From an uncultured Bacteroidales bacterium (GTDB lineage Bacteria; Bacteroidota; Bacteroidia; Bacteroidales; Muribaculaceae): 64,000 nucleotides of DNA. This document shows positions 1 to 64,000 of the stretch, in pieces (positions within the stretch are counted from its first letter, which is position 1; each line of letters opens with the position of its first letter). The translations under genes and the position numbers were made by a program. The notes under the pieces are model-generated. The model had not been told where the DNA came from. It ran no database searches and worked only from the letters and a program-made list of their open reading frames with translations. Location of the stretch: positions 21,073 to 85,072 of the forward strand of contig CACYQB010000016.1 of NCBI GenBank assembly GCA_902776435.1, in the 5' to 3' direction.

Positions 1-154
1 GAGCGAAATCGCCGCTAAGGTGGGCGAGGCTGTTGCCAAGAAAGCCCTCGAGGCTGGCATCAACACCGTAGTGTTTGACCGCAACGGCTTCCTGTTCCAT
101 GGTAGAGTTAAATCGTTGGCCGACGGCGCACGCAAGGGCGGTCTTAAATTCTAA
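1..154 (+). CDS. rplR: Large ribosomal subunit protein uL18 (3' end only)
   Basis: Partial gene: the window opens inside it, and only the last 50 codons and the stop (152-154) are present. The C-terminal part reads ...[20 protein letters not shown]..., which matches the conserved end of uL18, the 5S rRNA-binding protein of the large subunit. The position directly before rpsE agrees with the standard spc operon order. The 5' part, and so the start and 5S-binding N terminus, lies outside the window. Confidence 0.93.
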
Positions 155-162
155 GAAACATC

Positions 163-681
163 ATGCAGAAGAAAAATAATCGAGTAAAGGTTGCTGCCGA
201 CGCCGAACTCAAAGAGCGTCTCGTGGCCATCAACCGAACCACCAAGGTTACCAAGGGTGGTCGCACTTTCACCTTCGCTGCTATCGTTGTTGTCGGTGAC
301 GGCAATGGCGTGATCGGCTACGGATTGGGTAAGGCCAATGAGGTTACCACCGCTATCTCTAAGGGTACCGAAGTGGCTAAGAAGAACCTGATCAAGGTCC
401 CCGTTCACAAGGGCACTATTCCTCATGAGGTGGTCGCCAAGTTCGGCGGTTCACGCATCATCATGAAGCCCGCTAGCCCCGGTACCGGTGTGAAGGCCGG
501 TGGTGCTATGCGTGCCGTCTTCGAGACGGTAGGTGTTACCGATGTTATTTGTAAGTCCAAGGGCTCGAGCAACCCCCACAACCTCGTGAAGGCTACGCTC
601 AAGGCCCTCGACGAGATGCGCAGCCCGGCTACCGTGGCTCACTATCGCGGCGTTACTGTGGACAAGGTGTTTAACGGTTAA
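163..681 (+). CDS. rpsE: Small ribosomal subunit protein uS5
   Basis: This 172-residue protein is uS5, which takes part in decoding fidelity and mRNA unwinding on the 30S subunit. The N-terminal double-stranded-RNA-binding S5 fold covers roughly residues 15-80 and contains [14 protein letters not shown]. The C-terminal domain contains [16 protein letters not shown], and both are family hallmarks. Length is normal. It starts 8 nt after the rplR stop and is followed after 17 nt by rpmD, so it is co-transcribed in the spc operon. Long antisense frames inside it are shadows. Confidence 0.97.
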
Positions 682-698
682 ATTTTTGTTGAAGTATT

Positions 699-881
699 AT
701 GGCAAAGATTCAGATTAAACAAGTGAAAAGCCGCATCAATCGTCCGGCTCGCCAAAAGAGAACCCTCGACGCTCTGGGTCTGAGGAAACTCAACCACACC
801 GTCACCCTCGAGGCTACACCTCAAGTGCTGGGTATGGTAAACGCTGTTCGTCATCTGGTGGAAGTCACCAATGTTGATTAA
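699..881 (+). CDS. rpmD: Large ribosomal subunit protein uL30
   Basis: A 60-residue protein starting MAKIQIKQVKSRINRPARQK. This is the compact bacterial uL30 fold, with the typical GLRKLNHTV segment in the middle. It is a non-essential but conserved protein of the 50S subunit. It lies between rpsE and rplO, as expected for the spc operon, with 17 nt before it and 32 nt after it. Length and composition are normal and nothing is odd. Confidence 0.96.
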   Translation: MAKIQIKQVKSRINRPARQKRTLDALGLRKLNHTVTLEATPQVLGMVNAVRHLVEVTNVD

Positions 882-913
882 TTCTTAAATCCGTAAAACA
901 AGAAAACAACATT

Positions 914-1360
914 ATGGAATTACATGATTTAAAACCTGCTGTAGGTTCAAATAAGAAGAAAAGTCGTGTCGGCCGCGGTCCCGGTTCGGGCAAGGGCGGT
1001 ACATCGACTCGTGGTCACAAGGGTGCCAAGTCACGTTCTGGTTACAAGCAGAAGGTCGGCTTCGAGGGCGGTCAGATGCCTCTCCAGCGCCGTGTGCCCA
1101 AGGGTGGTTTCAAGAACATCAACCGCGTGGAGTATAAGGCCATCAACGTTGCTACGCTGGAGTCACTCGCCGAGCAGAATAGTCTCGATAAGATTACCGT
1201 TGCCAACCTCATTCAGGCTGGTCTGGTACGTAAAAACCAACTTGTTAAAATTTTGGGCCAGGGTCAGCTCAGCCACAAGCTTGAGGTTGAAGCCCATGCC
1301 TTCTCCAAGAAGGCCGAGGAGATCATCACCGCTGCCGGTGGCTCAATCGTAAAACTCTAA
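914..1360 (+). CDS. rplO: Large ribosomal subunit protein uL15
   Basis: A 148-residue uL15, a late-assembly protein of the 50S subunit. The N-terminal half is the basic, glycine-rich extension that threads into rRNA (RVGRGPGSGKGGTSTRGHKG), and the C-terminal half is the globular L15 domain ending AAGGSIVKL. It stops 7 nt before secY, the usual tight spacing. A 128-residue frame in +2 over the same stretch is a by-product of the biased codon use and is not a gene. Confidence 0.97.
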   Translation: MELHDLKPAVGSNKKKSRVGRGPGSGKGGTSTRGHKGAKSRSGYKQKVGFEGGQMPLQRRVPKGGFKNINRVEYKAINVATLESLAEQNSLDKITVANLIQAGLVRKNQLVKILGQGQLSHKLEVEAHAFSKKAEEIITAAGGSIVKL

Positions 1361-1367
1361 CCCGACA

Positions 1368-2705
1368 ATGAAACTCATTGAAACATTAAAAAACATCTGG
1401 AAGATTGAGGACTTGCGCAAGCGCCTCATCACCACATTCTTGTTCATCGTGATTTATCGCTTTGGATGCCATGTGGTGCTGCCGGGAATCAACCCCAGCG
1501 ACCTTGAAGCCATGCGCAATTTCACTAACAGTGGTCTGATGCAGCTGCTCGACATGTTCTCGGGTGGTGCCTTCGGACAGGCCTCAATCTTCGCATTGGG
1601 TATCATGCCCTACATCACCGCCTCTATCGTTATCCAATTGATGGGTATGGTAGTGCCTAGCTTCCAGAAGATGCAGCGCGAGGGCGAGAGTGGTCGCATG
1701 AAGCTCAATCAGTACACCCGTTACCTCACTGTGTTCATCCTCTTGATCCAGGCTCCCGCCTATCTGATGAACCTCCAGTATCAGGTTAACGCAGCCGGTG
1801 GTCACGCCCACATTGCTGGCATGACGATGATTTATCTGTCAATCGTGCTCACCGCTGGTGCGATGTTGATTATGTGGCTCGGTGAGAAGATCACCGATAA
1901 GGGTATCGGCAACGGTATTTCCATCATCATCTTGGTGGGTATCCTCGCCCGTTTCCCTGGTGCCATCGTTCAAGAGTTTACCGGACGCCTGAACACTGCT
2001 CAGGGTGGTCTGGTGATGTTCCTGGTCGAGATCGTTATCCTGTTCGCTGTTACCGCTGGTGCTGTCATGCTCACCCAGGGTACCCGCAAGGTCCCCGTGC
2101 AGTATGCTAAGCGCATTGTCGGCAACAAGCAGTACGGTGGCGCCCGCCAGTACATCCCTCTGAAGGTAAATGCTGCTAACGTGATGCCCATCATCTTTGC
2201 CCAGGCACTCATGTTCATCCCCATCACCCTCGCTGGATTCGGCGCTCGCCAGAACGAGGCCGGTTTCCTCGGTTCGCTCTCACGCACCTTTGGTGATATG
2301 AACGGTTTCTGGTACAATGTGGTTTATTTCCTCATGATCGTCGCCTTCACCTATTTCTATACTGCCATCACCGTGCGTCCCACTCAGATGGCTGAGGAGA
2401 TGAAGAAGAACAGCGGTTTCATCCCCGGCATCAAGCCCGGTAAGAAGACCGCCGAGTATCTTGACTCGATCATGTCGCGCATCACCCTTCCGGGTTCGCT
2501 CTTCCTGGGTATCGTCGCCATCCTGCCCGCTTTTGCCCGCTACTTTGGCGTCAACCAGCAGTTCGCCCAGTTCTTCGGTGGTACCTCACTGCTCATCGTT
2601 GTGGGTGTCGTTCTCGACACGCTCCAGCAGATTGAGACCCATCTGATGATGCACCACTATGATGGTCTGATGAAGTCCGGTAAAATCAAGGGTCGTTCCC
2701 GTTAA
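1368..2705 (+). CDS. secY: Protein translocase subunit SecY
   Basis: The 445-residue channel subunit of the SecYEG translocon in the inner membrane, which passes unfolded proteins to the periplasm and inserts membrane proteins. Ten hydrophobic segments are spread through the sequence. Family signatures include the N-terminal segment running into TTFLFIVIYRFG, the plug-side region ALGIMPYITASIVIQL (about residues 76-91), and the long cytoplasmic loop with RKVPVQYAKR. Length is normal for Bacteroidetes. It sits between rplO and map, and its operon position keeps translocon supply linked to ribosome synthesis. Confidence 0.98.
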   Translation: MKLIETLKNIWKIEDLRKRLITTFLFIVIYRFGCHVVLPGINPSDLEAMRNFTNSGLMQLLDMFSGGAFGQASIFALGIMPYITASIVIQLMGMVVPSFQKMQREGESGRMKLNQYTRYLTVFILLIQAPAYLMNLQYQVNAAGGHAHIAGMTMIYLSIVLTAGAMLIMWLGEKITDKGIGNGISIIILVGILARFPGAIVQEFTGRLNTAQGGLVMFLVEIVILFAVTAGAVMLTQGTRKVPVQYAKRIVGNKQYGGARQYIPLKVNAANVMPIIFAQALMFIPITLAGFGARQNEAGFLGSLSRTFGDMNGFWYNVVYFLMIVAFTYFYTAITVRPTQMAEEMKKNSGFIPGIKPGKKTAEYLDSIMSRITLPGSLFLGIVAILPAFARYFGVNQQFAQFFGGTSLLIVVGVVLDTLQQIETHLMMHHYDGLMKSGKIKGRSR

Positions 2706-2751
2706 GTGACGAGACACAGGACTTCTTGAAAAAGAGTAATTCAATCTGATT

Positions 2752-3537
2752 ATGATATATCTCAAGACAGACGAGGAAATCGAGATGCTGCGCAAGGCCA
2801 ATCTGGTTGTTGCTGGTACACTGGCCGAGGTGGCCAAGTGGGTCGCTCCCGGTATCACTACCCGCCGTCTCGATCAAATCGCTGAGGAGTATATCCGGTC
2901 CCAAGGCTGCACGCCCGGTTTTAAGGGCCTGTACGGCTTTCCCGCCACGCTCTGCACCTCGGTCAACGAGGTTGTAGTGCACGGCATCCCGTCGAACTAC
3001 GTTCTCGAGGATGGCGACATCGTGTCCTGTGACTGTGGTGCCGTCACCCCCGAGGGGTTCAACGGCGACAGCACCTACACCTTCTGTGTCGGTGAGGTCT
3101 CCGAAGAAGTCAAGCAGCTTCTGCGCACGACCAAGGAGTCACTCTATGTCGGTATCGAGCACGCTGTGCCTGGTAAACGCATCGGTGACATCGGCAACGC
3201 CATCCAGCAGTACTGTGAGCGACGCAACTACAGCGTCGTCCGCGAGATGACCGGACATGGCGTGGGGCGCAAGCTGCACGAGGATCCCGAGGTGCCCAAC
3301 TATGGCCGTCGCGGCACCGGTCCGCTCCTGCGCAACGGTATGACGATTGCGATTGAACCCATGATCAACATGGGCAGCAAGAACATCATCACCGAGCGCG
3401 ACGGATGGACAACACGCACCCGCGACCGCAAGCCCAGCGCTCACTTCGAGCACTCCATTGCCATCCATCATGGCAAGGCCGACATCCTTTCCTCCTTCGA
3501 GGGTATCAAGGAGGTTCTGGGAGACCGGTTCATCTGA
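2752..3537 (+). CDS. map: Methionine aminopeptidase, type I
   Basis: A 261-residue cytoplasmic enzyme that removes the initiator methionine from new proteins. The pita-bread fold ligands for the two metal ions can be placed at Asp94 (DCGA), Asp106 (NGDST), His169 (TGHGVG), Glu202 (AIEPM) and the Glu of FEHS near the C terminus. His78 in VVHGIP is the usual substrate-side histidine. The two Asp ligands are 12 residues apart, one more than in the E. coli enzyme. It is 46 nt downstream of secY and 63 nt upstream of infA, the normal place for map in this operon. Confidence 0.97.
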   Translation: MIYLKTDEEIEMLRKANLVVAGTLAEVAKWVAPGITTRRLDQIAEEYIRSQGCTPGFKGLYGFPATLCTSVNEVVVHGIPSNYVLEDGDIVSCDCGAVTPEGFNGDSTYTFCVGEVSEEVKQLLRTTKESLYVGIEHAVPGKRIGDIGNAIQQYCERRNYSVVREMTGHGVGRKLHEDPEVPNYGRRGTGPLLRNGMTIAIEPMINMGSKNIITERDGWTTRTRDRKPSAHFEHSIAIHHGKADILSSFEGIKEVLGDRFI

Positions 3538-3600
3538 TTGAAACAACAAGAGAATCACTTTTTTCAAGAAATCCAGTAATCGTTAATTAATAGATTTTAT

Positions 3601-3819
3601 ATGGCAAAACAGACAGCAATTGAATTAGACGGCACTATCGTCGAGGCCTTGTCCAACGCAATGTTCCGCGTGGAGCTTGAGAATGGACACCAGATCACCG
3701 CACACATCAGCGGCAAGATGAGAATGCATTACATTAAAATTTTGCCCGGTGACAAGGTGAGAGTGGAAATGTCCCCCTACGATTTGTCTAAAGGAAGAAT
3801 CTCATTTCGATACAAATAA
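3601..3819 (+). CDS. infA: Translation initiation factor IF-1
   Basis: A 72-residue single OB-fold protein ([20 protein letters not shown]...) with the conserved [22 protein letters not shown] core. IF-1 binds the ribosomal A site during initiation and stabilises IF-2 and IF-3 on the 30S subunit. Length and ending ([10 protein letters not shown]) are normal. It lies between map and rpmJ, with 17 nt to rpmJ. This is the standard bacterial context. Confidence 0.98.
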
Positions 3820-3836
3820 CTAAATCACAATATATT

Positions 3837-3953
3837 ATGAAAGTTAGAGCATCTATCAAGAAGCGCAACGAGGACTGCAAGATCGTACGTCGCAAAGGGC
3901 GCCTTTATGTGATTAACAAAAAAAATCCCAAGTTCAAACAGCGTCAGGGATAA
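3837..3953 (+). CDS. rpmJ: Large ribosomal subunit protein bL36 (cysteine-poor form)
   Basis: A 38-residue gene with ATG at 3837 and TAA at 3951-3953. The product starts [20 protein letters not shown] and ends NPKFKQRQG. Classical bL36 carries a CxxC...C...H zinc ribbon. Here only one cysteine remains (residue 14), so this is the zinc-independent form common in Bacteroidetes. It directly follows infA. The stop is 10 nt before the -7 box of the next promoter. Confidence 0.95.
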
Positions 3954-3963
3954 AAAAAAGTAT

Positions 3964-3971
3964 TAACTTTG
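3964..3971 (+). promoter_or_regulatory. Bacteroidetes -7 promoter box upstream of rpsM
   Basis: TAACTTTG followed by C matches the Bacteroidetes -7 consensus TAnnTTTG. It sits 22 nt before the rpsM start, inside the 40-nt gap after rpmJ. No clear TTTG -33 box is present at the usual distance. It would give rpsM-rpsK-rpsD-rpoA-rplQ (the alpha operon) their own transcript in addition to read-through from spc. Confidence 0.6.
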
Positions 3972-3993
3972 CAAAAATTTTTGAAATTAGTAT

Positions 3994-4374
3994 ATGGCAG
4001 TAAGAATTGTCGGGGTTGATATTCCCCAAAACAAGCGCGGCGTCATCGCCTTGACCTACATCTTTGGTATCGGGCGCAGCTCAGCCGCTACAATCCTCAA
4101 GAAGGCTGGTGTGGACGAGAACACCCGCGTCAAGGATTGGACCGATGCCGAGGCAGCCGCAGTGCGTGAGGTAATCGGTAACGAATACAAGGTAGAAGGT
4201 GACCTCCGCAGCGAGGTTCAGATGAACATCAAGCGACTGATGGATATCGGTTGCTACCGTGGCATCCGTCACCGCAACGGTCTTCCCGTTCGTGGTCAGA
4301 GCACCAAGAACAACGCTCGCACCCGCAAGGGCCGCAAGAAAACTGTTGCTAACAAGAAGAAAGCTACTAAATAA
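3994..4374 (+). CDS. rpsM: Small ribosomal subunit protein uS13
   Basis: A 126-residue uS13, the 30S head protein that contacts 5S/L5 bridges and P-site tRNA. The helix-two-turns-helix region ([18 protein letters not shown]) is at the N terminus. The conserved [17 protein letters not shown] is near residues 87-103, and the C-terminal tail is basic ([16 protein letters not shown]). It is the first gene of the alpha operon block, preceded by its own -7 box, and is 15 nt upstream of rpsK. Confidence 0.97.
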
Positions 4375-4389
4375 TATTTTTCAAGAACT

Positions 4390-4779
4390 ATGGCTAAAAA
4401 GACAGTCGCAGCTAAGAAGAGAGTCGTTCGCGTTGACGGTGTTGGTCAACTGCACGTGCATTCTTCGTTCAACAACATCATTGTGTGCCTCGCTAACGGT
4501 GAGGGACAGGTAATTTCATGGTCCTCGGCTGGTAAGATGGGCTTCCGCGGTTCTAAGAAGAACACGCCCTACGCTGCCCAGATGGCTGCCGAAGATTGTG
4601 CAAAGGTCGCTTACGACCTCGGTTTGCGCAAGGTGAAGGCCTATGTGAAGGGTCCGGGCAATGGACGTGAGTCCGCTATCCGCACCATCCATGGCGCTGG
4701 TATCGCTGTTACCGAGATCATCGACGTCACGCCGCTGCCCCACAACGGCTGCCGTCCTCCCAAGAGAAGAAGGGTCTAA
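4390..4779 (+). CDS. rpsK: Small ribosomal subunit protein uS11
   Basis: A 129-residue uS11, part of the 30S platform. Recognisable segments are [11 protein letters not shown] near residue 22, [15 protein letters not shown] near 45-60, and the C-terminal [18 protein letters not shown]. Length is normal. It is followed by an unusually long 172-nt gap before rpsD, while the other genes of this operon are spaced by 6-15 nt. Confidence 0.97.
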
Positions 4780-4799
4780 GAGAGTTAGGCGCTTTATTC

Positions 4800-4940
4800 C
4801 GACAAACCACTGTTTTAACAGTATTTATTAACAACATTTTTCGCGAATCTCTATCAGTGAATGGATTGCATTTTTTAACGACCTCTCTGCAATCGCGGCT
4901 GCACTGAAGCGATTCCAATTCACAACAGTAAAAAATTATT
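4800..4940 (+). promoter_or_regulatory. Candidate uS4 autoregulatory leader upstream of rpsD
   Basis: A structured 172-nt gap precedes rpsD. I see a short hairpin ACTGT/ACAGT (4809-4813 with 4818-4822) and an outer pairing GTGAATGG (4857-4864) with CCAATTCAC (4915-4923), which has a one-nucleotide bulge. Inside it GATTGCA (4864-4870) pairs with TGCAATC (4888-4894), or alternatively AATCGC (4891-4896) pairs with GCGATT (4909-4914). The last two pairings share bases and are mutually exclusive. uS4 leaders are known in Bacteroidia; assigning this gap to that class is inference. Confidence 0.5.
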
Positions 4941-4951
4941 TTTTAAAGACT

Positions 4952-5560
4952 ATGGCTAGATACACCGGTCCTAAAACTAAAATTGCCCGTAAACTGGGTG
5001 AACCCATCTTCGGTGAAGACAAGTACTTTGCCAAGAAGAACTATCCCCCGGGCCAGCATGGTGCCAACCGTCGCAGGAAAATGAGCGAGTACGGCACTCA
5101 GCTTCGCGAAAAACAGAAAGCAAAATACACCTATGGCGTTCTCGAACGTCAGTTCCGCAACCTCTTCAACAAGGCTTCTCGCATGAAGGGCGTTACCGGT
5201 GAGGTGCTCCTGCAATTGCTCGAGGCTAGACTCGACAACGTTGTTTATCGTCTGGGCATCGCTCCCACCCGCGCTGCAGCGCGTCAGCTCGTTCTGCATC
5301 GTCACATCACCGTCGACGGCAAGGTCGTTAACATTCCTTCCTACTCGGTGAGCGAGGGTCAAATCGTTGCTGTTCGTGAGAAGTCCAAGTCTCTGGAGGT
5401 GATCCAGGACGCTCTCGCTGGCTTCAATCACAGCAAGTATCCCTGGATTGAATGGGATGAGAACGTCAAGGGTGGCAAGCTCTTGCACATGCCCGTTCGC
5501 GAGGATATTCCTGAGAACATCAAGGAGCAGTTGATCGTCGAGTTGTATTCTAAACAGTAA
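4952..5560 (+). CDS. rpsD: Small ribosomal subunit protein uS4 (zinc-free form)
   Basis: A 202-residue uS4, a primary 16S rRNA binder and nucleator of 30S assembly. The N-terminal domain lacks the four zinc cysteines, so this is the C-minus form. The S4 RNA-binding domain covers about residues 92-155 ([29 protein letters not shown]). The protein ends [11 protein letters not shown]. Being a primary rRNA binder it is a plausible feedback regulator, and the structured gap just before its start fits that. rpoA follows after 11 nt. Confidence 0.97.
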
Positions 5561-5571
5561 AATTTTTATCC

Positions 5572-6564
5572 ATGGCTATTTTAGCATTTCAGAAACCCGA
5601 CAAAGTCTTAATGTTGGAAGCCGACAACTCGTTCGGCAAATTCGAGTTCCGTCCCCTGGAGCCGGGCTACGGTGTTACCATCGGTAACGCACTGCGCCGC
5701 ATCCTCCTCTCCGGACTCGAGGGCTTCGCAATCTGCAGCATCCGCATCGACGGTGTGCAGCATGAGTTCGCAACCATCACGGGTGTGAAGGAAGATGTCA
5801 CCAACATCATCCTCAACCTCAAGAAGGTGCGCCTCAAACGCATTGTTGAAGATACCGACACCGAGAAGGCCGTTGTCAAGGTTTCAGGTCAAAGCGTCTT
5901 CAAGGCGGGTGACATCGGCAAGGTCCTCAGCGCATTCGAGGTGCTCAACCCCGAGCTGGAGATCTGTCACATCGATCCCACTTGCGGATTCCAGATTGAA
6001 CTCTCAATCAACAAGGGTAGGGGATACATTCCCGCCGAGGAAAACCGCAACGCCAATGACCCCATCGACGTGATCGCCATCGACTCGATCTACACGCCCA
6101 TCCTGAACGTGAAGACCGCCGTCGAGAACTTCCGTGTCGAGCAGAAGACCGACTACGAGAAGCTCATCATCGAGATCACCACCGATGGCTCAATTCATCC
6201 TAAGGACGCTCTCAAGGGCGCTGCCGAGATTCTTATTCAGCACTTCCAGCTCTTCACCGACCGTGAAATCGTTCTCGACAATACCGAGAATAACGGTAAC
6301 GAGGAGTTCGACGAGGAGGTACTCAAGATGCGTCAGCTGCTCAAGACCAAACTTGTTGACATGGACCTCTCTGTGCGCGCCCTCAACTGCCTCAAGTCAG
6401 CCGAGGTCGAGACGCTTGGAGAACTCGTGGTCTTCAACAAGACCGACCTGCTCAAGTTCCGCAACTTCGGTAAGAAGTCGCTCAGCGAGCTTGAGGAGCT
6501 GTTGGCCACACTCAATCTGCACTTTGGCATGGATATCACTAAATACAAATTAGAAAAAGAGTAA
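5572..6564 (+). CDS. rpoA: DNA-directed RNA polymerase subunit alpha
   Basis: A 330-residue alpha subunit. The N-terminal assembly domain (about 1-235) shows [20 protein letters not shown] and [13 protein letters not shown], needed for dimerisation and beta/beta' binding. The C-terminal domain (about 260-325, [20 protein letters not shown]) is the helix-hairpin fold that contacts UP elements and activators. Length is normal. It lies between rpsD and rplQ with gaps of 11 and 6 nt, so it is translated from the alpha operon mRNA. Confidence 0.98.
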
Positions 6565-6570
6565 AAAACG

Positions 6571-7041
6571 ATGAGACACAATAAGAAATTCAACCACCTG
6601 AGCCGTAAGAGCGCCCACCGTGATGCCATGTTGGCCAACATGACCATCTCGCTCATCATGCACAAGCGCATCATCACGACCCTCGCCAAGGCTAAGGCCC
6701 TGCGCGTGTATGCCGAACCCCTGATCAACAGGACTAAGGACGACACCACCGCTTCGCGCCGCCTCGTCTTCAAGCACCTCCAGAACAAGGAGGCCGTCAA
6801 GGAACTCTTCTCGACCGTTGCCGCTAAGGTGGCCGACCGTCCCGGTGGCTACACCCGCATCCTGAAGCTCGGTAACCGTCTGGGTGACAACGCTAAGACT
6901 TGCTTCATTGAGCTCGTTGACTTCAATGAGGCTATGCTCGAGGCTAAGAACCAGGAGAAGGCCGCTCCCAAGAAGTCGACCCGTCGCAGCCGCAAGAAAG
7001 CTGCCGCTCCCGCTGCCGAGGCTCCCAAGACCGAAGAGTAA
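6571..7041 (+). CDS. rplQ: Large ribosomal subunit protein bL17
   Basis: A 156-residue bL17. The core ([20 protein letters not shown], then [14 protein letters not shown]) covers about residues 1-125. The last ~30 residues form an Ala/Lys/Pro-rich tail ([20 protein letters not shown]), longer than in E. coli but common in Bacteroidetes. It is the last gene of the operon, and transcription probably ends at the hairpin 76 nt downstream. Confidence 0.97.
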
Positions 7042-7116
7042 TCAATACACAACACTCTCTCGTGACCCAAAGAGACAGCGGTCTTGTCGCGATAAGGCCG
7101 CTCTCTTTAAGATACT

Positions 7117-7162
7117 ACAAGAAAACACCCTGCACACATTGAGGTGCAGGGTGTTTTCTTGT
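7117..7162. terminator. Bidirectional terminator hairpin between convergent operons
   Basis: The arms 7117-7134 and 7145-7162 are perfectly complementary over 18 bp (ACAAGAAAACACCCTGCA and its reverse complement) around a 10-nt loop. Each strand has a T-rich 3' arm (TTTTCTTG). It lies between the convergent 3' ends of rplQ and the minus-strand lipoprotein gene and can serve both. Confidence 0.85.
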
Positions 7163-7203
7163 GCCTTTATCCGAGCTGATGGCTCAGCATGACAGCTGTT
7201 GCT

Positions 7204-7554
7204 TTATCTTGCAGGAACCGCTGTTTGCTTCATCATGATCTGCTCCTCAACGACATGCATCAGCTCCTTGTTGGTGTTCAATGTGTCACCGTCAGGCGAG
7301 ACGACATACATCGACACAATCTGGGGTCCGGCTGTGCTATCGGTCTTGTTCATGTTCTCAACGATGACCTTAGACATGCGGTCGATATACATGTTGAGCG
7401 CGTCAGTATCATTCTTAGCGTCAATGTTCTCGACAATCTGCTGGCCATCAGACATGTTCTGGATAAACGAGTAATGTCTCGGTTTCTCATTGCACGAGAA
7501 GAGCAGCAACAGGGCAGCGCCTGTGATAATTGCGGGGATGATTCTCTTCATCAT
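7204..7554 (-). CDS. Small predicted lipoprotein of unknown function
   Basis: A 116-residue protein with a lysine/arginine-led hydrophobic N terminus ending in LLLLFSC, a clear lipobox, so it is probably lipidated at Cys21. The mature part (about 95 residues) is soluble, rich in Asp/Asn, and has no domain I recognise. A start at the second Met (7551) is equally possible. It begins 7 nt after the stop of the ROK kinase gene on the same strand, so the two are probably one transcript ending at the 7117-7162 hairpin. The link to sugar phosphorylation is positional only. Confidence 0.75.
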   Translation of the reverse strand: MMKRIIPAIITGAALLLLFSCNEKPRHYSFIQNMSDGQQIVENIDAKNDTDALNMYIDRMSKVIVENMNKTDSTAGPQIVSMYVVSPDGDTLNTNKELMHVVEEQIMMKQTAVPAR

Positions 7555-7561
7555 AGCACCA

Positions 7562-8524
7562 TCACTCCTTTACTTCCCAACCCAGTGCGCTGGCACCCAG
7601 CACGGCTGCGTCACTCTCCTTGAGCTCACTAATGAGGATCTTCACCTTACCCTTGTAGATGCCGAGCACGTTGCGCTCAAAAGCTTCCTTTACAGGATTC
7701 ATAATCAGGTCACCACTCTTGGTCAAGCCACCGAACAGAACAAATGCCTCAGGGCTCGAGAAATTGGTGAAATCGGCCAGAGCCTCACCCAGAATCGTAC
7801 CCGTGTACTCAAAGATATCCTTTGCCAACTTGTCACCGGCAACAGCGCAGTCATACACATCCTTGCTTGTGATGGCCTCGATATCATACTCGCGCAGCTT
7901 CGAGGGCTCGTCGCGCAGCTCCAGGAACTCTCTGGCAGTGCGGGCAACACCCGTTGCCGAGCAATAGGCCTCCAGACAGCCCGTGCGTCCGCAACCGCAC
8001 ACGCGGCCGTTGGTACGCTTCACAATCACGTGACCCAGCTCACCGGCAAAGCCATCGTGGCCATATACCATCTGGCCGTTCACAACGATACCACTGCCCA
8101 CACCTGTTCCCAGGGTGATCATGATGAAATCCTTCATGCCGCGAGCCACGCCATAGGTCATCTCGCCGATGGCAGCAGCGTTAGCGTCGTTGGTGATCAC
8201 ACAAGGTATGCCGAATTTCTTCGTCACCATCTCAGCCAGGGGTATGGGAGTAGGCCAGGGCAGGTTCGGTGCCTGGTCAATCAAGCCAGTGTAGTAGTTG
8301 CCGTTAGGTGCACCGATACCGATGCCGTTGATTTTGTCCTCAACTTCGTTGTCCTTCATCAAGCGTGTCAGCTCGGTGTGCAACTCGTCGATATAGTCAT
8401 TAAAGTCACTGTGCTTAGCAGTCTTGATTGAACTGCTGGCAATTACGTTACCGCGGGCGTCCACGATGCCAAAGACGGTGTTAGTACCGCCCATGTCGAT
8501 GCCGATTACATAAGGTTTTGCCAT
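7562..8524 (-). CDS. ROK-family sugar kinase, glucokinase-like
   Basis: A 320-residue ATP-dependent hexokinase of the ROK family, most likely a glucokinase. The N-terminal phosphate-binding loop is GIDMGGTNTVFGI. A second ATP-binding segment is MITLGTGVGSGIVV, and GELGHVIVK supplies the conserved histidine. The ROK zinc motif is VCGCGRTGCLEAY. There is no N-terminal helix-turn-helix, so this is the enzyme and not a NagC/XylR-type repressor. Substrate specificity cannot be read with certainty from sequence. It has its own -7 box on the minus strand and the small lipoprotein gene follows. Confidence 0.88.
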   Translation of the reverse strand: MAKPYVIGIDMGGTNTVFGIVDARGNVIASSSIKTAKHSDFNDYIDELHTELTRLMKDNEVEDKINGIGIGAPNGNYYTGLIDQAPNLPWPTPIPLAEMVTKKFGIPCVITNDANAAAIGEMTYGVARGMKDFIMITLGTGVGSGIVVNGQMVYGHDGFAGELGHVIVKRTNGRVCGCGRTGCLEAYCSATGVARTAREFLELRDEPSKLREYDIEAITSKDVYDCAVAGDKLAKDIFEYTGTILGEALADFTNFSSPEAFVLFGGLTKSGDLIMNPVKEAFERNVLGIYKGKVKILISELKESDAAVLGASALGWEVKE

Positions 8525-8851
8525 GATTTTGGTCTTTTTTATTGGTTATTACAATATGTTCATTTCTCAACCTACAAAGGTAACAAAAACTTTTCAGTTT
8601 TATTAAAAAACTCACAAAATATTCTTGGAGATTCAGATAAACTGCCTGTTTATTACTATTGATGTCCAGTAAAAAGCAGGCACCAATAAATAGTATTTTT
8701 TTCTGATAACTGGATTTTCCCCATTGATGATCGACTGACACCTGGAAATGCCATAAACCCGCGTTAGTCAACGCAACTGACCACCAGCTCCCCATGTTGT
8801 CTTGATGGTGGAGCCGGTGGCCGGTTGTTTGACTCGAGGTTAGTCGCGTGT
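8525..8851. other. Intergenic region with promoter and two hairpins
   Basis: No gene was seen in these 327 bases. On the minus strand TACCTTTG at 8575-8582 is a -7 promoter box for the ROK kinase gene. Arms 8644-8657 and 8668-8681 form a 14-bp hairpin with one mismatch, one wobble and a 10-nt loop. Arms 8781-8791 and 8810-8820 (CCACCAGCTCC/GGAGCCGGTGG) form an 11-bp hairpin with one mismatch, placed to end the large LRR gene transcript; neither hairpin has a strong T-run. Confidence 0.6.
8575..8582 (-). promoter_or_regulatory. -7 promoter box of the ROK kinase gene
   Basis: Minus-strand TACCTTTG matches TAnnTTTG and lies about 50 nt upstream of the kinase start. No convincing TTTG is seen at the -33 distance. 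Confidence 0.6.
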
Positions 8852-11800
8852 TTACTTATTGACCTTGGTAACCGAACGGGTTCCGTCGCTGTAAGTGGTC
8901 ACTATGATGTTCACGCCAGTGGCAGGCTGAGAAAGCTGCTGTCCCGAAAGGTCGAAGTAGTCAACCCTCGTCACTTGCTTGCTGGTGGTGAACTCATCCA
9001 CGGCGGTCATGTTGTTTACACCGATGGTGAAGGGTGCAAAATGAACGCATCCGCCATCAGGAGTAACGAACTCAATATCGCTTGCGGTAATGTCGCCGGT
9101 TACAGTTGTAGCTGCGGTCACGTCAAATGTCAGTAATGTGCCCTCACTGTTGGCAATGGCAGCAAGCTGGGGTGAATAGCTCAGTACTCGGGTATTACCG
9201 TTTTGCAGCATGTTGGCATCTAAGCAGTGGGCACTAGCGCGGTCGGTCAAACTGAAGCCGCTTGCCGTCAAGCCCTCAGGCAGACTGAGGTCAAACTGGA
9301 AGGCTGTGTAATCCAAGGCATTGTCCAGGGCGATGCTTACTCGGCGGGTCTCTCCGGGCTTCAGTTGGATGTTGTCGCCACTCAGTCGGTCATTGTTGCT
9401 GCGCATGTCGGGCTGCCGTTGTGGTCCGTTCATCATGGGCTTATCCATGATAATGTGCATGATCAGGACGATGTCGCTGGCGGTGATGCTGTTGTCGGCA
9501 TTGACATCGGCGGCCTCGAAATCAAAGGGTTCTGGATTCATATCGAGGATGTATCTTGCCGTGGTTACGATGTCGCTCACCGTTACAGCCTTGCTGCAAT
9601 TGGCATCGCCTAGTAGGTAACTCAACACATGCACGTAGGCCGAATCATCAAGAACGGTCAGGTCAAGGGGATCAGGCGTCGTGAGCACAATGTTGCGCAA
9701 CGTGATGGGATAGTCACCCTGAGCATCTTCAGCAACCTTGACGGTCAGGTAGAACAGGTCTCCCTCGTTTCCGCTAATGGGTTCCCCATTAGAAGTGTAG
9801 CACAGCACGCGCACACCGCCGCTGGATACGTCATTGCTCATGAGGACGGTGTTGAGCGGCAAGCGATCTGAAGGCTCAATGAGGTATTCATCATCTTCCT
9901 GTACCAGTTCCATCCCGTCGGGTAAGAAAATGTCAGCCTGCACTGCGGTGATGTCATCGATGTTGGTCATCGAAATGGGGATGATGATGGTATCGCCATG
10001 CAGTGCCGTCATGTCCTCTACCGACAAATAGTTCTGGGTCTCGAAACCGACAATTGTTTTGAAATAACACCAACCATAAGAACTTTGATAGGCTTCAAGT
10101 GACTCCTTGGGGACGTATAGCGTCGAATTTTGGTAAACCGAATACGAGAAAGTTTCGTAGTAGGCTCGAGGCGGCGTTGGCGCAAAGCAAATCACTTTAG
10201 GCGCAACGATACTCGGGAATGTGTTGTCGCCAATCCACGTGATGCCACTGGGAATAACCAGGCTGCTGAGCGGACATCCCTTGAACGCATTGTGCGAAAT
10301 GTAAGTGAGAGATTCGGGGAGGTTTACCTGAGTCAGATGGTTGCACCCTTCAAAGGCATAGTTGCCGATATTTGTGACCGTGTTGGGCAGCGTGATTGCA
10401 ACCAATGAGCTGAAACCATTGAAGGCGCGGCTGGCAATGCCTTTAGTGCCTTCTCTCAACACGATGCTGGTTCCTTCGGGCATTTCGCCTTTATACTTAT
10501 AGGCAACATTGGCGGCATAGATTAAACCGTCGGGCTGCAATCTCTCCCAAGCTGTGCCATATAAAGCATAATACCCGATGGACTCGAGGGACTCAGGAAA
10601 GACGATGTTGGCCAGTGCCGTACAACTCTGAAATGCTTTTTCGCTGAGAGAGGTGACTGATTCAGGGATGACGATACTTGTCAATCCAGTACAATCCATG
10701 AACACGCAATAGCCGACCTCCGTTAGCGAGTTGGATAAGGTGACGTTGGCCAAACGGGGGCAATTGTGAAATGCATAGCTGCCGATGTAGTTGACTGAGT
10801 TGGGAATAACGATGCTGGTTATCCCGTCACAGAATTCAAACGCCCTTTCGCCGATGTAGGTGACGGTGTTGGGAATACTGATGCTCACCAATCCATCGTC
10901 GCCAAAGAACGCATAGGTGGCAATACACGTCGTGCCCTCTCTCAAGACGATGCTAGTACCTGCCGGCATCGTGCCCTTGTAATCATAGGCAGTCGTTCCT
11001 GCATAGATGAGGCCATCGGGCTGATTCATATACCAAGCGGTGTTGCTAAACGCATTATAGCCAACGGTTGTTACTGAACCGGGTATGGTGATGTCGGCCA
11101 ACGCAGTGCAGCCCATGAAGGCAGAACCACCGATTGAAGTGACTGATTCGGGAATGACGATGCTTGTCAATGCCGAGCAACCGTAGAATGCACCGGAACT
11201 GATATCGGTAAGACCATCTGGAAGTGTGATTTCAGTCAGTCCAGTGCAGCCATATAACGCATAATAGCCGATTGTAGTGACAGTATTGGGTATATTGATT
11301 TCAGTCAGTCCAGTGCAGCCATAAAACGCATAATCGGAGATGGCTGTGACCGAGTTGGGGATGACGGTGTTCTTGCAACCGAGCACGAGAGCATTTGTTG
11401 CCGTCTTGATGATTGCATTGCAACCCTCGCGAGAATCAAAGATCGAGTTGCCCTCGGCAACCGTAATACTCGTCAGTCCACTGCAATTGGTAAACGAATA
11501 GCTTATGGAAGTAACCGAGTGAGGAATGGTAAGGGTTGACAGCAACTTGCATCCACTGAATGAATTATAGCCTATCGAAGTGATTGTATTAGGTAAGGTG
11601 AGGCTCGTCATGCCGGAACAACCTTGAAATGCATAATCGGCGATAGCAGTCATGGAGCTGGGAATGGAGACTGACCTTAATGCAGTGCAGCCATTGAAAG
11701 CATATTGGCCGATGCTGGTGATATTGTTGGGCAGGTTGATGCTTGTCATTGCAGTGCAGCCACGGAAAGCGCTTTGACCAATCGTAGCAGTTGAGGTAGG

Positions 11801-12442
11801 CAAGGTGACACTGGTCAGAGACGTGCAACCTGAAAACGCACTCTCATTGATGGTGGTGAGATTACGGGGCAACGTGATGGATGACAGCGAAGTGCAGCCT
11901 TTGAACATAGAATTAGAGAGGGTAGTGAGAGAACTAGGCATTGAAACACTCGTCAGAGCAGTGCAATTCTCAAACAAATAGTATCCAACGCTTGTTAAAG
12001 AGCTGGGCAGGCTGACGCTGGTCAATCCACTGCAGCCTTGGAAGACCGCAAAGCCGAGTGAGGTAACGTTTCGAGGAACGGTGATTTTGGTGAGTCCACT
12101 GCAATTAGTGAAGGCATAGGAATTAATGATGGTGACTGTACTGGGAATGGTCACACTGGTCAATTCAGTACAGCCACTGAAGGCAGAATAGTCGATTGAG
12201 GTGACCATGTAGGTCGTACCGTTATAGGTGACCGACTCAGGAATGGTCACGGTATCAGTGTATTCACCGACATAGGTAGTAGCATATTGTCCACGGTAAG
12301 TCACGCTGACTTCTGAGCCAGTGATCTTGTAGTAGATGCCATCGACCTCAAAGTCATGTGCCACCACTGTTGTGGCAACTAACAGAGCAAGTTGGAATAG
12401 GACTGCTCGCAGCAAGAAGGAGAGGTTTGTCTTGTGTATCAT
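8852..12442 (-). CDS. Giant secreted BspA-like LRR protein with cohesin-like and dockerin-like modules
   Basis: A 1,196-residue exported protein. I start it at MIHKTNLSFLL (12442) because the -7 box at 12476-12483 overlaps the longer frame. After the signal peptide comes a long array of BspA/TpLRR-type repeats (about residues 45-795, units like LTSVTIPSTVTIINSYAFTN). A cohesin-like beta domain (about 805-940) follows, then a two-motif dockerin-like module (about 945-1004, GDANCSKAVTVSDIVTT and ADVNADNSITASDIVLI), and a second cohesin-like domain (about 1023-1140). The C-terminal tail VDYFDLSGQQLSQPATGVNI resembles a sorting signal. Such LRR proteins often bind host or matrix ligands; the role here is unknown. 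It is alone on its transcript. Confidence 0.85.
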   Translation of the reverse strand: MIHKTNLSFLLRAVLFQLALLVATTVVAHDFEVDGIYYKITGSEVSVTYRGQYATTYVGEYTDTVTIPESVTYNGTTYMVTSIDYSAFSGCTELTSVTIPSTVTIINSYAFTNCSGLTKITVPRNVTSLGFAVFQGCSGLTSVSLPSSLTSVGYYLFENCTALTSVSMPSSLTTLSNSMFKGCTSLSSITLPRNLTTINESAFSGCTSLTSVTLPTSTATIGQSAFRGCTAMTSINLPNNITSIGQYAFNGCTALRSVSIPSSMTAIADYAFQGCSGMTSLTLPNTITSIGYNSFSGCKLLSTLTIPHSVTSISYSFTNCSGLTSITVAEGNSIFDSREGCNAIIKTATNALVLGCKNTVIPNSVTAISDYAFYGCTGLTEINIPNTVTTIGYYALYGCTGLTEITLPDGLTDISSGAFYGCSALTSIVIPESVTSIGGSAFMGCTALADITIPGSVTTVGYNAFSNTAWYMNQPDGLIYAGTTAYDYKGTMPAGTSIVLREGTTCIATYAFFGDDGLVSISIPNTVTYIGERAFEFCDGITSIVIPNSVNYIGSYAFHNCPRLANVTLSNSLTEVGYCVFMDCTGLTSIVIPESVTSLSEKAFQSCTALANIVFPESLESIGYYALYGTAWERLQPDGLIYAANVAYKYKGEMPEGTSIVLREGTKGIASRAFNGFSSLVAITLPNTVTNIGNYAFEGCNHLTQVNLPESLTYISHNAFKGCPLSSLVIPSGITWIGDNTFPSIVAPKVICFAPTPPRAYYETFSYSVYQNSTLYVPKESLEAYQSSYGWCYFKTIVGFETQNYLSVEDMTALHGDTIIIPISMTNIDDITAVQADIFLPDGMELVQEDDEYLIEPSDRLPLNTVLMSNDVSSGGVRVLCYTSNGEPISGNEGDLFYLTVKVAEDAQGDYPITLRNIVLTTPDPLDLTVLDDSAYVHVLSYLLGDANCSKAVTVSDIVTTARYILDMNPEPFDFEAADVNADNSITASDIVLIMHIIMDKPMMNGPQRQPDMRSNNDRLSGDNIQLKPGETRRVSIALDNALDYTAFQFDLSLPEGLTASGFSLTDRASAHCLDANMLQNGNTRVLSYSPQLAAIANSEGTLLTFDVTAATTVTGDITASDIEFVTPDGGCVHFAPFTIGVNNMTAVDEFTTSKQVTRVDYFDLSGQQLSQPATGVNIIVTTYSDGTRSVTKVNK
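10470..11045 (-). repeat. Internal duplication within the LRR array
   Basis: Two segments about 480 bp apart encode near-identical non-LRR inserts. Both have TAW followed by QPDGLIYA, then a YKG(T/E)MP(A/E)GTSIVLREGT stretch, and each is followed by a further LRR run. The unit is about 160 residues, so the array seems to have grown by duplication of a block and not of single repeats. Confidence 0.7.
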
Positions 12443-12475
12443 AAGCGTTAAACGATTAAAAGTTAAGAATTGCTG

Positions 12476-12483
12476 CAAATATA
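12476..12483 (-). promoter_or_regulatory. -7 promoter box of the LRR protein gene
   Basis: Minus-strand TATATTTG, followed by GC, is a good -7 box 34 nt upstream of the ATG at 12442. It rules out the longer reading frame that starts at 12478. Confidence 0.65.
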
Positions 12484-12503
12484 ATCAAAAGATTAATGAT
12501 TGC

Positions 12504-12536
12504 AAAATCCCGCCATTCAAAAAATGACAGGATTTT
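12504..12536 (-). terminator. Possible terminator after the TonB receptor gene
   Basis: Arms 12504-12517 and 12523-12536 (AAAATCCCGCCATT against AATGACAGGATTTT) pair over 14 positions with two C-A mismatches and a 5-nt loop. On the minus strand the 3' arm ends in TTTT. It lies about 105 nt beyond the receptor stop. Confidence 0.45.
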
Positions 12537-12640
12537 GGACATAAGTTGTTATTGTGAAATAATCTAAGACAACCCTCTCGATAAAAATGGGCTGAGGTTC
12601 GCTTGAGTGCAGACGGGGATCAAAATATGAGCGGTGCCGG

Positions 12641-15025
12641 TTAGAAACTGGCGGAGAGGCGCACGTTGAGCTGACGGCGGGTCAGGTAGTTGGGGACGGC
12701 ATACTGGATGTTGTTCACATCGGTCACCCAGTAGTAACTGCTCACGTTGGAAATGTCCATGAGGTTGAAGCAGTCGAGGCCGAGCCAAATCTCCTTGAAG
12801 TGGCTGAAAAATCCGCTGTAGGGTCGGTGTTCCTTGCCGATGAGCTCGTAGCTCAGTCCTACATCCACGCGTTTGTAGGATGGCTGGCGCACATAGGAAT
12901 CAGCGCGGGTGAGGTGGGGTGCCGTGGTGGGCAGACCGTCGCTGACGATGCCCTTGAGGCTGAACTTCAGGCGCGGGATATTGGGGAAATAGTCGGTAAA
13001 GAACAGGGCGATGCTGTAGCGCTGATCGGTGGGACGCGGCACCTTCACGCCATTGAGGTCTTCCTGGGTCTTCATCAGCGAGAAACTGAGCCAGGAGTCG
13101 GTGCCCTCAACAAATTGGCCGAAAAGCTTCATGTCGATACCGGCAATATAACCTTTAGAAGAGTTCACACCGCTATAGACGAGCTTCAGGTTGTCGATCT
13201 CGTAAGGGATGAGGTTGCTCAGGTTCTTGTAATAGGCCTCGGCAGTGAACTTGAATGGACGGTCGAGGGCTCGGAAAGTGTAGTCACTGCCCAGGATGAC
13301 CTGGATGCTGCGTTGTGACTTGATATCCTTATTCAGCAGGATATTACGGTTATTCAGCGAGTCCATAACCTGCTGGCGGTACTCCTTATAGAAGGGCGCC
13401 TGGTAATAGACACCACCCGCGAGGCGTAACGAGAGATTGCCGTTGCGCTCTGGCACGAAGCCTAGGCTAACGCGCGGTGACACCAGCGTCTCTTTGTTGA
13501 AATTCCAGTGCGATAACCTGATACCTGCATTCAGCGACCAGTAGCCAGCCCCTGTTGTGAAACGCCAGGTGTCCATCAACCATCCTGCGATGCGGGTAGT
13601 CTTAAGGTCGTTGCTTGATGTCTCGGTAAAGATGACGTTGACCTGGTCGGGGATGTGGGGTAGGGAGTAGCCCGCACTGTCACGCCACTGCCACTGTCGG
13701 GAACGGTCATAGATGTCCTCCTTGCGCATCGAGATGCCATAGGATATACTGTTGTTATTGATGCCGACGTTGCCCCTCAAGGTCAGGTCCATCACGTTCA
13801 TCTTCAAGCGCGTGCGCTCGTGCTCGTGGTATTTGCCGACACCTAATTCCTGTCCGGCCTGGTCCAGCCAGTATTCACCATGGATGTCATAGGAAACCAG
13901 CTCGTCAGTGCGATAGCCCGAAGCCTGCAGCGTCAAGTCGGTGCCCTTGTTGTTGAACATGTAGGTCACAGCACCGGCGCCGAAGTAGGTCTGGAACTTA
14001 TCCTTCTCGTATCCGTCAAAATAGACGGTGAACGACTTCACGTCCTCACTGGTACCGAAACTGGTCTCGCGGTTTACGGGCGTGAAACGGTAGTCGTTGA
14101 TACTCACGTTACCCAGCAGGGCGATGCGCAGTTTCTCGATGGGCTTGAACACCAGGCTTGTCTGGTAGTCGAAATATTGCGGATCATATTCGCCCTTGCT
14201 TTCCAGCGAACCCATGAGCGATGAGTTGCGCTTGTAGCGGACGCCATGCATCTGGGAGTAATGTCTGGTGCTGTGCCCCAGCATCAGGCTGCCTCCTTGC
14301 AGACTGGCGGCAAAAGCACCCTCAAAGGCCTCAGGCTCGCGGTAAGTGATATCGAGTACCGATGACATGCGGTCTCCGTAGGCAGCGCTGAAACCACCTG
14401 TCGAGAAATCCACTTTACGCACCATGTCGGGGTTGATGATACTCATACCCTCCTGCTGGCCCGAACTGATGAGCTGCGGGCGATATACCTCGATTCCGTT
14501 GATATAGACACTGTTCTCATCGTAGGAGCCGCCTCGCACCATGTACTGTGAACTCAGCTCATTCTTGGAACTCACGCCTGCCATGGTCGTCAATACTGCC
14601 TCGACGCTGCCGCCCGAGGCATCGGGCGTGCGCTTGAGCATCTCCACGTCAATACCCTGCATGCTGTTGGTCTGCTTCTTGTACTCGGTGATCTCAACTT
14701 CACCCAGTTCAAGCGTCTTCTCATACAGCTTGGGGTTGATGGTGACGGTGCCCTCGGGCTTGACGAGTTGGCGCGTCACGGTAGAATAGCCCAGGCAGGA
14801 AAACTCCACCATCAGGGTGTCGGCTTTAGGAACCGTCATCTCATACATGCCCTTGGTGTCGGTATTGGTGCCTACAGCAGTGCCCAACAGACGCACCGTG
14901 GCAAACTCGATAGGCTCGCCTGAAGCATCGACAACCTTACCCGTGATTTTGACTTGAGAAAACAGGGTGATGGTGCAAAGCAAACACGCCAGCAGTGATA
15001 TGATGCGGAAATGGGATGATTTCAT
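12641..15025 (-). CDS. TonB-dependent outer membrane receptor
   Basis: A 794-residue outer membrane receptor, started at MKSSHFRIISLL (15025). The signal peptide is followed by a carboxypeptidase-regulatory-like beta domain (about 25-105, ITGKVVDASGEPIEFATVRL). Then comes the plug (about 125-230, with QYMVRGGSYDENSVYINGIE) and a 22-strand-type barrel ending in an aromatic (RLSASF). It is shorter than SusC proteins and no SusD partner is adjacent, so it is probably not a polysaccharide utilisation receptor. Its substrate is unknown. It lies 77 nt downstream of the DUF4292 gene in a cluster that starts at dut. Confidence 0.88.
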   Translation of the reverse strand: MKSSHFRIISLLACLLCTITLFSQVKITGKVVDASGEPIEFATVRLLGTAVGTNTDTKGMYEMTVPKADTLMVEFSCLGYSTVTRQLVKPEGTVTINPKLYEKTLELGEVEITEYKKQTNSMQGIDVEMLKRTPDASGGSVEAVLTTMAGVSSKNELSSQYMVRGGSYDENSVYINGIEVYRPQLISSGQQEGMSIINPDMVRKVDFSTGGFSAAYGDRMSSVLDITYREPEAFEGAFAASLQGGSLMLGHSTRHYSQMHGVRYKRNSSLMGSLESKGEYDPQYFDYQTSLVFKPIEKLRIALLGNVSINDYRFTPVNRETSFGTSEDVKSFTVYFDGYEKDKFQTYFGAGAVTYMFNNKGTDLTLQASGYRTDELVSYDIHGEYWLDQAGQELGVGKYHEHERTRLKMNVMDLTLRGNVGINNNSISYGISMRKEDIYDRSRQWQWRDSAGYSLPHIPDQVNVIFTETSSNDLKTTRIAGWLMDTWRFTTGAGYWSLNAGIRLSHWNFNKETLVSPRVSLGFVPERNGNLSLRLAGGVYYQAPFYKEYRQQVMDSLNNRNILLNKDIKSQRSIQVILGSDYTFRALDRPFKFTAEAYYKNLSNLIPYEIDNLKLVYSGVNSSKGYIAGIDMKLFGQFVEGTDSWLSFSLMKTQEDLNGVKVPRPTDQRYSIALFFTDYFPNIPRLKFSLKGIVSDGLPTTAPHLTRADSYVRQPSYKRVDVGLSYELIGKEHRPYSGFFSHFKEIWLGLDCFNLMDISNVSSYYWVTDVNNIQYAVPNYLTRRQLNVRLSASF

Positions 15026-15038
15026 ATACGTATTGAGT

Positions 15039-15059
15039 GTTATGTTGTAATAACATAAC
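15039..15059. repeat. Palindrome in the leader of the TonB receptor gene
   Basis: GTTATGTT (15039-15046) and AACATAAC (15052-15059) form a perfect 8-bp inverted repeat around GTAAT. It lies 14 nt before the receptor start, between it and the upstream DUF4292 stop. It could be an operator or a transcript hairpin that tunes receptor expression relative to the upstream genes. Confidence 0.5.
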
Positions 15060-15102
15060 GCAGAAGGGGGGCGTTTTATTGCCACGGGCAAGGCTCTCCT
15101 GC

Positions 15103-15936
15103 TCAGTTGGAGAACATGGATAAGAGGTCGCGTGCGCTCATGCGTGAGTAGTTGCCGGGAATGCCCATGTCAATCTTTACCTTGCCGTTCCACTCGATAT
15201 TCTTGTAGGAGAGGGAGATGGCCATCTTCTTTTTCTCGATGTTTGCACTGGCATTGATGTCATGAGCGATGGGCCCGGTGGTAGTACTGCGCACGTCACT
15301 ATACTTGACCTGATAAGCTGGCGTCGTGCTGCCTTCAGGCACGATATCGAGCGATGTGATACGGTTCGACTTGTCGAAGGTAAAGGTGTACCCGTAGCCC
15401 TTATAATGCTCGCTAGGCGACAAAGATGTGGCCTTTCCTTCTTGGGTAACATTCATCCCTTCCTTATTCTCCTTGCCCAGGGTTCCCTTGCCAATGATGA
15501 ACGGCCGTCCCAGGAAGATGTCCTGGACCTCTTTCACGGTCACAGGGATGCCCGACGTAAGGAGGGACACTTTCTCGGCAATGTAGCGCTTGTGCACCTT
15601 GTCCACGGCGTAGAGGCTGTCGGCGGTGATGATGAGTTTGCCCACCTCGATGCCCAGCACGGGGCGCAATGAGATATAAATGGCCTGGTCGCGCAGCATG
15701 CGCACCTGTATTGAGGACGAAAAACTACTGCCGGCGCTCAACAGAATGTTGCCGCTCGTCTGCATCGTCTGCCAGTCACCGATGGTGGTGATGATGGCAT
15801 TGATAGGGTCAGCGGTCGCTGTCGTTGGTGTGGTGGGGCTTGTCGTGGTCGTGTCGGGAAGGGCGGCTTTTTTAGCGGTTCCGCATGCGGTCATCAATGC
15901 CGCCAAGACCAGTAAGATTACAATGTTATTTTTCAT
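15103..15936 (-). CDS. DUF4292 family lipoprotein
   Basis: A 277-residue predicted outer-membrane lipoprotein. The N terminus has a hydrophobic stretch and the lipobox ALMTAC (Cys18), followed by a Thr/Pro/Ala linker (about 25-45). The rest, with IYISLRPVLGIEVGKLIIT and a beta-rich body, resembles the DUF4292 family, which is reminiscent of LolB/LolA-like beta structures. Its start overlaps the end of the upstream TPR gene by 11 nt, so the two are translationally coupled. A role in envelope lipoprotein handling is possible but is inference from fold resemblance only. Confidence 0.8.
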   Translation of the reverse strand: MKNNIVILLVLAALMTACGTAKKAALPDTTTTSPTTPTTATADPINAIITTIGDWQTMQTSGNILLSAGSSFSSSIQVRMLRDQAIYISLRPVLGIEVGKLIITADSLYAVDKVHKRYIAEKVSLLTSGIPVTVKEVQDIFLGRPFIIGKGTLGKENKEGMNVTQEGKATSLSPSEHYKGYGYTFTFDKSNRITSLDIVPEGSTTPAYQVKYSDVRSTTTGPIAHDINASANIEKKKMAISLSYKNIEWNGKVKIDMGIPGNYSRMSARDLLSMFSN

Positions 15937-17656
15937 AATAGGTTTTGTTGTTTACTTTGCGTTGCAGCAGTTCGTTGTCCGGTTCTTGCTCGAGGGCACG
16001 CTTCCATTGCTCGATGGCTTGTTCCTTTTCATCGTTGAACCACAGGATATCGCCATAGTGTTCCAGCAGGTGGTTGTCCTCATCCTTCTCGACGGCGCTC
16101 TTGATGTAGAGCAGGGCCTTGATATAATCTTTCTTGGCGAAATATACCCAGGCATAGGTGTCGATGAAGTTCGCATTGTCTGGTTCGTCCTTGAGGGCGA
16201 GGGCTGCCATGCGTTCGGCTCGGTCCAGATCTTGGCCCCGTTGTGCCAGATAATAAGCGTAGTTGTTGAGTGCTCCAGAGTTAACGGGATTGAGTTCCAG
16301 AGCCCGTTCATAGCATTCGATGGCCTTGACCGAGTCATTCATTCCGCTATAAGTGTCGCCCAGACCCGTGATGAGTTCGGAACGTTTCTCGTAGTCGGCC
16401 GAGTCCACCATGGCAATGGTCTTTTCGTAAGTCTCAATGGCTTTGTCGTATTCCTCCATCTGGTAGTAACAACCGGCGACATAGCCATATAGATCCAAGT
16501 TGTCGGGATTATAGACCAAGGCCTTTTCCGAGGCCTTGATGGCTTCGGCATAGTTGTCGTCTATCATGTTCAGGATGACCATATTGCGCCATCCCTCAGC
16601 ATCGGTGGGGTTGACGTCCAGACTATAGCCCAGTTGTTCGATGGCGCCCTTGTAATCCTTCTTGGCGTAGAAATATTCGCTGTAGAGCTGATGAATCTTG
16701 GCCTCGTGAGGGTGCTGCTGAATCAAGACTGTGAACAGGTTGTTGATGCGCTGCGTCGTGTCCTCCTTGGCGAGTTGCTCTTGGATATAACCTAACAGCA
16801 CGCCTAACTTGGTGTCCACGTCAAGTTGTTCGGCAGTCAGGGCATTGTAAATCTGCTGTTCGTAGCGCACACTGTCCCCCGCCATGTTATAATAGTCGGC
16901 GCGGGTCAGGTAGATGAGGCCGTTGTTGGGATCATACTCCTGGGCGCGGTCCAGATAGTAGAGCGCACTGTCGGTCATGCCGTAGTGCTGGAACAGATGG
17001 CTCATCGATATGTTATAATCTGCGCTCTGGGGTGCTTTGGCGAGAAGACGGCGCATTTCATTCAAGGCGCCGACGCTGTCGTGCATCGCATTATAGTTGT
17101 TCAACTTCGAGGCTGTGATCTGTATCGCGTCGCCGAAGATGGCCGCAATGCTGTCAAGCGTGATGTTACTTTGCTCATAGTCGCCAGAGTGTGAATAGGC
17201 TTCGGCAAGGCGCACTTGCAGTTCCAGTTTGTTGGGGTTGTGCTCATTGAGCAACTTGAGGGCACGGAGGGCCTCCTCGGGATGTCCCAGCTGCATATTG
17301 GCATCGCTGTAGAAGGTGGTCTCATACAAGTCCTCAGGCTGCGCCTCAAAGTGCTCTTTCATCAGCGCCAGACCCTCTTCACACAGCGCCTTATTCGTGT
17401 TGTTCATGCGAATCTTGCACATGCCCAGATAAAATGAGATGGCAGTGTTGTTGGGGTCTATCTCATGGGCATAGGCCAACAGGTCATAGAAAGCGTCATA
17501 ATTGTTCTTCAGCTTCTCGCTCTGAGCCTGCACGAAGATGTATTCCGCTTTGCGTTGGTCATCGAAGCTGACAACCTTCTTGGCCGGCTCATTTTTGCCC
17601 GCAACAGCGGTCAACGCTAGCAAAGCTATGGTCAATATTACTATATGTCGTTTCAT
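15926..17656 (-). CDS. Tetratricopeptide repeat protein, exported
   Basis: A 576-residue protein, started at MKRHIVILTIALLALTAVAG (17656), a good signal peptide. The mature part is built of TPR units, about a dozen. Examples are ALVYNPDNLDLYGYVAGCYY, ALELNPVNSGALNNYAYYLA and ALEQEPDNELLQRKV. Such superhelices act as protein-protein scaffolds in the periplasm. It is between dut (upstream, 76 nt) and DUF4292 (11-nt overlap). This dut-TPR-DUF4292 order recurs in Bacteroidales, which suggests a shared envelope role for the last two. Confidence 0.85.
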   Translation of the reverse strand: MKRHIVILTIALLALTAVAGKNEPAKKVVSFDDQRKAEYIFVQAQSEKLKNNYDAFYDLLAYAHEIDPNNTAISFYLGMCKIRMNNTNKALCEEGLALMKEHFEAQPEDLYETTFYSDANMQLGHPEEALRALKLLNEHNPNKLELQVRLAEAYSHSGDYEQSNITLDSIAAIFGDAIQITASKLNNYNAMHDSVGALNEMRRLLAKAPQSADYNISMSHLFQHYGMTDSALYYLDRAQEYDPNNGLIYLTRADYYNMAGDSVRYEQQIYNALTAEQLDVDTKLGVLLGYIQEQLAKEDTTQRINNLFTVLIQQHPHEAKIHQLYSEYFYAKKDYKGAIEQLGYSLDVNPTDAEGWRNMVILNMIDDNYAEAIKASEKALVYNPDNLDLYGYVAGCYYQMEEYDKAIETYEKTIAMVDSADYEKRSELITGLGDTYSGMNDSVKAIECYERALELNPVNSGALNNYAYYLAQRGQDLDRAERMAALALKDEPDNANFIDTYAWVYFAKKDYIKALLYIKSAVEKDEDNHLLEHYGDILWFNDEKEQAIEQWKRALEQEPDNELLQRKVNNKTYYEK

Positions 17657-17731
17657 CGTTATGGTTGTCAATGATGAAAAGTTCATTAATCTCTAATCTC
17701 TAATCATCAAATTCTCAACCGAGAATTTGAT

Positions 17732-18175
17732 TCACTTCGTTCCCGTGTGCCCAAAGCCGCCTGCACCGCGTTCCGTCTCGTCGAGGTCTTCAACAATGGT
17801 CCACTCAACGGTACTGTGGCGGGCGACCACCATTTGGCAGATGCGTTCGCCATTCTCAATGGTCTGTGGCTCGTTGCTCAGGTTCACCAGAATGACTCCA
17901 ATCTCACCTCGATAGTCTGCATCAATCGTGCCAGGCGTGTTCAATACCGTCAAGCCCCGTTTCAAGGCCAGACCGCTGCGGGGCCTGATTTGGCACTCAT
18001 AGCCCTCAGGCAGGGCGATATAGATACCCGTGTGCACCAGTGCCCGCTGCAACGGCTGCAGCGTCAACGGCTCCTCCAGCCATGCGCGCAGATCCATCCC
18101 CGCGCTCAGCGCTGTCCCGTATTGTGGCACCTCATGCGGCCCACGGTTCACAATCTTCACGTTTATCTTCTCCAT
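17732..18175 (-). CDS. dut: Deoxyuridine 5'-triphosphate nucleotidohydrolase
   Basis: A 147-residue trimeric dUTPase. It hydrolyses dUTP to dUMP and pyrophosphate, keeping uracil out of DNA and supplying thymidylate synthesis. All five family motifs are visible: [39 protein letters not shown], and the C-terminal glycine-rich arm [11 protein letters not shown]. Length is normal. It is the first gene of the minus-strand cluster, with a TATTTTTG -7 box at 18200-18207. Confidence 0.97.
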
Positions 18176-18199
18176 AATTCAATGGTTGGTTACAAACTG

Positions 18200-18207
18200 C
18201 AAAAATA
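18200..18207 (-). promoter_or_regulatory. -7 promoter box of dut
   Basis: Minus-strand TATTTTTG, followed by C, lies about 25 nt upstream of the dut start and fits TAnnTTTG. No good -33 TTTG is seen. Confidence 0.55.
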
Positions 18208-18355
18208 CATCAAAAACGATTACAACCATCATTTGAAACCATTTTTAAATGTGAATCTTCTTGGAATGACTATAAATGTGTCTTGAAATATGGTGGCACA
18301 TTCGTGATAACTGTCAAATCTTTTGACACTTTTCAGTGATTATTCAAGGAAATCG

Positions 18356-18387
18356 CTTGGTTAGAATGTATTGTGTCGTTAAATTTG
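18356..18387 (+). promoter_or_regulatory. Promoter of the S41-like protease gene
   Basis: TAAATTTG at 18380-18387, followed by C, is the -7 box. CTTG at 18356-18359, 20 nt upstream, is an imperfect -33 box. The ATG is 28 nt downstream. Confidence 0.6.
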
Positions 18388-18414
18388 CAGCAGAAAAACC
18401 AATCATTGATAATC

Positions 18415-19515
18415 ATGAAAAAAGTATTGAATTTAGTTTTGTGCCTGTTTGTAGGCTTGATGGCTATGGCCCAATCGCCCGAGTTGACGGTTGAGCAGCA
18501 CCTTGAGGACTACGACTACGCCGTGAAATATGTCGAGGACAACTACTCGGGTTTCCCCGATAAGGTCGTTGACAGCAATCGAGCCGACTATGAGTCGATG
18601 AAAACACGCCTGCGTGACCAGGTTAAGCAAGGGGAACGCAAGGGCTGGAATGCATTTGCCGAATACACGGCATGGTTTAATGATAATCACTTGACGATTC
18701 GTGCGTTTCATTATGATGATAAGGGCAACAGGATTGGATGGACCGAGCATTACAATGTCCGTAAAAAGAGAAATCACTACGAGAGCCTCATGGAGTATAA
18801 GCCTATGCCCGTCGCCTGCAAGGTGACCGATAAGACTTTCTTAATACGTTTCCCATCATGTGGCGGTAACCCAGATATGAAATGGATCAAGAATTCAATC
18901 AAGAAATTCAAGAAATCCCATTGCGAAAATTTGGTGATTGACATTCGTGGAAATGGCGGTGGCAGCGATAGAAATTGGAACCCTTACCGGAAGTTGTTGT
19001 ACGATCATGAGGCCTTGAACCCCACTGCCGAATATCGTATCTCTCCCGTCAATTTAGCTTATATTAAGAAAATCGGGTGGCCAGACGCTCCTCGCATTAA
19101 AAAACTGTCTTTACAGAATCCTGATAGTGTGTTCGTTGGTGGTGGTTATTATCTTGTGCGCTATAGGAAAGTGGACAAGTCAGTGAAGAAAGCCGCTATC
19201 ATCATCGATAATAAAGTTGCCAGCAGTGGCGAGTCCATGGTGCAGGCCATTAAGACTTGTTCCGATAGAGTGACGGTTTATGGAAGGGATAACACTCTTG
19301 GCTGTCTGGACTATGCTAATGTTGCAGTTCTACCCTTAAAGCACTCTGATATATGCTTCCAGATGCCGATGTCACGTACTTTCAATATCGCCGAATACGG
19401 CATTGATGCAACGGGCATCGCTCCCGATGTGCGCATCGACCTGCCTCTGCCTGCCCGCTTGACCGACAACATCGATGAGTGGGTCATCTGGGTTGCCGAA
19501 CAACTGGAAAAGTAA
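18415..19515 (+). CDS. S41-family (C-terminal processing) peptidase, exported
   Basis: A 366-residue protein, started at MKKVLNLVLCLFVGLMAMAQ, a signal peptide. The body is a tail-specific-protease-like fold. LVIDIRGNGGGSDRNWNPY (about residues 178-195) is the usual S41 beta-strand/glycine segment, and NKVASSGESMVQAIK (about 267-281) carries the likely catalytic serine. No PDZ domain is evident. In this group a tri-helical N-terminal part (PELTVEQHLEDYDYAVKYVE) replaces it. The substrate is unknown. It is a single gene with its own promoter. Confidence 0.8.
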   Translation: MKKVLNLVLCLFVGLMAMAQSPELTVEQHLEDYDYAVKYVEDNYSGFPDKVVDSNRADYESMKTRLRDQVKQGERKGWNAFAEYTAWFNDNHLTIRAFHYDDKGNRIGWTEHYNVRKKRNHYESLMEYKPMPVACKVTDKTFLIRFPSCGGNPDMKWIKNSIKKFKKSHCENLVIDIRGNGGGSDRNWNPYRKLLYDHEALNPTAEYRISPVNLAYIKKIGWPDAPRIKKLSLQNPDSVFVGGGYYLVRYRKVDKSVKKAAIIIDNKVASSGESMVQAIKTCSDRVTVYGRDNTLGCLDYANVAVLPLKHSDICFQMPMSRTFNIAEYGIDATGIAPDVRIDLPLPARLTDNIDEWVIWVAEQLEK

Positions 19516-19556
19516 ATCACTCTAATTGAGTAAAGTATCGTCTTTATCATAAAGTG

Positions 19557-19575
19557 ATTATCATTTTATGATAAT
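19557..19575. repeat. AT-rich palindrome upstream of the dNTPase promoter
   Basis: ATTATCAT (19557-19564) and ATGATAAT (19568-19575) form an 8-bp inverted repeat with a TTT loop. A further ATCAT half-site lies just upstream at about 19546. It may be the terminator of the S41 gene or an operator; the loop is short and no T-run follows on the plus strand. Confidence 0.45.
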
Positions 19576-19623
19576 TCAAACCAAATAAAAATCGGTCGCT
19601 TTTTGGTGGTATTCCTATGTTTT

Positions 19624-19655
19624 TTTGCTCTATTGGGCAGAAAAGCGTAATTTTG
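19624..19655 (+). promoter_or_regulatory. Strong Bacteroidetes promoter of the dNTPase gene
   Basis: TTTG (19624-19627), a 20-nt spacer, then TAATTTTG (19648-19655). This is a full match to the TTTG-N19-21-TAnnTTTG consensus. Transcription should begin near 19660, which disfavours the first ATG at 19670 and supports a start at 19676 or 19691. Confidence 0.75.
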
Positions 19656-19690
19656 TGCAATAATAAGAAATGACAATGGCAATACAACGT

Positions 19691-21016
19691 ATGAATTGGG
19701 ACCGATTGATTTCGGACAAACGGTTAGGATTGGAACATTACCACGATGACAAGGGTGGGGGAGTCAGGAGCGACTTTGAGCGTGATTATGACCGCCTGGT
19801 GTTCTCGTCACCCTTCCGTCGCTTGCAGAACAAGACGCAGGTTTTCCCACTACCTGACAGCATCTTTGTGCACAACCGCTTGACGCACAGCCTGGAGGTG
19901 TCTAGTGTGGGCAAGTCGATGGCTCGTGAGATAGTCATGCGCCTCATGCCACGGTACAAGTTCGAGCCTTGGATTGAGAAACTGCGCGACATCGGCGAAA
20001 TCGTCGCGGCAGCCTGTTTGGCGCACGACCTGGGTAATCCGCCGTTCGGCCATTCGGGAGAAAAGACCATTGGGGCCTATTTCACTGAGGGCAAGGGCTT
20101 GGAATTCAAGGATAAGTTCAGCGAGGAGCAATGGAGTGACCTTATCCACTTTGAGGGCAATGCCAACTCGTTCCGCACGCTGGTCCATCAGTTCAAGGGA
20201 CGCCGTCCCGGTGGCTTTGCCATGACCTATTCGACGCTCGCTTCAATTGTAAAATATCCTTATTCGTCGATGTATGCCGGCGAGAAGGGCAAGTTCGGCT
20301 TTTTTACAACCGAAAAGGACATTTTCATTCGCATTGCCGATGAGTTGGGACTCATCAAGATGAATGAGGATTGTTATTGCCGTCATCCGCTCGTCTATAT
20401 CGTTGAGGCTGCCGATGATATCTGCTATCAGATTATGGACATTGAGGATGGACACAAACTCAGGATTATCGGCACCGAAGAAACCATCGACCTCTTGCTG
20501 GGATTCTTCACCGAGGAGCGTCAAGCCCACCTGTGTGAGCACATGGATCGTGTTGCCGACCCCAATGAGAAGATTGCTTACCTGCGTTCTTGCATCGTCG
20601 GCCTGCTTGTGGAACAATGCTCTGCCGTCTTTGCCGACCACGAGGACGAAATCATGGAAGGCCGCTTCGAGGGCAGCCTGATTGACCGTATCGACCCATT
20701 GCCCGCCGCGGCCTATCAGGCTTGCAGCGAGCTGGCTCATGAACGTTTATACCGTGCCGGCTATGTCGTTGACGTGGACTTGGCGGGCAATCGCATCATC
20801 AACCTGCTGCTCGAAAAACTCATAGAGGCCGTTATGCATCCCGAGCGCAATTACTCCCAGTTGCTGATGAACAAAATCCCGCAACAGTACGACGTGCATG
20901 CGCCCACGCTTTTTGAACAGGTGCAGGCCGTGCTCGACCACATCAGCGCGATGACCGACGTGTATGCCCTCAACCTCTACCGCCAGCTCGACGGCATCTC
21001 CATCCCCACAGTATAA
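19691..21016 (+). CDS. dgt: Deoxyguanosinetriphosphate triphosphohydrolase-like protein
   Basis: An HD-domain dNTPase of 441 residues if started at MNWDRLISDKRLG (19691). Upstream Met codons at 19670 and 19676 are possible. The enzyme cleaves dNTPs to deoxynucleosides and tripolyphosphate. FRRLQNKTQVFPL and HNRLTHSLEVSSVG provide the first metal histidine, and ACLAHDLGNPPFGHSGE holds the HD pair. Length and motif spacing are normal for the family. It is a single gene with a consensus promoter. It balances dNTP pools, and dut lies nearby on the other strand. Confidence 0.92.
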   Translation: MNWDRLISDKRLGLEHYHDDKGGGVRSDFERDYDRLVFSSPFRRLQNKTQVFPLPDSIFVHNRLTHSLEVSSVGKSMAREIVMRLMPRYKFEPWIEKLRDIGEIVAAACLAHDLGNPPFGHSGEKTIGAYFTEGKGLEFKDKFSEEQWSDLIHFEGNANSFRTLVHQFKGRRPGGFAMTYSTLASIVKYPYSSMYAGEKGKFGFFTTEKDIFIRIADELGLIKMNEDCYCRHPLVYIVEAADDICYQIMDIEDGHKLRIIGTEETIDLLLGFFTEERQAHLCEHMDRVADPNEKIAYLRSCIVGLLVEQCSAVFADHEDEIMEGRFEGSLIDRIDPLPAAAYQACSELAHERLYRAGYVVDVDLAGNRIINLLLEKLIEAVMHPERNYSQLLMNKIPQQYDVHAPTLFEQVQAVLDHISAMTDVYALNLYRQLDGISIPTV

Positions 21017-21043
21017 AAAATTAGTGCAAGTCGAATACAGAAC

Positions 21044-21066
21044 AAAAAGAATTCATTCTTTTTTTA
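21044..21066 (+). terminator. Possible terminator after the dNTPase gene
   Basis: AAAAAGAAT (21044-21052) and ATTCTTTTT (21055-21063) pair perfectly and run into TTT. The stem is A/T-rich with a very short loop, so strength is uncertain. It sits 28 nt past the stop. Confidence 0.5.
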
Positions 21067-21111
21067 TGTTGAGACGCAGCCTAATTTATCCAAACTAAGG
21101 ACTACGAATGC

Positions 21112-23340
21112 CTAGGGGCGCCTCTCACTCATGACAAACTCCAGCGTTCCGCCCGCCATGATGTCTTGATGCTTGAGTTTGAAACCTTGTAGCCGCTTGC
21201 CGTTGAGGCGGATTTCCTTGACGAATATACCCTTGTCGCCCTTGCGGATGATGGTAAACTCCTTGCCGCCAGCTAAGTGCAGAGTGGCATGCTGGAACAG
21301 TGGCGTGCCGATGACATATTCTGCAGCGCCCGCATTGAAGGGGTAGAAGCCTAATGCCGAGAAAATGTACCACGCCGACATCTGTCCGCAGTCATCATTG
21401 CCAGCATAGCCTGCTGGAGTGGCATTATAGAATTCGGAGCGCACTTGGTTGACCAGTTCTTGAGTGCGCCAAGGGCAATCGGCGAAGTTATAGAAATAGA
21501 CGGTGTGGTGGCTGGGTTCGTTGCCGTGGGCATACTGGCCGATAAACGCCGAGGCGTTGCCGTTAGTCTCACGGTTGACGGAAGTCAGGCTGAAATTCTC
21601 ATCTAATTTTTTCAGAAATGCTTTTTTGCCACCCATAAGTTTGATGAATTGCTCGGGTGCATGAGGCACAAACCACAGGTATTGCCAGGCGTTACCCTCA
21701 ATAAAGCTGTTGTCCTCATAGCTTAGCGGGTCAAATGGCTCTGCCCATTGTCCGTTGTCGTCACGCGCTCTGAAGAACCCCGTTTTTTCATCATACAGGT
21801 TTTTATAGTAAGTCGCCCTTTGGGCAAAGTGATGATAGTCGTCTTGGTATCCCAGGCGCGCGGCAACGGCAGCGACGCACCAGTCGTCAAATGCCTGCTC
21901 CAGTGTGATGGAAACCGAAGATCCTTGCTTGTTGCAGGGCATGTAGCCCAGTTTTTCCCACAGGTCAAACGGCGAGTTGGTGTGTGTCCTTGTGCTACTC
22001 TCGACCATCGCGCGATAGGCTTTCTCGACATTGATGCCGGGCAGGTCGGCGAGAATGGCGTCGGCGATGACCGGGATGGCATGGTTGCCTATCATGCAGT
22101 AGTTCTCTTGTCCCCACAGGTCCCAGATGGGCAGGTAGCCATAGGTGTCGTGATGGCGCACCATGTCGTTCACAAACTGTGCCGCCAGGTCGGGTTTGAG
22201 CAGGAGGTAAAGCGGATGTGCGGCGCGGAAGGTATCCCACAGCGAGAATGTGGAGTGGTAACTCTGACCTTTGGGCATCTGGCGTACCTCATAGTTGGTA
22301 TCCATGTATCGGCCATCGACATCGCTCATGGTGTTAGGTTGCAACAACACGTGGTAAAGTCCGGTATAGAAAATCTGCTTTTGCTCATCTGTGCCGTCAA
22401 CATCGATGCATGACAACTGCCGCTGCCACTCGTCGTGGGCTTGACGGACATATAGGTCAAAATCCCAGCCTGGAGCTTCGGCGGCGAGGTTTCGACGTGC
22501 TCCGTCGATATCGACTGCCGAGAGGGCGACCTTGACTGTCAATTGACTATCACCTACAGAGTCAAACGACAGGGCGCAGCGCAGCGTGCGCCCGTTGATT
22601 ACAGTAGCATCGCCCACTGTGCGAGTACCGTCCATGAGCAGGTGCCCGGTGATGGGACGGGAGAATTCGGCGCGGAAATAGACTTTGCGCAGCTTGGCCC
22701 AACCGGTGATGACACGGTAGCCTTCCACCGTGTGGTCATCGACAAGGCGGAGCTGGGCTTGGATGATGTCATAACTGCGGCGCCCACTATAATAGGCCTG
22801 GCCGCGAAAGGTAGAGTGGTCGAGGTCAAGGATGACCTGTTGCGGCTTCCCTTGGGGGAAGGTATAGCGGTGGATGCCCGTACGGGTAGTAGCGCTGAGC
22901 TCTGCTTTTACTCCGCTTTCCTGAAGTACAACCCGATAGTATCCTGGACATGCCGCTTCTTGATCGTGTGAAAAAGTCTGCCCGAAGTTGCCTGTCGCCA
23001 GATACTCTGGAGTGACATCCCAAGTCACTGGCATGAGCGAGACGTCAAACAGGTCAGTACAGCCCGTGCCGCTCAAGTGGGTGTGGGAGATGGCGTAGAT
23101 GCTGTCACGGTTGTAGTCATAGCCTGAGCAGGGATCCCAGGTCACCATCTGTTCGGTGTCTGGACTCACTTGCACCATTCCCTGAGGCATCGTGGCTCCG
23201 GGGAACGTGCTGCCGCTCAAGGCGCCGGTGGAATCGGTCTGCGTGCCGATAAACGGATTGACATATTGGGTGTAATCGGTTGTGGTGGCTTGGAGCAGCA
23301 ATGTACACCACAGGGCTAAGAGTAAGATAGTCTGTTTCAT
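21112..23340 (-). CDS. GH92-family exo-alpha-mannosidase, secreted
   Basis: A 742-residue glycoside hydrolase of family 92, calcium-dependent exo-mannosidases that trim alpha-mannosides from N-glycans and yeast mannan. After the signal peptide (MKQTILLLALWCTLLLQATT) the N-terminal beta-sandwich holds YVNPFIGTQTDS, GSTFPGATMPQGMVQVSPDT and SHTHLSGTGC. The (alpha/alpha)6 catalytic domain shows SFSLWDTFRAAHPLY, AHGNEPSHH (general acid Glu) and NDDCGQMSAWYIFSALGFYP. It is monocistronic here, not in a PUL with SusCD, and has its own -7 box. Linkage specificity cannot be assigned by eye. Confidence 0.93.
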   Translation of the reverse strand: MKQTILLLALWCTLLLQATTTDYTQYVNPFIGTQTDSTGALSGSTFPGATMPQGMVQVSPDTEQMVTWDPCSGYDYNRDSIYAISHTHLSGTGCTDLFDVSLMPVTWDVTPEYLATGNFGQTFSHDQEAACPGYYRVVLQESGVKAELSATTRTGIHRYTFPQGKPQQVILDLDHSTFRGQAYYSGRRSYDIIQAQLRLVDDHTVEGYRVITGWAKLRKVYFRAEFSRPITGHLLMDGTRTVGDATVINGRTLRCALSFDSVGDSQLTVKVALSAVDIDGARRNLAAEAPGWDFDLYVRQAHDEWQRQLSCIDVDGTDEQKQIFYTGLYHVLLQPNTMSDVDGRYMDTNYEVRQMPKGQSYHSTFSLWDTFRAAHPLYLLLKPDLAAQFVNDMVRHHDTYGYLPIWDLWGQENYCMIGNHAIPVIADAILADLPGINVEKAYRAMVESSTRTHTNSPFDLWEKLGYMPCNKQGSSVSITLEQAFDDWCVAAVAARLGYQDDYHHFAQRATYYKNLYDEKTGFFRARDDNGQWAEPFDPLSYEDNSFIEGNAWQYLWFVPHAPEQFIKLMGGKKAFLKKLDENFSLTSVNRETNGNASAFIGQYAHGNEPSHHTVYFYNFADCPWRTQELVNQVRSEFYNATPAGYAGNDDCGQMSAWYIFSALGFYPFNAGAAEYVIGTPLFQHATLHLAGGKEFTIIRKGDKGIFVKEIRLNGKRLQGFKLKHQDIMAGGTLEFVMSERRP

Positions 23341-23381
23341 AATATCAATAGCATAACAGTTGGTTTCTCACTTTATGATGA

Positions 23382-23389
23382 CAAAATTA
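23382..23389 (-). promoter_or_regulatory. -7 promoter box of the GH92 gene
   Basis: Minus-strand TAATTTTG lies 42 nt upstream of the GH92 start. It faces away from the hflX box at 23412-23419, so the two promoters are divergent and about 22 bp apart. Confidence 0.6.
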
Positions 23390-23411
23390 ATAAAAAACCA
23401 CAGCTTTTTAG

Positions 23412-23419
23412 TAATTTTG
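23412..23419 (+). promoter_or_regulatory. -7 promoter box of hflX
   Basis: TAATTTTG, followed by C, matches TAnnTTTG. The ATG of hflX at 23500 is 80 nt downstream. No -33 TTTG is evident. Confidence 0.6.
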
Positions 23420-23499
23420 CACCAATATTTGTGAAAGCCGAACACCATTAATGGTTGAGGCGCTGTCAAATTTATCCAAATAATAAAAAATGTGACTCT

Positions 23500-24750
23500 A
23501 TGGGACTCATTGACGATAAAATACGTGTTAACGAAATAGAAGCTCTCGAGGAACGTGCTATCCTCGTGGGACTGATAACCCCACAGCAGGGCGAAGCCAA
23601 GGCCAAAGAATACCTCGACGAACTTGAATTCCTTGCCGAGACGGCAGGTGCCACTACCGTGCGCACTTTCCTGCAACGGTGTGACAGCCCTAACAGCACG
23701 TCCTATGTCGGCAAGGGTAAATTGGAAGAAATTGTAGCCTACGTCGAGGAGAATGACATCAGCCTGGTCATCTTTGACGATGACCTCACGCCCAAGCAGG
23801 TCGCCTTCATCGAGAAGGCCGTTCAGGTCAAGACGCTGGACCGTACAAGCCTCATTCTCGACATCTTTGCCAAGCGAGCACAGACCGCAAGCGCCAAGAT
23901 GCAGGTCGAGTTGGCGCAGTACCAGTACTTGCTGCCACGATTGACGGGTATGTGGACCCACTTGGAACGTCAGCGAGGTGGTATCGGTATGCGTGGACCT
24001 GGTGAGACGCAGATTGAGACCGACCGCCGTATCGTCAAGACAAAAATTTCCTTACTCAAGGAGAAACTGGCCCAACTCGATAAGCAGAAGATTACCCAAC
24101 GCAAGAACCGCGGCAAACTCACCCGCATTGCCCTCGTGGGCTATACCAACGTCGGCAAATCCACGTTGATGAATGTGTTGAGCAAGAGCGAGGTGTTCGC
24201 CGAGAACAAGCTTTTTGCCACGCTCGATACCACTGTCCGCAAAGTTGTGATTTCTAATCTTCCTTTTCTGTTGACCGACACCGTCGGTTTCATTCGCAAA
24301 CTTCCTACCCACCTGGTGGAATCGTTCAAGAGCACGCTCGACGAGGTGCGAGACAGCGACATCCTGGTCCATGTCGTGGACATTTCCCATCCACAATTTG
24401 AAGAGCAGATTGAAGTGGTGAACCGCACCCTGCAAGAGGTGTGTGACGCGGGTGACAAGGAGATGATCATGGTATTCAACAAGATTGACCAGTTTACACA
24501 CGTGCCTAAGGATGAGGATGACCTGACTCCGAGGCTACGTGAGAATATCCCTCTCGAGGAACTGCAGGAAACATGGATGGCGCGCATGGGCGAGAATTGC
24601 GTCTTTATCAGCGCCAAGAAGCAACAGAACATCGACGGCCTCAAGCGCTTGCTCTACAACAAGGCCAAGGCCGTTCACACCGCCCGCTTCCCATACAACG
24701 ACTTCCTGTTCCAGACCTACGAAGACCTGGAAGAAGATAAAAATTTATAA
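23500..24750 (+). CDS. hflX: GTPase HflX, ribosome-associated
   Basis: A 416-residue GTPase that rescues and splits stalled ribosomes and is linked to stress recovery. I start at MGLIDDKIRVNEIEAL (23500), not the TTG at 23455. The N-terminal HflX domain (about 1-185) has NSTSYVGKGKLEEI and GMRGPGETQIETDRR. The G domain follows with G1 GYTNVGKST, G3 DTVGF and G4 NKID. The C-terminal helix ends FLFQTYEDLEEDKNL. Length is typical. It is a single gene and ends before a stem-loop. Confidence 0.95.
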   Translation: MGLIDDKIRVNEIEALEERAILVGLITPQQGEAKAKEYLDELEFLAETAGATTVRTFLQRCDSPNSTSYVGKGKLEEIVAYVEENDISLVIFDDDLTPKQVAFIEKAVQVKTLDRTSLILDIFAKRAQTASAKMQVELAQYQYLLPRLTGMWTHLERQRGGIGMRGPGETQIETDRRIVKTKISLLKEKLAQLDKQKITQRKNRGKLTRIALVGYTNVGKSTLMNVLSKSEVFAENKLFATLDTTVRKVVISNLPFLLTDTVGFIRKLPTHLVESFKSTLDEVRDSDILVHVVDISHPQFEEQIEVVNRTLQEVCDAGDKEMIMVFNKIDQFTHVPKDEDDLTPRLRENIPLEELQETWMARMGENCVFISAKKQQNIDGLKRLLYNKAKAVHTARFPYNDFLFQTYEDLEEDKNL

Positions 24751-25091
24751 ATATGATTCAGTGAAGGCTCCCCAGGGTCAGAATCCTCTTTACGAATCAA
24801 GGAAAAACGCCTTACGCCGCTTGTCGAACTACATTTGAACAAAATTTGGGCCGACAAGCGGCAGTTTATTGATGAAAAACGTGAATGATTCACAAAAATA
24901 GTATTATATTTGCGACCAAATTTTAATTATAGGGGCACGTGAACGAAACATTCATCACAACCACGGATGCCTATAATGACCTAGAAGAGAATAAGCATTA
25001 ATCAACAAGTGAGCCATACCGGAGAGTTAATTGGGTTCTGCTCCCTGGATGGATCTGAAGTTTAAGAGAAAGAACCCATAGTGTAAACTTT
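24751..25091. other. Intergenic region: stem-loop, promoter and long leader
   Basis: No gene was seen in these 341 bases. GCCGCTTGTCG (24816-24826) pairs with CGACAAGCGGC (24852-24862), an 11-bp stem with a 25-nt loop, perhaps the hflX terminator but without a clear T-run. TATATTTG at 24905-24912 is a -7 box for the downstream secreted protein, giving a leader of about 170 nt. TGGGTTCT (25032-25039) and AGAACCCA (25071-25078) form an 8-bp inverted repeat in that leader, close to the ATG. Confidence 0.6.
24905..24912 (+). promoter_or_regulatory. -7 promoter box of the FISUMP/dockerin gene
   Basis: TATATTTG, followed by C, fits TAnnTTTG and lies 179 nt before the start codon. The long leader contains an 8-bp inverted repeat just before the coding region. 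Confidence 0.6.
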
Positions 25092-26597
25092 ATGAAAAAA
25101 TTATCTATTTTGATGCTTGTGCTGGCTATGGCATTTCCCATGATTGCCAACAATAGGTTTGAGCGTGGTGACGTTAACCAAGACGGAGTAACGAGCATCA
25201 AAGACGTGACCATCTTGATCGACTATCTGCTGTCAAATGAGTGGCCGGCTCCCTCTGGGCCCGTTCATGAGTTCGTTGATCTGGGCTTGTCTAGCGGTAC
25301 CCTGTGGGCAACATGCAACGTGGGCGCCAATGCGCCCGAGGAATATGGTGACTACTTTGCTTGGGGCGAGACTGTATCCAAAGATACTACCTATACGTGG
25401 AAAACTACCGCATGGGTGTATTATGAGGGTAGTTCTCTTCGCTTCAGCAAGTACAACACCAGCGAACAATATGGTGAAATTGACAACAAAACTGAGTTGG
25501 ATCCTGAAGACGATGCCGCCTATGTCAACTGGGGACCCGAGTGGCGTATTCCGACCGCTGCGCAAGTCAGTGAACTGATTTCTAATCAATGCACTTGGGA
25601 GTGGGTAGAGGTGAACGGCGTGAACTGCCGAAAGATCACCGGTCCTAACGGTAACTACATCATCATGCCTGCAGCAGGGCAGCGCTCGGCAGCTACCACC
25701 AGTAACGTGGGCACAAACGGTAACTATTGGTCGCGCGATCTCTATGTCTCCAATAACACCGTCAATCCTACGAGTGCTTCCAAGTTATACTTTACCAAGA
25801 CGGGGAAGCAAAGAATAAATGGCTCGCGTTACCAAGGTTATTCGGTGCGTCCTGTATATGCTTCACAAGATGTTCCGACCAGTGATTATGAGCGTGGCGA
25901 CGTTAACCAGGATGGCACAACGAGCATCAAAGACGTGACGGTCTTGATCGATTATCTGCTGTCGGGCGTATGGCCCGATCCCGTTCCCGTTGTGGATTAC
26001 GTCGATCTGGGCTTGCCTAACGGCACGCTGTGGGCAACGCACAACGTGGGAGCAAAGAACCCCGAGGAATTAGGTGACTTCTTCGCATGGGGTGAGACTG
26101 CTCCTAAGGCTAACTATGAGTGGGAAGGTACTGCGTGGTTGTATGTAGAGGATGGCAAAAAACGTATTTCCAAGTACAACACCAAGATTGATTATGGTCC
26201 CGTTGACAACAAGATTGAGTTGGATCCTGAAGACGATGCCGCCTATGTTAACATGGGTTCAGAGTGGCGTATGCCGTCCAAGGCTGATATCGATGAATTG
26301 TTGGCGAATTGCACGTGGGAGTGGACTCAGTTGAACGGCGTGAATGGTCAACTGATTACAGGTCCTAACGGTAACACAATGTTCTTGCCTGCCGTTGGTG
26401 AGCGTATGGGAACGAGTATGTTCCATTTGGGTGAGGCCGGCAACTACTGGTCACGCTCGCTCCATGTCCTTAATGAAACCGTTTCCTTCCCGACCGGTGC
26501 ATTTAAGATTTACTTTACTGATAGTGGACTGACGTGGAACACATCTGAACGCTCTTGCGGTTTCCCGGTGCGTGCCGTGCGCATTGTACAGGATTAA
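25092..26597 (+). CDS. Secreted protein with two dockerin-like motifs and two FISUMP domains
   Basis: A 501-residue secreted protein built as a tandem duplication. After the signal peptide (MKKLSILMLVLAMAFPMIAN) a single dockerin-like calcium loop (about 25-48, GDVNQDGVTSIKDVTILIDY) precedes a FISUMP-type domain (about 59-258, VDLGLSSGTLWATCNVGA). A second loop (about 268-290, GDVNQDGTTSIKDVTVLIDY) precedes a second domain (about 303-501, VDLGLPNGTLWATHNVGA). Each dockerin unit has one EF-like loop, not the usual pair. FISUMP was described in Fibrobacter succinogenes and its function is unknown. The gene is alone, with a leader of about 170 nt and a terminator hairpin. Confidence 0.85.
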   Translation: MKKLSILMLVLAMAFPMIANNRFERGDVNQDGVTSIKDVTILIDYLLSNEWPAPSGPVHEFVDLGLSSGTLWATCNVGANAPEEYGDYFAWGETVSKDTTYTWKTTAWVYYEGSSLRFSKYNTSEQYGEIDNKTELDPEDDAAYVNWGPEWRIPTAAQVSELISNQCTWEWVEVNGVNCRKITGPNGNYIIMPAAGQRSAATTSNVGTNGNYWSRDLYVSNNTVNPTSASKLYFTKTGKQRINGSRYQGYSVRPVYASQDVPTSDYERGDVNQDGTTSIKDVTVLIDYLLSGVWPDPVPVVDYVDLGLPNGTLWATHNVGAKNPEELGDFFAWGETAPKANYEWEGTAWLYVEDGKKRISKYNTKIDYGPVDNKIELDPEDDAAYVNMGSEWRMPSKADIDELLANCTWEWTQLNGVNGQLITGPNGNTMFLPAVGERMGTSMFHLGEAGNYWSRSLHVLNETVSFPTGAFKIYFTDSGLTWNTSERSCGFPVRAVRIVQD

Positions 26598-26622
26598 CAC
26601 CTGCCGTCCATAACACGATAAT

Positions 26623-26665
26623 CGGTGGTGCCCCAATGACAGACGGGACACCACCGTATTTTTAG
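26623..26665 (+). terminator. Rho-independent terminator after the FISUMP gene
   Basis: CGGTGGTGCCCC (26623-26634) pairs with GGGACACCACCG (26645-26656) over 12 positions with one mismatch and a 10-nt loop. It is followed by TATTTTTAG. It starts 25 nt past the stop codon. Confidence 0.8.
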
Positions 26666-26723
26666 TATAAAGAGTAGCTGGGATAGTGTAGTGAAAAGAG
26701 GGTCGGTTCAGTTGATGTAGAAA

Positions 26724-27008
26724 TTAAGGGTTGTAGTAGTCCTTGTTGTAGAAGTCAAGGAGTTCCTGGATGTGGCGGTAGGCCTCGGCAGCGGGCCCGT
26801 CAGGGTCTAGATCCATCGACTCAAGGTAACTGTTGAGCGCCATGCGCACGTTGCCGTTTTGGCGATAGGCGTTGCCCCGCAGGTAGTATGCATTGGCCAG
26901 AGTCTCTTTAGAGACGCCTTTGCTCTCAACAATCTCGTTTGCGGCACGGAGCGCCTCTTCTCCCTCGCTGCGCGAGAGCATGTCTTTTATTTCTTGTATG
27001 GTTTTCAT
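26724..27008 (-). CDS. Small TPR protein
   Basis: A 94-residue soluble protein with no signal peptide. It has two to three TPR-like helical hairpins (ANEIVESKGVSKETLANAYY, then LRGNAYRQNGNVRMALNSYL, then MDLDPDGPAAEAYRHIQELL). The second unit closely matches the TPR consensus. It is probably a small cytoplasmic adaptor with an unknown partner. It is divergent from the TerB-like gene, and the two -7 boxes lie within 40 bp, so they may share control. Confidence 0.75.
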   Translation of the reverse strand: MKTIQEIKDMLSRSEGEEALRAANEIVESKGVSKETLANAYYLRGNAYRQNGNVRMALNSYLESMDLDPDGPAAEAYRHIQELLDFYNKDYYNP

Positions 27009-27030
27009 CTTGTTCTTTGTTTTATCGGGG

Positions 27031-27069
27031 CAAAATTACACCAACTTCGGGAAAAATACACTACCTTTG
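27031..27069. promoter_or_regulatory. Divergent promoter pair for the small TPR and TerB-like genes
   Basis: The minus-strand box TAATTTTG is at 27031-27038 (reads CAAAATTA on plus) and the plus-strand box TACCTTTG is at 27062-27069. Both are followed by C. They are 23 bp apart and face away from each other, so the two RNA polymerase footprints overlap and could exclude each other. Confidence 0.65.
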
Positions 27070-27090
27070 CCCAAAATAATTATTTGTATT

Positions 27091-27486
27091 ATGGATTCTG
27101 CAAATCACAACAAGAATGACCAGCAGCGACTGGGCCAACTCAAGAACCTCGTGATGCTCGCAGCTGCCGATGGCCACTTGACCGACTCCGAGATGGCGGT
27201 ATTGCTGGCCGTGGCATCTCGTGAGAAACTCACGCCCGATGAGTTCAATAAAGTCATTGATGACCCCGACAGTGTGACCATCGACTTGCCCGAGGACGAG
27301 GACACCAAACTCGCCTATCTGCGTGATATGGTGGCAATGATGATGATCGATGGCGAACTCAACGAGCAGGAAATGGCAATCTGCAAGTTGTATGCAATGG
27401 CACTGGACTATCGCGGATCAATTGTTGACGGCATGATTGCCGGTGTTATTGATCAGCTCGATGCTGAGTTTGGCGCTGCCGAGTAA
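27091..27486 (+). CDS. TerB-like domain protein
   Basis: A 131-residue cytoplasmic protein, started at MDSANHNKNDQQRL (27091) 22 nt after the -7 box. The sequence KNLVMLAAADGHLTDSEMAV, then a loop, then MVAMMMIDGELNEQEMAICK shows two DG(x)LxxxE helical repeats typical of TerB/DjlA-N domains. These acidic, metal-binding-like helical bundles are known from tellurite-resistance and membrane-stress loci. The role here is unknown. The neighbouring HTH gene begins 10 nt downstream and is probably co-transcribed. Confidence 0.75.
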   Translation: MDSANHNKNDQQRLGQLKNLVMLAAADGHLTDSEMAVLLAVASREKLTPDEFNKVIDDPDSVTIDLPEDEDTKLAYLRDMVAMMMIDGELNEQEMAICKLYAMALDYRGSIVDGMIAGVIDQLDAEFGAAE

Positions 27487-27495
27487 ACGTCATCA

Positions 27496-27699
27496 ATGAT
27501 TGTCGTTAACCTTGACGTGATGTTGGCGCGCCGTGGCATGTCGCTCAGCGGGTTGAGTGAGCGTGTGGGTATTACATTAGCCAATCTTTCCAACCTCAAG
27601 ACCGGTAAAGCCAGGGCAATACGTTTTTCCACGCTCGACGCCATCTGCCGTGCCTTGGACTGTACGCCTGGTGATATACTCGAGTTTCGTGGCGAGTGA
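27496..27699 (+). CDS. Small XRE-type helix-turn-helix regulator
   Basis: A 67-residue single-domain DNA-binding protein (MIVVNLDVMLARRGMSLSGL). The helix-turn-helix lies at about residues 16-45 (LSERVGITLANLSNLKTGKA), and the end FSTLDAICRALDCTPGDIL is the conserved last helices. This matches the short YozG-type regulators often paired with a DUF2975 membrane protein, but no such partner is next to it. It follows the TerB-like gene after 10 nt. Its target is unknown; autoregulation is possible. Confidence 0.85.
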   Translation: MIVVNLDVMLARRGMSLSGLSERVGITLANLSNLKTGKARAIRFSTLDAICRALDCTPGDILEFRGE

Positions 27700-27723
27700 G
27701 TTTAATGATTGATGACCACCATT

Positions 27724-28140
27724 ATGAGCAGGTTTAAATTTTTTTGTCTATTGATTCTTTGGTTTCTCCCGCTGTTGGGACAAGCCCAGGATGACACGGA
27801 TGTAGCTCTAGAGGAATATGTCGAGAAACTTAACGACATGTGTCCGATAGATTACGGTGGCGAGTGGGGCTTCAATTCATTCACCATGGTGGGTAACAGT
27901 TATGCCTTGGTGGATCTGAAATTGCCCGCAAACTTGTCGATGTTTCTATCTTCATTCGGCACCAACGAGGATAACGTGAAGCGAATGTGGATAAACCAGC
28001 TTTCCCAATATGGTGATCAATGGAACAACTTGATTGACTTGATCAAGGATACTGGCAAACGGCTAATCCTAAATCTTCACCCCGTGGGTAGTTCAAAGAC
28101 CGCTCTGATCACTCTTCTCCCCACTGACTTCAAGAAGTGA
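27724..28140 (+). CDS. Small secreted protein of unknown function
   Basis: A 138-residue protein. The frame extends to a TTG at 27709, but a start at MSRFKFFCLLILWFLPLLGQAQ (27724) gives a normal signal peptide. The mature part is about 115 residues with no cysteine pair or domain I recognise, and motifs such as WINQLSQYGDQWNNLIDLIK look helical. It is 25 nt downstream of the HTH gene on the same strand. Function is unknown. Confidence 0.65.
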   Translation: MSRFKFFCLLILWFLPLLGQAQDDTDVALEEYVEKLNDMCPIDYGGEWGFNSFTMVGNSYALVDLKLPANLSMFLSSFGTNEDNVKRMWINQLSQYGDQWNNLIDLIKDTGKRLILNLHPVGSSKTALITLLPTDFKK

Positions 28141-28225
28141 CCATAGGTTTGGCACAATTCTTGCTATTGGCTTGTAGGCGATGATTAAATCGCTTGACGT
28201 ATAACAAGATAACCAAGCATTAAAG

Positions 28226-28879
28226 ATGAACAAGAAAACTCTCTTTGCAGGATTGATCTCCTCGACTTTATTGTTGTCGAGTTGTCAATCAATGAACCAG
28301 TTCTATGGCACTGCAACAGGCGCCTCATTGGGCGGCTTATTTGGCTCGGCAATCGGAGGAATCGCCGATGGACCTCGTGGCCATGACATGGGTACCGTGG
28401 TCGGCATGGCCATCGGTGGCATTATCGGTGCCGCAGCCACCGCACCTAAAACCGATGATGGTAACTACCGCTCGTCGGACTACTATTACGATTACGGCAC
28501 GGATGATTACCGTGAGAATAACTATTACAGTCCCTTTGCCAACATCGAAATTGAAGAGTTGCGTTTTGTTGATGAGAACAACAATCGCGCCCTTGATGCA
28601 GGGGAACATGCCAGATTGGTGTTTATCATCCGCAATATGGGCCGCGACTATGTCTATGACATCGCTCCCGTCATTACAGTAAGCGGAACCAAGGAGATTT
28701 ACCTCTCTCCAACCGCCATTGTCAAGGAACTGGGGCCAGGTAAAGCCGTCCGTTATCAGAGCGAAATCGTTGCTACCAAGAAATTAAAGAACGGTAATGC
28801 CGACTTTTCTATCGGCCTATCGGACGGAGACAAGCTTTACACCCTGCGCTCTTTCCAAATGCGAACGAATAAACGATAA
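28226..28879 (+). CDS. Glycine-zipper lipoprotein
   Basis: A 217-residue predicted lipoprotein with lipobox LLLSSC (Cys20). It is followed by a glycine-zipper segment (about 29-72, GASLGGLFGSAIGGIADGP and MAIGGIIGAAAT) of the kind that inserts in or bridges membranes. A Tyr/Asp-rich low-complexity stretch (about 82-104) separates it from a C-terminal beta domain (about 108-217, DAGEHARLVFIIRNMGRDYV) that resembles an immunoglobulin-like fold. Function is unknown. It is an envelope protein at the end of the cluster and is followed directly by the hairpin and 22-bp repeat array. Confidence 0.75.
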   Translation: MNKKTLFAGLISSTLLLSSCQSMNQFYGTATGASLGGLFGSAIGGIADGPRGHDMGTVVGMAIGGIIGAAATAPKTDDGNYRSSDYYYDYGTDDYRENNYYSPFANIEIEELRFVDENNNRALDAGEHARLVFIIRNMGRDYVYDIAPVITVSGTKEIYLSPTAIVKELGPGKAVRYQSEIVATKKLKNGNADFSIGLSDGDKLYTLRSFQMRTNKR

Positions 28880-28907
28880 AAGAAATATCCCGTTAAAGGT
28901 CAACTGT

Positions 28908-28931
28908 GCCGTGACTCAGTCACGGCATTTT
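28908..28931 (+). terminator. Terminator of the glycine-zipper lipoprotein gene
   Basis: GCCGTGAC (28908-28915) and GTCACGGC (28919-28926) form a perfect 8-bp stem with a TCA loop, followed by ATTTTTG. The 3' half of the stem is the first unit of the adjoining 22-bp tandem repeat. Confidence 0.75.
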
Positions 28932-28981
28932 TGTTATTCAGTCACGGCATTTTTGTTATTCAGTCACGGCATTTTTATTGT
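28916..28981. repeat. Three tandem 22-bp repeats of a terminator half-stem
   Basis: The unit TCAGTCACGGCATTTTTGTT plus AT is repeated with period 22. GTCACGGC starts at 28919, 28941 and 28963, the first two units are identical, and the third ends in ATTTTTATTG. A degenerate fourth copy (CTGTCTCAGCATTTT) follows at about 28982-28996. Only the first unit has a left arm to pair with. Confidence 0.85.
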
Positions 28982-29012
28982 TCTGTCTCAGCATTTTGTC
29001 GCTGTACCCCGA

Positions 29013-29861
29013 CTACAAGATGACCCTGCGTGCCTGGACAGGCTCGTTGACAAACACGCTGGCCAGCGGCGAGAAATGATCCGGATCCTCAGTAGTGAAA
29101 TACTCGCATGTGCCGCCACGGCTGCAATGGCGTTCGATTTCGGGATGTCGTTGCAGGTAGTCGGCAAGGCTTTCGGCCACGATGGGGCCCTGTTGGATGA
29201 CTTTTACGCCATCGGGCATGTGTTTGTTAATCTTCTCAATCAGCAAGGGATAATGGGTGCAGCCTAATATGACCGTGTCAATCTCAGGGCTCTCACTCAA
29301 CAGCAGATTGATGTCCTTCTTGACAAAGTAGTCTGCGCCATCATTGGCGCTTTCACGGTTTTCGACCAGAGGTACCCACATGGGGCAGGCGTGGCCATGT
29401 ACCTTGAAGTTCGGGTACATACCCTCAATCTCTATGTTATAACTGCGGCTGGCAATCGTGCCCGGTGTGCCAAACACGCCAATGTGCCCGGTATGCGTCA
29501 ATTCGCCCACCTTCTCGACCGTTGGGCGAACCACACCCAGCACGCGGCGCTCGGGGGCGAGGGTGGGGAGGTCGTTCTGTTGGATGGTGCGCAAGGCTTC
29601 GGCCGAGGCCGTGTTACAAGCCAGGATAATGAGGTGGCAACCCTGTGCAAACAAGTGCTTGACAGCTTGCAGGGTGAACTCATAGACCAACTCCCGCGAG
29701 CGGGTGCCATAGGGGGCCCGTGCGTTGTCCCCGATGAACAGGTAATCATACTGAGGCAGTACCTGCCTGATGTCACGCAGAATCGTCAATCCACCGAAAC
29801 CGGAGTCAAATACCCCGATTGGAGCCTGCTCAAAATTGTAGCTTTGTGTCGTTGTTGCCAT
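29013..29861 (-). CDS. murI: Glutamate racemase
   Basis: A 282-residue cofactor-independent racemase that makes D-glutamate for peptidoglycan. The two catalytic cysteines are Cys82 (ILACNTASAEAL) and Cys201 (ILGCTHYPLLIEK). The N-terminal FDSGFGGLTILRD and GDNARAPYGTRS are the usual substrate-binding segments. Length is normal for Bacteroidetes, with a slightly long C-terminal end (about 30 residues past the second domain). It is a single gene, divergent from folP, with its own -7 box at 29882-29889. Confidence 0.95.
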   Translation of the reverse strand: MATTTQSYNFEQAPIGVFDSGFGGLTILRDIRQVLPQYDYLFIGDNARAPYGTRSRELVYEFTLQAVKHLFAQGCHLIILACNTASAEALRTIQQNDLPTLAPERRVLGVVRPTVEKVGELTHTGHIGVFGTPGTIASRSYNIEIEGMYPNFKVHGHACPMWVPLVENRESANDGADYFVKKDINLLLSESPEIDTVILGCTHYPLLIEKINKHMPDGVKVIQQGPIVAESLADYLQRHPEIERHCSRGGTCEYFTTEDPDHFSPLASVFVNEPVQARRVIL

Positions 29862-29881
29862 ATTGGTTAATTTCTATAGTG

Positions 29882-29920
29882 CAAAGATACGCCATTTTTC
29901 GGAAATGTTTTGTAACTTTG
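29882..29920. promoter_or_regulatory. Divergent promoter pair for murI and folP
   Basis: The minus-strand box TATCTTTG at 29882-29889 is 20 nt upstream of murI. The plus-strand box TAACTTTG at 29913-29920 is 28 nt upstream of folP. Both are followed by C and about 23 bp apart. This pairing puts peptidoglycan and folate/c-di-AMP genes under back-to-back promoters. Confidence 0.65.
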
Positions 29921-29948
29921 CAGACTTAAATGTGATTACGACTCAACA

Positions 29949-30824
29949 ATGCTACCGTTCAAGACTTATAGCCTGAATCTGCATGGCAAACTGGTGACCA
30001 TCGACCGCCCTTGGGTGATGGGCATCATCAATGTCACGCCCGACTCTTTCTATAGTGGTAGCCGTGTCAATGACGAGTCCTCACTCATCGAACGTGTGCA
30101 CCAGATGATTGCCGATGGGGCAGACATCATCGATGTAGGCGCTTGCTCGACTCGTCCTGGCAGCGAACAGGTCGACGCACAAGGCGAAATGGAACGTTTG
30201 CAGTGGGCACTGCAGATCATTCGCCGTGTGGCTCCCGATGTAATTCTTTCGGTGGATACTTACCGGGCCAATGTGGCACGCCGTTGTGTCGAAGAGTGGG
30301 GCGCTGATATCATCAACGATATCTCGGGCGGCATGATTGACAAAGAGATGTTCCAGACGGTGGCCCGGCTGCATGTCCCTTATGTGCTCATGCACATGCG
30401 CGGAACGCCTGAGACGATGACATCACTCACTGATTACGATAATGTCGCTGCCGACGTTCTGGAGTGGATGGCCCGCCGCATCGATGACCTGCGTCAGATG
30501 GGTGTGGCCGATGTGATTGCAGACCCGGGCTTTGGCTTTGCCAAAACAGTCAATCAGAACTATGAGTTGTTGGCGCGCCTTCATGCGTTCCATGCCCTGA
30601 ATGCGCCCTTGCTGGTCGGTGTGTCACGCAAGCGCATGATATATACCCCGCTGGGCTGCGTCGCCGAAGAGGCCTTGAATGGAACTACGGTCATTAACAC
30701 GCTCGCCCTGCAACAAGGGGCTCACATCTTGCGGGTTCACGACGTGAAAGCCGCAGCCGAGGCTGTGAAACTTGTATCCCTGTTGCGTCAGTGCAGCAAT
30801 TATTCTCTGGTTAAAAAATCATGA
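29949..30824 (+). CDS. folP: Dihydropteroate synthase
   Basis: A 291-residue TIM-barrel enzyme that condenses p-aminobenzoate with dihydropterin pyrophosphate in folate synthesis. The sulfonamide target motifs are present: MGIINVTPDSFYSGSR, DVGACSTRPGS, DTYRANVARR, DIINDISGG, ADPGFGFAKT and GVSRKRM. Length and order are normal. The last 4 nt overlap the start of cdaA (ATGA), so the two are translationally coupled. This folP-cdaA order is common in Bacteroidetes and related groups. Confidence 0.96.
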   Translation: MLPFKTYSLNLHGKLVTIDRPWVMGIINVTPDSFYSGSRVNDESSLIERVHQMIADGADIIDVGACSTRPGSEQVDAQGEMERLQWALQIIRRVAPDVILSVDTYRANVARRCVEEWGADIINDISGGMIDKEMFQTVARLHVPYVLMHMRGTPETMTSLTDYDNVAADVLEWMARRIDDLRQMGVADVIADPGFGFAKTVNQNYELLARLHAFHALNAPLLVGVSRKRMIYTPLGCVAEEALNGTTVINTLALQQGAHILRVHDVKAAAEAVKLVSLLRQCSNYSLVKKS

Positions 30825-31612
30825 TACTGGCAACATCAATATTCACACTGTTCAGCATCAAGGACTTGGTTGACATTTTGTTGGTGGCGACACTGCTGTT
30901 CTATCTGTACCGCACCATGAAGGATTCTGGTTCGCTCGACATCTTCGTCGGCGTCCTGGCGTTCGTTGTGGCTTGGGTGGTGATGTACAAGATGATGGAC
31001 ATGCGCCTTATCGGCACCATCATGGACAAGTTCATCGACATCGGCTTGTTTATCCTTGTGATTCTGTTTCAAGACGAGATTAAGCGCTTTCTCACCGAGT
31101 TGGGTTCGAGGCGAGGCCTCAAGATGTTTGCGAAAATCTTCAAGAACAAGTCCGAAATTGAAGACGAGAAGAAGTGGATTCTGCCCGTGGTGTATGCCTG
31201 CATGAACATGTCGAAATCCAAAACTGGCGCCCTTATTGTCGTGCAGCGGACGATACCTCTCACCGACTATGAGCGCACAGGTGATATGATCAGGGCCGAT
31301 ATCAATTCCCGCCTGATTGAGAATATATTCTTCAAGAACAGCCCGTTGCATGACGGAGCCTTGATTATCTCAGGCAGCAAGATCATGAGTGCTGGCTGTA
31401 TTCTTCCCGTATCTCACGATACCAGTATTCCTCGTTATCTGGGACTGCGTCATCGTTCTGCTAAGGGTATTGCTCAGGCAACAGATGCAATAGCAATTGT
31501 TGTGAGTGAGGAGACGGGTAACATCTCCTATGCCTACAAGGGCGAATTGCACGTGAAAATTTCAAGCACCGACCTTGAACATGCCTTGTCGAAACTTGTC
31601 GAGAATGATTAA
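30821..31612 (+). CDS. cdaA: Diadenylate cyclase CdaA
   Basis: A 263-residue membrane enzyme that makes the second messenger c-di-AMP from two ATP. Three N-terminal transmembrane helices (about 13-31, 41-57 and 66-83) precede the DAC domain (about 100-263). The catalytic motifs DGA (178-180, SPLHDGALII) and RHR (210-212, GLRHRSAKG) are intact. c-di-AMP controls cell wall and osmotic balance. The gene overlaps folP by 4 nt. The CdaR and GlmM partners usual in Firmicutes are not in view. Confidence 0.95.
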   Translation: MILATSIFTLFSIKDLVDILLVATLLFYLYRTMKDSGSLDIFVGVLAFVVAWVVMYKMMDMRLIGTIMDKFIDIGLFILVILFQDEIKRFLTELGSRRGLKMFAKIFKNKSEIEDEKKWILPVVYACMNMSKSKTGALIVVQRTIPLTDYERTGDMIRADINSRLIENIFFKNSPLHDGALIISGSKIMSAGCILPVSHDTSIPRYLGLRHRSAKGIAQATDAIAIVVSEETGNISYAYKGELHVKISSTDLEHALSKLVEND

Positions 31613-31633
31613 CCGAGTTAAAGGGGAAAAGCT

Positions 31634-32215
31634 ATGTTTGATATAGATGGGACACTGGTAAGTCTTGACTTGGTTGAGCGGTTCTTCTGCTGCGACTTGG
31701 ATACGTGTCTGGGCGCTTGCTGCATCGAGGGCGATTCGGGTGCGCCGTTGACAAAGGATGAATATGAGCGCCTCAAGGCGATTTTGCCCGAAGTGTGGGA
31801 TGACCTCTTGCCGCAGGCTCAGCAAAGGATTAACGAAAGCGGTGTTGCCTTTGTCGACGTTGAGGGTGAACTGGTGACCCAACTTGTCGGAGGCGCAAAT
31901 TGTGTGTTCACCACCTATGAGAGGGGAGGCATGTGCCTGTGTGCTATCGAGAAGGCCTATCGTGAGGGCCGCATCAACTGGCGCAAACCCATGTCCTGCT
32001 ATCTCTATCCCGTGCGCATCAAGCGTTTCCCGGGTTATGACGCGGTGAATTTTGACCGCTGGAAAATATGTAAGTGCGCCGAGGTCTTAGGACGCCGCGA
32101 AGGCATTCGTCTCTATCAATTCCTGCGCGAACCGCTCATTGAGCGTTATGGTCAGGAATGGTATGACCACTTGGTGGCTTCGTGTGAACTGTATATAAAA
32201 GAATATTTATCATAG
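31634..32215 (+). CDS. DUF3109 family protein, cysteine-rich
   Basis: A 193-residue cytoplasmic protein of the DUF3109 family, related to YkgJ-type zinc/iron-cluster proteins. The eight cysteines group as FFCCDLDTCLGACC (about residues 18-31), with further Cys pairs in CVFTTYERGGMCLCAI and the SCYLYPVRIKR and CKCAEVLG regions. They probably bind a metal or iron-sulfur cluster. The substrate is unknown. It is 21 nt after cdaA, with an AAGGGG Shine-Dalgarno-like stretch. The CotH gene follows after 4 nt, so it is probably part of the same transcript. Confidence 0.8.
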   Translation: MFDIDGTLVSLDLVERFFCCDLDTCLGACCIEGDSGAPLTKDEYERLKAILPEVWDDLLPQAQQRINESGVAFVDVEGELVTQLVGGANCVFTTYERGGMCLCAIEKAYREGRINWRKPMSCYLYPVRIKRFPGYDAVNFDRWKICKCAEVLGRREGIRLYQFLREPLIERYGQEWYDHLVASCELYIKEYLS

Positions 32216-32219
32216 AAGT

Positions 32220-33947
32220 ATGAAAACGAGACATATATCTCTATTGTTTTTGCTGTACATGGCGTGTCTGCCGCTGATGGCACACATGACTTATGACGGC
32301 AAGCGTGCTGTGTATGACAAACTGAGCGATACCTATTTGTTGACCTTGCCTGAGTCCACTTTTGGACAGCCCTACAAGGCTGCTGCTGTCATCGATGATA
32401 CCGTATCATGGGTGAGCTTTTCTGGTAAGATGGTGCGTGGTGGAATCGTTGATATCCCGATGGTTAAGGGCGACACGATCTATGAGGTCCTGTATGCCCA
32501 CAATAATCACTTGAGCAAAATAAGAATCCGCCTTACCTTTTTCCCCATCTTGTGCATGGAAGGGACATTTAATGACGAATATGCTCTGGGGCAGGTGTCG
32601 ATGACACTTCCAGAAAACACTTCGACCCAGCATTATCAGGCACGCATTAAGTGGGCAGGAGGTTCCACTACCTATGACTGGATTCACAAACATAATTTCC
32701 ATATCAAGTTTGTGGACGAGAATATGGAGAAGATGGATGTCTCGTTCTTCGGCCTGCGCAATGACAACCACTGGCGCCTGGATGCCGGAATTGTGGATAT
32801 GTTGCGTTTCCGCAACAAGGCCGCTCACGGGCTGTGGGCCGATTTTGGCAACAAGCCGTATTATGCCAACGCTGAACCCAAGGCTAAAACCTATTCCCGT
32901 GGCCATCATGTGGAAATGTTTTTGAATGGTGAGTACATGGGCTTCTTTGACATGACGGAGTTTCTTGACCGCAAACAGATGAAACTCAAGAAGTATGATG
33001 AGTCTCATGGCGTTTTCCGCGGATTGATGTGGAAAGGCAAGGAAGGAACAGAACAGACCTTGTTTTCCTCAACTGCTGAATATGATAACAATGAGGAGCA
33101 TTGGGCTGGCTTTGACCTGATGTATCCTGACTTTGACGACGTTTATCCCACTGACTACAGTGTGCTGGCCAATGCCGTGAAATTTGTCGCCGAGAGTGAT
33201 TCGTTGACTTTCGTACAGCAGGTTGGAGATTATTTTGACCTCCCTGTGCTAGCTGACTATTTTGTGTTCATCAATGTGCTGTTTGCCATTGACAATTCTT
33301 GTAAGAATATCATTTGGGGTTGTTATGACAGTTCCGTCGATAAGAAATTGACGTTGTCCGTTTGGGATCTTGAGGCTACGGTCGGCCAGCACTGGTATAA
33401 CGGTGAGGGTTATTATCACGCCGATGAGATTCAGCCTGAGAATGACCTTGACAAGCCTCAGCGTTTCTGTTTATTATCGCGTAATAAACTGTTCATGCAG
33501 TTGAAGCAGATGCCTGAATTCATGGACCAGGTGCTGTTAAGATACTGGAGATTGCGCCATACTGTACTTGACCCGGACAGTTTGATCAACCGCTATGCTG
33601 CCATCTATGCCAATCTTGAAAAGGCTGGCGCGCTTATCCGTGAGTCGGAACGCTGGAGCGGCGATCGAGACATCTCTGGCCATGACCTTGATTTCGAAAG
33701 TGAGTTTGCATATATGAGTGACTGGATCAGGCGTCGCATCGTTTATCTTGATCACGTGACATTTCTCAATCGTGGAGATGTCAACTGTGATGGTCTGGTG
33801 GACATCAAAGATTTGACAAACTTGATCGATTATTTGCTGTCAGATGATATGACGTTGTTGAGTGAAGCTAATGCGGATATCAATGGCGATTCAAAGGTCA
33901 CCATAAAGGATTTGACGGCAATCATCGATTTGTTACTTGTGTTATAA
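32220..33947 (+). CDS. CotH-family protein with C-terminal dockerin-like module (copy 1)
   Basis: A 575-residue secreted protein. After the signal peptide (MKTRHISLLFLLYMACLPLMA) comes a CotH-type domain (about 110-500). CotH proteins are atypical protein kinases first known from spore coats. Recognisable segments are FRNKAAHGLWADFG, EYMGFFDMTEFLDRKQMKLK, FINVLFAIDNSCKNIIWG and the metal-site region VWDLEATVG. The C terminus (about 518-575) is a two-loop dockerin-like module (GDVNCDGLVDIKDLTNLIDY and ADINGDSKVTIKDLTAIID). Catalytic activity is not proven, and the motif has Glu where copy 2 has Asp. It follows DUF3109 by 4 nt. Confidence 0.85.
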   Translation: MKTRHISLLFLLYMACLPLMAHMTYDGKRAVYDKLSDTYLLTLPESTFGQPYKAAAVIDDTVSWVSFSGKMVRGGIVDIPMVKGDTIYEVLYAHNNHLSKIRIRLTFFPILCMEGTFNDEYALGQVSMTLPENTSTQHYQARIKWAGGSTTYDWIHKHNFHIKFVDENMEKMDVSFFGLRNDNHWRLDAGIVDMLRFRNKAAHGLWADFGNKPYYANAEPKAKTYSRGHHVEMFLNGEYMGFFDMTEFLDRKQMKLKKYDESHGVFRGLMWKGKEGTEQTLFSSTAEYDNNEEHWAGFDLMYPDFDDVYPTDYSVLANAVKFVAESDSLTFVQQVGDYFDLPVLADYFVFINVLFAIDNSCKNIIWGCYDSSVDKKLTLSVWDLEATVGQHWYNGEGYYHADEIQPENDLDKPQRFCLLSRNKLFMQLKQMPEFMDQVLLRYWRLRHTVLDPDSLINRYAAIYANLEKAGALIRESERWSGDRDISGHDLDFESEFAYMSDWIRRRIVYLDHVTFLNRGDVNCDGLVDIKDLTNLIDYLLSDDMTLLSEANADINGDSKVTIKDLTAIIDLLLVL

Positions 33948-33997
33948 TGTGTTTAATCAATCAGATATTAAGGATTAAAGTATAATTTTAAGTGAAC

Positions 33998-35731
33998 ATG
34001 ATTAGGATAAGGTTTTTTTTAATCGTATTGTTGATGTTGTCATCGGCCCATCTGATGAATGCTCAGTTCATCTTGGATGGAAGGCGGCCGTTTTTTGATA
34101 ACCGAACAAAGACCTATCTGCTGCCCGTGCCTGAGGATTACTTTGGCAAGCCTTGCACCCTGAGTTTTGTGCCTGATGATTCTATCTCTTGGGTTTCTCA
34201 GGATGCTTGGTACGTAACCGACAAGATGTATTTCAGAAACCTGAAGAGCGATACTACCTACACTTTCAGCTATTGGGTCTATCCCGTCGGTTATGCCGTG
34301 AAACTGCGTTTTACCTCACTTCCTGTCGTGAAGCTTGTAGGGGATATCGGCGAGGATTATACCCAGGGCGAGTTCTGGATGCAGGTTCCTGAAGACACCA
34401 CAACCCTTCAACTGAATGCTAAGATCAAGTGGGCTGGTTCGTCAACCAACAGGCCATGGTTCAAAAAGCACAATTACCATCTTAAATTCCAGGATGAAAA
34501 TCATGAGAAGATGGAAGTCTCCTTCTATGGCTTGCGTAAGGACAACCACTGGCGCATTGATGGCGGCGTGATTGACTTCTCTAGAGTCCGCAACAAGGTG
34601 TCTCATGAGTTGTGGGCTGACATGGCCCATAAGCCCTACTATGCCGATGTGCAGCCGAATGCAAGATCCTACTGTAGAAGTTTTTTCATTGACCTTTTTG
34701 ATAATCAAAAGTTCAAGGGATTTGTAAACTTGGCTGAGTATATGGACCGCAAACAGATGAAGTTGAAGAAGTATGACGACGCAACGGGCGAGTTCCATGG
34801 CTTGCTCTGGAAAGCTAAGGACGCGTCATGGCAGACCTTGTTTGCCGCCACGGCAGCTTATGATAACACGTCCGACTACTGGTGCGGATTCGAAATGGAA
34901 TATCCCGATTTGGACGATGTGCCACGAACCGATTACCATATCTTGAGCGATGCAATCAGCTTTGTGGTGAAAAGTACCGATACCGAGTTCCGGCAGCATG
35001 TGGGTGAGTTTTTTGACTTGCCTGTGCTCGTGGATTACTATGTGTTCATCAATGTGCTGCTGGCATCCGATAATGTTTGCAAGAACATCATGTGGGCTTG
35101 CTATGATGGCGCGGTGGATAAGAAACTTACCCTTGCGGTGTGGGATCTCGATGCCGTCATGGGGCAGTACTGGAGCAATGATGACGAGTATTACCATGGT
35201 CCTGTTGTAGCACCTGAGAACAATTTGGGCGATGTGTCACGTTTTTCTGACAACCGCTTGTTCAATCGGTTGATGGAGTGGGACGAATTCAGGAACCAGG
35301 TCAACGAGCGCTACTGGCAGTTGCGTCGGGGTGTTCTCAGCCCTGAGCGTCTGATTGGTCGTTTCTCTTCCACATTCGACGATTTGCGTAAACGCGGAGC
35401 GATTTATCGTGAAGAGGATTATTTCAATCACAGCAGTGACCTCTCTGGACGTGAACTCAACTTCGCAAACGAGTTGGAATACCTGAGCGACTGGATTCAG
35501 CGCCGCATCGATTATCTGGACCACAATACGTTTGCGATAGAGGGCGGCTGCGTGATTGGCGACGTCGATGGTGATGGCGAAGTGACGATCAGTGACGTGG
35601 TAGCTATCATAGAAATTCTGTTGGGTAAACAAGTTGATCAAGGAACGCTCTATCGCTCTGATATGGATCAGGATGGTGAAGTCAGGATTTCTGATGTGAA
35701 TACAGTGATTGACTATATTCTTACTCGATAA
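33998..35731 (+). CDS. CotH-family protein with C-terminal dockerin-like module (copy 2)
   Basis: A 577-residue secreted paralog of the preceding gene, started at MIRIRFFLIVLLMLSSAHLM (33998), not the GTG at 33992. It shares FRNL/FRN-type CotH segments (VRNKVSHELWADMAHKPYYA, YMDRKQMKLKKYDD, YYVFINVLLASDNVCKNIMW) and VWDLDAVMG, which keeps the Asp of the metal motif. The C-terminal dockerin-like pair (about 521-577) is GDVDGDGEVTISDVVAIIEI and SDMDQDGEVRISDVNTVID. The 50-nt gap from copy 1 suggests a tandem duplication in one transcript. Confidence 0.85.
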   Translation: MIRIRFFLIVLLMLSSAHLMNAQFILDGRRPFFDNRTKTYLLPVPEDYFGKPCTLSFVPDDSISWVSQDAWYVTDKMYFRNLKSDTTYTFSYWVYPVGYAVKLRFTSLPVVKLVGDIGEDYTQGEFWMQVPEDTTTLQLNAKIKWAGSSTNRPWFKKHNYHLKFQDENHEKMEVSFYGLRKDNHWRIDGGVIDFSRVRNKVSHELWADMAHKPYYADVQPNARSYCRSFFIDLFDNQKFKGFVNLAEYMDRKQMKLKKYDDATGEFHGLLWKAKDASWQTLFAATAAYDNTSDYWCGFEMEYPDLDDVPRTDYHILSDAISFVVKSTDTEFRQHVGEFFDLPVLVDYYVFINVLLASDNVCKNIMWACYDGAVDKKLTLAVWDLDAVMGQYWSNDDEYYHGPVVAPENNLGDVSRFSDNRLFNRLMEWDEFRNQVNERYWQLRRGVLSPERLIGRFSSTFDDLRKRGAIYREEDYFNHSSDLSGRELNFANELEYLSDWIQRRIDYLDHNTFAIEGGCVIGDVDGDGEVTISDVVAIIEILLGKQVDQGTLYRSDMDQDGEVRISDVNTVIDYILTR

Positions 35732-35820
35732 TCCCTTTCGATTCGTCCCCGAATAGAGCGAATACTAAAAATGATGGCGAAAAAACCATCATTTTTTATT
35801 GTCAGTTCGAGAAATTGTAC

Positions 35821-35828
35821 TACCTTTG
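35821..35828 (+). promoter_or_regulatory. -7 promoter box of rplS
   Basis: TACCTTTG, followed by CC, fits TAnnTTTG and lies about 85 nt before the rplS start at 35913. No good -33 TTTG is seen. Confidence 0.6.
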
Positions 35829-35912
35829 CCCCGCTTTTCGTAATCTCTGACAAGAAAGAGTGTAGCTTGTGAATATTGCGAAGTGATTATTAACGATTTA
35901 AATGACATAACA

Positions 35913-36278
35913 ATGGACTTGATTAAAGTTGCTGAACAAGCATTTGCTACAAACAAGCAGCACCCGCAGTTTTTCCCGGGTGACACAATCACGGTAGCAT
36001 ACCGCATCAAGGAGGGTAACAAGGAGCGTATCCAGCAGTACCGTGGTGTGGTGATTAAGATCACTGGCGAGGGTGAGAAGAAGCGTTTCACCGTTCGCAA
36101 GATTAGTGACAACATCGGTGTAGAGCGTATTTTCCCGCTCGAGTCTCCGTTTATCGACAGCATTTCCATCAACAAGCATGGTAAGGTTCGTCGCGCTAAG
36201 CTGTATTACCTGCGTGGTCTCACCGGTAAGAAGGCTCGCATCAAGGAGCGCCGTATCATCAAGAAGGAGGAGGCATAA
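35913..36278 (+). CDS. rplS: Large ribosomal subunit protein bL19
   Basis: A 121-residue bL19, located at the 30S/50S interface. I start at [11 protein letters not shown] (35913), since the longer frame from 35883 would add a leader with no homology. The core shows [40 protein letters not shown] and [20 protein letters not shown]. It is monocistronic here, with a -7 box and a terminator hairpin. Confidence 0.96.
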
Positions 36279-36311
36279 ACAATCCCTTCTTTCTTATAAA
36301 ACGTCATTTAA

Positions 36312-36346
36312 GGCCGAGGCACAGTTTGTTGCCCCGGTCTTGTTTT
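36312..36346 (+). terminator. Rho-independent terminator after rplS
   Basis: GGCCGAGGCA (36312-36321) and TGCCCCGGTC (36330-36339) pair over 10 positions with one mismatch and one wobble, and an 8-nt loop. It is followed by TTGTTTTTTA. It starts 34 nt past the rplS stop. Confidence 0.8.
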
Positions 36347-36424
36347 TTATCTATGGCTGTGAGCCCTATCACTTGGAGAATTGAAAAAATAAGGTAGAAA
36401 TGTTGTTTATAATTAAATAATGTG

Positions 36425-36432
36425 TAACTTTG
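36425..36432 (+). promoter_or_regulatory. -7 promoter box of the repetitive acidic protein gene
   Basis: TAACTTTG fits the consensus and lies about 66 nt before the start. TTG at about 36403, 20 nt upstream, is a partial -33 box. Confidence 0.6.
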
Positions 36433-36497
36433 GGGCAGAGAAAGCCGAAACGCTTGAAAGGGAGTAGGCATCATTACCTAATACAGGAAAGATTATT

Positions 36498-37124
36498 ATG
36501 GATGAGGAAATGAAGAATGCCGAACAGGCTGCTAACGAAGTGAACAACGAGGCTGGTAATATCTTTGACCAGATAAAGGGGATGATTGGTGATGCTGCTA
36601 ACGACAGTGCTGGCATATTTGATAAGCTGAAAGGCATCTTTGAGGGCAAGGAAGGCGAGCCCAGCCTGCTGGATAAGGCCAAAGACATGTTGGACGGTAA
36701 GGAGGGTGAGCCTGGCGTGCTGGACCAGCTCAAGGAGATGCTTGATAAGGGTACCACCGCTGCTGGCGAGATGAGTCAGGATTTCCTGGAGAAAGCCAAG
36801 GAAATGTTGGAGGCCAAAGAAGGCGAACCCAGTTTGTTGGACAAGGCTAAAGAGATGTTTGGCGAGGGAGCGACTGCCGCTGGCGAGATGATGGATAAGG
36901 CCAAGGACTTTGTGGAGCAGGGTACAGCCGCCGCTACCGAGATTGCTCAAGACCTCAGCCAGAAGGCCAAGGACGCTTTCGAACCCAAAGAGGGGGAGGA
37001 GAGTGTTCTGGACAAAGCCAAAGACGCACTGGATGATGCAGGAAAGGCTGCCGAAGGCGTGATGGACAAGGTGGAAGATTTCTTGAAGAAAACCTTTGGT
37101 CCCAAAGACGAAGGCCAAGCCTGA
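36498..37124 (+). CDS. Repetitive acidic helical protein (LEA-like)
   Basis: A 208-residue soluble protein with no signal peptide, no cysteine and no tryptophan, made of amphipathic helical repeats. The unit KEGEPSLLDKAK, with variants, occurs at 51-62, 68-79, 107-118 and 164-175. The linkers GATAAGEMMDKAKDF and GTAAATEIAQDLSQKAKDA are of the same type. This Lys/Glu/Ala pattern resembles late-embryogenesis-abundant and other desiccation or stress proteins, which are often disordered until bound or dried. No function can be assigned by sequence alone. It has its own promoter and is followed by a palindromic element. Confidence 0.75.
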   Translation: MDEEMKNAEQAANEVNNEAGNIFDQIKGMIGDAANDSAGIFDKLKGIFEGKEGEPSLLDKAKDMLDGKEGEPGVLDQLKEMLDKGTTAAGEMSQDFLEKAKEMLEAKEGEPSLLDKAKEMFGEGATAAGEMMDKAKDFVEQGTAAATEIAQDLSQKAKDAFEPKEGEESVLDKAKDALDDAGKAAEGVMDKVEDFLKKTFGPKDEGQA

Positions 37125-37138
37125 TCAGCCACCTGAAT

Positions 37139-37210
37139 AAACTACAAATTACGCGAATTTCACAAACCTGGCAGATGCCATTCGTTGAATTCGCGTAATT
37201 TTCTTAGTTT
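37139..37210. repeat. Palindromic intergenic element, copy A
   Basis: AATTACGCGAATT (37147-37159) and AATTCGCGTAATT (37188-37200) pair perfectly over 13 bp. Outer AAACT (37139-37143) and AGTTT (37206-37210) pair across an internal loop. It lies between convergent genes and can end transcription both ways. The arm sequence recurs in copy B at 57827-57906. Confidence 0.7.
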
Positions 37211-37219
37211 GTCGTTTCT

Positions 37220-38095
37220 TTAGTCGAGGAAACGCTTGTCGAGGTCGCCATAGCACTCGATGCGGCGGTCACGCAGGAATGGCCACCAACGTCTTACCTG
37301 CTCGCTCCTTTCCATATCGACATCGATAACCTTGAGGTCCTCTTTGTCGTTGGGAGCTCGGTAGATGAGTTCGCCCTGTGGGCCTGCAACGAAACTGCTG
37401 CCCCAGAACTGGATACCGTTTGTTTGTCCTGATGGGTCGGGTTCATGTCCCACGCGATTGACTGTGATGACTGGCAAGCCGTTAGCCACGGCATGGCCGC
37501 GTTGGACGGTCGTCCAGGCCTCGCGCTGGCGTTCCTGTTCGTCGGGTGTGTCGCTGCTCTCGTAGCCGATGGCTGTGGGGTAGATGAGCAGTTCGGCGCC
37601 GCGCATTGCCATCAGGCGTGCTCCCTCGGGGTACCACTGGTCCCAGCATACCATAACGCCCAGTCTGCCCAGTGAGGTCTGGATGGGATGAAAGCCCATG
37701 TCGCCAGGCGTGAAATAGAATTTCTCGTAATAGGCGGGGTCATCGGGGATGTGCATCTTGCGGTATTTTCCGGCTATACTGCCGTCGGTGTCAAACACCA
37801 CGGCCGTGTTGTGGTATAGCCCCGTTGTCCGCTTCTCAAACAAGGATGTGACAAGCACGATGCCGCACTCCTTAGCCACGGCTGCATATTCTGCGGTCTC
37901 CTTGCCGGGAATCTCGACGGCGAGGTCAAAGTTGTCCACGCTTTCCACTTGGCAGAAGTAGAGCGAGTCGTGCAACTCGGGCAGGACAACGAGTTGTGCG
38001 CCCTGGGCGGCAAGGTCTTTTATTTTCTTGATGAGCGCCTGGCGGTTGCCTGCGATGTCGCTCGTGTTGCGTTGCTGAATGATACCGATTTTCAT
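37220..38095 (-). CDS. aguB: N-carbamoylputrescine amidohydrolase
   Basis: A 291-residue nitrilase-superfamily enzyme that turns N-carbamoylputrescine into putrescine, CO2 and ammonia. The catalytic triad is visible as Glu40 (VVLPELHDS), Lys113 (KYRKMHIPDD) and Cys150 (GVMVCWDQWYPEGARL). The HDSLYFCQ context is typical of AguB and not of other nitrilases. It lies 18 nt downstream of aguA on the same strand. The pair forms a two-step route from agmatine to putrescine, probably one operon. Confidence 0.95.
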   Translation of the reverse strand: MKIGIIQQRNTSDIAGNRQALIKKIKDLAAQGAQLVVLPELHDSLYFCQVESVDNFDLAVEIPGKETAEYAAVAKECGIVLVTSLFEKRTTGLYHNTAVVFDTDGSIAGKYRKMHIPDDPAYYEKFYFTPGDMGFHPIQTSLGRLGVMVCWDQWYPEGARLMAMRGAELLIYPTAIGYESSDTPDEQERQREAWTTVQRGHAVANGLPVITVNRVGHEPDPSGQTNGIQFWGSSFVAGPQGELIYRAPNDKEDLKVIDVDMERSEQVRRWWPFLRDRRIECYGDLDKRFLD

Positions 38096-38113
38096 GAAAT
38101 GAGGTGGATTGAA

Positions 38114-39160
38114 TTAATGATTAGTGAGTGAACCTTTGGGTAACTGCATGGTAGCGCAGTGCAGGGAGCCGTGCTGGCAGATGAGGGCGCGGCAGTCGAT
38201 GGCGACAATCTTGCGGCCTGGGAATGCTTCGCCAACGAGTTGGCATGCTTTAACATCATTCTCGGGCTGCCCGTAAACAGGCACCAGCACTTGATGATTC
38301 ATGATCAGGAAGTTGGCGTAGGTAGCTGGCAGGCGGGAGATTTCATCATAGATGGCATCAGGCATCGGCAATTTGATCAGATGGTAGTGATTGCCGTCGG
38401 CATCGGTTAAACTTTTCAGTTCCTCTTCCATCTTCATCAATGGCTCGAAATGCTCGTCCTCGGGGTCGTCGCAGCCGTTGTACAAGATGATGCCGCCGGG
38501 AGCGAAACGAGCTAGGGTGTCAATGTGGCCGTCGGTGTCATCGCCGGCTAGGGCACCATGATTGAGCCAAATCATCTTCATGCATCCCAGCCGCTCTAGC
38601 AGGACTTGTTCCAATTGCTGACGCGAGAGGGCATCGTTGCGGTTGGGCGCCGTCAAGCAACAGGTCGTGGTCATCACTGTACCATTGCCATCGGTCTCGA
38701 TAGATCCCCCCTCGAGCACCAGGTCGCGGTAATTGAGCAGTGGCAACTGGAACGTCCCACATTTGTCGAGCCGTGAGGTAACGAGGTTATCACAGTCAGC
38801 CGCAAACTTCATGCCCCAGGCATTAAACGTGAAGTCGGTGAGCACCATCTGCCCGTCCTTGAAAACGGTGATAGGGCCATAGTCGCGCACCCATGTATCG
38901 TTGGTCGCCATCTCGACAATGTCGATACGCTGCCAGTCCACATCCTCGCCTAAGGCTTCGCGCACCTCGTCTCCGTCGGGGGCAACAATAATTAGTCGCT
39001 CGTCGTCATCGAGGATGGCATGGACCATCTCAACATAACAAGCCGTCACCTCGTCGAGCATGTAAGCCCAGTCAGTGCCGGCGTGTGGCCACGAGATGAG
39101 AATGCCGTCCTGGCAGTCCCACTCGGCAGCGAAGCTGCGGTTTCGTTTTGTAAGGATCAT
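38114..39160 (-). CDS. aguA: Agmatine deiminase
   Basis: A 348-residue enzyme of the guanidino-modifying superfamily, which converts agmatine to N-carbamoylputrescine. The fold has the usual five-blade propeller motifs: FAAEWDCQDGILISWPHAGT, NDTWVRDYGPI, LEGGSIETDGNGTVM, GDDTDGHIDTLARFAPGG and near the end HGSLHCAT with the catalytic Cys335. It is upstream of aguB in the same direction. Together they supply putrescine for polyamines in a genus that often lacks ornithine decarboxylase. Confidence 0.95.
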   Translation of the reverse strand: MILTKRNRSFAAEWDCQDGILISWPHAGTDWAYMLDEVTACYVEMVHAILDDDERLIIVAPDGDEVREALGEDVDWQRIDIVEMATNDTWVRDYGPITVFKDGQMVLTDFTFNAWGMKFAADCDNLVTSRLDKCGTFQLPLLNYRDLVLEGGSIETDGNGTVMTTTCCLTAPNRNDALSRQQLEQVLLERLGCMKMIWLNHGALAGDDTDGHIDTLARFAPGGIILYNGCDDPEDEHFEPLMKMEEELKSLTDADGNHYHLIKLPMPDAIYDEISRLPATYANFLIMNHQVLVPVYGQPENDVKACQLVGEAFPGRKIVAIDCRALICQHGSLHCATMQLPKGSLTNH

Positions 39161-39224
39161 TTATTTCTCAAGTGATGTCTGTCTTTTCTATTAAGTATGC
39201 TATGTTATTAACGAAACCAGTAGG

Positions 39225-39464
39225 TTAAATATTGTTGCCGAATTCTTGGTAATTGTCCCAATAGGAGTCTTGAGATTCTACAATCTCGTTGATGAAGTCG
39301 CGATATCCGTCCTTGACATTGTAGCCGTTGTCATCACACCAGGAAACGTAATCGCTTTCAAAGTCCTCAACCTCTCGACGCATACGCTCAAACTCCTCAT
39401 CAAGCTCAGCCGTGTTACTGTAGCGGTCCAAGAGTTCTCTCAGAATTTCAGAAATATCGTTCAT
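39225..39464 (-). CDS. Small acidic protein of unknown function
   Basis: A 79-residue acidic soluble protein, started at MNDISEILRELLDRYSNTAE (39464). The frame extends upstream to 39578, but an unusually strong AAGGAGAAGG Shine-Dalgarno (rare in this organism) lies just before this ATG. The sequence is rich in Glu, Asp, Tyr and aromatic residues (ESDYVSWCDDNGYNVKDGY). I recognise no domain. It lies downstream of a -7 box on the same strand and ends before aguA. Confidence 0.65.
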   Translation of the reverse strand: MNDISEILRELLDRYSNTAELDEEFERMRREVEDFESDYVSWCDDNGYNVKDGYRDFINEIVESQDSYWDNYQEFGNNI

Positions 39465-39833
39465 ATTATCCTTCTCCTTTTTATTCAGTTGCAATTCAAG
39501 ACAACTGGATTGTGTTGATAACTGTTCTTTATGGTTTTGATGTCCAAATTTAATACTATTTTCTGGATTTATTGTCAAAGTTTAGTTAATAAATACAAAT
39601 ACTACTGATAACGGGTGTGGGGCTTATAGGATTTTGCGGGTACATTTCATTCTATGGGTTTGAATTACATCTTGTCGGCGCTTAATGGCCAGGATGAGAA
39701 AAAAATGAAATTGTTGACTTTTTCTTGCTTATGGTAGAACAACTTGTAGTAACTTTGTGCCTTGGTTGGTAGCGATATGCTACTGTTGAAGTGTTTAAAT
39801 GCATTACAAACTAAATCTTTGACGGTCTCAACA
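39465..39833. other. Intergenic region with divergent promoters
   Basis: No gene is supported in these 369 bases. Minus-strand TAAATTTG at 39545-39552 is a -7 box for the small acidic protein gene (leader about 75 nt). Plus-strand TAACTTTG at 39750-39757 is a -7 box for the DUF4836 lipoprotein. The stretch between them (about 200 bp) shows no repeat or hairpin I would defend. Confidence 0.55.
39750..39757 (+). promoter_or_regulatory. -7 promoter box of the DUF4836 lipoprotein gene
   Basis: TAACTTTG fits TAnnTTTG and puts transcription start near 39764. This excludes the TTG start of the longer frame at 39762. Confidence 0.65.
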
Positions 39834-41369
39834 ATGGTGAATATGAGATGGTTAAAAATGATGTCCTTGGCGCTATTTGTCTTCCTGTTGACTGGATGCG
39901 CCGGTGACAGCCTTGAAAAAATGGTGCCTGCCGACGCCACTGGCGTGGTAAGTTTTGATGTGCCGGGGATTCTCGACAATGCCGGTATGCTTGATGGCGA
40001 CAAGATCGTCCTGCCCCAGTCGTTGCAGCAGGTGATAGACGAGAATGACACCTCGCCTTTGTGCGTGTTGCTCAGTGACCTGCCTCAGTTGGGATTGAAT
40101 ACCGACAGCAAGGCCTATATGTTCTTTACCGTGAAAACCTTCGGACGTGTTATTCTGGCCGCACTGGATGACCCTGATAAGGCACGCAAGACGTTGGCTA
40201 TACGTGTTGGCGGCGATTTTAATAAGGTAGAAGGTCTGGACTGCATGTATGTGGGTGACAACCTGTATGTCATCGATGGCAAAGTCCTCTTGGTGGGTAC
40301 GGTCAACAAGGCCATGGAAGTCTCGCGTGCCGCTAAGGCTGCCAAGACTATACTGAGTCACACTGCCACCAGCATCACCGAGAACAAGCAGGCCAAGGAT
40401 GTGCTCCATGACAAGGATGCTGAAATCAATGCCTGGATACAGGGTAAGGGCCTGAAGGCGATTCTCAACAAGAGTGACGTCTATCGTGAATTGTCCCAAA
40501 AGATGCCACTTGTCAGCATCTTTACCGAGAGCGATATTGACGCGGTGACCTGCAATGTGAATCTTGAAGACGATGGCGTGGACATGATGACTCAAATCCT
40601 TGCCGCTGACAATAGCGAGTATGCACAGTTGCTCAATTCCACGCTTGCCAAGCCCGACGACAATGTCCTGAAGGCGATTCCTAACTCGATGGATTACATC
40701 TTCACCATGTGTGTTAAGGGCGACAGCTTCGTCAAACTCCATCAGATTCAGCAGTTGCTCAAGATGTTTGGCAAGCTGCCCTATATCGGCCGGATAGATT
40801 TGGCGAGCATCCTTTCAACTGTTGACGGCCCGTTCACTATTGGTCTCGCTCGAGACCCGCATCTCGAGGGTGAGTGGAACATGGTGCTGGCGACCCGATC
40901 GACCGATCCTGATGGCGTGGTGAGCAAGATCAGTTCGTTTGCCAACGCGATGGGCCAGGCTCCCGAGGTCTATGAGGGTGAGTATATTTATCAGTATGAC
41001 AACAAGATGATACGCATCGGTGTCATCGACGGCATCCTGTACATGAAGATGCTCGATTATGAGCAGACCGAGGGCTATGCTTACGAGATGCAGCCCGTGC
41101 GCAATTTCTTCAGCAATGCGTTGATTGGTCTCTTCGCTCAAACCCACAACGATAGTGTCAATGGTTACTTTGACTTCGGACTTGAGGACATTTTCCATGG
41201 CAAGGGCCATTTCTATACCAGTGACCCGAAGGCCAATGCCACCCTCGAACTCCTGCGTTCATTGTGCTCTATCAAGACGCGCGACGCCTTTGGTAACGAG
41301 GATAGCGAGGACAGCGGAATCTCCTCGTTTGTGTCGGGTGCAATCGACAAGCTTCAACCCATGGAGTAA
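39834..41369 (+). CDS. DUF4836 family lipoprotein
   Basis: A 511-residue predicted lipoprotein, started at MVNMRWLKMMSLALF (39834; MRWLK at 39843 is equally plausible). The lipobox FLLTGC places the lipidated Cys at residue 22. The body, beginning KMVPADATGVVSFDVPGILD, contains the repeated beta-rich DUF4836 pattern of Bacteroidetes. There are no catalytic motifs. It is probably a periplasm-facing outer-membrane-associated protein. It is monocistronic, with a -7 box and a 15-bp terminator hairpin. Confidence 0.8.
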   Translation: MVNMRWLKMMSLALFVFLLTGCAGDSLEKMVPADATGVVSFDVPGILDNAGMLDGDKIVLPQSLQQVIDENDTSPLCVLLSDLPQLGLNTDSKAYMFFTVKTFGRVILAALDDPDKARKTLAIRVGGDFNKVEGLDCMYVGDNLYVIDGKVLLVGTVNKAMEVSRAAKAAKTILSHTATSITENKQAKDVLHDKDAEINAWIQGKGLKAILNKSDVYRELSQKMPLVSIFTESDIDAVTCNVNLEDDGVDMMTQILAADNSEYAQLLNSTLAKPDDNVLKAIPNSMDYIFTMCVKGDSFVKLHQIQQLLKMFGKLPYIGRIDLASILSTVDGPFTIGLARDPHLEGEWNMVLATRSTDPDGVVSKISSFANAMGQAPEVYEGEYIYQYDNKMIRIGVIDGILYMKMLDYEQTEGYAYEMQPVRNFFSNALIGLFAQTHNDSVNGYFDFGLEDIFHGKGHFYTSDPKANATLELLRSLCSIKTRDAFGNEDSEDSGISSFVSGAIDKLQPME

Positions 41370-41384
41370 CGTCCCAAAGACTAT

Positions 41385-41430
41385 AAAACAATTGAGGGCT
41401 ACGCTGGTGAGCGCGGCCCTCAATTGTTTT
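41385..41430. terminator. Bidirectional terminator between convergent genes
   Basis: AAAACAATTGAGGGC (41385-41399) and GCCCTCAATTGTTTT (41416-41430) form a perfect 15-bp stem with a 16-nt loop. TTTT ends the plus-strand arm and AAAA begins the other, so it can serve the DUF4836 and outer-membrane protein genes. Confidence 0.85.
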
Positions 41431-41451
41431 GGTAGATGACCTTGTGGCTTG

Positions 41452-41940
41452 TTAGAACTTATAGTTGATGCCCAGGCCAAATACGCCCTGATCCACTTTG
41501 CGGATGATGGTGTGGCGGTACTCAAAGTTTATGCCGAAGTGTTCAGCAAGCTCATATTCGATACCAGCGCCTAAATTCAAACCGATGTGGTTCTCCTCGC
41601 CTTTTTCGTTGAGTTCACCCTTGTAATCCACCATCGTATAGTTGAGACCAGCCAGCGGGTAGATATACAATTGCTCGTTCCAGAGTCCTACGAGATAGTG
41701 AGCGTTAATGTTTACATCCCACCATGAAACGTGGTTCTTCGGAAAGAAGTAATTGACGCCTACTTCTGAGCGCAAGTGGTCGAGGATTCCATACTGGAAG
41801 CGCACGCCGAGGCCCAGGTTCTTAATCTCGCTACCGTACAACAGGTTGAAACCAGCAGCGGTCTCACCCTGGTGCACTTGTGCTTGACCGATGCCCATGC
41901 CTAAAATGAGGGCACATACTAAAGTCAAAATCTTTTTCAT
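41452..41940 (-). CDS. Small outer membrane beta-barrel protein
   Basis: A 162-residue exported protein with a signal peptide (MKKILTLVCALILGMGIGQAQ). About eight predicted beta strands follow (for example AGFNLLYGSEIKNLGLGVRF, GLNLGAGIEYELAEHFGINF) and a C-terminal aromatic end (GLGINYKF). Size and pattern match the OmpA-like/opacity-type small barrels of Bacteroidetes. It may be a structural or adhesion protein. It is convergent with the DUF4836 lipoprotein gene. Confidence 0.75.
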   Translation of the reverse strand: MKKILTLVCALILGMGIGQAQVHQGETAAGFNLLYGSEIKNLGLGVRFQYGILDHLRSEVGVNYFFPKNHVSWWDVNINAHYLVGLWNEQLYIYPLAGLNYTMVDYKGELNEKGEENHIGLNLGAGIEYELAEHFGINFEYRHTIIRKVDQGVFGLGINYKF

Positions 41941-42084
41941 TGCTAAATCCTTTTAATTGTTTATTGATAATAATTTGATTGCCGCTAATAAAACAAGGGG
42001 TAAAATTACTATCATTTTTTTATACATGCAATTATTTGGGCGGTTTTCATCATCAATCGTTATGTTTTAGCCGTTTTCTGCAAT

Positions 42085-42109
42085 AAAAAAGCTGCCCTTG
42101 TGAGGCAGC
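42085..42109 (-). terminator. Terminator after the primary sigma factor gene
   Basis: GCTGCC (42091-42096) and GGCAGC (42104-42109) pair, and the minus strand then runs into TTTTTTATT (42085-42090 on plus are AAAAAA). It lies about 30 nt beyond the sigma stop codon. Confidence 0.75.
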
Positions 42110-42138
42110 CTGATACACTTTACTAACATGAGAAGTCT

Positions 42139-42996
42139 TTATCCCAAATAGGCCTTGAGCAACTTGCTTTTCTGGCCCTTCAGGCGACGGATGGCTTTTT
42201 CCTTGATCTGACGAACGCGTTCGCGGGTCAGGTCAAACTTGGCGCCAATCTCCTCGAGCGTCATCTCCTGACAACCGATACCGAAGAACATCTTCAGGAT
42301 GTCGCGCTCGCGGGGATTGAGCTGGTCGAGCGCGCGGTTGACCTCCTTGGCCAGCGACTCCTGATTCAGCGTCGAGTCGGCCATGGGGGAATCGTTGTTG
42401 GGGAGTACGTCCAGCAGACTGTTGTCTTCACCCTCCACAAAGGGGGCGTCAACCGACACGTGACGGCCCGAAACCTTCATTGTGTCGCTGATCTTGTCAA
42501 CAGGAATATCAAGGCGCTCAGCGAGCTCCTCGGCCGATGGACGACGCTCATGCTCCTGCTCAAACCGTGACTGGGCCTTACTGATCTTGTTGATCGAACC
42601 CACCTGGTTGAGCGGAAGCCTAACAATGCGAGATTGCTCAGCAAGGGCTTGCAGGATGGATTGACGGATCCACCATACTGCATAAGAGATGAACTTGAAG
42701 CCACGCGTCTCGTCGAACTTCTGTGCTGCCTTGATGAGGCCCAGATTTCCCTCGTCGATCAAGTCGGGAAGACTCAATCCCTGGTTCTGATACTGCTTTG
42801 CGACAGAAACGACAAAGCGCAAGTTGGCATTGACAAGTTTGTCAAGTGCAGCTTGATCGCCCTGGCGGATGCGCTGTGCCAACTCGACTTCCTCATCAAC
42901 CGTAATAAGTTCCTTACGGCCGATTTCCTGAAGGTATTTGTCGAGGGATGCGCTCTCGCGGTTAGTAATGGATTTTGTAATTTTAAGTTGTCTCAT
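42139..42996 (-). CDS. rpoD: Primary RNA polymerase sigma factor (sigma-70)
   Basis: A 285-residue housekeeping sigma factor of the Bacteroidetes RpoD type. It has no region 1.1, starting at [20 protein letters not shown]. Region 2 contains [40 protein letters not shown] and [19 protein letters not shown]. Region 3 has [14 protein letters not shown] and region 4 has [20 protein letters not shown] and [13 protein letters not shown]. It recognises the TAnnTTTG/TTTG promoters seen throughout this window. It has its own -7 box and terminator. Confidence 0.96.
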
Positions 42997-43021
42997 CTAA
43001 CTAGTGTAGAGTTTAAGCGTG

Positions 43022-43029
43022 CAAAGGTA
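43022..43029 (-). promoter_or_regulatory. -7 promoter box of rpoD
   Basis: Minus-strand TACCTTTG, followed by C, lies 25 nt upstream of the sigma start and fits TAnnTTTG. The sigma gene is thus transcribed from the promoter class its own product reads. Confidence 0.65.
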
Positions 43030-43446
43030 TAATATTTTTTTGATTCCTACAAGTGAATTGTCGAAAATTGATAATTTTCCTATTATTTTTTGTCTTTTTT
43101 GTCCTTTTTATTCTTGTGGTGCAGGCAAAAATTGCCCGCAGGGAATGCTTCGGCTCCAATTGAGTGGCCCATTATTGCCGCCAGCATCGAGCACAACCAT
43201 ACAGCAAAAAACGTGCCAACTTGGACATGACACCATAGCATAAACGTCACTGCCACTATAATATAGTGACAATCGTTCAAAAATTCAAAAAGCGCTAGCA
43301 GTTTTTTGTCTGCTGCTCAAAACACTATCGCCAGGGTAAGGTTATGTCGTGAGGTGTTATTGCTAAAACGTGACTGTGTCGTGTAAGATGTTCAGGCTTC
43401 GTTATTTGCAATCATGTGGAGGGTGTAATAAGGGTTACACTCTCCG
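43030..43446. other. Intergenic region with a doubtful small ORF and hairpins
   Basis: Most of this stretch has no supported gene. CACTATA (43254-43260) and TATAGTG (43262-43268) form a small palindrome. GGAGGGTGTAA (43418-43428) and TTACACTCTCC (43435-43445) pair over 11 bp with one wobble and abut the stop of the next minus-strand gene, likely its terminator, though no T-run follows. Confidence 0.5.
43083..43280 (-). CDS. Possible small hydrophobic protein, doubtful
   Basis: A 65-residue frame with a hydrophobic first half (MNDCHYIIVAVTFMLWCHVQ) and a lysine-rich end (KNKKDKKDKK). It could be a small membrane protein, but codon use, upstream signals and homology cannot be judged here. There is no clear -7 box or Shine-Dalgarno for it. 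It may be noise. Confidence 0.2.
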   Translation of the reverse strand: MNDCHYIIVAVTFMLWCHVQVGTFFAVWLCSMLAAIMGHSIGAEAFPAGNFCLHHKNKKDKKDKK

Positions 43447-43638
43447 TCAATACGACATACTCATTCCCTGATGTTCGTTGATGATGAGCTGCTCAACGAT
43501 ACCAGCCAAGGGCTTGTCATGGGCAGCAGCCAACTCTTTGAGCTTCGTTTTGGTCTCCTCCGAAATCAGGATGGATAACTGCACTCGCTTTCCATAAATT
43601 CTGGGCCTTCCGGCACCTGGTCTTGATCCTCCTCTCAT
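43447..43638 (-). CDS. Small ribbon-helix-helix-like DNA-binding protein
   Basis: A 63-residue basic protein, MRGGSRPGAGRPRIYGKRVQ followed by LSILISEETKTKLKELAAAH. The first segment is a basic, Gly/Arg/Pro-rich arm like those that touch DNA minor grooves, and the second matches the beta-strand plus helix of the ribbon-helix-helix fold. It probably binds DNA as a dimer. Function is unknown; such small proteins often act as antitoxins or autoregulators, but no toxin partner is adjacent. A -7 box lies at 43684-43691. Confidence 0.6.
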   Translation of the reverse strand: MRGGSRPGAGRPRIYGKRVQLSILISEETKTKLKELAAAHDKPLAGIVEQLIINEHQGMSMSY

Positions 43639-43683
43639 ATAGCTTTCAAAAAATTAGAGTTTGTTATTTACATAGAATTTCTG

Positions 43684-43691
43684 CAAATATA
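43684..43691 (-). promoter_or_regulatory. -7 promoter box of the ribbon-helix-helix-like gene
   Basis: Minus-strand TATATTTG, followed by C, fits TAnnTTTG, 45 nt upstream of the start. This small gene has its own promoter. Confidence 0.6.
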
Positions 43692-43797
43692 ATACTTTTA
43701 TTCAAAAAAACCATAGTTTTAGATAGGTTTTTAACAAAAAATATGAATTTTATCTTCTTTTGGGTGCAATTTGAGCCTGAAAAGTCATAGATAAACA

Positions 43798-43829
43798 GCA
43801 ACAGCGGCCGAATTTCGGGCCGCTGTTGC
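43798..43829 (-). terminator. Terminator after htrA
   Basis: GCAACAGCGGCC (43798-43809) and GGCCGCTGTTGC (43818-43829) form a perfect 12-bp stem with an 8-nt loop, about 28 nt beyond the htrA stop on the minus strand. The following T-run is weak (TGTTTATC). Confidence 0.75.
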
Positions 43830-43857
43830 CGGGTTTGAATATTTCGTAAGTAAGTGC

Positions 43858-45390
43858 TTAATCCTCGTCGTCGCTCAGGTCGACTGCGTAGTAAACCTTC
43901 TTGCCGGTGGGGTAGAAGCCGGTGATGAACATCACCTTGTCACTGTCGCCACTGCGCATGATCTGGTTGTAAATGTTCTCCACGTCATCGCGAGAGTCAA
44001 CAGGCATGTTGTTGATGTCGGTGATGATGAAGCCGTCACGGATGCCTGCGTTCTTGAACTTGCCAGCCTTGATGCCGACCACCTTCAGACCCTTGGAGAT
44101 TGCGAGGTCTTCCTTGTCCTCCTTGCTCAATTCGGTGAAGGCGCAGCCCAGTGACATGACGTCGCTTTGCTTGGTCATCTTGGTGTTGCCCTGGTCGTTC
44201 TTGAAGGTAACTGTGGTGTGCCTCAACTTGTTGTCGCGGTAATATTCCACTTCGGCCTTGTCGCCGGGACGCAGCTTGTTCATCTCTTCTTGCATCTCAC
44301 CACTGTCCTTGACGCGTGCGCCATTGAGTTTGACAATCACGTCACCCTCTTGGAGGCCGGCCTCCTTGGCTGCGCCACGGTCGGTAACCTTGGCCACGTA
44401 GATACCCTCATTGGTGGCGGTAATCTTCTCTTCTTTGGCCTTCTCGGCAGTCAACTCTGTGTACTGGATGCCCAGGACGGCACGCTGCACGGTGCCATAT
44501 TGCTTGATGTCGGTGATGACCTTCTTGACGGTGTTGCTGGGAACGGCAAACGAACATCCGCTGTAGTTGCCCGTCTGGGAGTAAATCATGGTGTTGATGC
44601 CGATGAGTTCGCCAGCGGTGTTCACCAGAGCGCCTCCCGAGTTGCCGGGGTTGACGGCGGCGTCATGCTGGATAAAGGCCTTGATGCCACCATTGTCGCT
44701 CGTGTTCATGCCACGGGCCTTGGCGCTGATGATACCTGCGGTAACCGTCGAGTTGAAGCCGAAGGGGTTGCCCACGGCGACACACCACTGGCCCACCTTG
44801 ACAGCGTCACTGTTGCCGAAGGTGATGGCGTGCAGGTCCTTGGCGTTGATTTTGATCAGGGCGATGTCGGTCTTCTCGTCGGTACCCACGACTGTTGCGT
44901 TGAACTGGCGGTTGTCGTTGAGGGTGACCTCAAGTTTCTCGGCGCCGTCAATCACGTGGTTGTTGGTGACGATGTAACCGTCGGGGCTGATGATCACACC
45001 CGATCCCATGCCGCGGGGCTGGGGCTCGCTTTTCTGTTGCTGTTGCTGCTGCTTGCGCTGTCCTTGTCCGAAGCCGGGGCCAAAGAAGAACTCAAACGGG
45101 TCAATGAAGCCGCCTTGATACATGTTTTGTTGTGGTGTGGCGTAACTCTTGATGCTGACCACAGTGTTGATGGTGTTCTCGGCAACATCGGTAAAGTCAC
45201 GGCTCATGTCAACAGTCCTGGTCGTCGTCCGAACAAAGCCGTCATTGTCCGTCTGACTTTCCTTATTTAATACATATGTGTCGGTGATGACACCTTTCTT
45301 CTGTAACTCGCTTGTCGCCATCATGGTCACGCCAGAACCAAGAATCGAGGCTGCCACGAGCATAATCGCTAATTTCAAGTTTTTATTCAT
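43858..45390 (-). CDS. Periplasmic serine protease/chaperone of the HtrA/DegP family
   Basis: A 510-residue protein that degrades or refolds damaged envelope proteins. The N-terminal signal anchor is MNKNLKLAIMLVAASILGSG. The trypsin-like domain holds the catalytic triad His145 (VTNNHVID), Asp175 (EKTDIALIK) and Ser251 (NPGNSGGAL). Two PDZ domains follow (about 310-400, GIYVAKVTDRGAAKEAGLQ, and about 410-505, GLKVVGIKAGKFKNAG). A Gln-rich spacer lies before the protease (about 112-120). It is a single gene with an AT-rich upstream region of repeats and a -7 box at 45467-45474. Confidence 0.96.
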   Translation of the reverse strand: MNKNLKLAIMLVAASILGSGVTMMATSELQKKGVITDTYVLNKESQTDNDGFVRTTTRTVDMSRDFTDVAENTINTVVSIKSYATPQQNMYQGGFIDPFEFFFGPGFGQGQRKQQQQQQKSEPQPRGMGSGVIISPDGYIVTNNHVIDGAEKLEVTLNDNRQFNATVVGTDEKTDIALIKINAKDLHAITFGNSDAVKVGQWCVAVGNPFGFNSTVTAGIISAKARGMNTSDNGGIKAFIQHDAAVNPGNSGGALVNTAGELIGINTMIYSQTGNYSGCSFAVPSNTVKKVITDIKQYGTVQRAVLGIQYTELTAEKAKEEKITATNEGIYVAKVTDRGAAKEAGLQEGDVIVKLNGARVKDSGEMQEEMNKLRPGDKAEVEYYRDNKLRHTTVTFKNDQGNTKMTKQSDVMSLGCAFTELSKEDKEDLAISKGLKVVGIKAGKFKNAGIRDGFIITDINNMPVDSRDDVENIYNQIMRSGDSDKVMFITGFYPTGKKVYYAVDLSDDED

Positions 45391-45403
45391 GTGCTTGTCA
45401 ATT

Positions 45404-45448
45404 TTGTTAATTTATTGTTGATTTTAATTTTTCGAATTGTTAATTTTA
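45404..45448. repeat. Three AT-rich direct repeats in the htrA leader
   Basis: TTGTTAATTTA (45404-45414), TTGTTGATTTTA (45415-45426) and TTGTTAATTTTA (45437-45448) are spaced 11 and 22 bp, about one and two helical turns. They lie between the -7 box and the htrA start, where they would be transcribed and could also bind a regulator. Confidence 0.5.
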
Positions 45449-45636
45449 ACTTTTCAAATTGCGTGCCAAATGTACAACGAAAAATGACATGTGCAATACT
45501 TTGCCGCGATATTTTAAACTAAATTAATAGCAATAGCGTATGTTTTTAAATAGTTTTACAATAAAACCTTGCCGTGTAACAATTAATGACATTTTGTCAC
45601 CTGCCGATGCCTTTTGTGCGGCTATAGCATGAAGAA

Positions 45637-45673
45637 CCCGCCTGGCCAAGGGGGAAATCAATGACCAGGCGGG
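45637..45673 (-). terminator. Terminator after folC
   Basis: CCCGCCTGG (45637-45645) and CCAGGCGGG (45665-45673) pair perfectly over 9 bp with a 19-nt loop. It lies 28 nt beyond the folC stop on the minus strand. Confidence 0.7.
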
Positions 45674-45700
45674 GTATTACGTTTCGATAGGATAGGGGAC

Positions 45701-47032
45701 TCAGCTCTCGAGCTTGTCGTCATAGCCGATAGCCTTGAGCAATTCGGCCAGGACATACATGCTGCCACCGACATAGATGACGTCGCGCGGCAGGGCGGCT
45801 TGACGGGCTGCGTCTAAGGCTTCGGCTACATGGTCAAATGTCGTGCCTTTCAGACCGTGCTGTGCCGCGATTTCCTTGAGTTTGTTTACGGGTAGGGCTC
45901 GCGATGTATGAGCCTGTGTGAAGTAATAGGTGGCCTTCTGGGGCAGAAGATTCAGGATGCCGTCGATGTCCTTGTCTGCCATGAAGCCCATGACCATGTA
46001 CAGTTTGTCATAGGTTTCTTTTTTCAACTGTTTCATGGCTTGGGTGATGCTGGCCACGTTGTGGGCCGAGTCACAGATGGTCAACGGGGCTGTGCCGAGC
46101 GTCATCCAGCGGCCCATGAGTCCTGTTGTCTCAACAACAGTGGCAAATCCCTTTCTCACGGCATCTTCCTTGATGCGGTACTTCAGGCGCTTGAGGATAT
46201 CGAGTGCGGTGAGTACGGTGTTGGCGTTCTCGATCTGGAAGTCACCGGTCAATTCGCAATCGATGGTGCCATAGTTTTCGGTCTTGAGGCGCAGCATGCC
46301 ATCCACATATTTCGCATCAAGGACTTCGGGCTTGTCTTGGGCGAATCTGGCTTCGGAGTACATTCTTTTAGCTTGGTTCTCGATGACTCGCCTGACATTA
46401 CCTTCGGCTTTTCCAACGACGACGGGCTGTCCATGCTTGATGATTCCGGCTTTCTCGCTGGCGATTTCCTCGATGGTGTTGCCCAGGAACTGCTGGTGTT
46501 CCAGACCGATGTTGGTGATGACGCTCAGGTCCGGGATTACGATATTGGTGCTGTCAAGCCGGCCGCCTAGGCCGGTCTCGATGACAGCGACATTGACGTT
46601 GCGCCAGGCAAAATAGTCAAATGCCAAGGTAGAGGTAAGTTCAAAGAAGGAAGGCTCAAAACCCTTCAGCGGCTTCTGCTTGTAGGCGGCCACCCATTCC
46701 ATGACGAATTTGCGGCTGATTTTCCTGCCGTTTACCCGGATACGTTCCCTGAAATCGATAAAATGTGGCGAGGTGAACAGTCCCACTCTATAGCCGCAAT
46801 GTTGCAGGCACGAGGCGAGCAGGTGGGCCGTAGAACCCTTACCGTTAGTGCCCGCGATGTGGATGATGCGGTAATTGCGATGCGGCTCGTTATACATCTT
46901 GTCAAGCGCAATGCTGGTGTCAAGACCAGGTTTATAGCCCGATGCGCCTTCGCGTTCAAAGGCCGGACGCTGGTTGAACAGATACTCGGTGGTACGCTCC
47001 CACATGCGCGCTAATTCTTCTTTTCTTGCCAT
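45701..47032 (-). CDS. folC: Bifunctional folylpolyglutamate synthase/dihydrofolate synthase
   Basis: A 443-residue ATP-dependent ligase that adds glutamate to dihydropteroate and to folates. I start at MARKEELARMWERTTEYLFN (47032). The ATP loop is HIAGTNGKGSTAHLLA (about 44-59). Further Mur-ligase-family segments are TSPHFIDFRERIRVNG, VIETGLGGRLDSTN and DSAHNVASITQAM. Length is normal. It lies just downstream of the RNase P RNA gene on the same strand and completes the folate route started by folP at 29949. Confidence 0.95.
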   Translation of the reverse strand: MARKEELARMWERTTEYLFNQRPAFEREGASGYKPGLDTSIALDKMYNEPHRNYRIIHIAGTNGKGSTAHLLASCLQHCGYRVGLFTSPHFIDFRERIRVNGRKISRKFVMEWVAAYKQKPLKGFEPSFFELTSTLAFDYFAWRNVNVAVIETGLGGRLDSTNIVIPDLSVITNIGLEHQQFLGNTIEEIASEKAGIIKHGQPVVVGKAEGNVRRVIENQAKRMYSEARFAQDKPEVLDAKYVDGMLRLKTENYGTIDCELTGDFQIENANTVLTALDILKRLKYRIKEDAVRKGFATVVETTGLMGRWMTLGTAPLTICDSAHNVASITQAMKQLKKETYDKLYMVMGFMADKDIDGILNLLPQKATYYFTQAHTSRALPVNKLKEIAAQHGLKGTTFDHVAEALDAARQAALPRDVIYVGGSMYVLAELLKAIGYDDKLES

Positions 47033-47100
47033 CTTGGTCAGTTCTGAATTGAGCCGGGTCACACACGTGACACGTGATAAAAAAGATTACATATTAAAAA

Positions 47101-47455
47101 GGGCAGTATGGCTATAAGCCGGGTTATGTGCCTGCCGAGGCAGGTGCCTGTCATTTATCTGTCCTGCACATTGCTGTGCCGGTATAGCGTTCTACCCCCC
47201 GGCAATGGACGAGCAGCCCTTAAATGCCGGTATACATGAACTTGCAACTCACAGGTGGTGCGGCACACTGTGTCACCACAATGCCCGGTGGGCTCTTACC
47301 CCGCCTTTTCACCCTTACCGCTCGCGCGGCGGTTGTTTTCTGTCACCTTAACCCTACGGTCACCCGCAGCTTCCCGTTAAGAAATGTGACGCTCTGTGTT
47401 GCCCGGACTTTCCTCTCGCAACCATGAGTTTACGAGCGACAAGCCGCCATACTGC
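47101..47455 (-). ncRNA. rnpB: RNase P RNA (M1 RNA)
   Basis: The minus strand from about 47455 to 47101 folds and reads as a type A RNase P RNA, the ribozyme that matures tRNA 5' ends. The universally conserved segment GAGGAAAGTCCGGGC, the region with GTAAGGGTGAAAAGGCGGG, and the end pairing GCAGTATGGC...GCCATACTGC (at the two ends) are present. The boundaries are set by that terminal pairing and are approximate. The open frame of 67 codons read on the plus strand here is accidental. The gene is followed by folC and has a -7 box at 47471-47478. Confidence 0.95.
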
Positions 47456-47470
47456 TCTTGAATTGGGGTG

Positions 47471-47478
47471 CAAAATTA
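47471..47478 (-). promoter_or_regulatory. -7 promoter box of rnpB
   Basis: Minus-strand TAATTTTG, followed by C, is about 16 nt upstream of the RNA 5' end, matching a start at the mature end. CTTG 20 nt further upstream (plus CAAG at 47499) is a partial -33 box. Confidence 0.7.
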
Positions 47479-47645
47479 TATCAAAAACGCAATATATGCA
47501 AGTCCCCAATCTGTTTTGGTAGGATTTTTATATGGTTTTTCTGATTTGTTCTTAGGTAATATGAATATGTGTGGTTGCGCCTTGCCGTGCTGCAATTTTC
47601 AATATTATTTTCCGTTATGATAGTAATTAAGAATGGCAATAGATT

Positions 47646-49355
47646 ATGGTAAGTCTTAAGCGTTTCTCATTGCGCGCCTTGATTGAGCGTTTCGGCCAGA
47701 GTTTCCGGCGTTTCCCGTTGGCAATGCTTTTCACGTTGTTCTTGACGTGTTTTCTCATTTTTCTCAGCCATGATGGACACGTGGAGGAGAAGATGAAGTT
47801 TTTCTGCATTTTTTATCCTGCCACTGCTGCGTTGCTTGCCGTGGCGCTCTCGTTGCTCACCGAGGATTTCAAGCGCTGGTACCTTGTCGTGGCCTTGCAG
47901 GTGGTCGTTCATGCCGTGTGGTTGGCGGTGTCCTACTACCTGGCGCAGTTTGACCGTTTCTCCATGCCTCAGATGATAGCCGTTGCTGCAACGGTTTTTG
48001 CCATTGGCTTATCAATCTTCTTGATCTGTTTTTACCGCAGGAATCAGGATGTGCCTTTCTGGAATTTCTCCATCAGCACGCTCGTGTCACTCATCAGTAC
48101 CATTGTCATCGGCGGTGTCTTGACCTTGGGGCTGTTTGCGCTGATGGAATCATTGAAAATGCTGTTCGGGCTGAGTATCGATTATCGCGTTTATCAGGAT
48201 ATTGCCGCCGTGTGTATGGTAGCGCTGGCTCCGGCGTTGTTCATGAACCTCATCCCCAGGGGGGAGAACAAGTTCCAGACCACCGTCCCCGAGTTTTCAG
48301 GTTTTGCCAAGGGGGTGGTGCAATACCTCTTCCTGCCGTTGCTGGGCTTGTACATGATCACACTCTATGCCTACGCCTTCAAGATTCTTTACCATTGGTC
48401 GTTGCCCGTGGGGGGCGTGAGTTATCTGGTGAGTGGCAGCATGGTGCTCATGGTATTGCTCATCTATGTGACTTATCCCATCCAGCACTTGGAGGGCAAC
48501 CGTTTGTTCAAGCAGGTCACCCGCTGGCTCCCGGTCGTCATGTTGCCCATGCTGGCCCTGATGACGGTGGCTATAGGCCGCCGCTTGGCGGACTATGGCA
48601 TCACGGTGAGCCGACTCTACCTGTTGGTGTTCAACATCTGGTGCTATGCCGTGTGCCTGTGGCTCATCTTCACCCGTAATAAGCGCATCTGGTTGATTCC
48701 CGCCTCGTTTGCCGCTATTCTCTTTTTGATATCGGTAGGCCCGCAGAGCATTGCCAACGTGACGCAACGCCAGTTGAAGAAAGAGGCCCGCACGGCGTTC
48801 ATGGCTACGGGATTCAAGCAGTTCCCGCTCACTGGCGACCAGTACGAGCAGTGGCTCCGTCAGGCTGACTCCAAGGTGGCCCGTTCAATCGACTCCAAAC
48901 TCCATTACCTCTATACCGACTATGGCTACAGGGCTATCAACGATGTCGTGGCCAGGAATGCCATCCTCGGCCGCTACTCATCGCTGGACGAAAACGGCAA
49001 TATCACCGAGGTCCTGCACGACACTTTTTCCAACGAGGACATGATCAAGAACGTGCCCGTGCCTCAGGGTTATTCCTCGATGACCATCGTCACGGGTTCA
49101 GATAACAATATTGTGAAGGTGGATGGTGACATCATGCTGATTAAGGTGGATGACGGCAATAGAGTCGAGTATATGTTCGAGTTTAATGTCAAGCAGTTGG
49201 CCGAATTTGACGCTGACAGGGCGCGGGAAGACGAGTCTCGGCCACTTGTCATCGACAATGGAGAAGCACTGCTGATGATTGATGATTTCAACGTCAGCGT
49301 GCTCAACATGGGCACTAATTACGTCAGTTTCTCAGGTATCCTGTTCACCAAGTAA
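47646..49355 (+). CDS. DUF4153 multi-pass membrane protein
   Basis: A 569-residue inner membrane protein of the DUF4153 family with about ten to twelve transmembrane segments (for example LAMLFTLFLTCFLIFLSHDG, LISTIVIGGVLTLGLFALME, IWCYAVCLWLIFTRNKRIWL). A C-terminal soluble part follows (about 380-569, TDYGYRAINDVVARNAILGR). Function is unknown; it may be a sensor or transporter-like protein. It is a single gene facing away from rnpB, with no clear -7 box found. The stop is followed by the promoter of the next gene. Confidence 0.8.
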   Translation: MVSLKRFSLRALIERFGQSFRRFPLAMLFTLFLTCFLIFLSHDGHVEEKMKFFCIFYPATAALLAVALSLLTEDFKRWYLVVALQVVVHAVWLAVSYYLAQFDRFSMPQMIAVAATVFAIGLSIFLICFYRRNQDVPFWNFSISTLVSLISTIVIGGVLTLGLFALMESLKMLFGLSIDYRVYQDIAAVCMVALAPALFMNLIPRGENKFQTTVPEFSGFAKGVVQYLFLPLLGLYMITLYAYAFKILYHWSLPVGGVSYLVSGSMVLMVLLIYVTYPIQHLEGNRLFKQVTRWLPVVMLPMLALMTVAIGRRLADYGITVSRLYLLVFNIWCYAVCLWLIFTRNKRIWLIPASFAAILFLISVGPQSIANVTQRQLKKEARTAFMATGFKQFPLTGDQYEQWLRQADSKVARSIDSKLHYLYTDYGYRAINDVVARNAILGRYSSLDENGNITEVLHDTFSNEDMIKNVPVPQGYSSMTIVTGSDNNIVKVDGDIMLIKVDDGNRVEYMFEFNVKQLAEFDADRAREDESRPLVIDNGEALLMIDDFNVSVLNMGTNYVSFSGILFTK

Positions 49356-49427
49356 ACCTGGCATAAGAACTATCAAGTCCGGTAGTCCGAAAAAAGTGAG
49401 GTTGTTGATAACTTTTTTCGGGCTATT

Positions 49428-49461
49428 TTTGCTTTATTTTCGCCACTTGGCAGTAACTTTG
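49428..49461 (+). promoter_or_regulatory. Promoter of the large secreted protein gene
   Basis: TAACTTTG (49454-49461), followed by C, is the -7 box. TTTG at 49428-49431 is 22 nt upstream, a slightly long -33 spacing. The ATG at 49486 is 24 nt downstream. Confidence 0.65.
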
Positions 49462-49485
49462 CACCACAAAACTATTAATGTGCAA

Positions 49486-51462
49486 ATGAACCGTTATTTC
49501 TCTATTTTCTTGTTGGCCTTTGGGGCCTTTTTATCGTTGCATGCAGCCGAGGTGACCTTTGACTTCTCGACTGCCGATGGTATTACTGCCATGGGCTATG
49601 CTGTGCCCCAGCAGAGTGATGGAACCAATCTCGTACAGGCGGGTCCGGTGACCGTCGGGGGCGTGACGCTCTCGGCGACCGATGGCGCTACACCCACGCG
49701 CATCTGGAACTCACAGGGCAGTTTCAGCTTGCGCATCTATGTGGATGGCTCAGTCACCTTGTCCGTGGCCGAAGGTAGCATCACTGCCATCACCGTCAAT
49801 GCCGCCAACACCTCTAACTTTGACCTCATTGCCGACGTGGGCGACTATAGCGCTGCTGGTGCTGTGGGCTCCTGGTCAGGCAGTGCCACTGCCGTGACGT
49901 TGACTCATGTGGGCACCAAGAACGCCCAGGTGGCAAGAATCGTGGTCACGACCAGTGGTGACAGCCCCGAGGTGGACCCCGAGGACCCCATCGACCCCAA
50001 TATCTTCAAGCTCGACTCACTCCAGAACCTGGCCGCTCTCGAGGAGGGTACTGCCTTCCAGTTCATGAGCGACGTCTATGTTAATTACCAGTGGCACGAA
50101 AACTTGTGGGTGATGCAGCTTGACGCCGAGGGCAATGCCATCGCGGGAATCATCTACGGTGACACGGGCAAGGAGTACCGCCTGGGCTCGGTCATCCCCG
50201 CTGGTTGGACGGCCGTGAAGAGCACCTTCAGGAGTCTGGTCGAGGCTACCGAGCCGGCTCATTTTGCCAATGCCAAGGACATTCTGGACGAAGATATGTA
50301 TTCGGCTTTTGACTGCACGGGCTATGTCAACTATGTGGCTGACCCCGAGCAGGGCTGGACGAATTACAAAGTGCGCTTCGACGGCGTGCGCTTGAGCGAA
50401 ATCGACAACCGTGGCATGTTCACCATCTACAGCGACGAGGTCGATGAGGACGGCACCCCCTTCGAGGCCACGATGACGGGCTTCAACAAGTTTGGCATCG
50501 ATTATCCTGAGGAGGACCCCACCGAGCTCTACAGCATCGAGGGAATGATGTCAATTTATTACGGCACGATGGAGCTGTTCCCCATCAGCATCACCAGCGA
50601 TCCGGGCACCCGCTTGTGGAAGACGCTCTATGCCGGCGAGGATGGCGCTCAATACAAACTCAACGATACGCTCTATGTCGTGGCGGCCTCTGATGCTGCC
50701 AGCGGCAAGTTGGTCTATGTGACCGACAACGTCGATGAGGTCTATTATGACCTGTATGCCGACTGGGGCTATGCCGAGTGGCTGCCGTGGTATCCTGACT
50801 GGATTGCGCTTGACTGCTCGGGCGATGAGGCCATGTTTGCCGCCTTGACAGCCCATCAGGCCCTCAAGCCCGGTACTGTCAAGGGCAAGTTGGCCGACCG
50901 CTTGACCAATCCGCGTTTGGTGCTCAACAGCCTCCCCGAGCCCCTTGATGAGGATGAATTGCCCACACTGACCTTGTTCAAGTATGACCTGAGTGAAGAC
51001 TACCTAGCCGCCTTAGGTCATGAAGTGGGCCAGGCCGATGGCTACTTCTTCTATAAGGAGGGCAAGCCCTACTTGTGCAGTGAGCAGGATACCGTCATGG
51101 TGAAACTCAACTTTGACTATGCACCCGCCCTGGAGGCCGAGATGGCAGCCAAGGAGGCTTACCACTACGGGCTGTTGTGTGTCTTCACCCTCGATGAGCC
51201 GTGGGAAGAGAATAACGCCTACCTTCCCATGCGCCGCATCCATGCCACCGACGAGGACTACTTCACCAACTATACCCTCTATCCCCTCGCAATTCTCTCC
51301 TGTGCCGCAGTCGAGGAGGTCGTGGCAGGCCAGCAAGTGGTGGATGTGAAGTACATCACCCCCTCAGGCATCGTCAGCCAGCAACCCCAAGACGGCGTGA
51401 ACATCGTCGTGAAAACCCTCAGCAACGGTTCCACCACTACCATCAAGCGAGTAATTAAGTAA
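49486..51462 (+). CDS. Large secreted protein of unknown function with a sorting-like C-terminal tail
   Basis: A 658-residue secreted protein, started at MNRYFSIFLLAFGAFLSLHA (49486) from its -7 box. The mature part is beta-rich and acidic, without a catalytic motif I recognise. The region around LWKTLYAGEDGAQYKLNDTL resembles repeated carbohydrate-binding-like modules only vaguely. The C-terminal tail ITPSGIVSQQPQDGVNIVVK resembles the tail of the giant LRR protein (GQQLSQPATGVNIIV). This suggests a shared cell-surface sorting or anchoring signal of the type IX kind. Confidence 0.7.
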   Translation: MNRYFSIFLLAFGAFLSLHAAEVTFDFSTADGITAMGYAVPQQSDGTNLVQAGPVTVGGVTLSATDGATPTRIWNSQGSFSLRIYVDGSVTLSVAEGSITAITVNAANTSNFDLIADVGDYSAAGAVGSWSGSATAVTLTHVGTKNAQVARIVVTTSGDSPEVDPEDPIDPNIFKLDSLQNLAALEEGTAFQFMSDVYVNYQWHENLWVMQLDAEGNAIAGIIYGDTGKEYRLGSVIPAGWTAVKSTFRSLVEATEPAHFANAKDILDEDMYSAFDCTGYVNYVADPEQGWTNYKVRFDGVRLSEIDNRGMFTIYSDEVDEDGTPFEATMTGFNKFGIDYPEEDPTELYSIEGMMSIYYGTMELFPISITSDPGTRLWKTLYAGEDGAQYKLNDTLYVVAASDAASGKLVYVTDNVDEVYYDLYADWGYAEWLPWYPDWIALDCSGDEAMFAALTAHQALKPGTVKGKLADRLTNPRLVLNSLPEPLDEDELPTLTLFKYDLSEDYLAALGHEVGQADGYFFYKEGKPYLCSEQDTVMVKLNFDYAPALEAEMAAKEAYHYGLLCVFTLDEPWEENNAYLPMRRIHATDEDYFTNYTLYPLAILSCAAVEEVVAGQQVVDVKYITPSGIVSQQPQDGVNIVVKTLSNGSTTTIKRVIK

Positions 51463-51501
51463 AATGCTCGTGTTGCTCGCAGTTTAGGGTTAAGAGTTGA
51501 G

Positions 51502-51544
51502 AGAAGCATCCGCGTACTGAAAAAACTGATACGCGGATGCTTCT
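51502..51544. terminator. Bidirectional terminator between convergent genes
   Basis: AGAAGCATCCGCGTA (51502-51516) and TACGCGGATGCTTCT (51530-51544) form a perfect 15-bp stem with a 13-nt loop, running into TTG. It serves the secreted protein and the META-domain gene. Confidence 0.85.
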
Positions 51545-51569
51545 TTGTGTATTAATGTGGGTTTTGAGT

Positions 51570-52430
51570 TTACCGCAGGGTGATGCGTTGCAGGACGATG
51601 ACGATGGCGCCCTTGTTGTCGAGGAGTGCCATCTCGTTGTTATTGATGCGTTTGCAGGATTCGGTGCTCTCCAGCGCTAAGAGCAGGGCAGTCTCGATGT
51701 CGATGTCCTCGCAGTAATGTTCGGTGGAGTGGAGATCCTCGAACTGGATGGCCATGTCCTTGGTCGGGTCGAGGGTGATGATGCCGTTGATGATATTGCA
51801 TCCCGTGTCACCATGTATGGTTTGCTCGATAGCATCGACGACGACGCGTATGCCGCGTTCGCTCACGTTCTCATTGTCAATCTCCTTGATGAGCCAGGCC
51901 CCGTTCATGGCATCGAGGTTGTGGCGCTTGAGCACCATGATGACGTTGCCCTTAGAGTTCATCAGGTTAAGGTACTGGGCATTGTATTGTGTCTCGAGGG
52001 AGAACTTGCGCACGTCGGCCAAGGTGTGCATGATAGTTTTCTCGCTGGTGACGTTGTGGCACTGCCTGTCTGTGGAAATGAACTCGCCGAAAATCAGGTT
52101 GTTGCCGTTCAACTGGAATGTGCCGTTGATGGTGTTGCAGCCGTTGTTGCCATAGACCTTGTTGCCCCCGGCAAAGTCCAGATAGAGGTAGGTGCGCTCG
52201 ATGGTATAGACTTTCTTCTTGCGCATCGACACGATGTCCCACTCGCCATAGAGCTGCTTGGCGGGATCGGTGACGGTAACCTCGCGCATGGGTTGGTCCA
52301 CGTTGGCCGAGGTGTTCTCGACAGTCACAGCCTTCTTCTGGTATTTCTTGTCTTTCTTCTTGTCGGCTTGCATCGTGGCTGGTGCCATCATTATCGCCAG
52401 CAAGAGGGTGAAAAGTATATATTTTCTCAT
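51570..52430 (-). CDS. Exported protein with two META (HslJ-like) domains
   Basis: A 286-residue protein, started at MRKYILFTLLLAIMMAPATM (52430), a signal peptide. Two META-type domains follow in tandem. The first (about 65-165) has VYGNNGCNTINGTFQLNG and a Cys in DRQCHN, and the second (about 170-280) has IHGDTGCNIINGIITLDP and a Cys in STEHYCED. META domains occur in HslJ and in stress-related surface proteins; the binding partner is unknown. The paired Cys pattern is conserved in both copies. It is convergent with the secreted protein gene. Confidence 0.8.
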   Translation of the reverse strand: MRKYILFTLLLAIMMAPATMQADKKKDKKYQKKAVTVENTSANVDQPMREVTVTDPAKQLYGEWDIVSMRKKKVYTIERTYLYLDFAGGNKVYGNNGCNTINGTFQLNGNNLIFGEFISTDRQCHNVTSEKTIMHTLADVRKFSLETQYNAQYLNLMNSKGNVIMVLKRHNLDAMNGAWLIKEIDNENVSERGIRVVVDAIEQTIHGDTGCNIINGIITLDPTKDMAIQFEDLHSTEHYCEDIDIETALLLALESTESCKRINNNEMALLDNKGAIVIVLQRITLR

Positions 52431-52557
52431 TGTCGAACAGTCATTTTTTGTTTCAAACTTCAAATTTCGCACTTTTTCCCCAACCTGCCCAATTTTTTAG
52501 CGACTTTTAAGATTTCGAGCCATAAAATGTGAAAAATACGGCCCCCGAATAGGGATT

Positions 52558-52589
52558 TTTGGCTATCGTGAAATTTTACCTTACTTTTG
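52558..52589 (+). promoter_or_regulatory. Strong Bacteroidetes promoter of the TPR gene
   Basis: TTTG (52558-52561), a 20-nt spacer, then TACTTTTG (52582-52589). This is a full match to TTTG-N20-TAnnTTTG, placing the start of transcription about 14 nt before the gene's ATG. Confidence 0.75.
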
Positions 52590-52608
52590 TCGTTAAAATA
52601 CCGCAATA

Positions 52609-54702
52609 ATGAAGAAGGTACAGAGCATATATCGTAGCTTGACGTTGCTGTTGGCAGGACTTGCAGCAGCGCTTGCCTCATGGGCTCAAATCAATACTGA
52701 CCAGGTGGTGAACATCGGGCGCAACGCGCTCTACTTCGAGGACTATATCCTTGCCATCCAGTATTTTAACCAGGCGATTAAGGCAAAGCCTTTCTTGGCC
52801 GAGCCCTACTTCTACCGCTCGGTGGCCAAAATCAGCCTGGAGGACTACCGGGGCGCCGAGCAGGATGCGGGTATGGCCATTGAGCGCAACCCGTTTATCG
52901 TCGATGCCTATCAGGTGCGCGGTGTGGCCCGCCAGAACATGGGCAACTTCAAGGAGGCGCTTCAGGACTATGACGAAGGCCTCAAACTTATGCCCGAGGA
53001 TAAGAACATGCTCATGAACCGTGCCGTGTGTGAGACCGAGTTGAAGAACTATGACGAGGCCCAGCAGACGTTCGAGCGCTTGCTGCAGTTGGATCGCCGC
53101 AACGACCGGGCCTACATCGGACTGGCACAGATGAACCTGGCCAGGAAAGATTCCACCGCTGCACTCGAGAACCTGAACAAGAGCATCGCGCTGAGCAAGA
53201 ACAATGCCGCGGCCTATGTCATGCGTGCCGAAATCGCTACCCGCACGCGCCATGACTTTGAAAGCGCCGTGGCCGACATGGATAGCGCCATCATGCTTGA
53301 ACCGCGCTATGCCGGCTACTTCATCAACCGCGCCTACATGAAGTACAACATCGACGACTACTTCGGCGCTATGGCCGACTATGACTATGCCATCGGCCTT
53401 GACCCCACGAGTATCGAGGCGCACTTTAACCGAGGCTTGTTGCGTGCCGAGGTGGGGGATAACAATAAGGCCATCAGCGACTTCAGCTTTGTGCTCAAAA
53501 AGAATTCCTCCAACTTCATGGCCTTGTATAACAGGGCGCTGCTGCACATGCGCACCAGGCAATTCCGTGAAGCTGTGCAGGATTTCACGGCCATCCTCAA
53601 GAAGTATCCCAACTTTGAGGCTGGCTACATGGCGCGTGGCGAGGCCAAGCGCCGCATGGGCGACGTCAAGGGCAGTGAAGCCGATATGGAGAAGGCGATG
53701 GCCATTTTCCGCCGCAACAAGACGCACGTCTCCAACTTCAACCCCGCCGAAATCGAAGCGACTGCAGCCGTCAAGAAGGCCGAGCAGCGGGCCCTCAACG
53801 GTGACCGCGACGAGCCCGAGACCGCCGAGGAAATCATGGAACGCTTCAACACCCTGCTCACGGTCAATGACAAGGATCCCGTCAAGCCCGAGTATGCTAA
53901 CCGCCAACGCGGCCACATCCAGAACGACAACATCGAGGTGGAACCCATGCCCATGTTCATGCTGTCCTATTATGCCAAGGATAACAAACTCAATGGCAAC
54001 ACCTATTACATACGCGAGATAGGGGATGTGAACGAGACGCGATTGCTGCCTGGAACCCTTACGCTCGTGGGCGGAGAACCCCAGTTGGGCGAGGAGGACA
54101 TCCAGCGCCACTTTGCCAATATCGAGTACTATAATTCTCTGCTATCGGGTGCCAAGCCCCGCAGCATTGACTACTTTGCCCGAGGAATAGATTATCTGTT
54201 GGTCAAGAATCCTGAGGCTGCTATCAGCGACGCCGATGCCGCCATCAGGCTGAGCGGGCAATTCATGTTGGCCTATTTCCTGCGCGCCGATGCCCATTAC
54301 CTGCAGTACCGCATGGCTCAGAAGCGTGATGCAAGCACCGATGAACTTCTCACGGGTGCCCCTGATGCCAAGTCCCAGGCCATGTTGCGCCAGCGTCAGG
54401 ATGTGACCAACCTCGACCTGATGTTGGCCGATCTGGACCAGGTCTTGAAACTGTCGCCCAAGAACGTGTTTGCCCACTATAACAAGGGAAACGTCTATAT
54501 GTTGCAAGGTGATTTCACAAGCGCCATCAGCTGTTACACGACTGCCATCGAACTCAAGCCCGATCTTGGCGAAGCCTACTACAACCGTGGCCTGATGTAC
54601 CTGCGCATGGGTAATAAGGAAATGGGCGTGGCAGACCTAAGTAAAGCTGGAGAGCTTGGCGTGCTCCCCAGCTATAATGTCCTCAAGCGCATGTCGCGCT
54701 AA
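52609..54702 (+). CDS. Large TPR protein, exported
   Basis: A 697-residue protein with a signal peptide (MKKVQSIYRSLTLLLAGLAA) and about a dozen TPR units. Examples are ALYFEDYILAIQYFNQAIKA, AGMAIERNPFIVDAYQVRGV, ALYNRALLHMRTRQFREAVQ and FAHYNKGNVYMLQGDFTSAI. A stretch at about 385-500 interrupts the TPRs. Such superhelices are protein-protein scaffolds, probably at the envelope here. It is monocistronic with a full consensus promoter, which suggests strong expression. It is convergent with the thioredoxin-like gene. Confidence 0.85.
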   Translation: MKKVQSIYRSLTLLLAGLAAALASWAQINTDQVVNIGRNALYFEDYILAIQYFNQAIKAKPFLAEPYFYRSVAKISLEDYRGAEQDAGMAIERNPFIVDAYQVRGVARQNMGNFKEALQDYDEGLKLMPEDKNMLMNRAVCETELKNYDEAQQTFERLLQLDRRNDRAYIGLAQMNLARKDSTAALENLNKSIALSKNNAAAYVMRAEIATRTRHDFESAVADMDSAIMLEPRYAGYFINRAYMKYNIDDYFGAMADYDYAIGLDPTSIEAHFNRGLLRAEVGDNNKAISDFSFVLKKNSSNFMALYNRALLHMRTRQFREAVQDFTAILKKYPNFEAGYMARGEAKRRMGDVKGSEADMEKAMAIFRRNKTHVSNFNPAEIEATAAVKKAEQRALNGDRDEPETAEEIMERFNTLLTVNDKDPVKPEYANRQRGHIQNDNIEVEPMPMFMLSYYAKDNKLNGNTYYIREIGDVNETRLLPGTLTLVGGEPQLGEEDIQRHFANIEYYNSLLSGAKPRSIDYFARGIDYLLVKNPEAAISDADAAIRLSGQFMLAYFLRADAHYLQYRMAQKRDASTDELLTGAPDAKSQAMLRQRQDVTNLDLMLADLDQVLKLSPKNVFAHYNKGNVYMLQGDFTSAISCYTTAIELKPDLGEAYYNRGLMYLRMGNKEMGVADLSKAGELGVLPSYNVLKRMSR

Positions 54703-54732
54703 ATTGAGGGTATGTCCTGATAAAGTGTGATA

Positions 54733-55527
54733 TTAATTGGCGGATGCGGGCTGAGTCTGCGTCAGTTGCTTGAGTACGGCCTCGACCTTGTTAAGGCTGC
54801 CCTCGTTCTTGATGAGCACCTTGTAGTCATTGTTCAGCAAGTAGAAGCAGGGCAGGGTGGGCAGGTCATAGAGTTCGCCAAACTCAATCTGCTGGCTCTG
54901 GTTCCAGCCATTAATCATCATCTTGGGATATTTGGCCTTCTTCCACAGTTTCTGGTCGTCGTAGGGGTAGATGGCAAGCACGATGAGTTTCTTGTCGCTG
55001 ATCATCTTGTTGATGAGTTCGTTGCTGGCCAGGCGTTCCTTGACGGCCTCACAGGATTCGCAGTCGGGGTTGTTGAAGTAAACAAGGATATAGTCGGCTT
55101 TCAGGTCCTTGAGGTGGTGAACGGTCTTGTCACCAGGCACGACGTAGTCAAAGTCGGCTGCCACGCTGCCGATCATATTCTTCTTGGCACCCTCGAGCAA
55201 CAGGCGCTGCTTCTCCTTCTCGGTGTTGCTCAGGACATAACTCTCGGTCACATGCTTGAGCACAACCATGTAGAGTCCCTCGTTGTGAAGAGGGTCGGCG
55301 GCGTTGCTGAAACGGCGTTCGGCCAATTCCATCATCTGGCGGTAACCCTTGGGGTCCTTGGCCAACGTCTCCATGGTTGCGTTCATCATAAATTCAGCCT
55401 TACGCTGCTCTAAGGTCACCATCTGTTCCAATAAATTGTTGTACTTCTCGGGTGCAGGCAGTGACTGTGCCTGGGTAGAAAGCCATCCTGCGATGGCCAC
55501 CATTGCGGCTAAAATAATCTTTTTCAT
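54733..55527 (-). CDS. Exported DUF5106/thioredoxin-like protein
   Basis: A 264-residue protein with a signal peptide (MKKIILAAMVAIAGWLSTQA). An N-terminal helical DUF5106-type domain (about 30-110, MVVLKHVTESYVLSNTEK) is followed by a thioredoxin-like domain (about 115-255). The active-site-like motif is NPDCESCEAV (CxxC), with a cis-Pro-type segment DLPTLPCFYLL. It probably acts in periplasmic redox or disulfide handling. Its -7 box overlaps that of ybaK, in back-to-back orientation. Confidence 0.85.
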   Translation of the reverse strand: MKKIILAAMVAIAGWLSTQAQSLPAPEKYNNLLEQMVTLEQRKAEFMMNATMETLAKDPKGYRQMMELAERRFSNAADPLHNEGLYMVVLKHVTESYVLSNTEKEKQRLLLEGAKKNMIGSVAADFDYVVPGDKTVHHLKDLKADYILVYFNNPDCESCEAVKERLASNELINKMISDKKLIVLAIYPYDDQKLWKKAKYPKMMINGWNQSQQIEFGELYDLPTLPCFYLLNNDYKVLIKNEGSLNKVEAVLKQLTQTQPASAN

Positions 55528-55547
55528 TATTCTGTACTGTTTATAAT

Positions 55548-55579
55548 TTTGTTCTGTAGCCGCAAAAGTAGTAACTTTG
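55548..55579. promoter_or_regulatory. Overlapping divergent promoters (thioredoxin-like gene and ybaK)
   Basis: On the plus strand TTTG (55548-55551), a 20-nt spacer and TAACTTTG (55572-55579) form a consensus promoter for ybaK. On the minus strand TACTTTTG (55563-55570) is the -7 box of the thioredoxin-like gene. Only one base separates the two -7 boxes, so the polymerases must compete. Confidence 0.75.
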
Positions 55580-55600
55580 CACCAATAATGATTAAAACGA

Positions 55601-56095
55601 ATGAAAAAAATTGCAAAAACTAACGCTGCCCGACTGCTTGATGCCGCTTCGGTAGCCTATGAACTCATCCCCTACGAGGTGGATGAGAGCGACCTGGGGG
55701 CACAGCACATCGCCGATCAACTGGGCGAGAACATTGAGCAAGTGTTCAAGACGCTAATCCTGCAGGGCGACAAGACGGGCCATCTCGTCTGCGTCATACC
55801 CGGGGCCGAAGAGGTGGACTTGAAAAAGGCCGCTAAGGTGTCGGGAAACAAAAAAGTGGACCTCATCCCCATGAAAGAACTGCTGCCCACCACGGGCTAC
55901 ATTCGTGGCGGTTGCTCTCCCGTGGGTATGAAAAAGCCGTTCCCGACCTATATCGACGAGACCTGTATTCTATATGACTACATCTACGTGAGTGCGGGAG
56001 TGCGGGGGCTTCAATTCAAGATTGACCCGCAGGCGCTTGTCGAGTTTGTTGGAGCCGAAACCGTTGACCTGATAGCCGAAAAGACAGAATCATGA
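55601..56095 (+). CDS. ybaK: YbaK/EbsC-type aminoacyl-tRNA deacylase
   Basis: A 164-residue single-domain editing enzyme that hydrolyses misacylated Cys-tRNA(Pro), and related mischarged tRNAs, preventing mistranslation. Family segments are IEQVFKTLILQGDKTGHLVC, KKAAKVSGNKKVDLIP and TTGYIRGGCSPVGMKKPFPT. Length is normal. Its stop overlaps the aroC start by 4 nt (ATGA), so aroC is translationally coupled. The functional link to aromatic amino acid synthesis is not obvious and may be only positional. Confidence 0.92.
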   Translation: MKKIAKTNAARLLDAASVAYELIPYEVDESDLGAQHIADQLGENIEQVFKTLILQGDKTGHLVCVIPGAEEVDLKKAAKVSGNKKVDLIPMKELLPTTGYIRGGCSPVGMKKPFPTYIDETCILYDYIYVSAGVRGLQFKIDPQALVEFVGAETVDLIAEKTES

Positions 56096-57075
56096 ATACG
56101 ATAGGTAAAATATTAACCCTCACCACCTTTGGCGAGTCCCACGGCCCGGCAATGGGGGGCGTTCTCGATGGCATGCCGGCAGGGCTGGATATCGACCTTG
56201 ATGCCTTGCAACGGTTTGTGGACCGTCGACGCACGGGGCAGGCCATCGGCAGCAGCAAGCGTGACGAGCGGGATAGGGTAGAGGTGCTTTCAGGCATCTG
56301 GCAGGGGAAAACCTTGGGCACCCCCATCGGCTTCATCGTGCGAAATACTGATGCCCATAGTGACGACTATAACGAGATAGCCCAGTGCTACCGTCCCAAC
56401 CACGCAGACTACACCTGGGAGAAGAAATATGGCATCCGTGACCCGCGTGGCGGCGGCAGGGCTTCGGCCCGCGAGACTGTGGCACGTGTCGTGGCTGGCG
56501 GCATTGCCATGCAGGCATTGGCACGCCTGGGTATTACCGTGGAGGCTTCTTTTTCGCCCGTTGACCCTGCTGAACTTGAACGTGCTGTCAAGGATGGCGA
56601 CACCCTGGGCGGCATCATCGAGTGCGTCGTCAAGGGCGTACCTGCCGGACTGGGTGAACCCGTATTTGGCAAACTCCATGCCCAACTGGCGGCAGCGATG
56701 ATGAGCATCCCGTCGGTACACGGCTTTGAATATGGCGACGGTTTTGGCATGGCTGCTAAGCGGGGTAGTGAGGTGATGGACCGGTTCGTGAAACGCGAGG
56801 ACGGCACCATCGGCACCTTGACCAACCACTCGGGTGGCATCCAGGGCGGCATCAGCAACGGTGAGGATATCGTGATGCGTATGGCCTTCAAGCCGGTGCC
56901 TACTCTCATGCGTGAGGTCCCCACTATCGACCGCGAGGGAAATCCCGTGATACTGCAGCCCCGTGGCCGTCATGACGCTTGGGTATTGCCGCGTGCCCTG
57001 CCCATTGTCGAGGCGATGGCAGCCCTAGTCCTGTTAGACAACTATTTAATCGGAAAAACCCATGTGCTCAGATAA
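56092..57075 (+). CDS. aroC: Chorismate synthase (compact form)
   Basis: A 327-residue flavin-dependent enzyme that makes chorismate, the last shared step of aromatic amino acid and folate precursor synthesis. Signatures are present: TTFGESHGPAMGGVLDG, RRRTGQ, YGIRDPRGGGRASARETVAR, GEPVFGKLHAQLAAAMMSIP and NHSGGIQGGISNGEDI. It is about 30 residues shorter than typical Bacteroidetes AroC, because the stretch after residue 150 (GITVEASFSPVDP to GDTLGG) is missing an insert. It overlaps ybaK by 4 nt and the thioesterase gene by 14 nt. Confidence 0.93.
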   Translation: MNTIGKILTLTTFGESHGPAMGGVLDGMPAGLDIDLDALQRFVDRRRTGQAIGSSKRDERDRVEVLSGIWQGKTLGTPIGFIVRNTDAHSDDYNEIAQCYRPNHADYTWEKKYGIRDPRGGGRASARETVARVVAGGIAMQALARLGITVEASFSPVDPAELERAVKDGDTLGGIIECVVKGVPAGLGEPVFGKLHAQLAAAMMSIPSVHGFEYGDGFGMAAKRGSEVMDRFVKREDGTIGTLTNHSGGIQGGISNGEDIVMRMAFKPVPTLMREVPTIDREGNPVILQPRGRHDAWVLPRALPIVEAMAALVLLDNYLIGKTHVLR

Positions 57076-57823
57076 AAAGGATAATATACAGAAAAAAGAA
57101 TTCTTCATCGATTACTACCTCGCCGCTGGCGAGTGCAATCCCCAAGGCGAAATGCCCTTGACGCTGCTGATGAGACGCATCATCGAGGTGGCTACATTTC
57201 ACGCCAACTCATGGGGGGTAGGTTATGCCCGACTGATTCAGGACAACCAGGTGTGGGTCCTCTCGCGTGTGACCATCGAGATGACTCGCTTCCCGCGGGT
57301 CAACGAGAACTACCGCCTGACTACCTGGATTGAGGACTATAACCGCCACTTCTCGCAGCGCAACATGCGGCTCGATGATGCCGAGGGCAATCCGCTGGGC
57401 TATGTTCGCACCATCTGGATGGTCATCGACATGAACACCCGTGCCAGTGTAGATATTTCCCAGTTAGGGTACATCCGCGAGAATATCTCCGACCTTCCTT
57501 GTCCGATAGAACCCATGAGCCGTCTGCGTCCCATCGAGCAGGGCCACTCCGTCGAATACACCTTCGGCTACATGGATTGCGACTTCAACCGTCACGTCAA
57601 CACCGTGCGTTACCTCTCCCACTTGATGAACCTCTTCGACATGGACTGCTATGACAACTACTTCATCCATCGCATGGAGATCTCTTTCATCAAGGAGACC
57701 CATTACGGTGAGACCTGCGAGTTTGTCATCGACGATAGCGACCCCATTGACTCTCACATGAGCATCACCGATGCCGATGGAGACGACCACGTCCGCGCCC
57801 GCTTCCTCTGGAAAGAACGCTGA
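57062..57823 (+). CDS. Acyl-ACP thioesterase
   Basis: A 253-residue double hot-dog protein that releases fatty acids from acyl carrier protein. The N-terminal repeat contains CNPQGEMPLTLLMRRIIEVA and WVLSRVTIEMTRFPRVNENY. The second has YTFGYMDCDFNRHVNTVRYL, where the acidic/Asn/His catalytic residues of FatA/FatB-type enzymes lie. The chain length preferred cannot be read from sequence. It begins 14 nt inside aroC, so the three genes ybaK-aroC-thioesterase are one transcript. Confidence 0.88.
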   Translation: MCSDKKDNIQKKEFFIDYYLAAGECNPQGEMPLTLLMRRIIEVATFHANSWGVGYARLIQDNQVWVLSRVTIEMTRFPRVNENYRLTTWIEDYNRHFSQRNMRLDDAEGNPLGYVRTIWMVIDMNTRASVDISQLGYIRENISDLPCPIEPMSRLRPIEQGHSVEYTFGYMDCDFNRHVNTVRYLSHLMNLFDMDCYDNYFIHRMEISFIKETHYGETCEFVIDDSDPIDSHMSITDADGDDHVRARFLWKER

Positions 57824-57826
57824 AAC

Positions 57827-57906
57827 AAAACTACGAATTACGCGAATTAAACGAAGGCTCCGCTGCGGAAGCCAAAATTAGTTTAATTCGAGTAATTTGT
57901 AGTTTT
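57827..57906. repeat. Palindromic intergenic element, copy B (long perfect-like stem)
   Basis: A 26-nt left arm (57827-57852) pairs with a 26-nt right arm (57881-57906) with one mismatch and one wobble, around a 28-nt centre that itself folds (GGCTCC...GGAAGCC). The arms share TACGAATTACGCGAATT with copy A. It is followed by TTTTAT and ends the ybaK-aroC-thioesterase transcript. Confidence 0.8.
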
Positions 57907-57952
57907 TTATAGTTGCCCTATTGCTTTTCATTGGATTATTTGTACTTTTGTG

Positions 57953-57960
57953 GTGTCTTT
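57953..57960 (+). promoter_or_regulatory. -7 promoter box of the SUMF1-type lipoprotein gene
   Basis: TACTTTTG fits TAnnTTTG. ATTGG at about 57929-57933 is a weak -33 box. The gene starts about 140 nt downstream. Confidence 0.55.
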
Positions 57961-58104
57961 ATGCCGGAACCTGCCCGCTCTGGCTGCAACTGGTTACGAC
58001 GACCCCTGGCCGCACCGCATACGTGTCGTTAACCGTCCGCTTCAAACAAGGAAAGAATCTTTCAAATAAGTATAAGTCTAACTTTAAACCCAAACAACAA
58101 AACA

Positions 58105-58905
58105 ATGATGAAGATTAAATCTTTATTGATTGCCATGATTGCCATTTGCTTGACCATGGGCTTCACTTCGTGTAGTGATGATGAACCCGTCGATGAGCCC
58201 GTCGATGGCGAAGTGTTCACCTATAACGTGAACTCGGTACCGTTCAATATGGTATATGTCAAGGGAGGCACCTTCTGGATGGGTGCTACCGATGAGCAGG
58301 CAGGGGACTACCAAAGCAATGAGACCCCTGTGAACCGCGTTCATCTGTCTAGCTATTTCATCGGCCAGACTGAGGTGACGCAAGCGCTGTGGCTCGAAGT
58401 GATGGGTGACAATCCCAGCCGCTTTTCAGGAAATCTCCAGCGTCCTGTGGAGCAGGTGAGCTGGAATGATTGCCAGACGTTTCTCGCTCGCCTGAACGAG
58501 CTGACTGGCAAGAATTTCCGTCTGTTGACCGAGGCGGAGTGGGAATTCGCTGCTCGTGGCGGCAACAAGAGCCTGGGTTACAAATATGCCGGCAGTGACA
58601 CGATTTGGAATGTTGCTTGGTACAATGGCAATGCCTACAGCATTCCCCACCCAGTGGCCACCAAGGCTCCTAACGAACTGGGCTTGTATGACATGAGCGG
58701 TAACGTCTGTGAGTGGTGTCAAGACTGGTACGACAGCTATACCAGTGAAGAGAAGACCAATCCGACAGGTCCTGCTACCGCCTCTTACCGCGTGTTCCGT
58801 GGTGGCGGCTGGTACCCCGCTGTCTCGTGCTGCCGCGTATCGTGGCGGAACCGCAACACGCCGGTGTTCACTGACGCCGACCTGGGGTTGCGCCTTGCCC
58901 TTTAA
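58105..58905 (+). CDS. SUMF1/FGE-sulfatase domain lipoprotein
   Basis: A 266-residue predicted lipoprotein (lipobox GFTSC, Cys23) with a C-terminal formylglycine-generating-enzyme-like domain (about 50-266). Segments are MVYVKGGTFWMGATDEQ, SYFIGQTEVTQALWLEVMGD, LLTEAEWEFAARGG, LYDMSGNVCEWCQDWYDS and FRGGGWY. Many such proteins have no sulfatase-activating role and act as surface-binding domains. The Cys-Cys pair of true FGE is not evident, so catalysis is doubtful. It is a single gene with a long leader. Confidence 0.85.
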   Translation: MMKIKSLLIAMIAICLTMGFTSCSDDEPVDEPVDGEVFTYNVNSVPFNMVYVKGGTFWMGATDEQAGDYQSNETPVNRVHLSSYFIGQTEVTQALWLEVMGDNPSRFSGNLQRPVEQVSWNDCQTFLARLNELTGKNFRLLTEAEWEFAARGGNKSLGYKYAGSDTIWNVAWYNGNAYSIPHPVATKAPNELGLYDMSGNVCEWCQDWYDSYTSEEKTNPTGPATASYRVFRGGGWYPAVSCCRVSWRNRNTPVFTDADLGLRLAL

Positions 58906-58924
58906 CTTGGCGTAGCCAATAGCG

Positions 58925-58980
58925 CAAATTTCACAGACTAGCTGATGTAGCGAGACCGTCGTTTAATTTGTGAAATTCGT
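58925..58980. repeat. Palindromic intergenic element, copy C
   Basis: AATTTCACA (58927-58935) and TGTGAAATT (58969-58977) pair perfectly over 9 bp, with a 33-nt loop. Flanking bases (GCGCAAATTTCACAGAC and TTTAATTTGTGAAATTCG) resemble copies A and B. It lies between convergent genes. Confidence 0.6.
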
Positions 58981-58982
58981 TG

Positions 58983-59579
58983 TTATGATATGATGCTGGT
59001 GCCGTCGATGGTGGCAAACTGCTCGCGCAGCCCTGGCACCTTGTCGGCATCGGCCTCGATAGTCATCGAGCACACGTTGTCAAAGGCCTGTTCGATAACC
59101 TTCAGGTCACTCTTTTTCACCACTTTCATCACATCGTTCATGCTCAGGTAGGGGAAGGTGAACGACAGCCGCGCCTGCTCGTGGCACTCGAGGATTTCTC
59201 CTGCTTCGATGGCTAGTTTGGCCGCCTCACGATAGGCTACGATCAGCCCTGAAGTACCTAACTTGATACCCCCGAAGTAGCGAATGACTACGATAACGAT
59301 ATTGGTCAATTCGAATGAGTTGATTTGCCCCAGGATGGGCTTGCCTGCCGTGCCGCTGGGTTCGCCGTTGTCGCTGCTCAGGTATTCGTTGCGTTCGGTG
59401 CCGATCATGTAGGCCCAGCAGCAGTGGCGCGCATCATGGTACTCGTTAGCGTAGCGTTTGATGACGGCACGTGCCTCCTCGGCGCTCGACACGGGTTCGG
59501 CAAACGCCAGGAAACGTGACATCTTCTCGCGGTAGATGCCCTGCGAGACGCCCTTCACTGTCTTGTAGAAATCACTCAT
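58983..59579 (-). CDS. YigZ/IMPACT family protein
   Basis: A 198-residue protein of the YigZ/UPF0029 family, linked to nucleic acid or ribosome stress binding. The N-terminal IMPACT-type domain (about 10-115) holds DARHCCWAYMIG, SSDNGEPSGTAGKPIL and VVIRYFGGIKLGTSGLIVAY. The C-terminal ferredoxin-like domain (about 125-198) has VMKVVKKSDLKVIEQAFDNV. Length is typical. It is a single gene, divergent from the membrane protein gene. A -7 box lies at 59590-59597. Confidence 0.92.
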   Translation of the reverse strand: MSDFYKTVKGVSQGIYREKMSRFLAFAEPVSSAEEARAVIKRYANEYHDARHCCWAYMIGTERNEYLSSDNGEPSGTAGKPILGQINSFELTNIVIVVIRYFGGIKLGTSGLIVAYREAAKLAIEAGEILECHEQARLSFTFPYLSMNDVMKVVKKSDLKVIEQAFDNVCSMTIEADADKVPGLREQFATIDGTSIIS

Positions 59580-59589
59580 AATAAATGCA

Positions 59590-59627
59590 CAAATTTAGTC
59601 GTTTTTCCTGAATTATAACTATATTTG
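59590..59627. promoter_or_regulatory. Divergent promoter pair for YigZ and the membrane protein genes
   Basis: The minus-strand box TAAATTTG is at 59590-59597 and the plus-strand box TATATTTG at 59620-59627. Each lies about 20 nt from its gene and they are 22 bp apart. Confidence 0.65.
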
Positions 59628-59648
59628 TGCCAAAAAATAGGAGCAACT

Positions 59649-60188
59649 ATGGATAAACAATCTTTGGAACAGGCGAAATTGGCGTGTGCACGTGGCCAGA
59701 AACGTGGTCTTCACTTTATCATGGCCTCGGTATTGATATGGACCATGGTATTCATTGTGCATATGACGAATCTACCCATTGAAACCAAGAACTTGTTGAC
59801 CTTCTGCTGCACTTGCCCCCTGATGCCGATAGCTTGGCTTTTGTCCAAACCCCTGGGCATCACGTTTAATGATAAGGATAATCCTCTCACCTCGTTGGGT
59901 ATTATCTTCTCATGCGCGCAGTTGCCTTATCTGCTCATCGTCATGTGGGTATATGCCGCAATGCCCGACAAGATGGTCATGACATTGGCAATGGTCTTTG
60001 GCGCCCATCTGTTGCCTTTTGGTTGGCTCTATCAGTCCAAGGCCTATTACATTATGGCAGGCGTCGTGACTCTCGGTGCCCTGATTGTGGGCTTGATGTT
60101 CCCGCCGCAGGTCCTTGCTTTGTGCATGGTCGGGGTGGAAATCGTCTTCTGCCTCATGCTATATGCCGAGAATAAAGCCCATAAATAG
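59649..60188 (+). CDS. Six-helix membrane protein of unknown function (DUF7010-like)
   Basis: A 179-residue inner membrane protein, started at MDKQSLEQAKLACARGQKRG (59649). Five to six hydrophobic segments are present (FIMASVLIWTMVFIVHMTN, LPYLLIVMWVYAAMPDKMV, LALCMVGVEIVFCLMLYAE). The loop FNDKDNPLTSLGIIFSCAQ and FGAHLLPFGWLYQSKAYYIM are characteristic of small membrane proteins I associate with DUF7010, with modest certainty. Function is unknown. It has a -7 box and is monocistronic. Confidence 0.7.
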   Translation: MDKQSLEQAKLACARGQKRGLHFIMASVLIWTMVFIVHMTNLPIETKNLLTFCCTCPLMPIAWLLSKPLGITFNDKDNPLTSLGIIFSCAQLPYLLIVMWVYAAMPDKMVMTLAMVFGAHLLPFGWLYQSKAYYIMAGVVTLGALIVGLMFPPQVLALCMVGVEIVFCLMLYAENKAHK

Positions 60189-60584
60189 GATACTAAACGG
60201 CTCATTTATAATTGATTATAAGTTTGCGGCATTTTTTTTGATTTTGCCGTTAAACCTTGATGTGCAATCCTAGTCTAATCCATCGCCAAATGAAAGCATA
60301 TCTTAAGAATCAGAACAAATGACAACATGATTTCTTCAACTTCATCCAAGACATCCGACTGGCTCTTGGATGACACGTCGTCTCCCGTTCACAACAAGTG
60401 ACAGCGGAGACTTGTCCCCGTCGGATCGCGTTCCTTGACATGTTGACCAGAAAGTGACAATATCGGCCCTCAATGCATGGCTGTGCGTTTTTCTTAGTAC
60501 GTTGTCAGGCGGTAACCAGTCCGTCCTGACTAGAAGCGGTTTCAATTAAAAGTCTAATAACGATTAAAAAACTATTGTGAAAGT
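60189..60584. other. Intergenic region: long leader of the AAA+ gene
   Basis: No gene was seen in these 396 bases. TAAGTTTG (60219-60226), followed by C, is a -7 box, giving a leader of about 350 nt. Within it, TCATCCAAGA (60342-60351) and TCTTGGATGA (60364-60373) form a perfect 10-bp hairpin with a 12-nt loop. GTCAGG (60503-60508) and CCTGAC (60525-60530) form a second stem. The length and structure suggest post-transcriptional control. Confidence 0.6.
60219..60226 (+). promoter_or_regulatory. -7 promoter box of the AAA+ gene
   Basis: TAAGTTTG, followed by C, fits TAnnTTTG, 359 nt before the start codon. No -33 TTTG was found. Confidence 0.5.
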
Positions 60585-62723
60585 ATGCAGCATTTATCCA
60601 TCAAGTTTCTGCCCGCAAGTGGCAACCATGAGTTCATGTACAACTATGGTGACATTGACGTTGTTGTCGTGTCAACCAAGAGTATTAAACCTTCCCATCC
60701 CCATGCGATAACAATCTATAACGAACAGTTGATGATGATGGCCGATCTCTATAGCGGCAATCTGGCAGATGAAAAGTCTCTGATGAAATGTTCTGGTCGG
60801 TCTATCAAGGCCAAACTGATCGGCAAGGAGATTTGGGTACCCGGCAAGTATTTCCTGCTGGTGCGCAACTGCACAACCGAAGAGGTCAGCCGTTTTGACC
60901 TCACTCTGGATGAGCGTTGCGAGATGCGGGTCACGGGTTGCCGAGAATGTTCCAAGGTGAGTGTTGAAGCTGTGCTCTGCGGGGAACTGTATATAGGTTC
61001 TTCGTTAGTATGGCGTGAGTTGTCAAAACGTCCTGGCGTAAGGCAACTCCGCGACTGGGCAGTAGCCCGGGCACAGCAGAACGTCTTGAACGATATGCGT
61101 TCGGATGAGCAGGGCACAAACCGCATGCTGTCGTTCAACAACAATCTGCTGGTGACGATGCATGGCGACGACTCCTTAATCCTGAACGTCAACCTGCTGG
61201 CGCGATCGGTGGCTAAGGGCAGGTTGGTGAAACAAATCAGTTGCACAGAACTTGACGATCCTACTGTCGGTCCGAACCGCTATGACAAATTGAACGAATT
61301 GTTCGAGAAGGATTCCGATGCCCCATGGGAAGACAATAGTAATAAAAAATTTATCATTGTTTTTTACAACATCGGGATTCTGGCTGGGGCGAGTGGAAAA
61401 GCCATCATCAAGAAACTGATGACTTACTGGCCTAGAGAAGACAAGTCTTTCATCTTCTACGGCACCCGAACCGAAATTGATGCTCTGCTGGAGCAGAATC
61501 CCTCGATGAAAGAGCACTTCCCCGCGTATAATCGCCTGGCGGTGGAGCCCAGCACACTCGAGGAAATTATCATGTTGTTCAGCCGCAAACTGCGATATGC
61601 CAGTTTGCGTCTGTCTCCGGCAGCCACCGACAAACTATGTCGCCTGATAATCGAGGCCCATAAGCAAGGCCTTGCCAATCAGTGGACTGTGAAGGCGGTG
61701 AACCACTATGTGAACGATAACTTGAAGCCAGCCTTTTGCCATAATGCAATTGAGCGAATGGCTGTTAATTCTGACAGTGAATTACCTGACGAGGTGTTGC
61801 CCGATGACATCGACGAGTCATTCTTCAGTGTCACCCAGGCAACGACCGACCAACTGCTTGACGGCTTCAATGAAATCGTGGGACTGGAGGAAATCAAGCG
61901 TAACATCGTCACGCTCTCTAACAGGACTCGATTCTACCAGGAGCGTCGACAACTGGGGCTTCACACCAGCGACGAGGCTGCCTTCCACGCCGTGTTCATG
62001 GGCAACCCCGGTACGGGCAAGACGACGGTGGCCAAGATGCTTGGAAAAATCTACCATTCTCTGGGGATTCTTTCACGCGGCGAGGTGATCAGTGTGGACC
62101 GTTCCCAGATGGTCGGGGAGTTCATCGGGCAGACCGAGCAGAATATGAAGCAGATTCTTGCCGAAGCCCAGGGCAATGTGCTCTTTGTCGATGAGGCCTA
62201 CACCCTTTACAAGGAGGATTGCGGCAGGGATTACGGACGCATTGCAGTGGAGTGTCTGCTGGATGTGCTTTCTCGCAAGAACCCTGACATGCTGATTGTC
62301 TTTGCAGGCTATGAGCAGGAAATGAAGCGGCTCTTGACGATGAACCCGGGACTTGACGGGCGCTTCCCTTACAAATTCTACTTCCCTGACTGCACTGCTG
62401 ACCAACTGATGCAGATTGCGAGACTGATTCTGGCCAAGGACCAGTATATCCTCACAACGGCTGCCGAGGCGCTTCTGGAAAAATCCATTCGGGAGGCTGT
62501 GAGCCACAAGGACCGCACCTTCGGCAACGCGCGCTGGGTGGGACAGTATGTGCGCAACGGCATCATCCCGGCAATGGCCGACAGACTGACTTCGATGGTA
62601 CATGCTTTTACGCCAGAGGTTTACCAGACCATCGAGGCGGCAGATATCGAAACAGCCCACGAACGTTTCAACGCGGGCACACTTCAGTTGTCACAGCGCG
62701 GCATTGTCGGCTTCCGCGCCTGA
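60585..62723 (+). CDS. AAA+ ATPase of the CbbX/SpoVK type with a degenerate first module
   Basis: A 712-residue cytoplasmic protein. Residues 1-170 are a beta-rich domain I do not recognise. At about 175-330 a degenerate AAA module lacks a Walker A but keeps a hydrophobic Walker-B-like strand (FIIVFYNIGILAG, about 256-268) and FIFYGTRTEIDALLEQNPSM, parallel to the second module's LIVFAGYEQEMKRLLTMNPG. The intact C-terminal module has Walker A GNPGTGKTT (473-481), Walker B NVLFVDEAYTLY (about 531-542) and GLDGRFPYKF with the arginine finger. Such ATPases remodel protein complexes. The partner is unknown and the gene stands alone with a long leader. Confidence 0.85.
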   Translation: MQHLSIKFLPASGNHEFMYNYGDIDVVVVSTKSIKPSHPHAITIYNEQLMMMADLYSGNLADEKSLMKCSGRSIKAKLIGKEIWVPGKYFLLVRNCTTEEVSRFDLTLDERCEMRVTGCRECSKVSVEAVLCGELYIGSSLVWRELSKRPGVRQLRDWAVARAQQNVLNDMRSDEQGTNRMLSFNNNLLVTMHGDDSLILNVNLLARSVAKGRLVKQISCTELDDPTVGPNRYDKLNELFEKDSDAPWEDNSNKKFIIVFYNIGILAGASGKAIIKKLMTYWPREDKSFIFYGTRTEIDALLEQNPSMKEHFPAYNRLAVEPSTLEEIIMLFSRKLRYASLRLSPAATDKLCRLIIEAHKQGLANQWTVKAVNHYVNDNLKPAFCHNAIERMAVNSDSELPDEVLPDDIDESFFSVTQATTDQLLDGFNEIVGLEEIKRNIVTLSNRTRFYQERRQLGLHTSDEAAFHAVFMGNPGTGKTTVAKMLGKIYHSLGILSRGEVISVDRSQMVGEFIGQTEQNMKQILAEAQGNVLFVDEAYTLYKEDCGRDYGRIAVECLLDVLSRKNPDMLIVFAGYEQEMKRLLTMNPGLDGRFPYKFYFPDCTADQLMQIARLILAKDQYILTTAAEALLEKSIREAVSHKDRTFGNARWVGQYVRNGIIPAMADRLTSMVHAFTPEVYQTIEAADIETAHERFNAGTLQLSQRGIVGFRA

Positions 62724-62756
62724 TGCGTGAATGAGGTGAAAATGTCGGGGTGGAAG

Positions 62757-63206
62757 TTAGTCGTCGGCGTCGGCGATTTCACATTGGCACATCTCGCGGT
62801 ATTCTTCCCAATCGGGGTCTTCCTCGGCGTGGAATTCAAGAGGTAGGGCGTCAAATGCGGCCAGTGCCTCATTGAACTTGCGCTGGAAGATGTGGAGGCT
62901 ACGGGTGTAGAAGACCCAATTACGTTGTCCGTCACCGGTATAGATGCCGGTGAGGACAGCGACCGGGTCACGGTCGAAGCAATCGTTAAGGGCGTCGGTT
63001 ACTTCTTCCATGATTTTGGAGTCGGCATAACAGGGCAAGGCTTTATGGTCTCCCTCGTATCTCCAGGTGACCTCGACACGGAACTTATAGATTCCAGTGG
63101 CAATCACGGAATCCATAGCCCTTCTTCCGGTCACTAGGATAAGGTTGCCGTTTTCGCCTTCGGCAGGCGCCGTCCACCACTCGTTGCTGATTTTAATCTG
63201 TGCCAT
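62757..63206 (-). CDS. DUF695 family protein
   Basis: A 149-residue soluble protein with no signal peptide, of the DUF695 family. It has a beta-rich first half (ISNEWWTAPAEGENGNLILV) and FRVEVTWRYEG, and ends with the family-like EEDPDWEEYREMCQCEIADA. Function is unknown. A -7 box (TAATTTTG) lies on its strand at 63236-63243, about 30 nt upstream. It is convergent with the AAA+ gene. Confidence 0.75.
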   Translation of the reverse strand: MAQIKISNEWWTAPAEGENGNLILVTGRRAMDSVIATGIYKFRVEVTWRYEGDHKALPCYADSKIMEEVTDALNDCFDRDPVAVLTGIYTGDGQRNWVFYTRSLHIFQRKFNEALAAFDALPLEFHAEEDPDWEEYREMCQCEIADADD

Positions 63207-63235
63207 AGGGTTGGGATATTGTCGTTACTCTGACG

Positions 63236-63243
63236 CAAAATTA
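63236..63243 (-). promoter_or_regulatory. -7 promoter box of the DUF695 gene
   Basis: Minus-strand TAATTTTG, followed by GC, 30 nt upstream of the start, fits TAnnTTTG. Confidence 0.6.
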
Positions 63244-63260
63244 ATCAAATTTCTCAAATC

Positions 63261-63296
63261 TCTAAATAAAAAGCGCAACCATTGCAGGCTGCGCTT
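63261..63296 (-). terminator. Terminator after the last lipoprotein gene
   Basis: On the minus strand AAGCGCA (63290-63296 reversed) pairs with TGCGCTT (63271-63277), with a 12-nt loop, and runs into TTTATTTAGA. It lies about 30 nt past the lipoprotein stop. Confidence 0.75.
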
Positions 63297-63326
63297 GTGT
63301 AATCATTATTCTACGGTAAAGTGAGA

Positions 63327-63788
63327 TTAGGGATAAACGAGGTTGATGGTCTCACTCTTGAGGTCGCGGCCATCGCCCTGTCCTCGCGTTACGAACACAT
63401 AGAATGTGCCCTTAACACTATTGACGTCGCTGCCATAGGCCTTGACATTCAGTTTGCCTCTTACTTCCTCAAAATAGGCCTTTACCTTAGGCACAAATTC
63501 GTCATACTTCTTAACAGCCTCAGCGTCTTGCTGGCTGAATTCCGATGGCGCTCCTGTAGAATACTTGGCCGGAGTGTCATAGATGATCTGGTTGTTCTTG
63601 ATCCACGTCTCGATGTCGGTCAACACTAATTCGGAACCCTCAAAAGAGGTGTGTCCTACCGAGATGGTATAGGTCACGTAGGAGGGATAATCAGGCTCTG
63701 GACTGGTGTCAAATTCGCAAGCAGTAAATGTGGCAGCAGCCAGAATAAGACATATAGTCAATAAGAATAAATTGTAAATCTTCTTCAT
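63327..63788 (-). CDS. Small predicted lipoprotein
   Basis: A 153-residue protein, started at MKKIYNLFLLTICLILAAAT (63788). The lipobox FTAC gives a lipidated Cys24. The mature part (about 130 residues) is beta-rich, with Pro/Asp after the Cys and no domain I recognise. A -7 box (TAATTTTG) lies at 63818-63825 on the same strand. It ends at a terminator hairpin and faces the end of the window. Function is unknown. Confidence 0.75.
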   Translation of the reverse strand: MKKIYNLFLLTICLILAAATFTACEFDTSPEPDYPSYVTYTISVGHTSFEGSELVLTDIETWIKNNQIIYDTPAKYSTGAPSEFSQQDAEAVKKYDEFVPKVKAYFEEVRGKLNVKAYGSDVNSVKGTFYVFVTRGQGDGRDLKSETINLVYP

Positions 63789-63817
63789 TTCTAAATGGAT
63801 AGGTTTTAATTCGGCTG

Positions 63818-63825
63818 CAAAATTA
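63818..63825 (-). promoter_or_regulatory. -7 promoter box of the last lipoprotein gene
   Basis: Minus-strand TAATTTTG, followed by GC, 30 nt upstream of the start, fits TAnnTTTG. The plus strand ends the window with TAACTTT, possibly the next gene's -7 box, cut at the edge. Confidence 0.6.
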
Positions 63826-64000
63826 CTTCGTTTTTTCAGAATGACCAAGGAATGTCTTGATTTTTATCTCTCTTAAAAGAAAGATGTAATATTCTTGTCT
63901 TAAGGTCTAACCCAGAAATCGGGCTGTAGTGAGGGGAAAACTATCCTAAAAAAAAGCAAAAAAGCACAAAAAATGCCGAAATGTGCTTGTTAATAACTTT

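Follow-up and report, generated by a model that had tools for sequence, protein, structure and literature searches.

The minus-strand gene at 8852..12442 of a 64,000-nucleotide stretch of a rumen-type Bacteroidales genome (the window in what follows) raises the question of what a protein that combines leucine-rich repeats (LRR), cohesin-like domains and a dockerin might do. In the ORF listing the gene lies within an open reading frame at 8852..12478, which encodes 1208 amino acids when counted from a TTG; the ATG of the second methionine is at 12442. A signal peptide was predicted at 12356..12442 (end approximate) with a regular-expression rule of our own, not SignalP, and a simple rule found no lipobox in it. 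Pfam matches over the cut-offs bore out three modules named in the initial annotation, all on the minus strand. These are a BspA-type array of LRR_5 repeats at approximately 10079..12271 (PF13306, six stretches, 548 bits), cohesin 1 at 9626..10033 (residues 819-930; PF00963, 31.3 bits against a cut-off of 24.1) and an internal dockerin at 9452..9613 (residues 956-1009; PF00404, Dockerin_1, 30.2 bits against a cut-off of 22.9) with two calcium loops, each with its helix.

The second cohesin-like domain, cohesin 2 at 9011..9391 of the same strand, has no Pfam match. It aligns with cohesin 1 and ten further domains from the same genome, and the family profile described below matches solved cohesins, which supports its original assignment. 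Eighteen cohesins in 13 proteins were found in the genome at E<=1e-5 with profile A1, whose 12 rows all come from these 18; two of them are on the window protein. Both are themselves A1 rows and were recovered by construction, cohesin 1 with E 6.6e-48 (G000:C16:30698-31105, G000 being this genome) and cohesin 2 with E 5.1e-46 (G000:C16:30083-30463). The 12-row profile matched solved cohesins weakly (best E 0.012), and an 86-row profile, A9, from which 7 of 93 nonredundant cohesins were left out, matched them at E 7.4e-6 to 7.5e-5. Seven solved chains matched this wider profile at E<1e-4, each of them a scaffoldin cohesin or NagJ, the module of which we take to be a cohesin. The class labels coh1 and coh2, for cohesins 1 and 2, were assigned manually by position; the cohesin tree is one of few columns and unsettled bootstrap.

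Could these be chance resemblances of EF-hand and Ig-like domains, with no assembly behind them? Pfam Cohesin detected just 23 of the 86 modules, even at E<=0.1, as would be expected in that case. Against this, curated cut-offs were exceeded, solved cohesins were matched and duplicated calcium loops have been retained, and we consider such an explanation very improbable. The sequence test of a cohesin fold against other Ig-like families gave no refuting match.

Dockerin-like loops had also been reported in three other genes of the window, all on the plus strand, and these proved genuine. Two genes encode CotH-family proteins, 32220..33947 and 33992..35731 (Pfam CotH, 113 and 112 bits), which end in cargo-type dockerins at 33774-33938 and 35558-35722 (Dockerin_1, 34.3 and 35 bits), over the PF00404 cut-off and with two calcium loops, each with its helix. 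The first dockerin has I10, I17 and D18 in both halves; the second has I10 and I17 in both, with E18 in the first half and D18 in the second. The third gene, 25092..26597, encodes a secreted protein with two half-dockerins at about 25161-25256 and 25890-25997, separated by approximately 210 amino acids (Pfam, own profile and translation), and Dockerin_1 matches it in two stretches. Its FISUMP label is that of the initial annotation; Pfam gave a sub-threshold Lcl_C match alone.

The genome survey suggested at the outset revealed at least 150 dockerins over the Pfam cut-off (150 of 281 candidates scored). We examined 149 dockerin ORFs, a further dockerin listed on contig C36 being left out; three of the 149 lack their 5′ part, which falls outside the stretch used. 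A crude rule found a signal-peptide-like start in 139 of the 149. It takes any methionine together with a hydrophobic stretch, provided that they lie in the initial third of the ORF, and clearly errs for a few proteins, L049 and L081 among them. The idea that the cargo consists mainly of lipoproteins was rejected, a crude rule having picked out 6 of the 149. LRR proteins and peptidases lead the cargo families, and glycosidases are few, among the 25 commonest families of 42 and of 46 (139 of the 149 proteins, rarer families excluded). Pfam matches include C10, M6 and S8 peptidases, endonuclease I, FGE-like proteins and many LRR proteins. As in a cellulosome, enzymes are among the many dockerin-bearing proteins; a scaffoldin with several cohesins was not found in this genome, in which no protein has more than two. 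Of the proposal that the window protein is a scaffold for kinases or adhesins, the assembly is supported, and the range of cargo turned out to be broader.

In 119 of the 149 ORFs the dockerin match ends within 11 amino acids of the ORF end. Such extreme C-terminal placement is typical of a sorting domain, and in G001, a related genome that is 85% complete, 30 dockerins were found but not one cohesin at E<=0.01. Both observations would suit a dockerin that serves as a terminal tag for sorting, export or stability and is recognized by a partner other than the cohesins found here, the cohesins serving a small separate set of partners. We regard this as improbable. In twelve of 30 longer-tailed ORFs, judged by eye, the dockerin precedes another, non-cohesin domain, and each of the seven genomes sampled from the genus has both dockerins and cohesins.

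Analysis of the dockerin signatures provided a further line of evidence. In 118 registered cargo dockerins of this genome (23 of the 149 were not in register and were left out), positions 10, 17 and 18, the putative recognition positions, are near-invariant in both halves. Their calcium loops are duplicated and kept: D5 is present in 112 and 97, and D1 and D12 in 118 of 118, which is partly built in by a register that requires both. Cargo signatures are uniform within this genome and some relatives and differ between several genomes, as would be expected of a lock-and-key-like pattern. Three congeners are less uniform: G017, G079 and G109 at position 10, and the latter two also at position 17. 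The sets from other genomes come mostly from the top of the score lists, with 37 of 289 domains left out as not in register. Positions 9 and 14, which are not known to be recognition positions, are almost as genome-specific as 10 and 17. Seven dockerins of G040 are nearly identical, and recent copying within genomes could account for part of the uniformity.

The window protein's own dockerin does not carry the cargo signature, a point not foreseen in the initial annotation. It has A17 in the first half and M17 in the second and falls into a separate class, and the protein therefore looks like a receptor rather than cargo. The same observation can be accommodated in another way, namely that the two cohesins and the dockerin between them make up a self-contained folded adhesin stalk, which holds its dockerin in cis and receives no cargo. 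This order, cohesin-dockerin-cohesin, is seen in 15 proteins (four in this genome, 11 at other loci), the gap between cohesin 1 and dockerin is 1-4 amino acids in the proteins checked, and all or part of the unit is kept in the relatives G008, G010, G056 and G089, which have no dockerin or one at E<=1e-6. In addition, of the 11 internal dockerins that were registered (4 of the 15 proteins could not be), 9 have A17 in at least one half, regardless of the cargo signature of the genome. However, a stalk of this kind would leave no partner for the 150 or more dockerins, and Q32 and D34, which presumably face the dockerin, are conserved in coh1 too (17 of 18 and 18 of 18). Overall, we consider the stalk unlikely, though it deserves more weight than the sorting tag.

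Gene order is also informative. Another cohesin gene lies directly behind 22 of 39 receptor-like genes, which were taken from cohesin- or dockerin-bearing loci and are no random sample. In the congener G060 this slot is occupied by a scaffoldin with six cohesins, missed by Pfam, and a dockerin. An adaptor gene next to the window receptor was sought and rejected, as no cohesin or dockerin ORF was found behind it. Among nine registered dockerins of adaptors and of the scaffoldin for which the cargo set is known, eight match the cargo signature of their own genome (G000, 4/4; G060, G079 and RGIG8059, 1/1 each; G040, 1/2). We rejected the idea that the scaffoldin dockerin of G060 differs in type from the cargo, as in Firmicutes, because the cargo sample of G060 has the same signature. 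Modules, module numbers, gene pairs and signature classes are established at the level of sequence; together with family searches and genome-wide counts they support the original suggestion that cohesins and dockerins form an assembly here whose partners are mostly not cellulases.

At the C-terminus, a sorting-like tail (8855..9001, minus strand, unconfirmed) is suggested by its pattern and by visual resemblance to the C-termini of further ORFs in this genome. The resemblance noted in the initial annotation stands; NCBIfam tail models, including TIGR04183, gave no match at E<=1, so the C-terminal domain of type A T9SS cargo was not found in the window protein, and its display on the surface by way of this tail may be proposed from resemblance. 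The genome carries SprA, as do 117 of 119 genomes of the family, and seven TIGR04183 matches over the cut-off, the window protein not being one of them. Replacement of type IX tails by dockerins in the genus was unsupported, as its TIGR04183 counts (7 to 16 per genome, against 0 to at least 44 in the rest of the family) are within the family range.

Taken together, these data make it reasonably probable that the window protein acts as a surface receptor within a cohesin-dockerin assembly of a Bacteroidota bacterium; we infer its export, its surface location and the binding of partners through cohesin-dockerin pairing. The tail would anchor the protein on the cell surface after export, probably via the type IX system, with the LRR part reaching outwards. 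The two cohesins would catch secreted proteins with calcium-binding dockerins, for example the two CotH proteins of the window. The internal dockerin more probably plays a fixed structural role or binds a partner, possibly the secreted cohesin protein encoded directly behind about half of the receptor's relatives. Several observations were counted against the receptor: the small number of cohesins relative to dockerins; G001; the tail without a curated sorting model; the absence of a cohesin neighbour; TIGR04183 counts that are not unusual for the family; possible dockerin copying; and the non-uniform G017, G079 and G109. Also counted against it was the signal-peptide-like start as the only export feature of nearly all cargo, which does not account for crossing of the outer membrane.

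How does this compare with known systems? The cellulosome of Ruminococcus flavefaciens FD-1 is similar in its many secreted dockerin proteins, LRR proteins and peptidases included, its proteins with both cohesin and dockerin and its scaffoldin gene cluster; the available part of its description counts 222 dockerin proteins, gives 28 entries for LRR and 16 for peptidases in Table 2, and reports carbohydrate-active enzymes with about half of the dockerins (PMC2930009). Unlike the Firmicutes cellulosomes, the present case concerns another phylum and cell envelope, a T9SS organism, BspA LRR receptors, cargo led by LRR proteins and peptidases, and adaptor and scaffoldin dockerins mostly of cargo type. 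Dockerins also far exceed cohesins in Ruminococcus albus, where, in the text available, the attachment of enzymes to the cell is ascribed, as a presumption, to just one cohesin (PMC6118326), whereas here there are 18 cohesins in 13 proteins and receptor-adaptor gene pairs. The Limousia mucinolysome, as far as its available text goes, is likewise a cohesin-dockerin complex not dedicated to cellulose, with peptidases among its dockerin proteins, but in a Gram-positive (PMC12997984).

Dockerins of rumen Bacteroidetes proteins have been reported, their functional role being called not defined (PMC7480376). In an older paper, Bacteroidetes bin 136 has five dockerins and one cohesin entry and is counted with the bins in which two to four cohesins stand in tandem; according to the discussion there, use of the system is known from Bacteroidetes as well (PMC6071333). 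Receptors, adaptor gene pairs, signatures and comparable dockerin numbers are not described in the available parts of these two papers, and that of a 2026 paper states that no cellulosome-like cohesin-dockerin system has been described in this phylum.

The case presented here adds receptor, adaptor and cargo genes, as well as a six-cohesin scaffoldin in a congener, and low detection by Pfam Cohesin is a reason why surveys overlook most of these cohesins. A speculative extension, to which we assign a low probability, is that binding between cohesin and dockerin itself provides the way to the cell surface in this genus: proteins that have a dockerin and, for export, a signal peptide only would bind cohesin receptors in the periplasm, and receptors with a type IX signal would carry the bound cargo through the large SprA pore. 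If true, one exported receptor would bring out many different proteins, and the dockerin would act as a secretion tag that works indirectly and can be exchanged, its key differing between species. The assembly as such would carry modular extracellular organization into an outer-membrane phylum, with peptidase-rich cargo, and offers new, perhaps orthogonal, cohesin-dockerin pairs.

The analysis of the minus-strand gene for the window protein revealed an open reading frame (8852..12478) of 1208 aa when counted from TTG, as in the ORF listing; the ATG at 12442 is compatible with a signal peptide. The initial annotation had placed LRR, cohesin-like and dockerin-like modules in this single polypeptide, and Pfam bore this out with matches above the cut-offs to BspA-type LRR_5 (548 bits), Cohesin (cohesin 1; 31.3 bits, cut-off 24.1) and Dockerin_1 (30.2 bits, cut-off 22.9). 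The Pfam scan gave no match on the second cohesin-like domain of this protein; its assignment comes from aligning it with eleven domains that resemble it, all from its own genome (G000); this alignment places cohesins 1 and 2 in one family.

A 12-row profile of G000 modules matched solved cohesins weakly (best E 0.012). With the wider 86-row profile, which includes relatives, seven solved chains fell below E 1e-4 (7.4e-6 to 7.5e-5), and all seven are scaffoldin cohesins or NagJ. Comparison of the 86 modules with Pfam and solved structures did not assign the two beta domains to other Ig-like families, the outcome that would have spoken against cohesins: 23 modules matched Pfam Cohesin at E≤0.1, and it was the only Pfam family that matched more than two of them. 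Residues Q32 and D34 are conserved in 81 and 72 of the 86 modules, respectively, on a strand which we take to be the dockerin-facing side.

In G000 the 12-row profile located 18 cohesins in 13 proteins at E≤1e-5 and two further weak places (E 0.002 and 0.04); the 86-row profile returned the identical 18, plus a single weak place. In five large proteins, one of them the window protein, an LRR is followed by cohesin 1, a dockerin and cohesin 2, the LRR being confirmed by Pfam in three and judged by eye in the rest. In one of the five, of 1295 aa, the dockerin is visible in the alignment and was missed by our own dockerin profile. The remaining cohesin proteins are of two kinds: LRR-dockerin-cohesin proteins with a length of about 670-700 aa, and small secreted proteins with a cohesin and a dockerin. 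A tree of the 86 sequences (137 columns, bootstrap not settled) separated to a large extent cohesin 1, cohesin 2 together with the LRR-dockerin-cohesin modules, and the adaptor and scaffoldin modules, with 15 label changes versus a mean of 54 in shuffles. Position in the protein is thus largely kept, as would be expected if the classes had different partners.

More dockerin-like proteins, looked for beyond the window, proved numerous. In G000, a genome of 3.45 Mb in 43 contigs (95% complete), at least 150 dockerins exceed the curated cut-off (profile search; best 150 of 153 matches listed), a lower bound since 150 of 281 candidates were scored and the half-dockerins of the gene at 25092 are absent among the matches listed. 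Of these 150, 149 ORFs were examined, and in 119 the match ends no more than 11 residues from the ORF end; a crude rule of our own assigns a plain signal sequence to 133 of the 149 and a lipoprotein-like one to 6. Pfam domains of 139 dockerin proteins were scanned at E≤1e-4 (two lists, each limited to its top 25 families, out of 42 and 46). The commonest cargo domains were LRR_5 (33 proteins), peptidase C10 (17), DUF285 (14) and CotH (8), followed by FGE-sulfatase-like domains (at least 6), peptidases M6, S8 and C39-like (5 each), endonuclease I (at least 4), GHL10 (3), alpha-amylase (at least 3) and GH53 (at least 1). This cargo extends beyond kinases and adhesins, with peptidases C10, M6 and S8, endonuclease I, FGE-like and numerous LRR proteins among it.

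The secreted protein encoded at 25092-26597 of the window has two half-dockerins, each a calcium loop plus helix, about 210 aa apart, with a repeated domain after each and the cargo signature in both; the two might combine as one dockerin in cis. At L036 and L037 (G000:C1:78370-112849) dockerin genes stand in clusters, which suggests tandem gene amplification; the start of several resembles a C10 propeptide (by eye). At L092, L086, L129, L126 and L051 the order is reversed: the dockerin directly follows the signal peptide and the other domain is C-terminal, FGE-like or FISUMP-like in several (by eye). A GH92 glycosidase (21112-23340 of the window; Pfam 574 bits) lies near dockerin genes and has no Dockerin_1 match.

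Positions 10, 11, 17, 18 and 22 of the dockerin are presumably those of recognition, as in clostridial dockerins. Among 118 registered G000 dockerins, first and second halves counted apart, I10 occurs in 114 and 111, I17 in 116 and 108, and D18 in 108 and 101, and positions 4, 7, 15 and 19 are variable. For other genomes C-terminal dockerins were used with halves pooled. Congener G060 has Y17 in 38/40 and S or A at position 10 in 37/40; G040 has Y17 in 22/24 and G10 in 19/24, seven of its dockerins being near-copies; G095 has I17 in 20/20, G10 in 16/20 and N18 in 17/20; G001, of another genus, has L17 in 11/14 and E18 in 12/14. Uniformity is lower in G017, G079 (position 17: I 8/14, T 5/14) and G109 (V 11/16, I 5/16). 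The excess information that a position carries on genome identity (nine genomes, each with 5 or more C-terminal dockerins; up to 8 drawn per genome, 50 draws) was highest at positions 17 (1.21 bits), 10 (1.18), 14 (1.09) and 9 (0.99), followed by 11 (0.82), 20 (0.72), 18 (0.71) and 22 (0.63); positions 4, 7, 15 and 19 gave at most 0.54 bits. According to a review, residues on the duplicated surface of dockerins are critical for species-specific recognition and permit two orientations (PMC12484212).

Where the cargo set of a genome is known, its adaptor and scaffoldin dockerins match the cargo signature in 8 of 9 registered cases. The internal dockerin, between cohesins 1 and 2, has A17 in one or both halves in 9 of the 11 cases in register (4 of 15 were unregistered), the exceptions being genomes G056 and G089. 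Being off the cargo signature, it indicates that the window protein is not cargo-like, and its cohesins are likely to be the sockets.

Receptor-like genes, taken as those in which over 200 aa precede the first module, numbered 39 among loci fetched for cohesins or dockerins. In 22 another cohesin gene follows on the same strand within 400 nt (observed maximum 164). The second gene is also receptor-like in two pairs (G060, G109), and one paired receptor-like gene is the middle of a three-gene run (G040). An additional pair, in RUG362 (L162), is not among the 22: its first gene starts with a weak extra cohesin and so escapes the rule. The number of cohesins in the neighbour products is one, two or six; some of the products also have a dockerin, and 20 of the 22 passed a crude signal-peptide rule. 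No such neighbour was found for 17 of the 39, the window gene included; one of these lies at a contig end. The six-cohesin product is a 919-aa scaffoldin encoded on the minus strand by the second gene of a G060 pair (G060:C11:73479-76238; L188:7479-10238); it carries six cohesins in tandem and, at its C-terminus, a dockerin. Pfam detected its dockerin and none of its six cohesins, so surveys that rely on PF00963 overlook such multi-cohesin proteins. In three genomes of the genus (L160, L189, L197) a gene for an LRR-dockerin-cohesin protein of about 670 aa lies near a common gene with the motif LDALRTVRYPG, which we take to be perhaps an Mrp-type ATPase; the motif was absent from three further loci checked, whose sequence extends less far.

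The 12-row profile found cohesins in 33 of 119 family genomes, 7/7 of the genus included; dockerins occur in 27 of the 119. All seven genomes of the genus have from 38 to at least 49 dockerin matches (on deeper scoring, G095 57, G109 44 and G079 38); in other genera of the family, G001 has 30 and the remaining genomes at most 6. G001 has zero cohesins at E≤0.01, also with the 86-row profile, despite its thirty dockerins. This speaks against a strict pairing, though more divergent cohesins, or cohesins encoded in the missing part of the genome, would remove the objection. Across the order, 59 of 295 genomes have dockerins at E≤1e-6, and nine have eight or more (best 21 per genome scored), so other expansions exist. 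Those in G121, G165, G211, G192, G295, G386, G312 and G212, from other families and with at least eight each, may be independent or older. Most of the named relatives are MAGs whose titles read Prevotellaceae, Muribaculaceae or Bacteroidales, and RUG or Rumen appears in many of the names; one Symbiothrix and one Flavobacteriales record are also among them.

One 2026 text states that cellulosome systems are undescribed outside Firmicutes (PMC12997984), and another paper calls the role of rumen Bacteroidetes dockerins undefined (PMC7480376). Against full novelty stands a 2018 paper that lists, for one bin assigned to Bacteroidetes, 5 dockerins and 1 cohesin entry as well as two to four cohesins in tandem, and whose discussion takes use of the system to be known in Bacteroidetes too (PMC6071333). 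Other papers mention multi-cohesin proteins in 15 rumen MAGs, of which 9 are near R. flavefaciens (PMC5830445), and the presence of dockerins in rumen MAGs and in some of the single-cell genomes of Bacteroidota (PMC10266427, PMC9763041). Excerpts of openly licensed PubMed Central literature yielded nothing comparable to these receptors, adaptor gene pairs and signatures.

The modules, their numbers, the gene pairs and the signatures are read directly from the sequence, and they suggest how the assembly may work. The receptor would be exported and retained at the cell surface; type IX machinery is present (SprA in 117 of 119 family genomes), with the receptor's tail as a candidate only. That cargo with a signal peptide alone crosses the outer membrane by co-export with a receptor seems improbable to us. 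The receptor cohesins would capture secreted dockerin proteins, adaptors or, in G060, the scaffoldin may provide extra sockets, and the internal dockerin would either hold the unit together or bind a cohesin of the neighbouring gene product.
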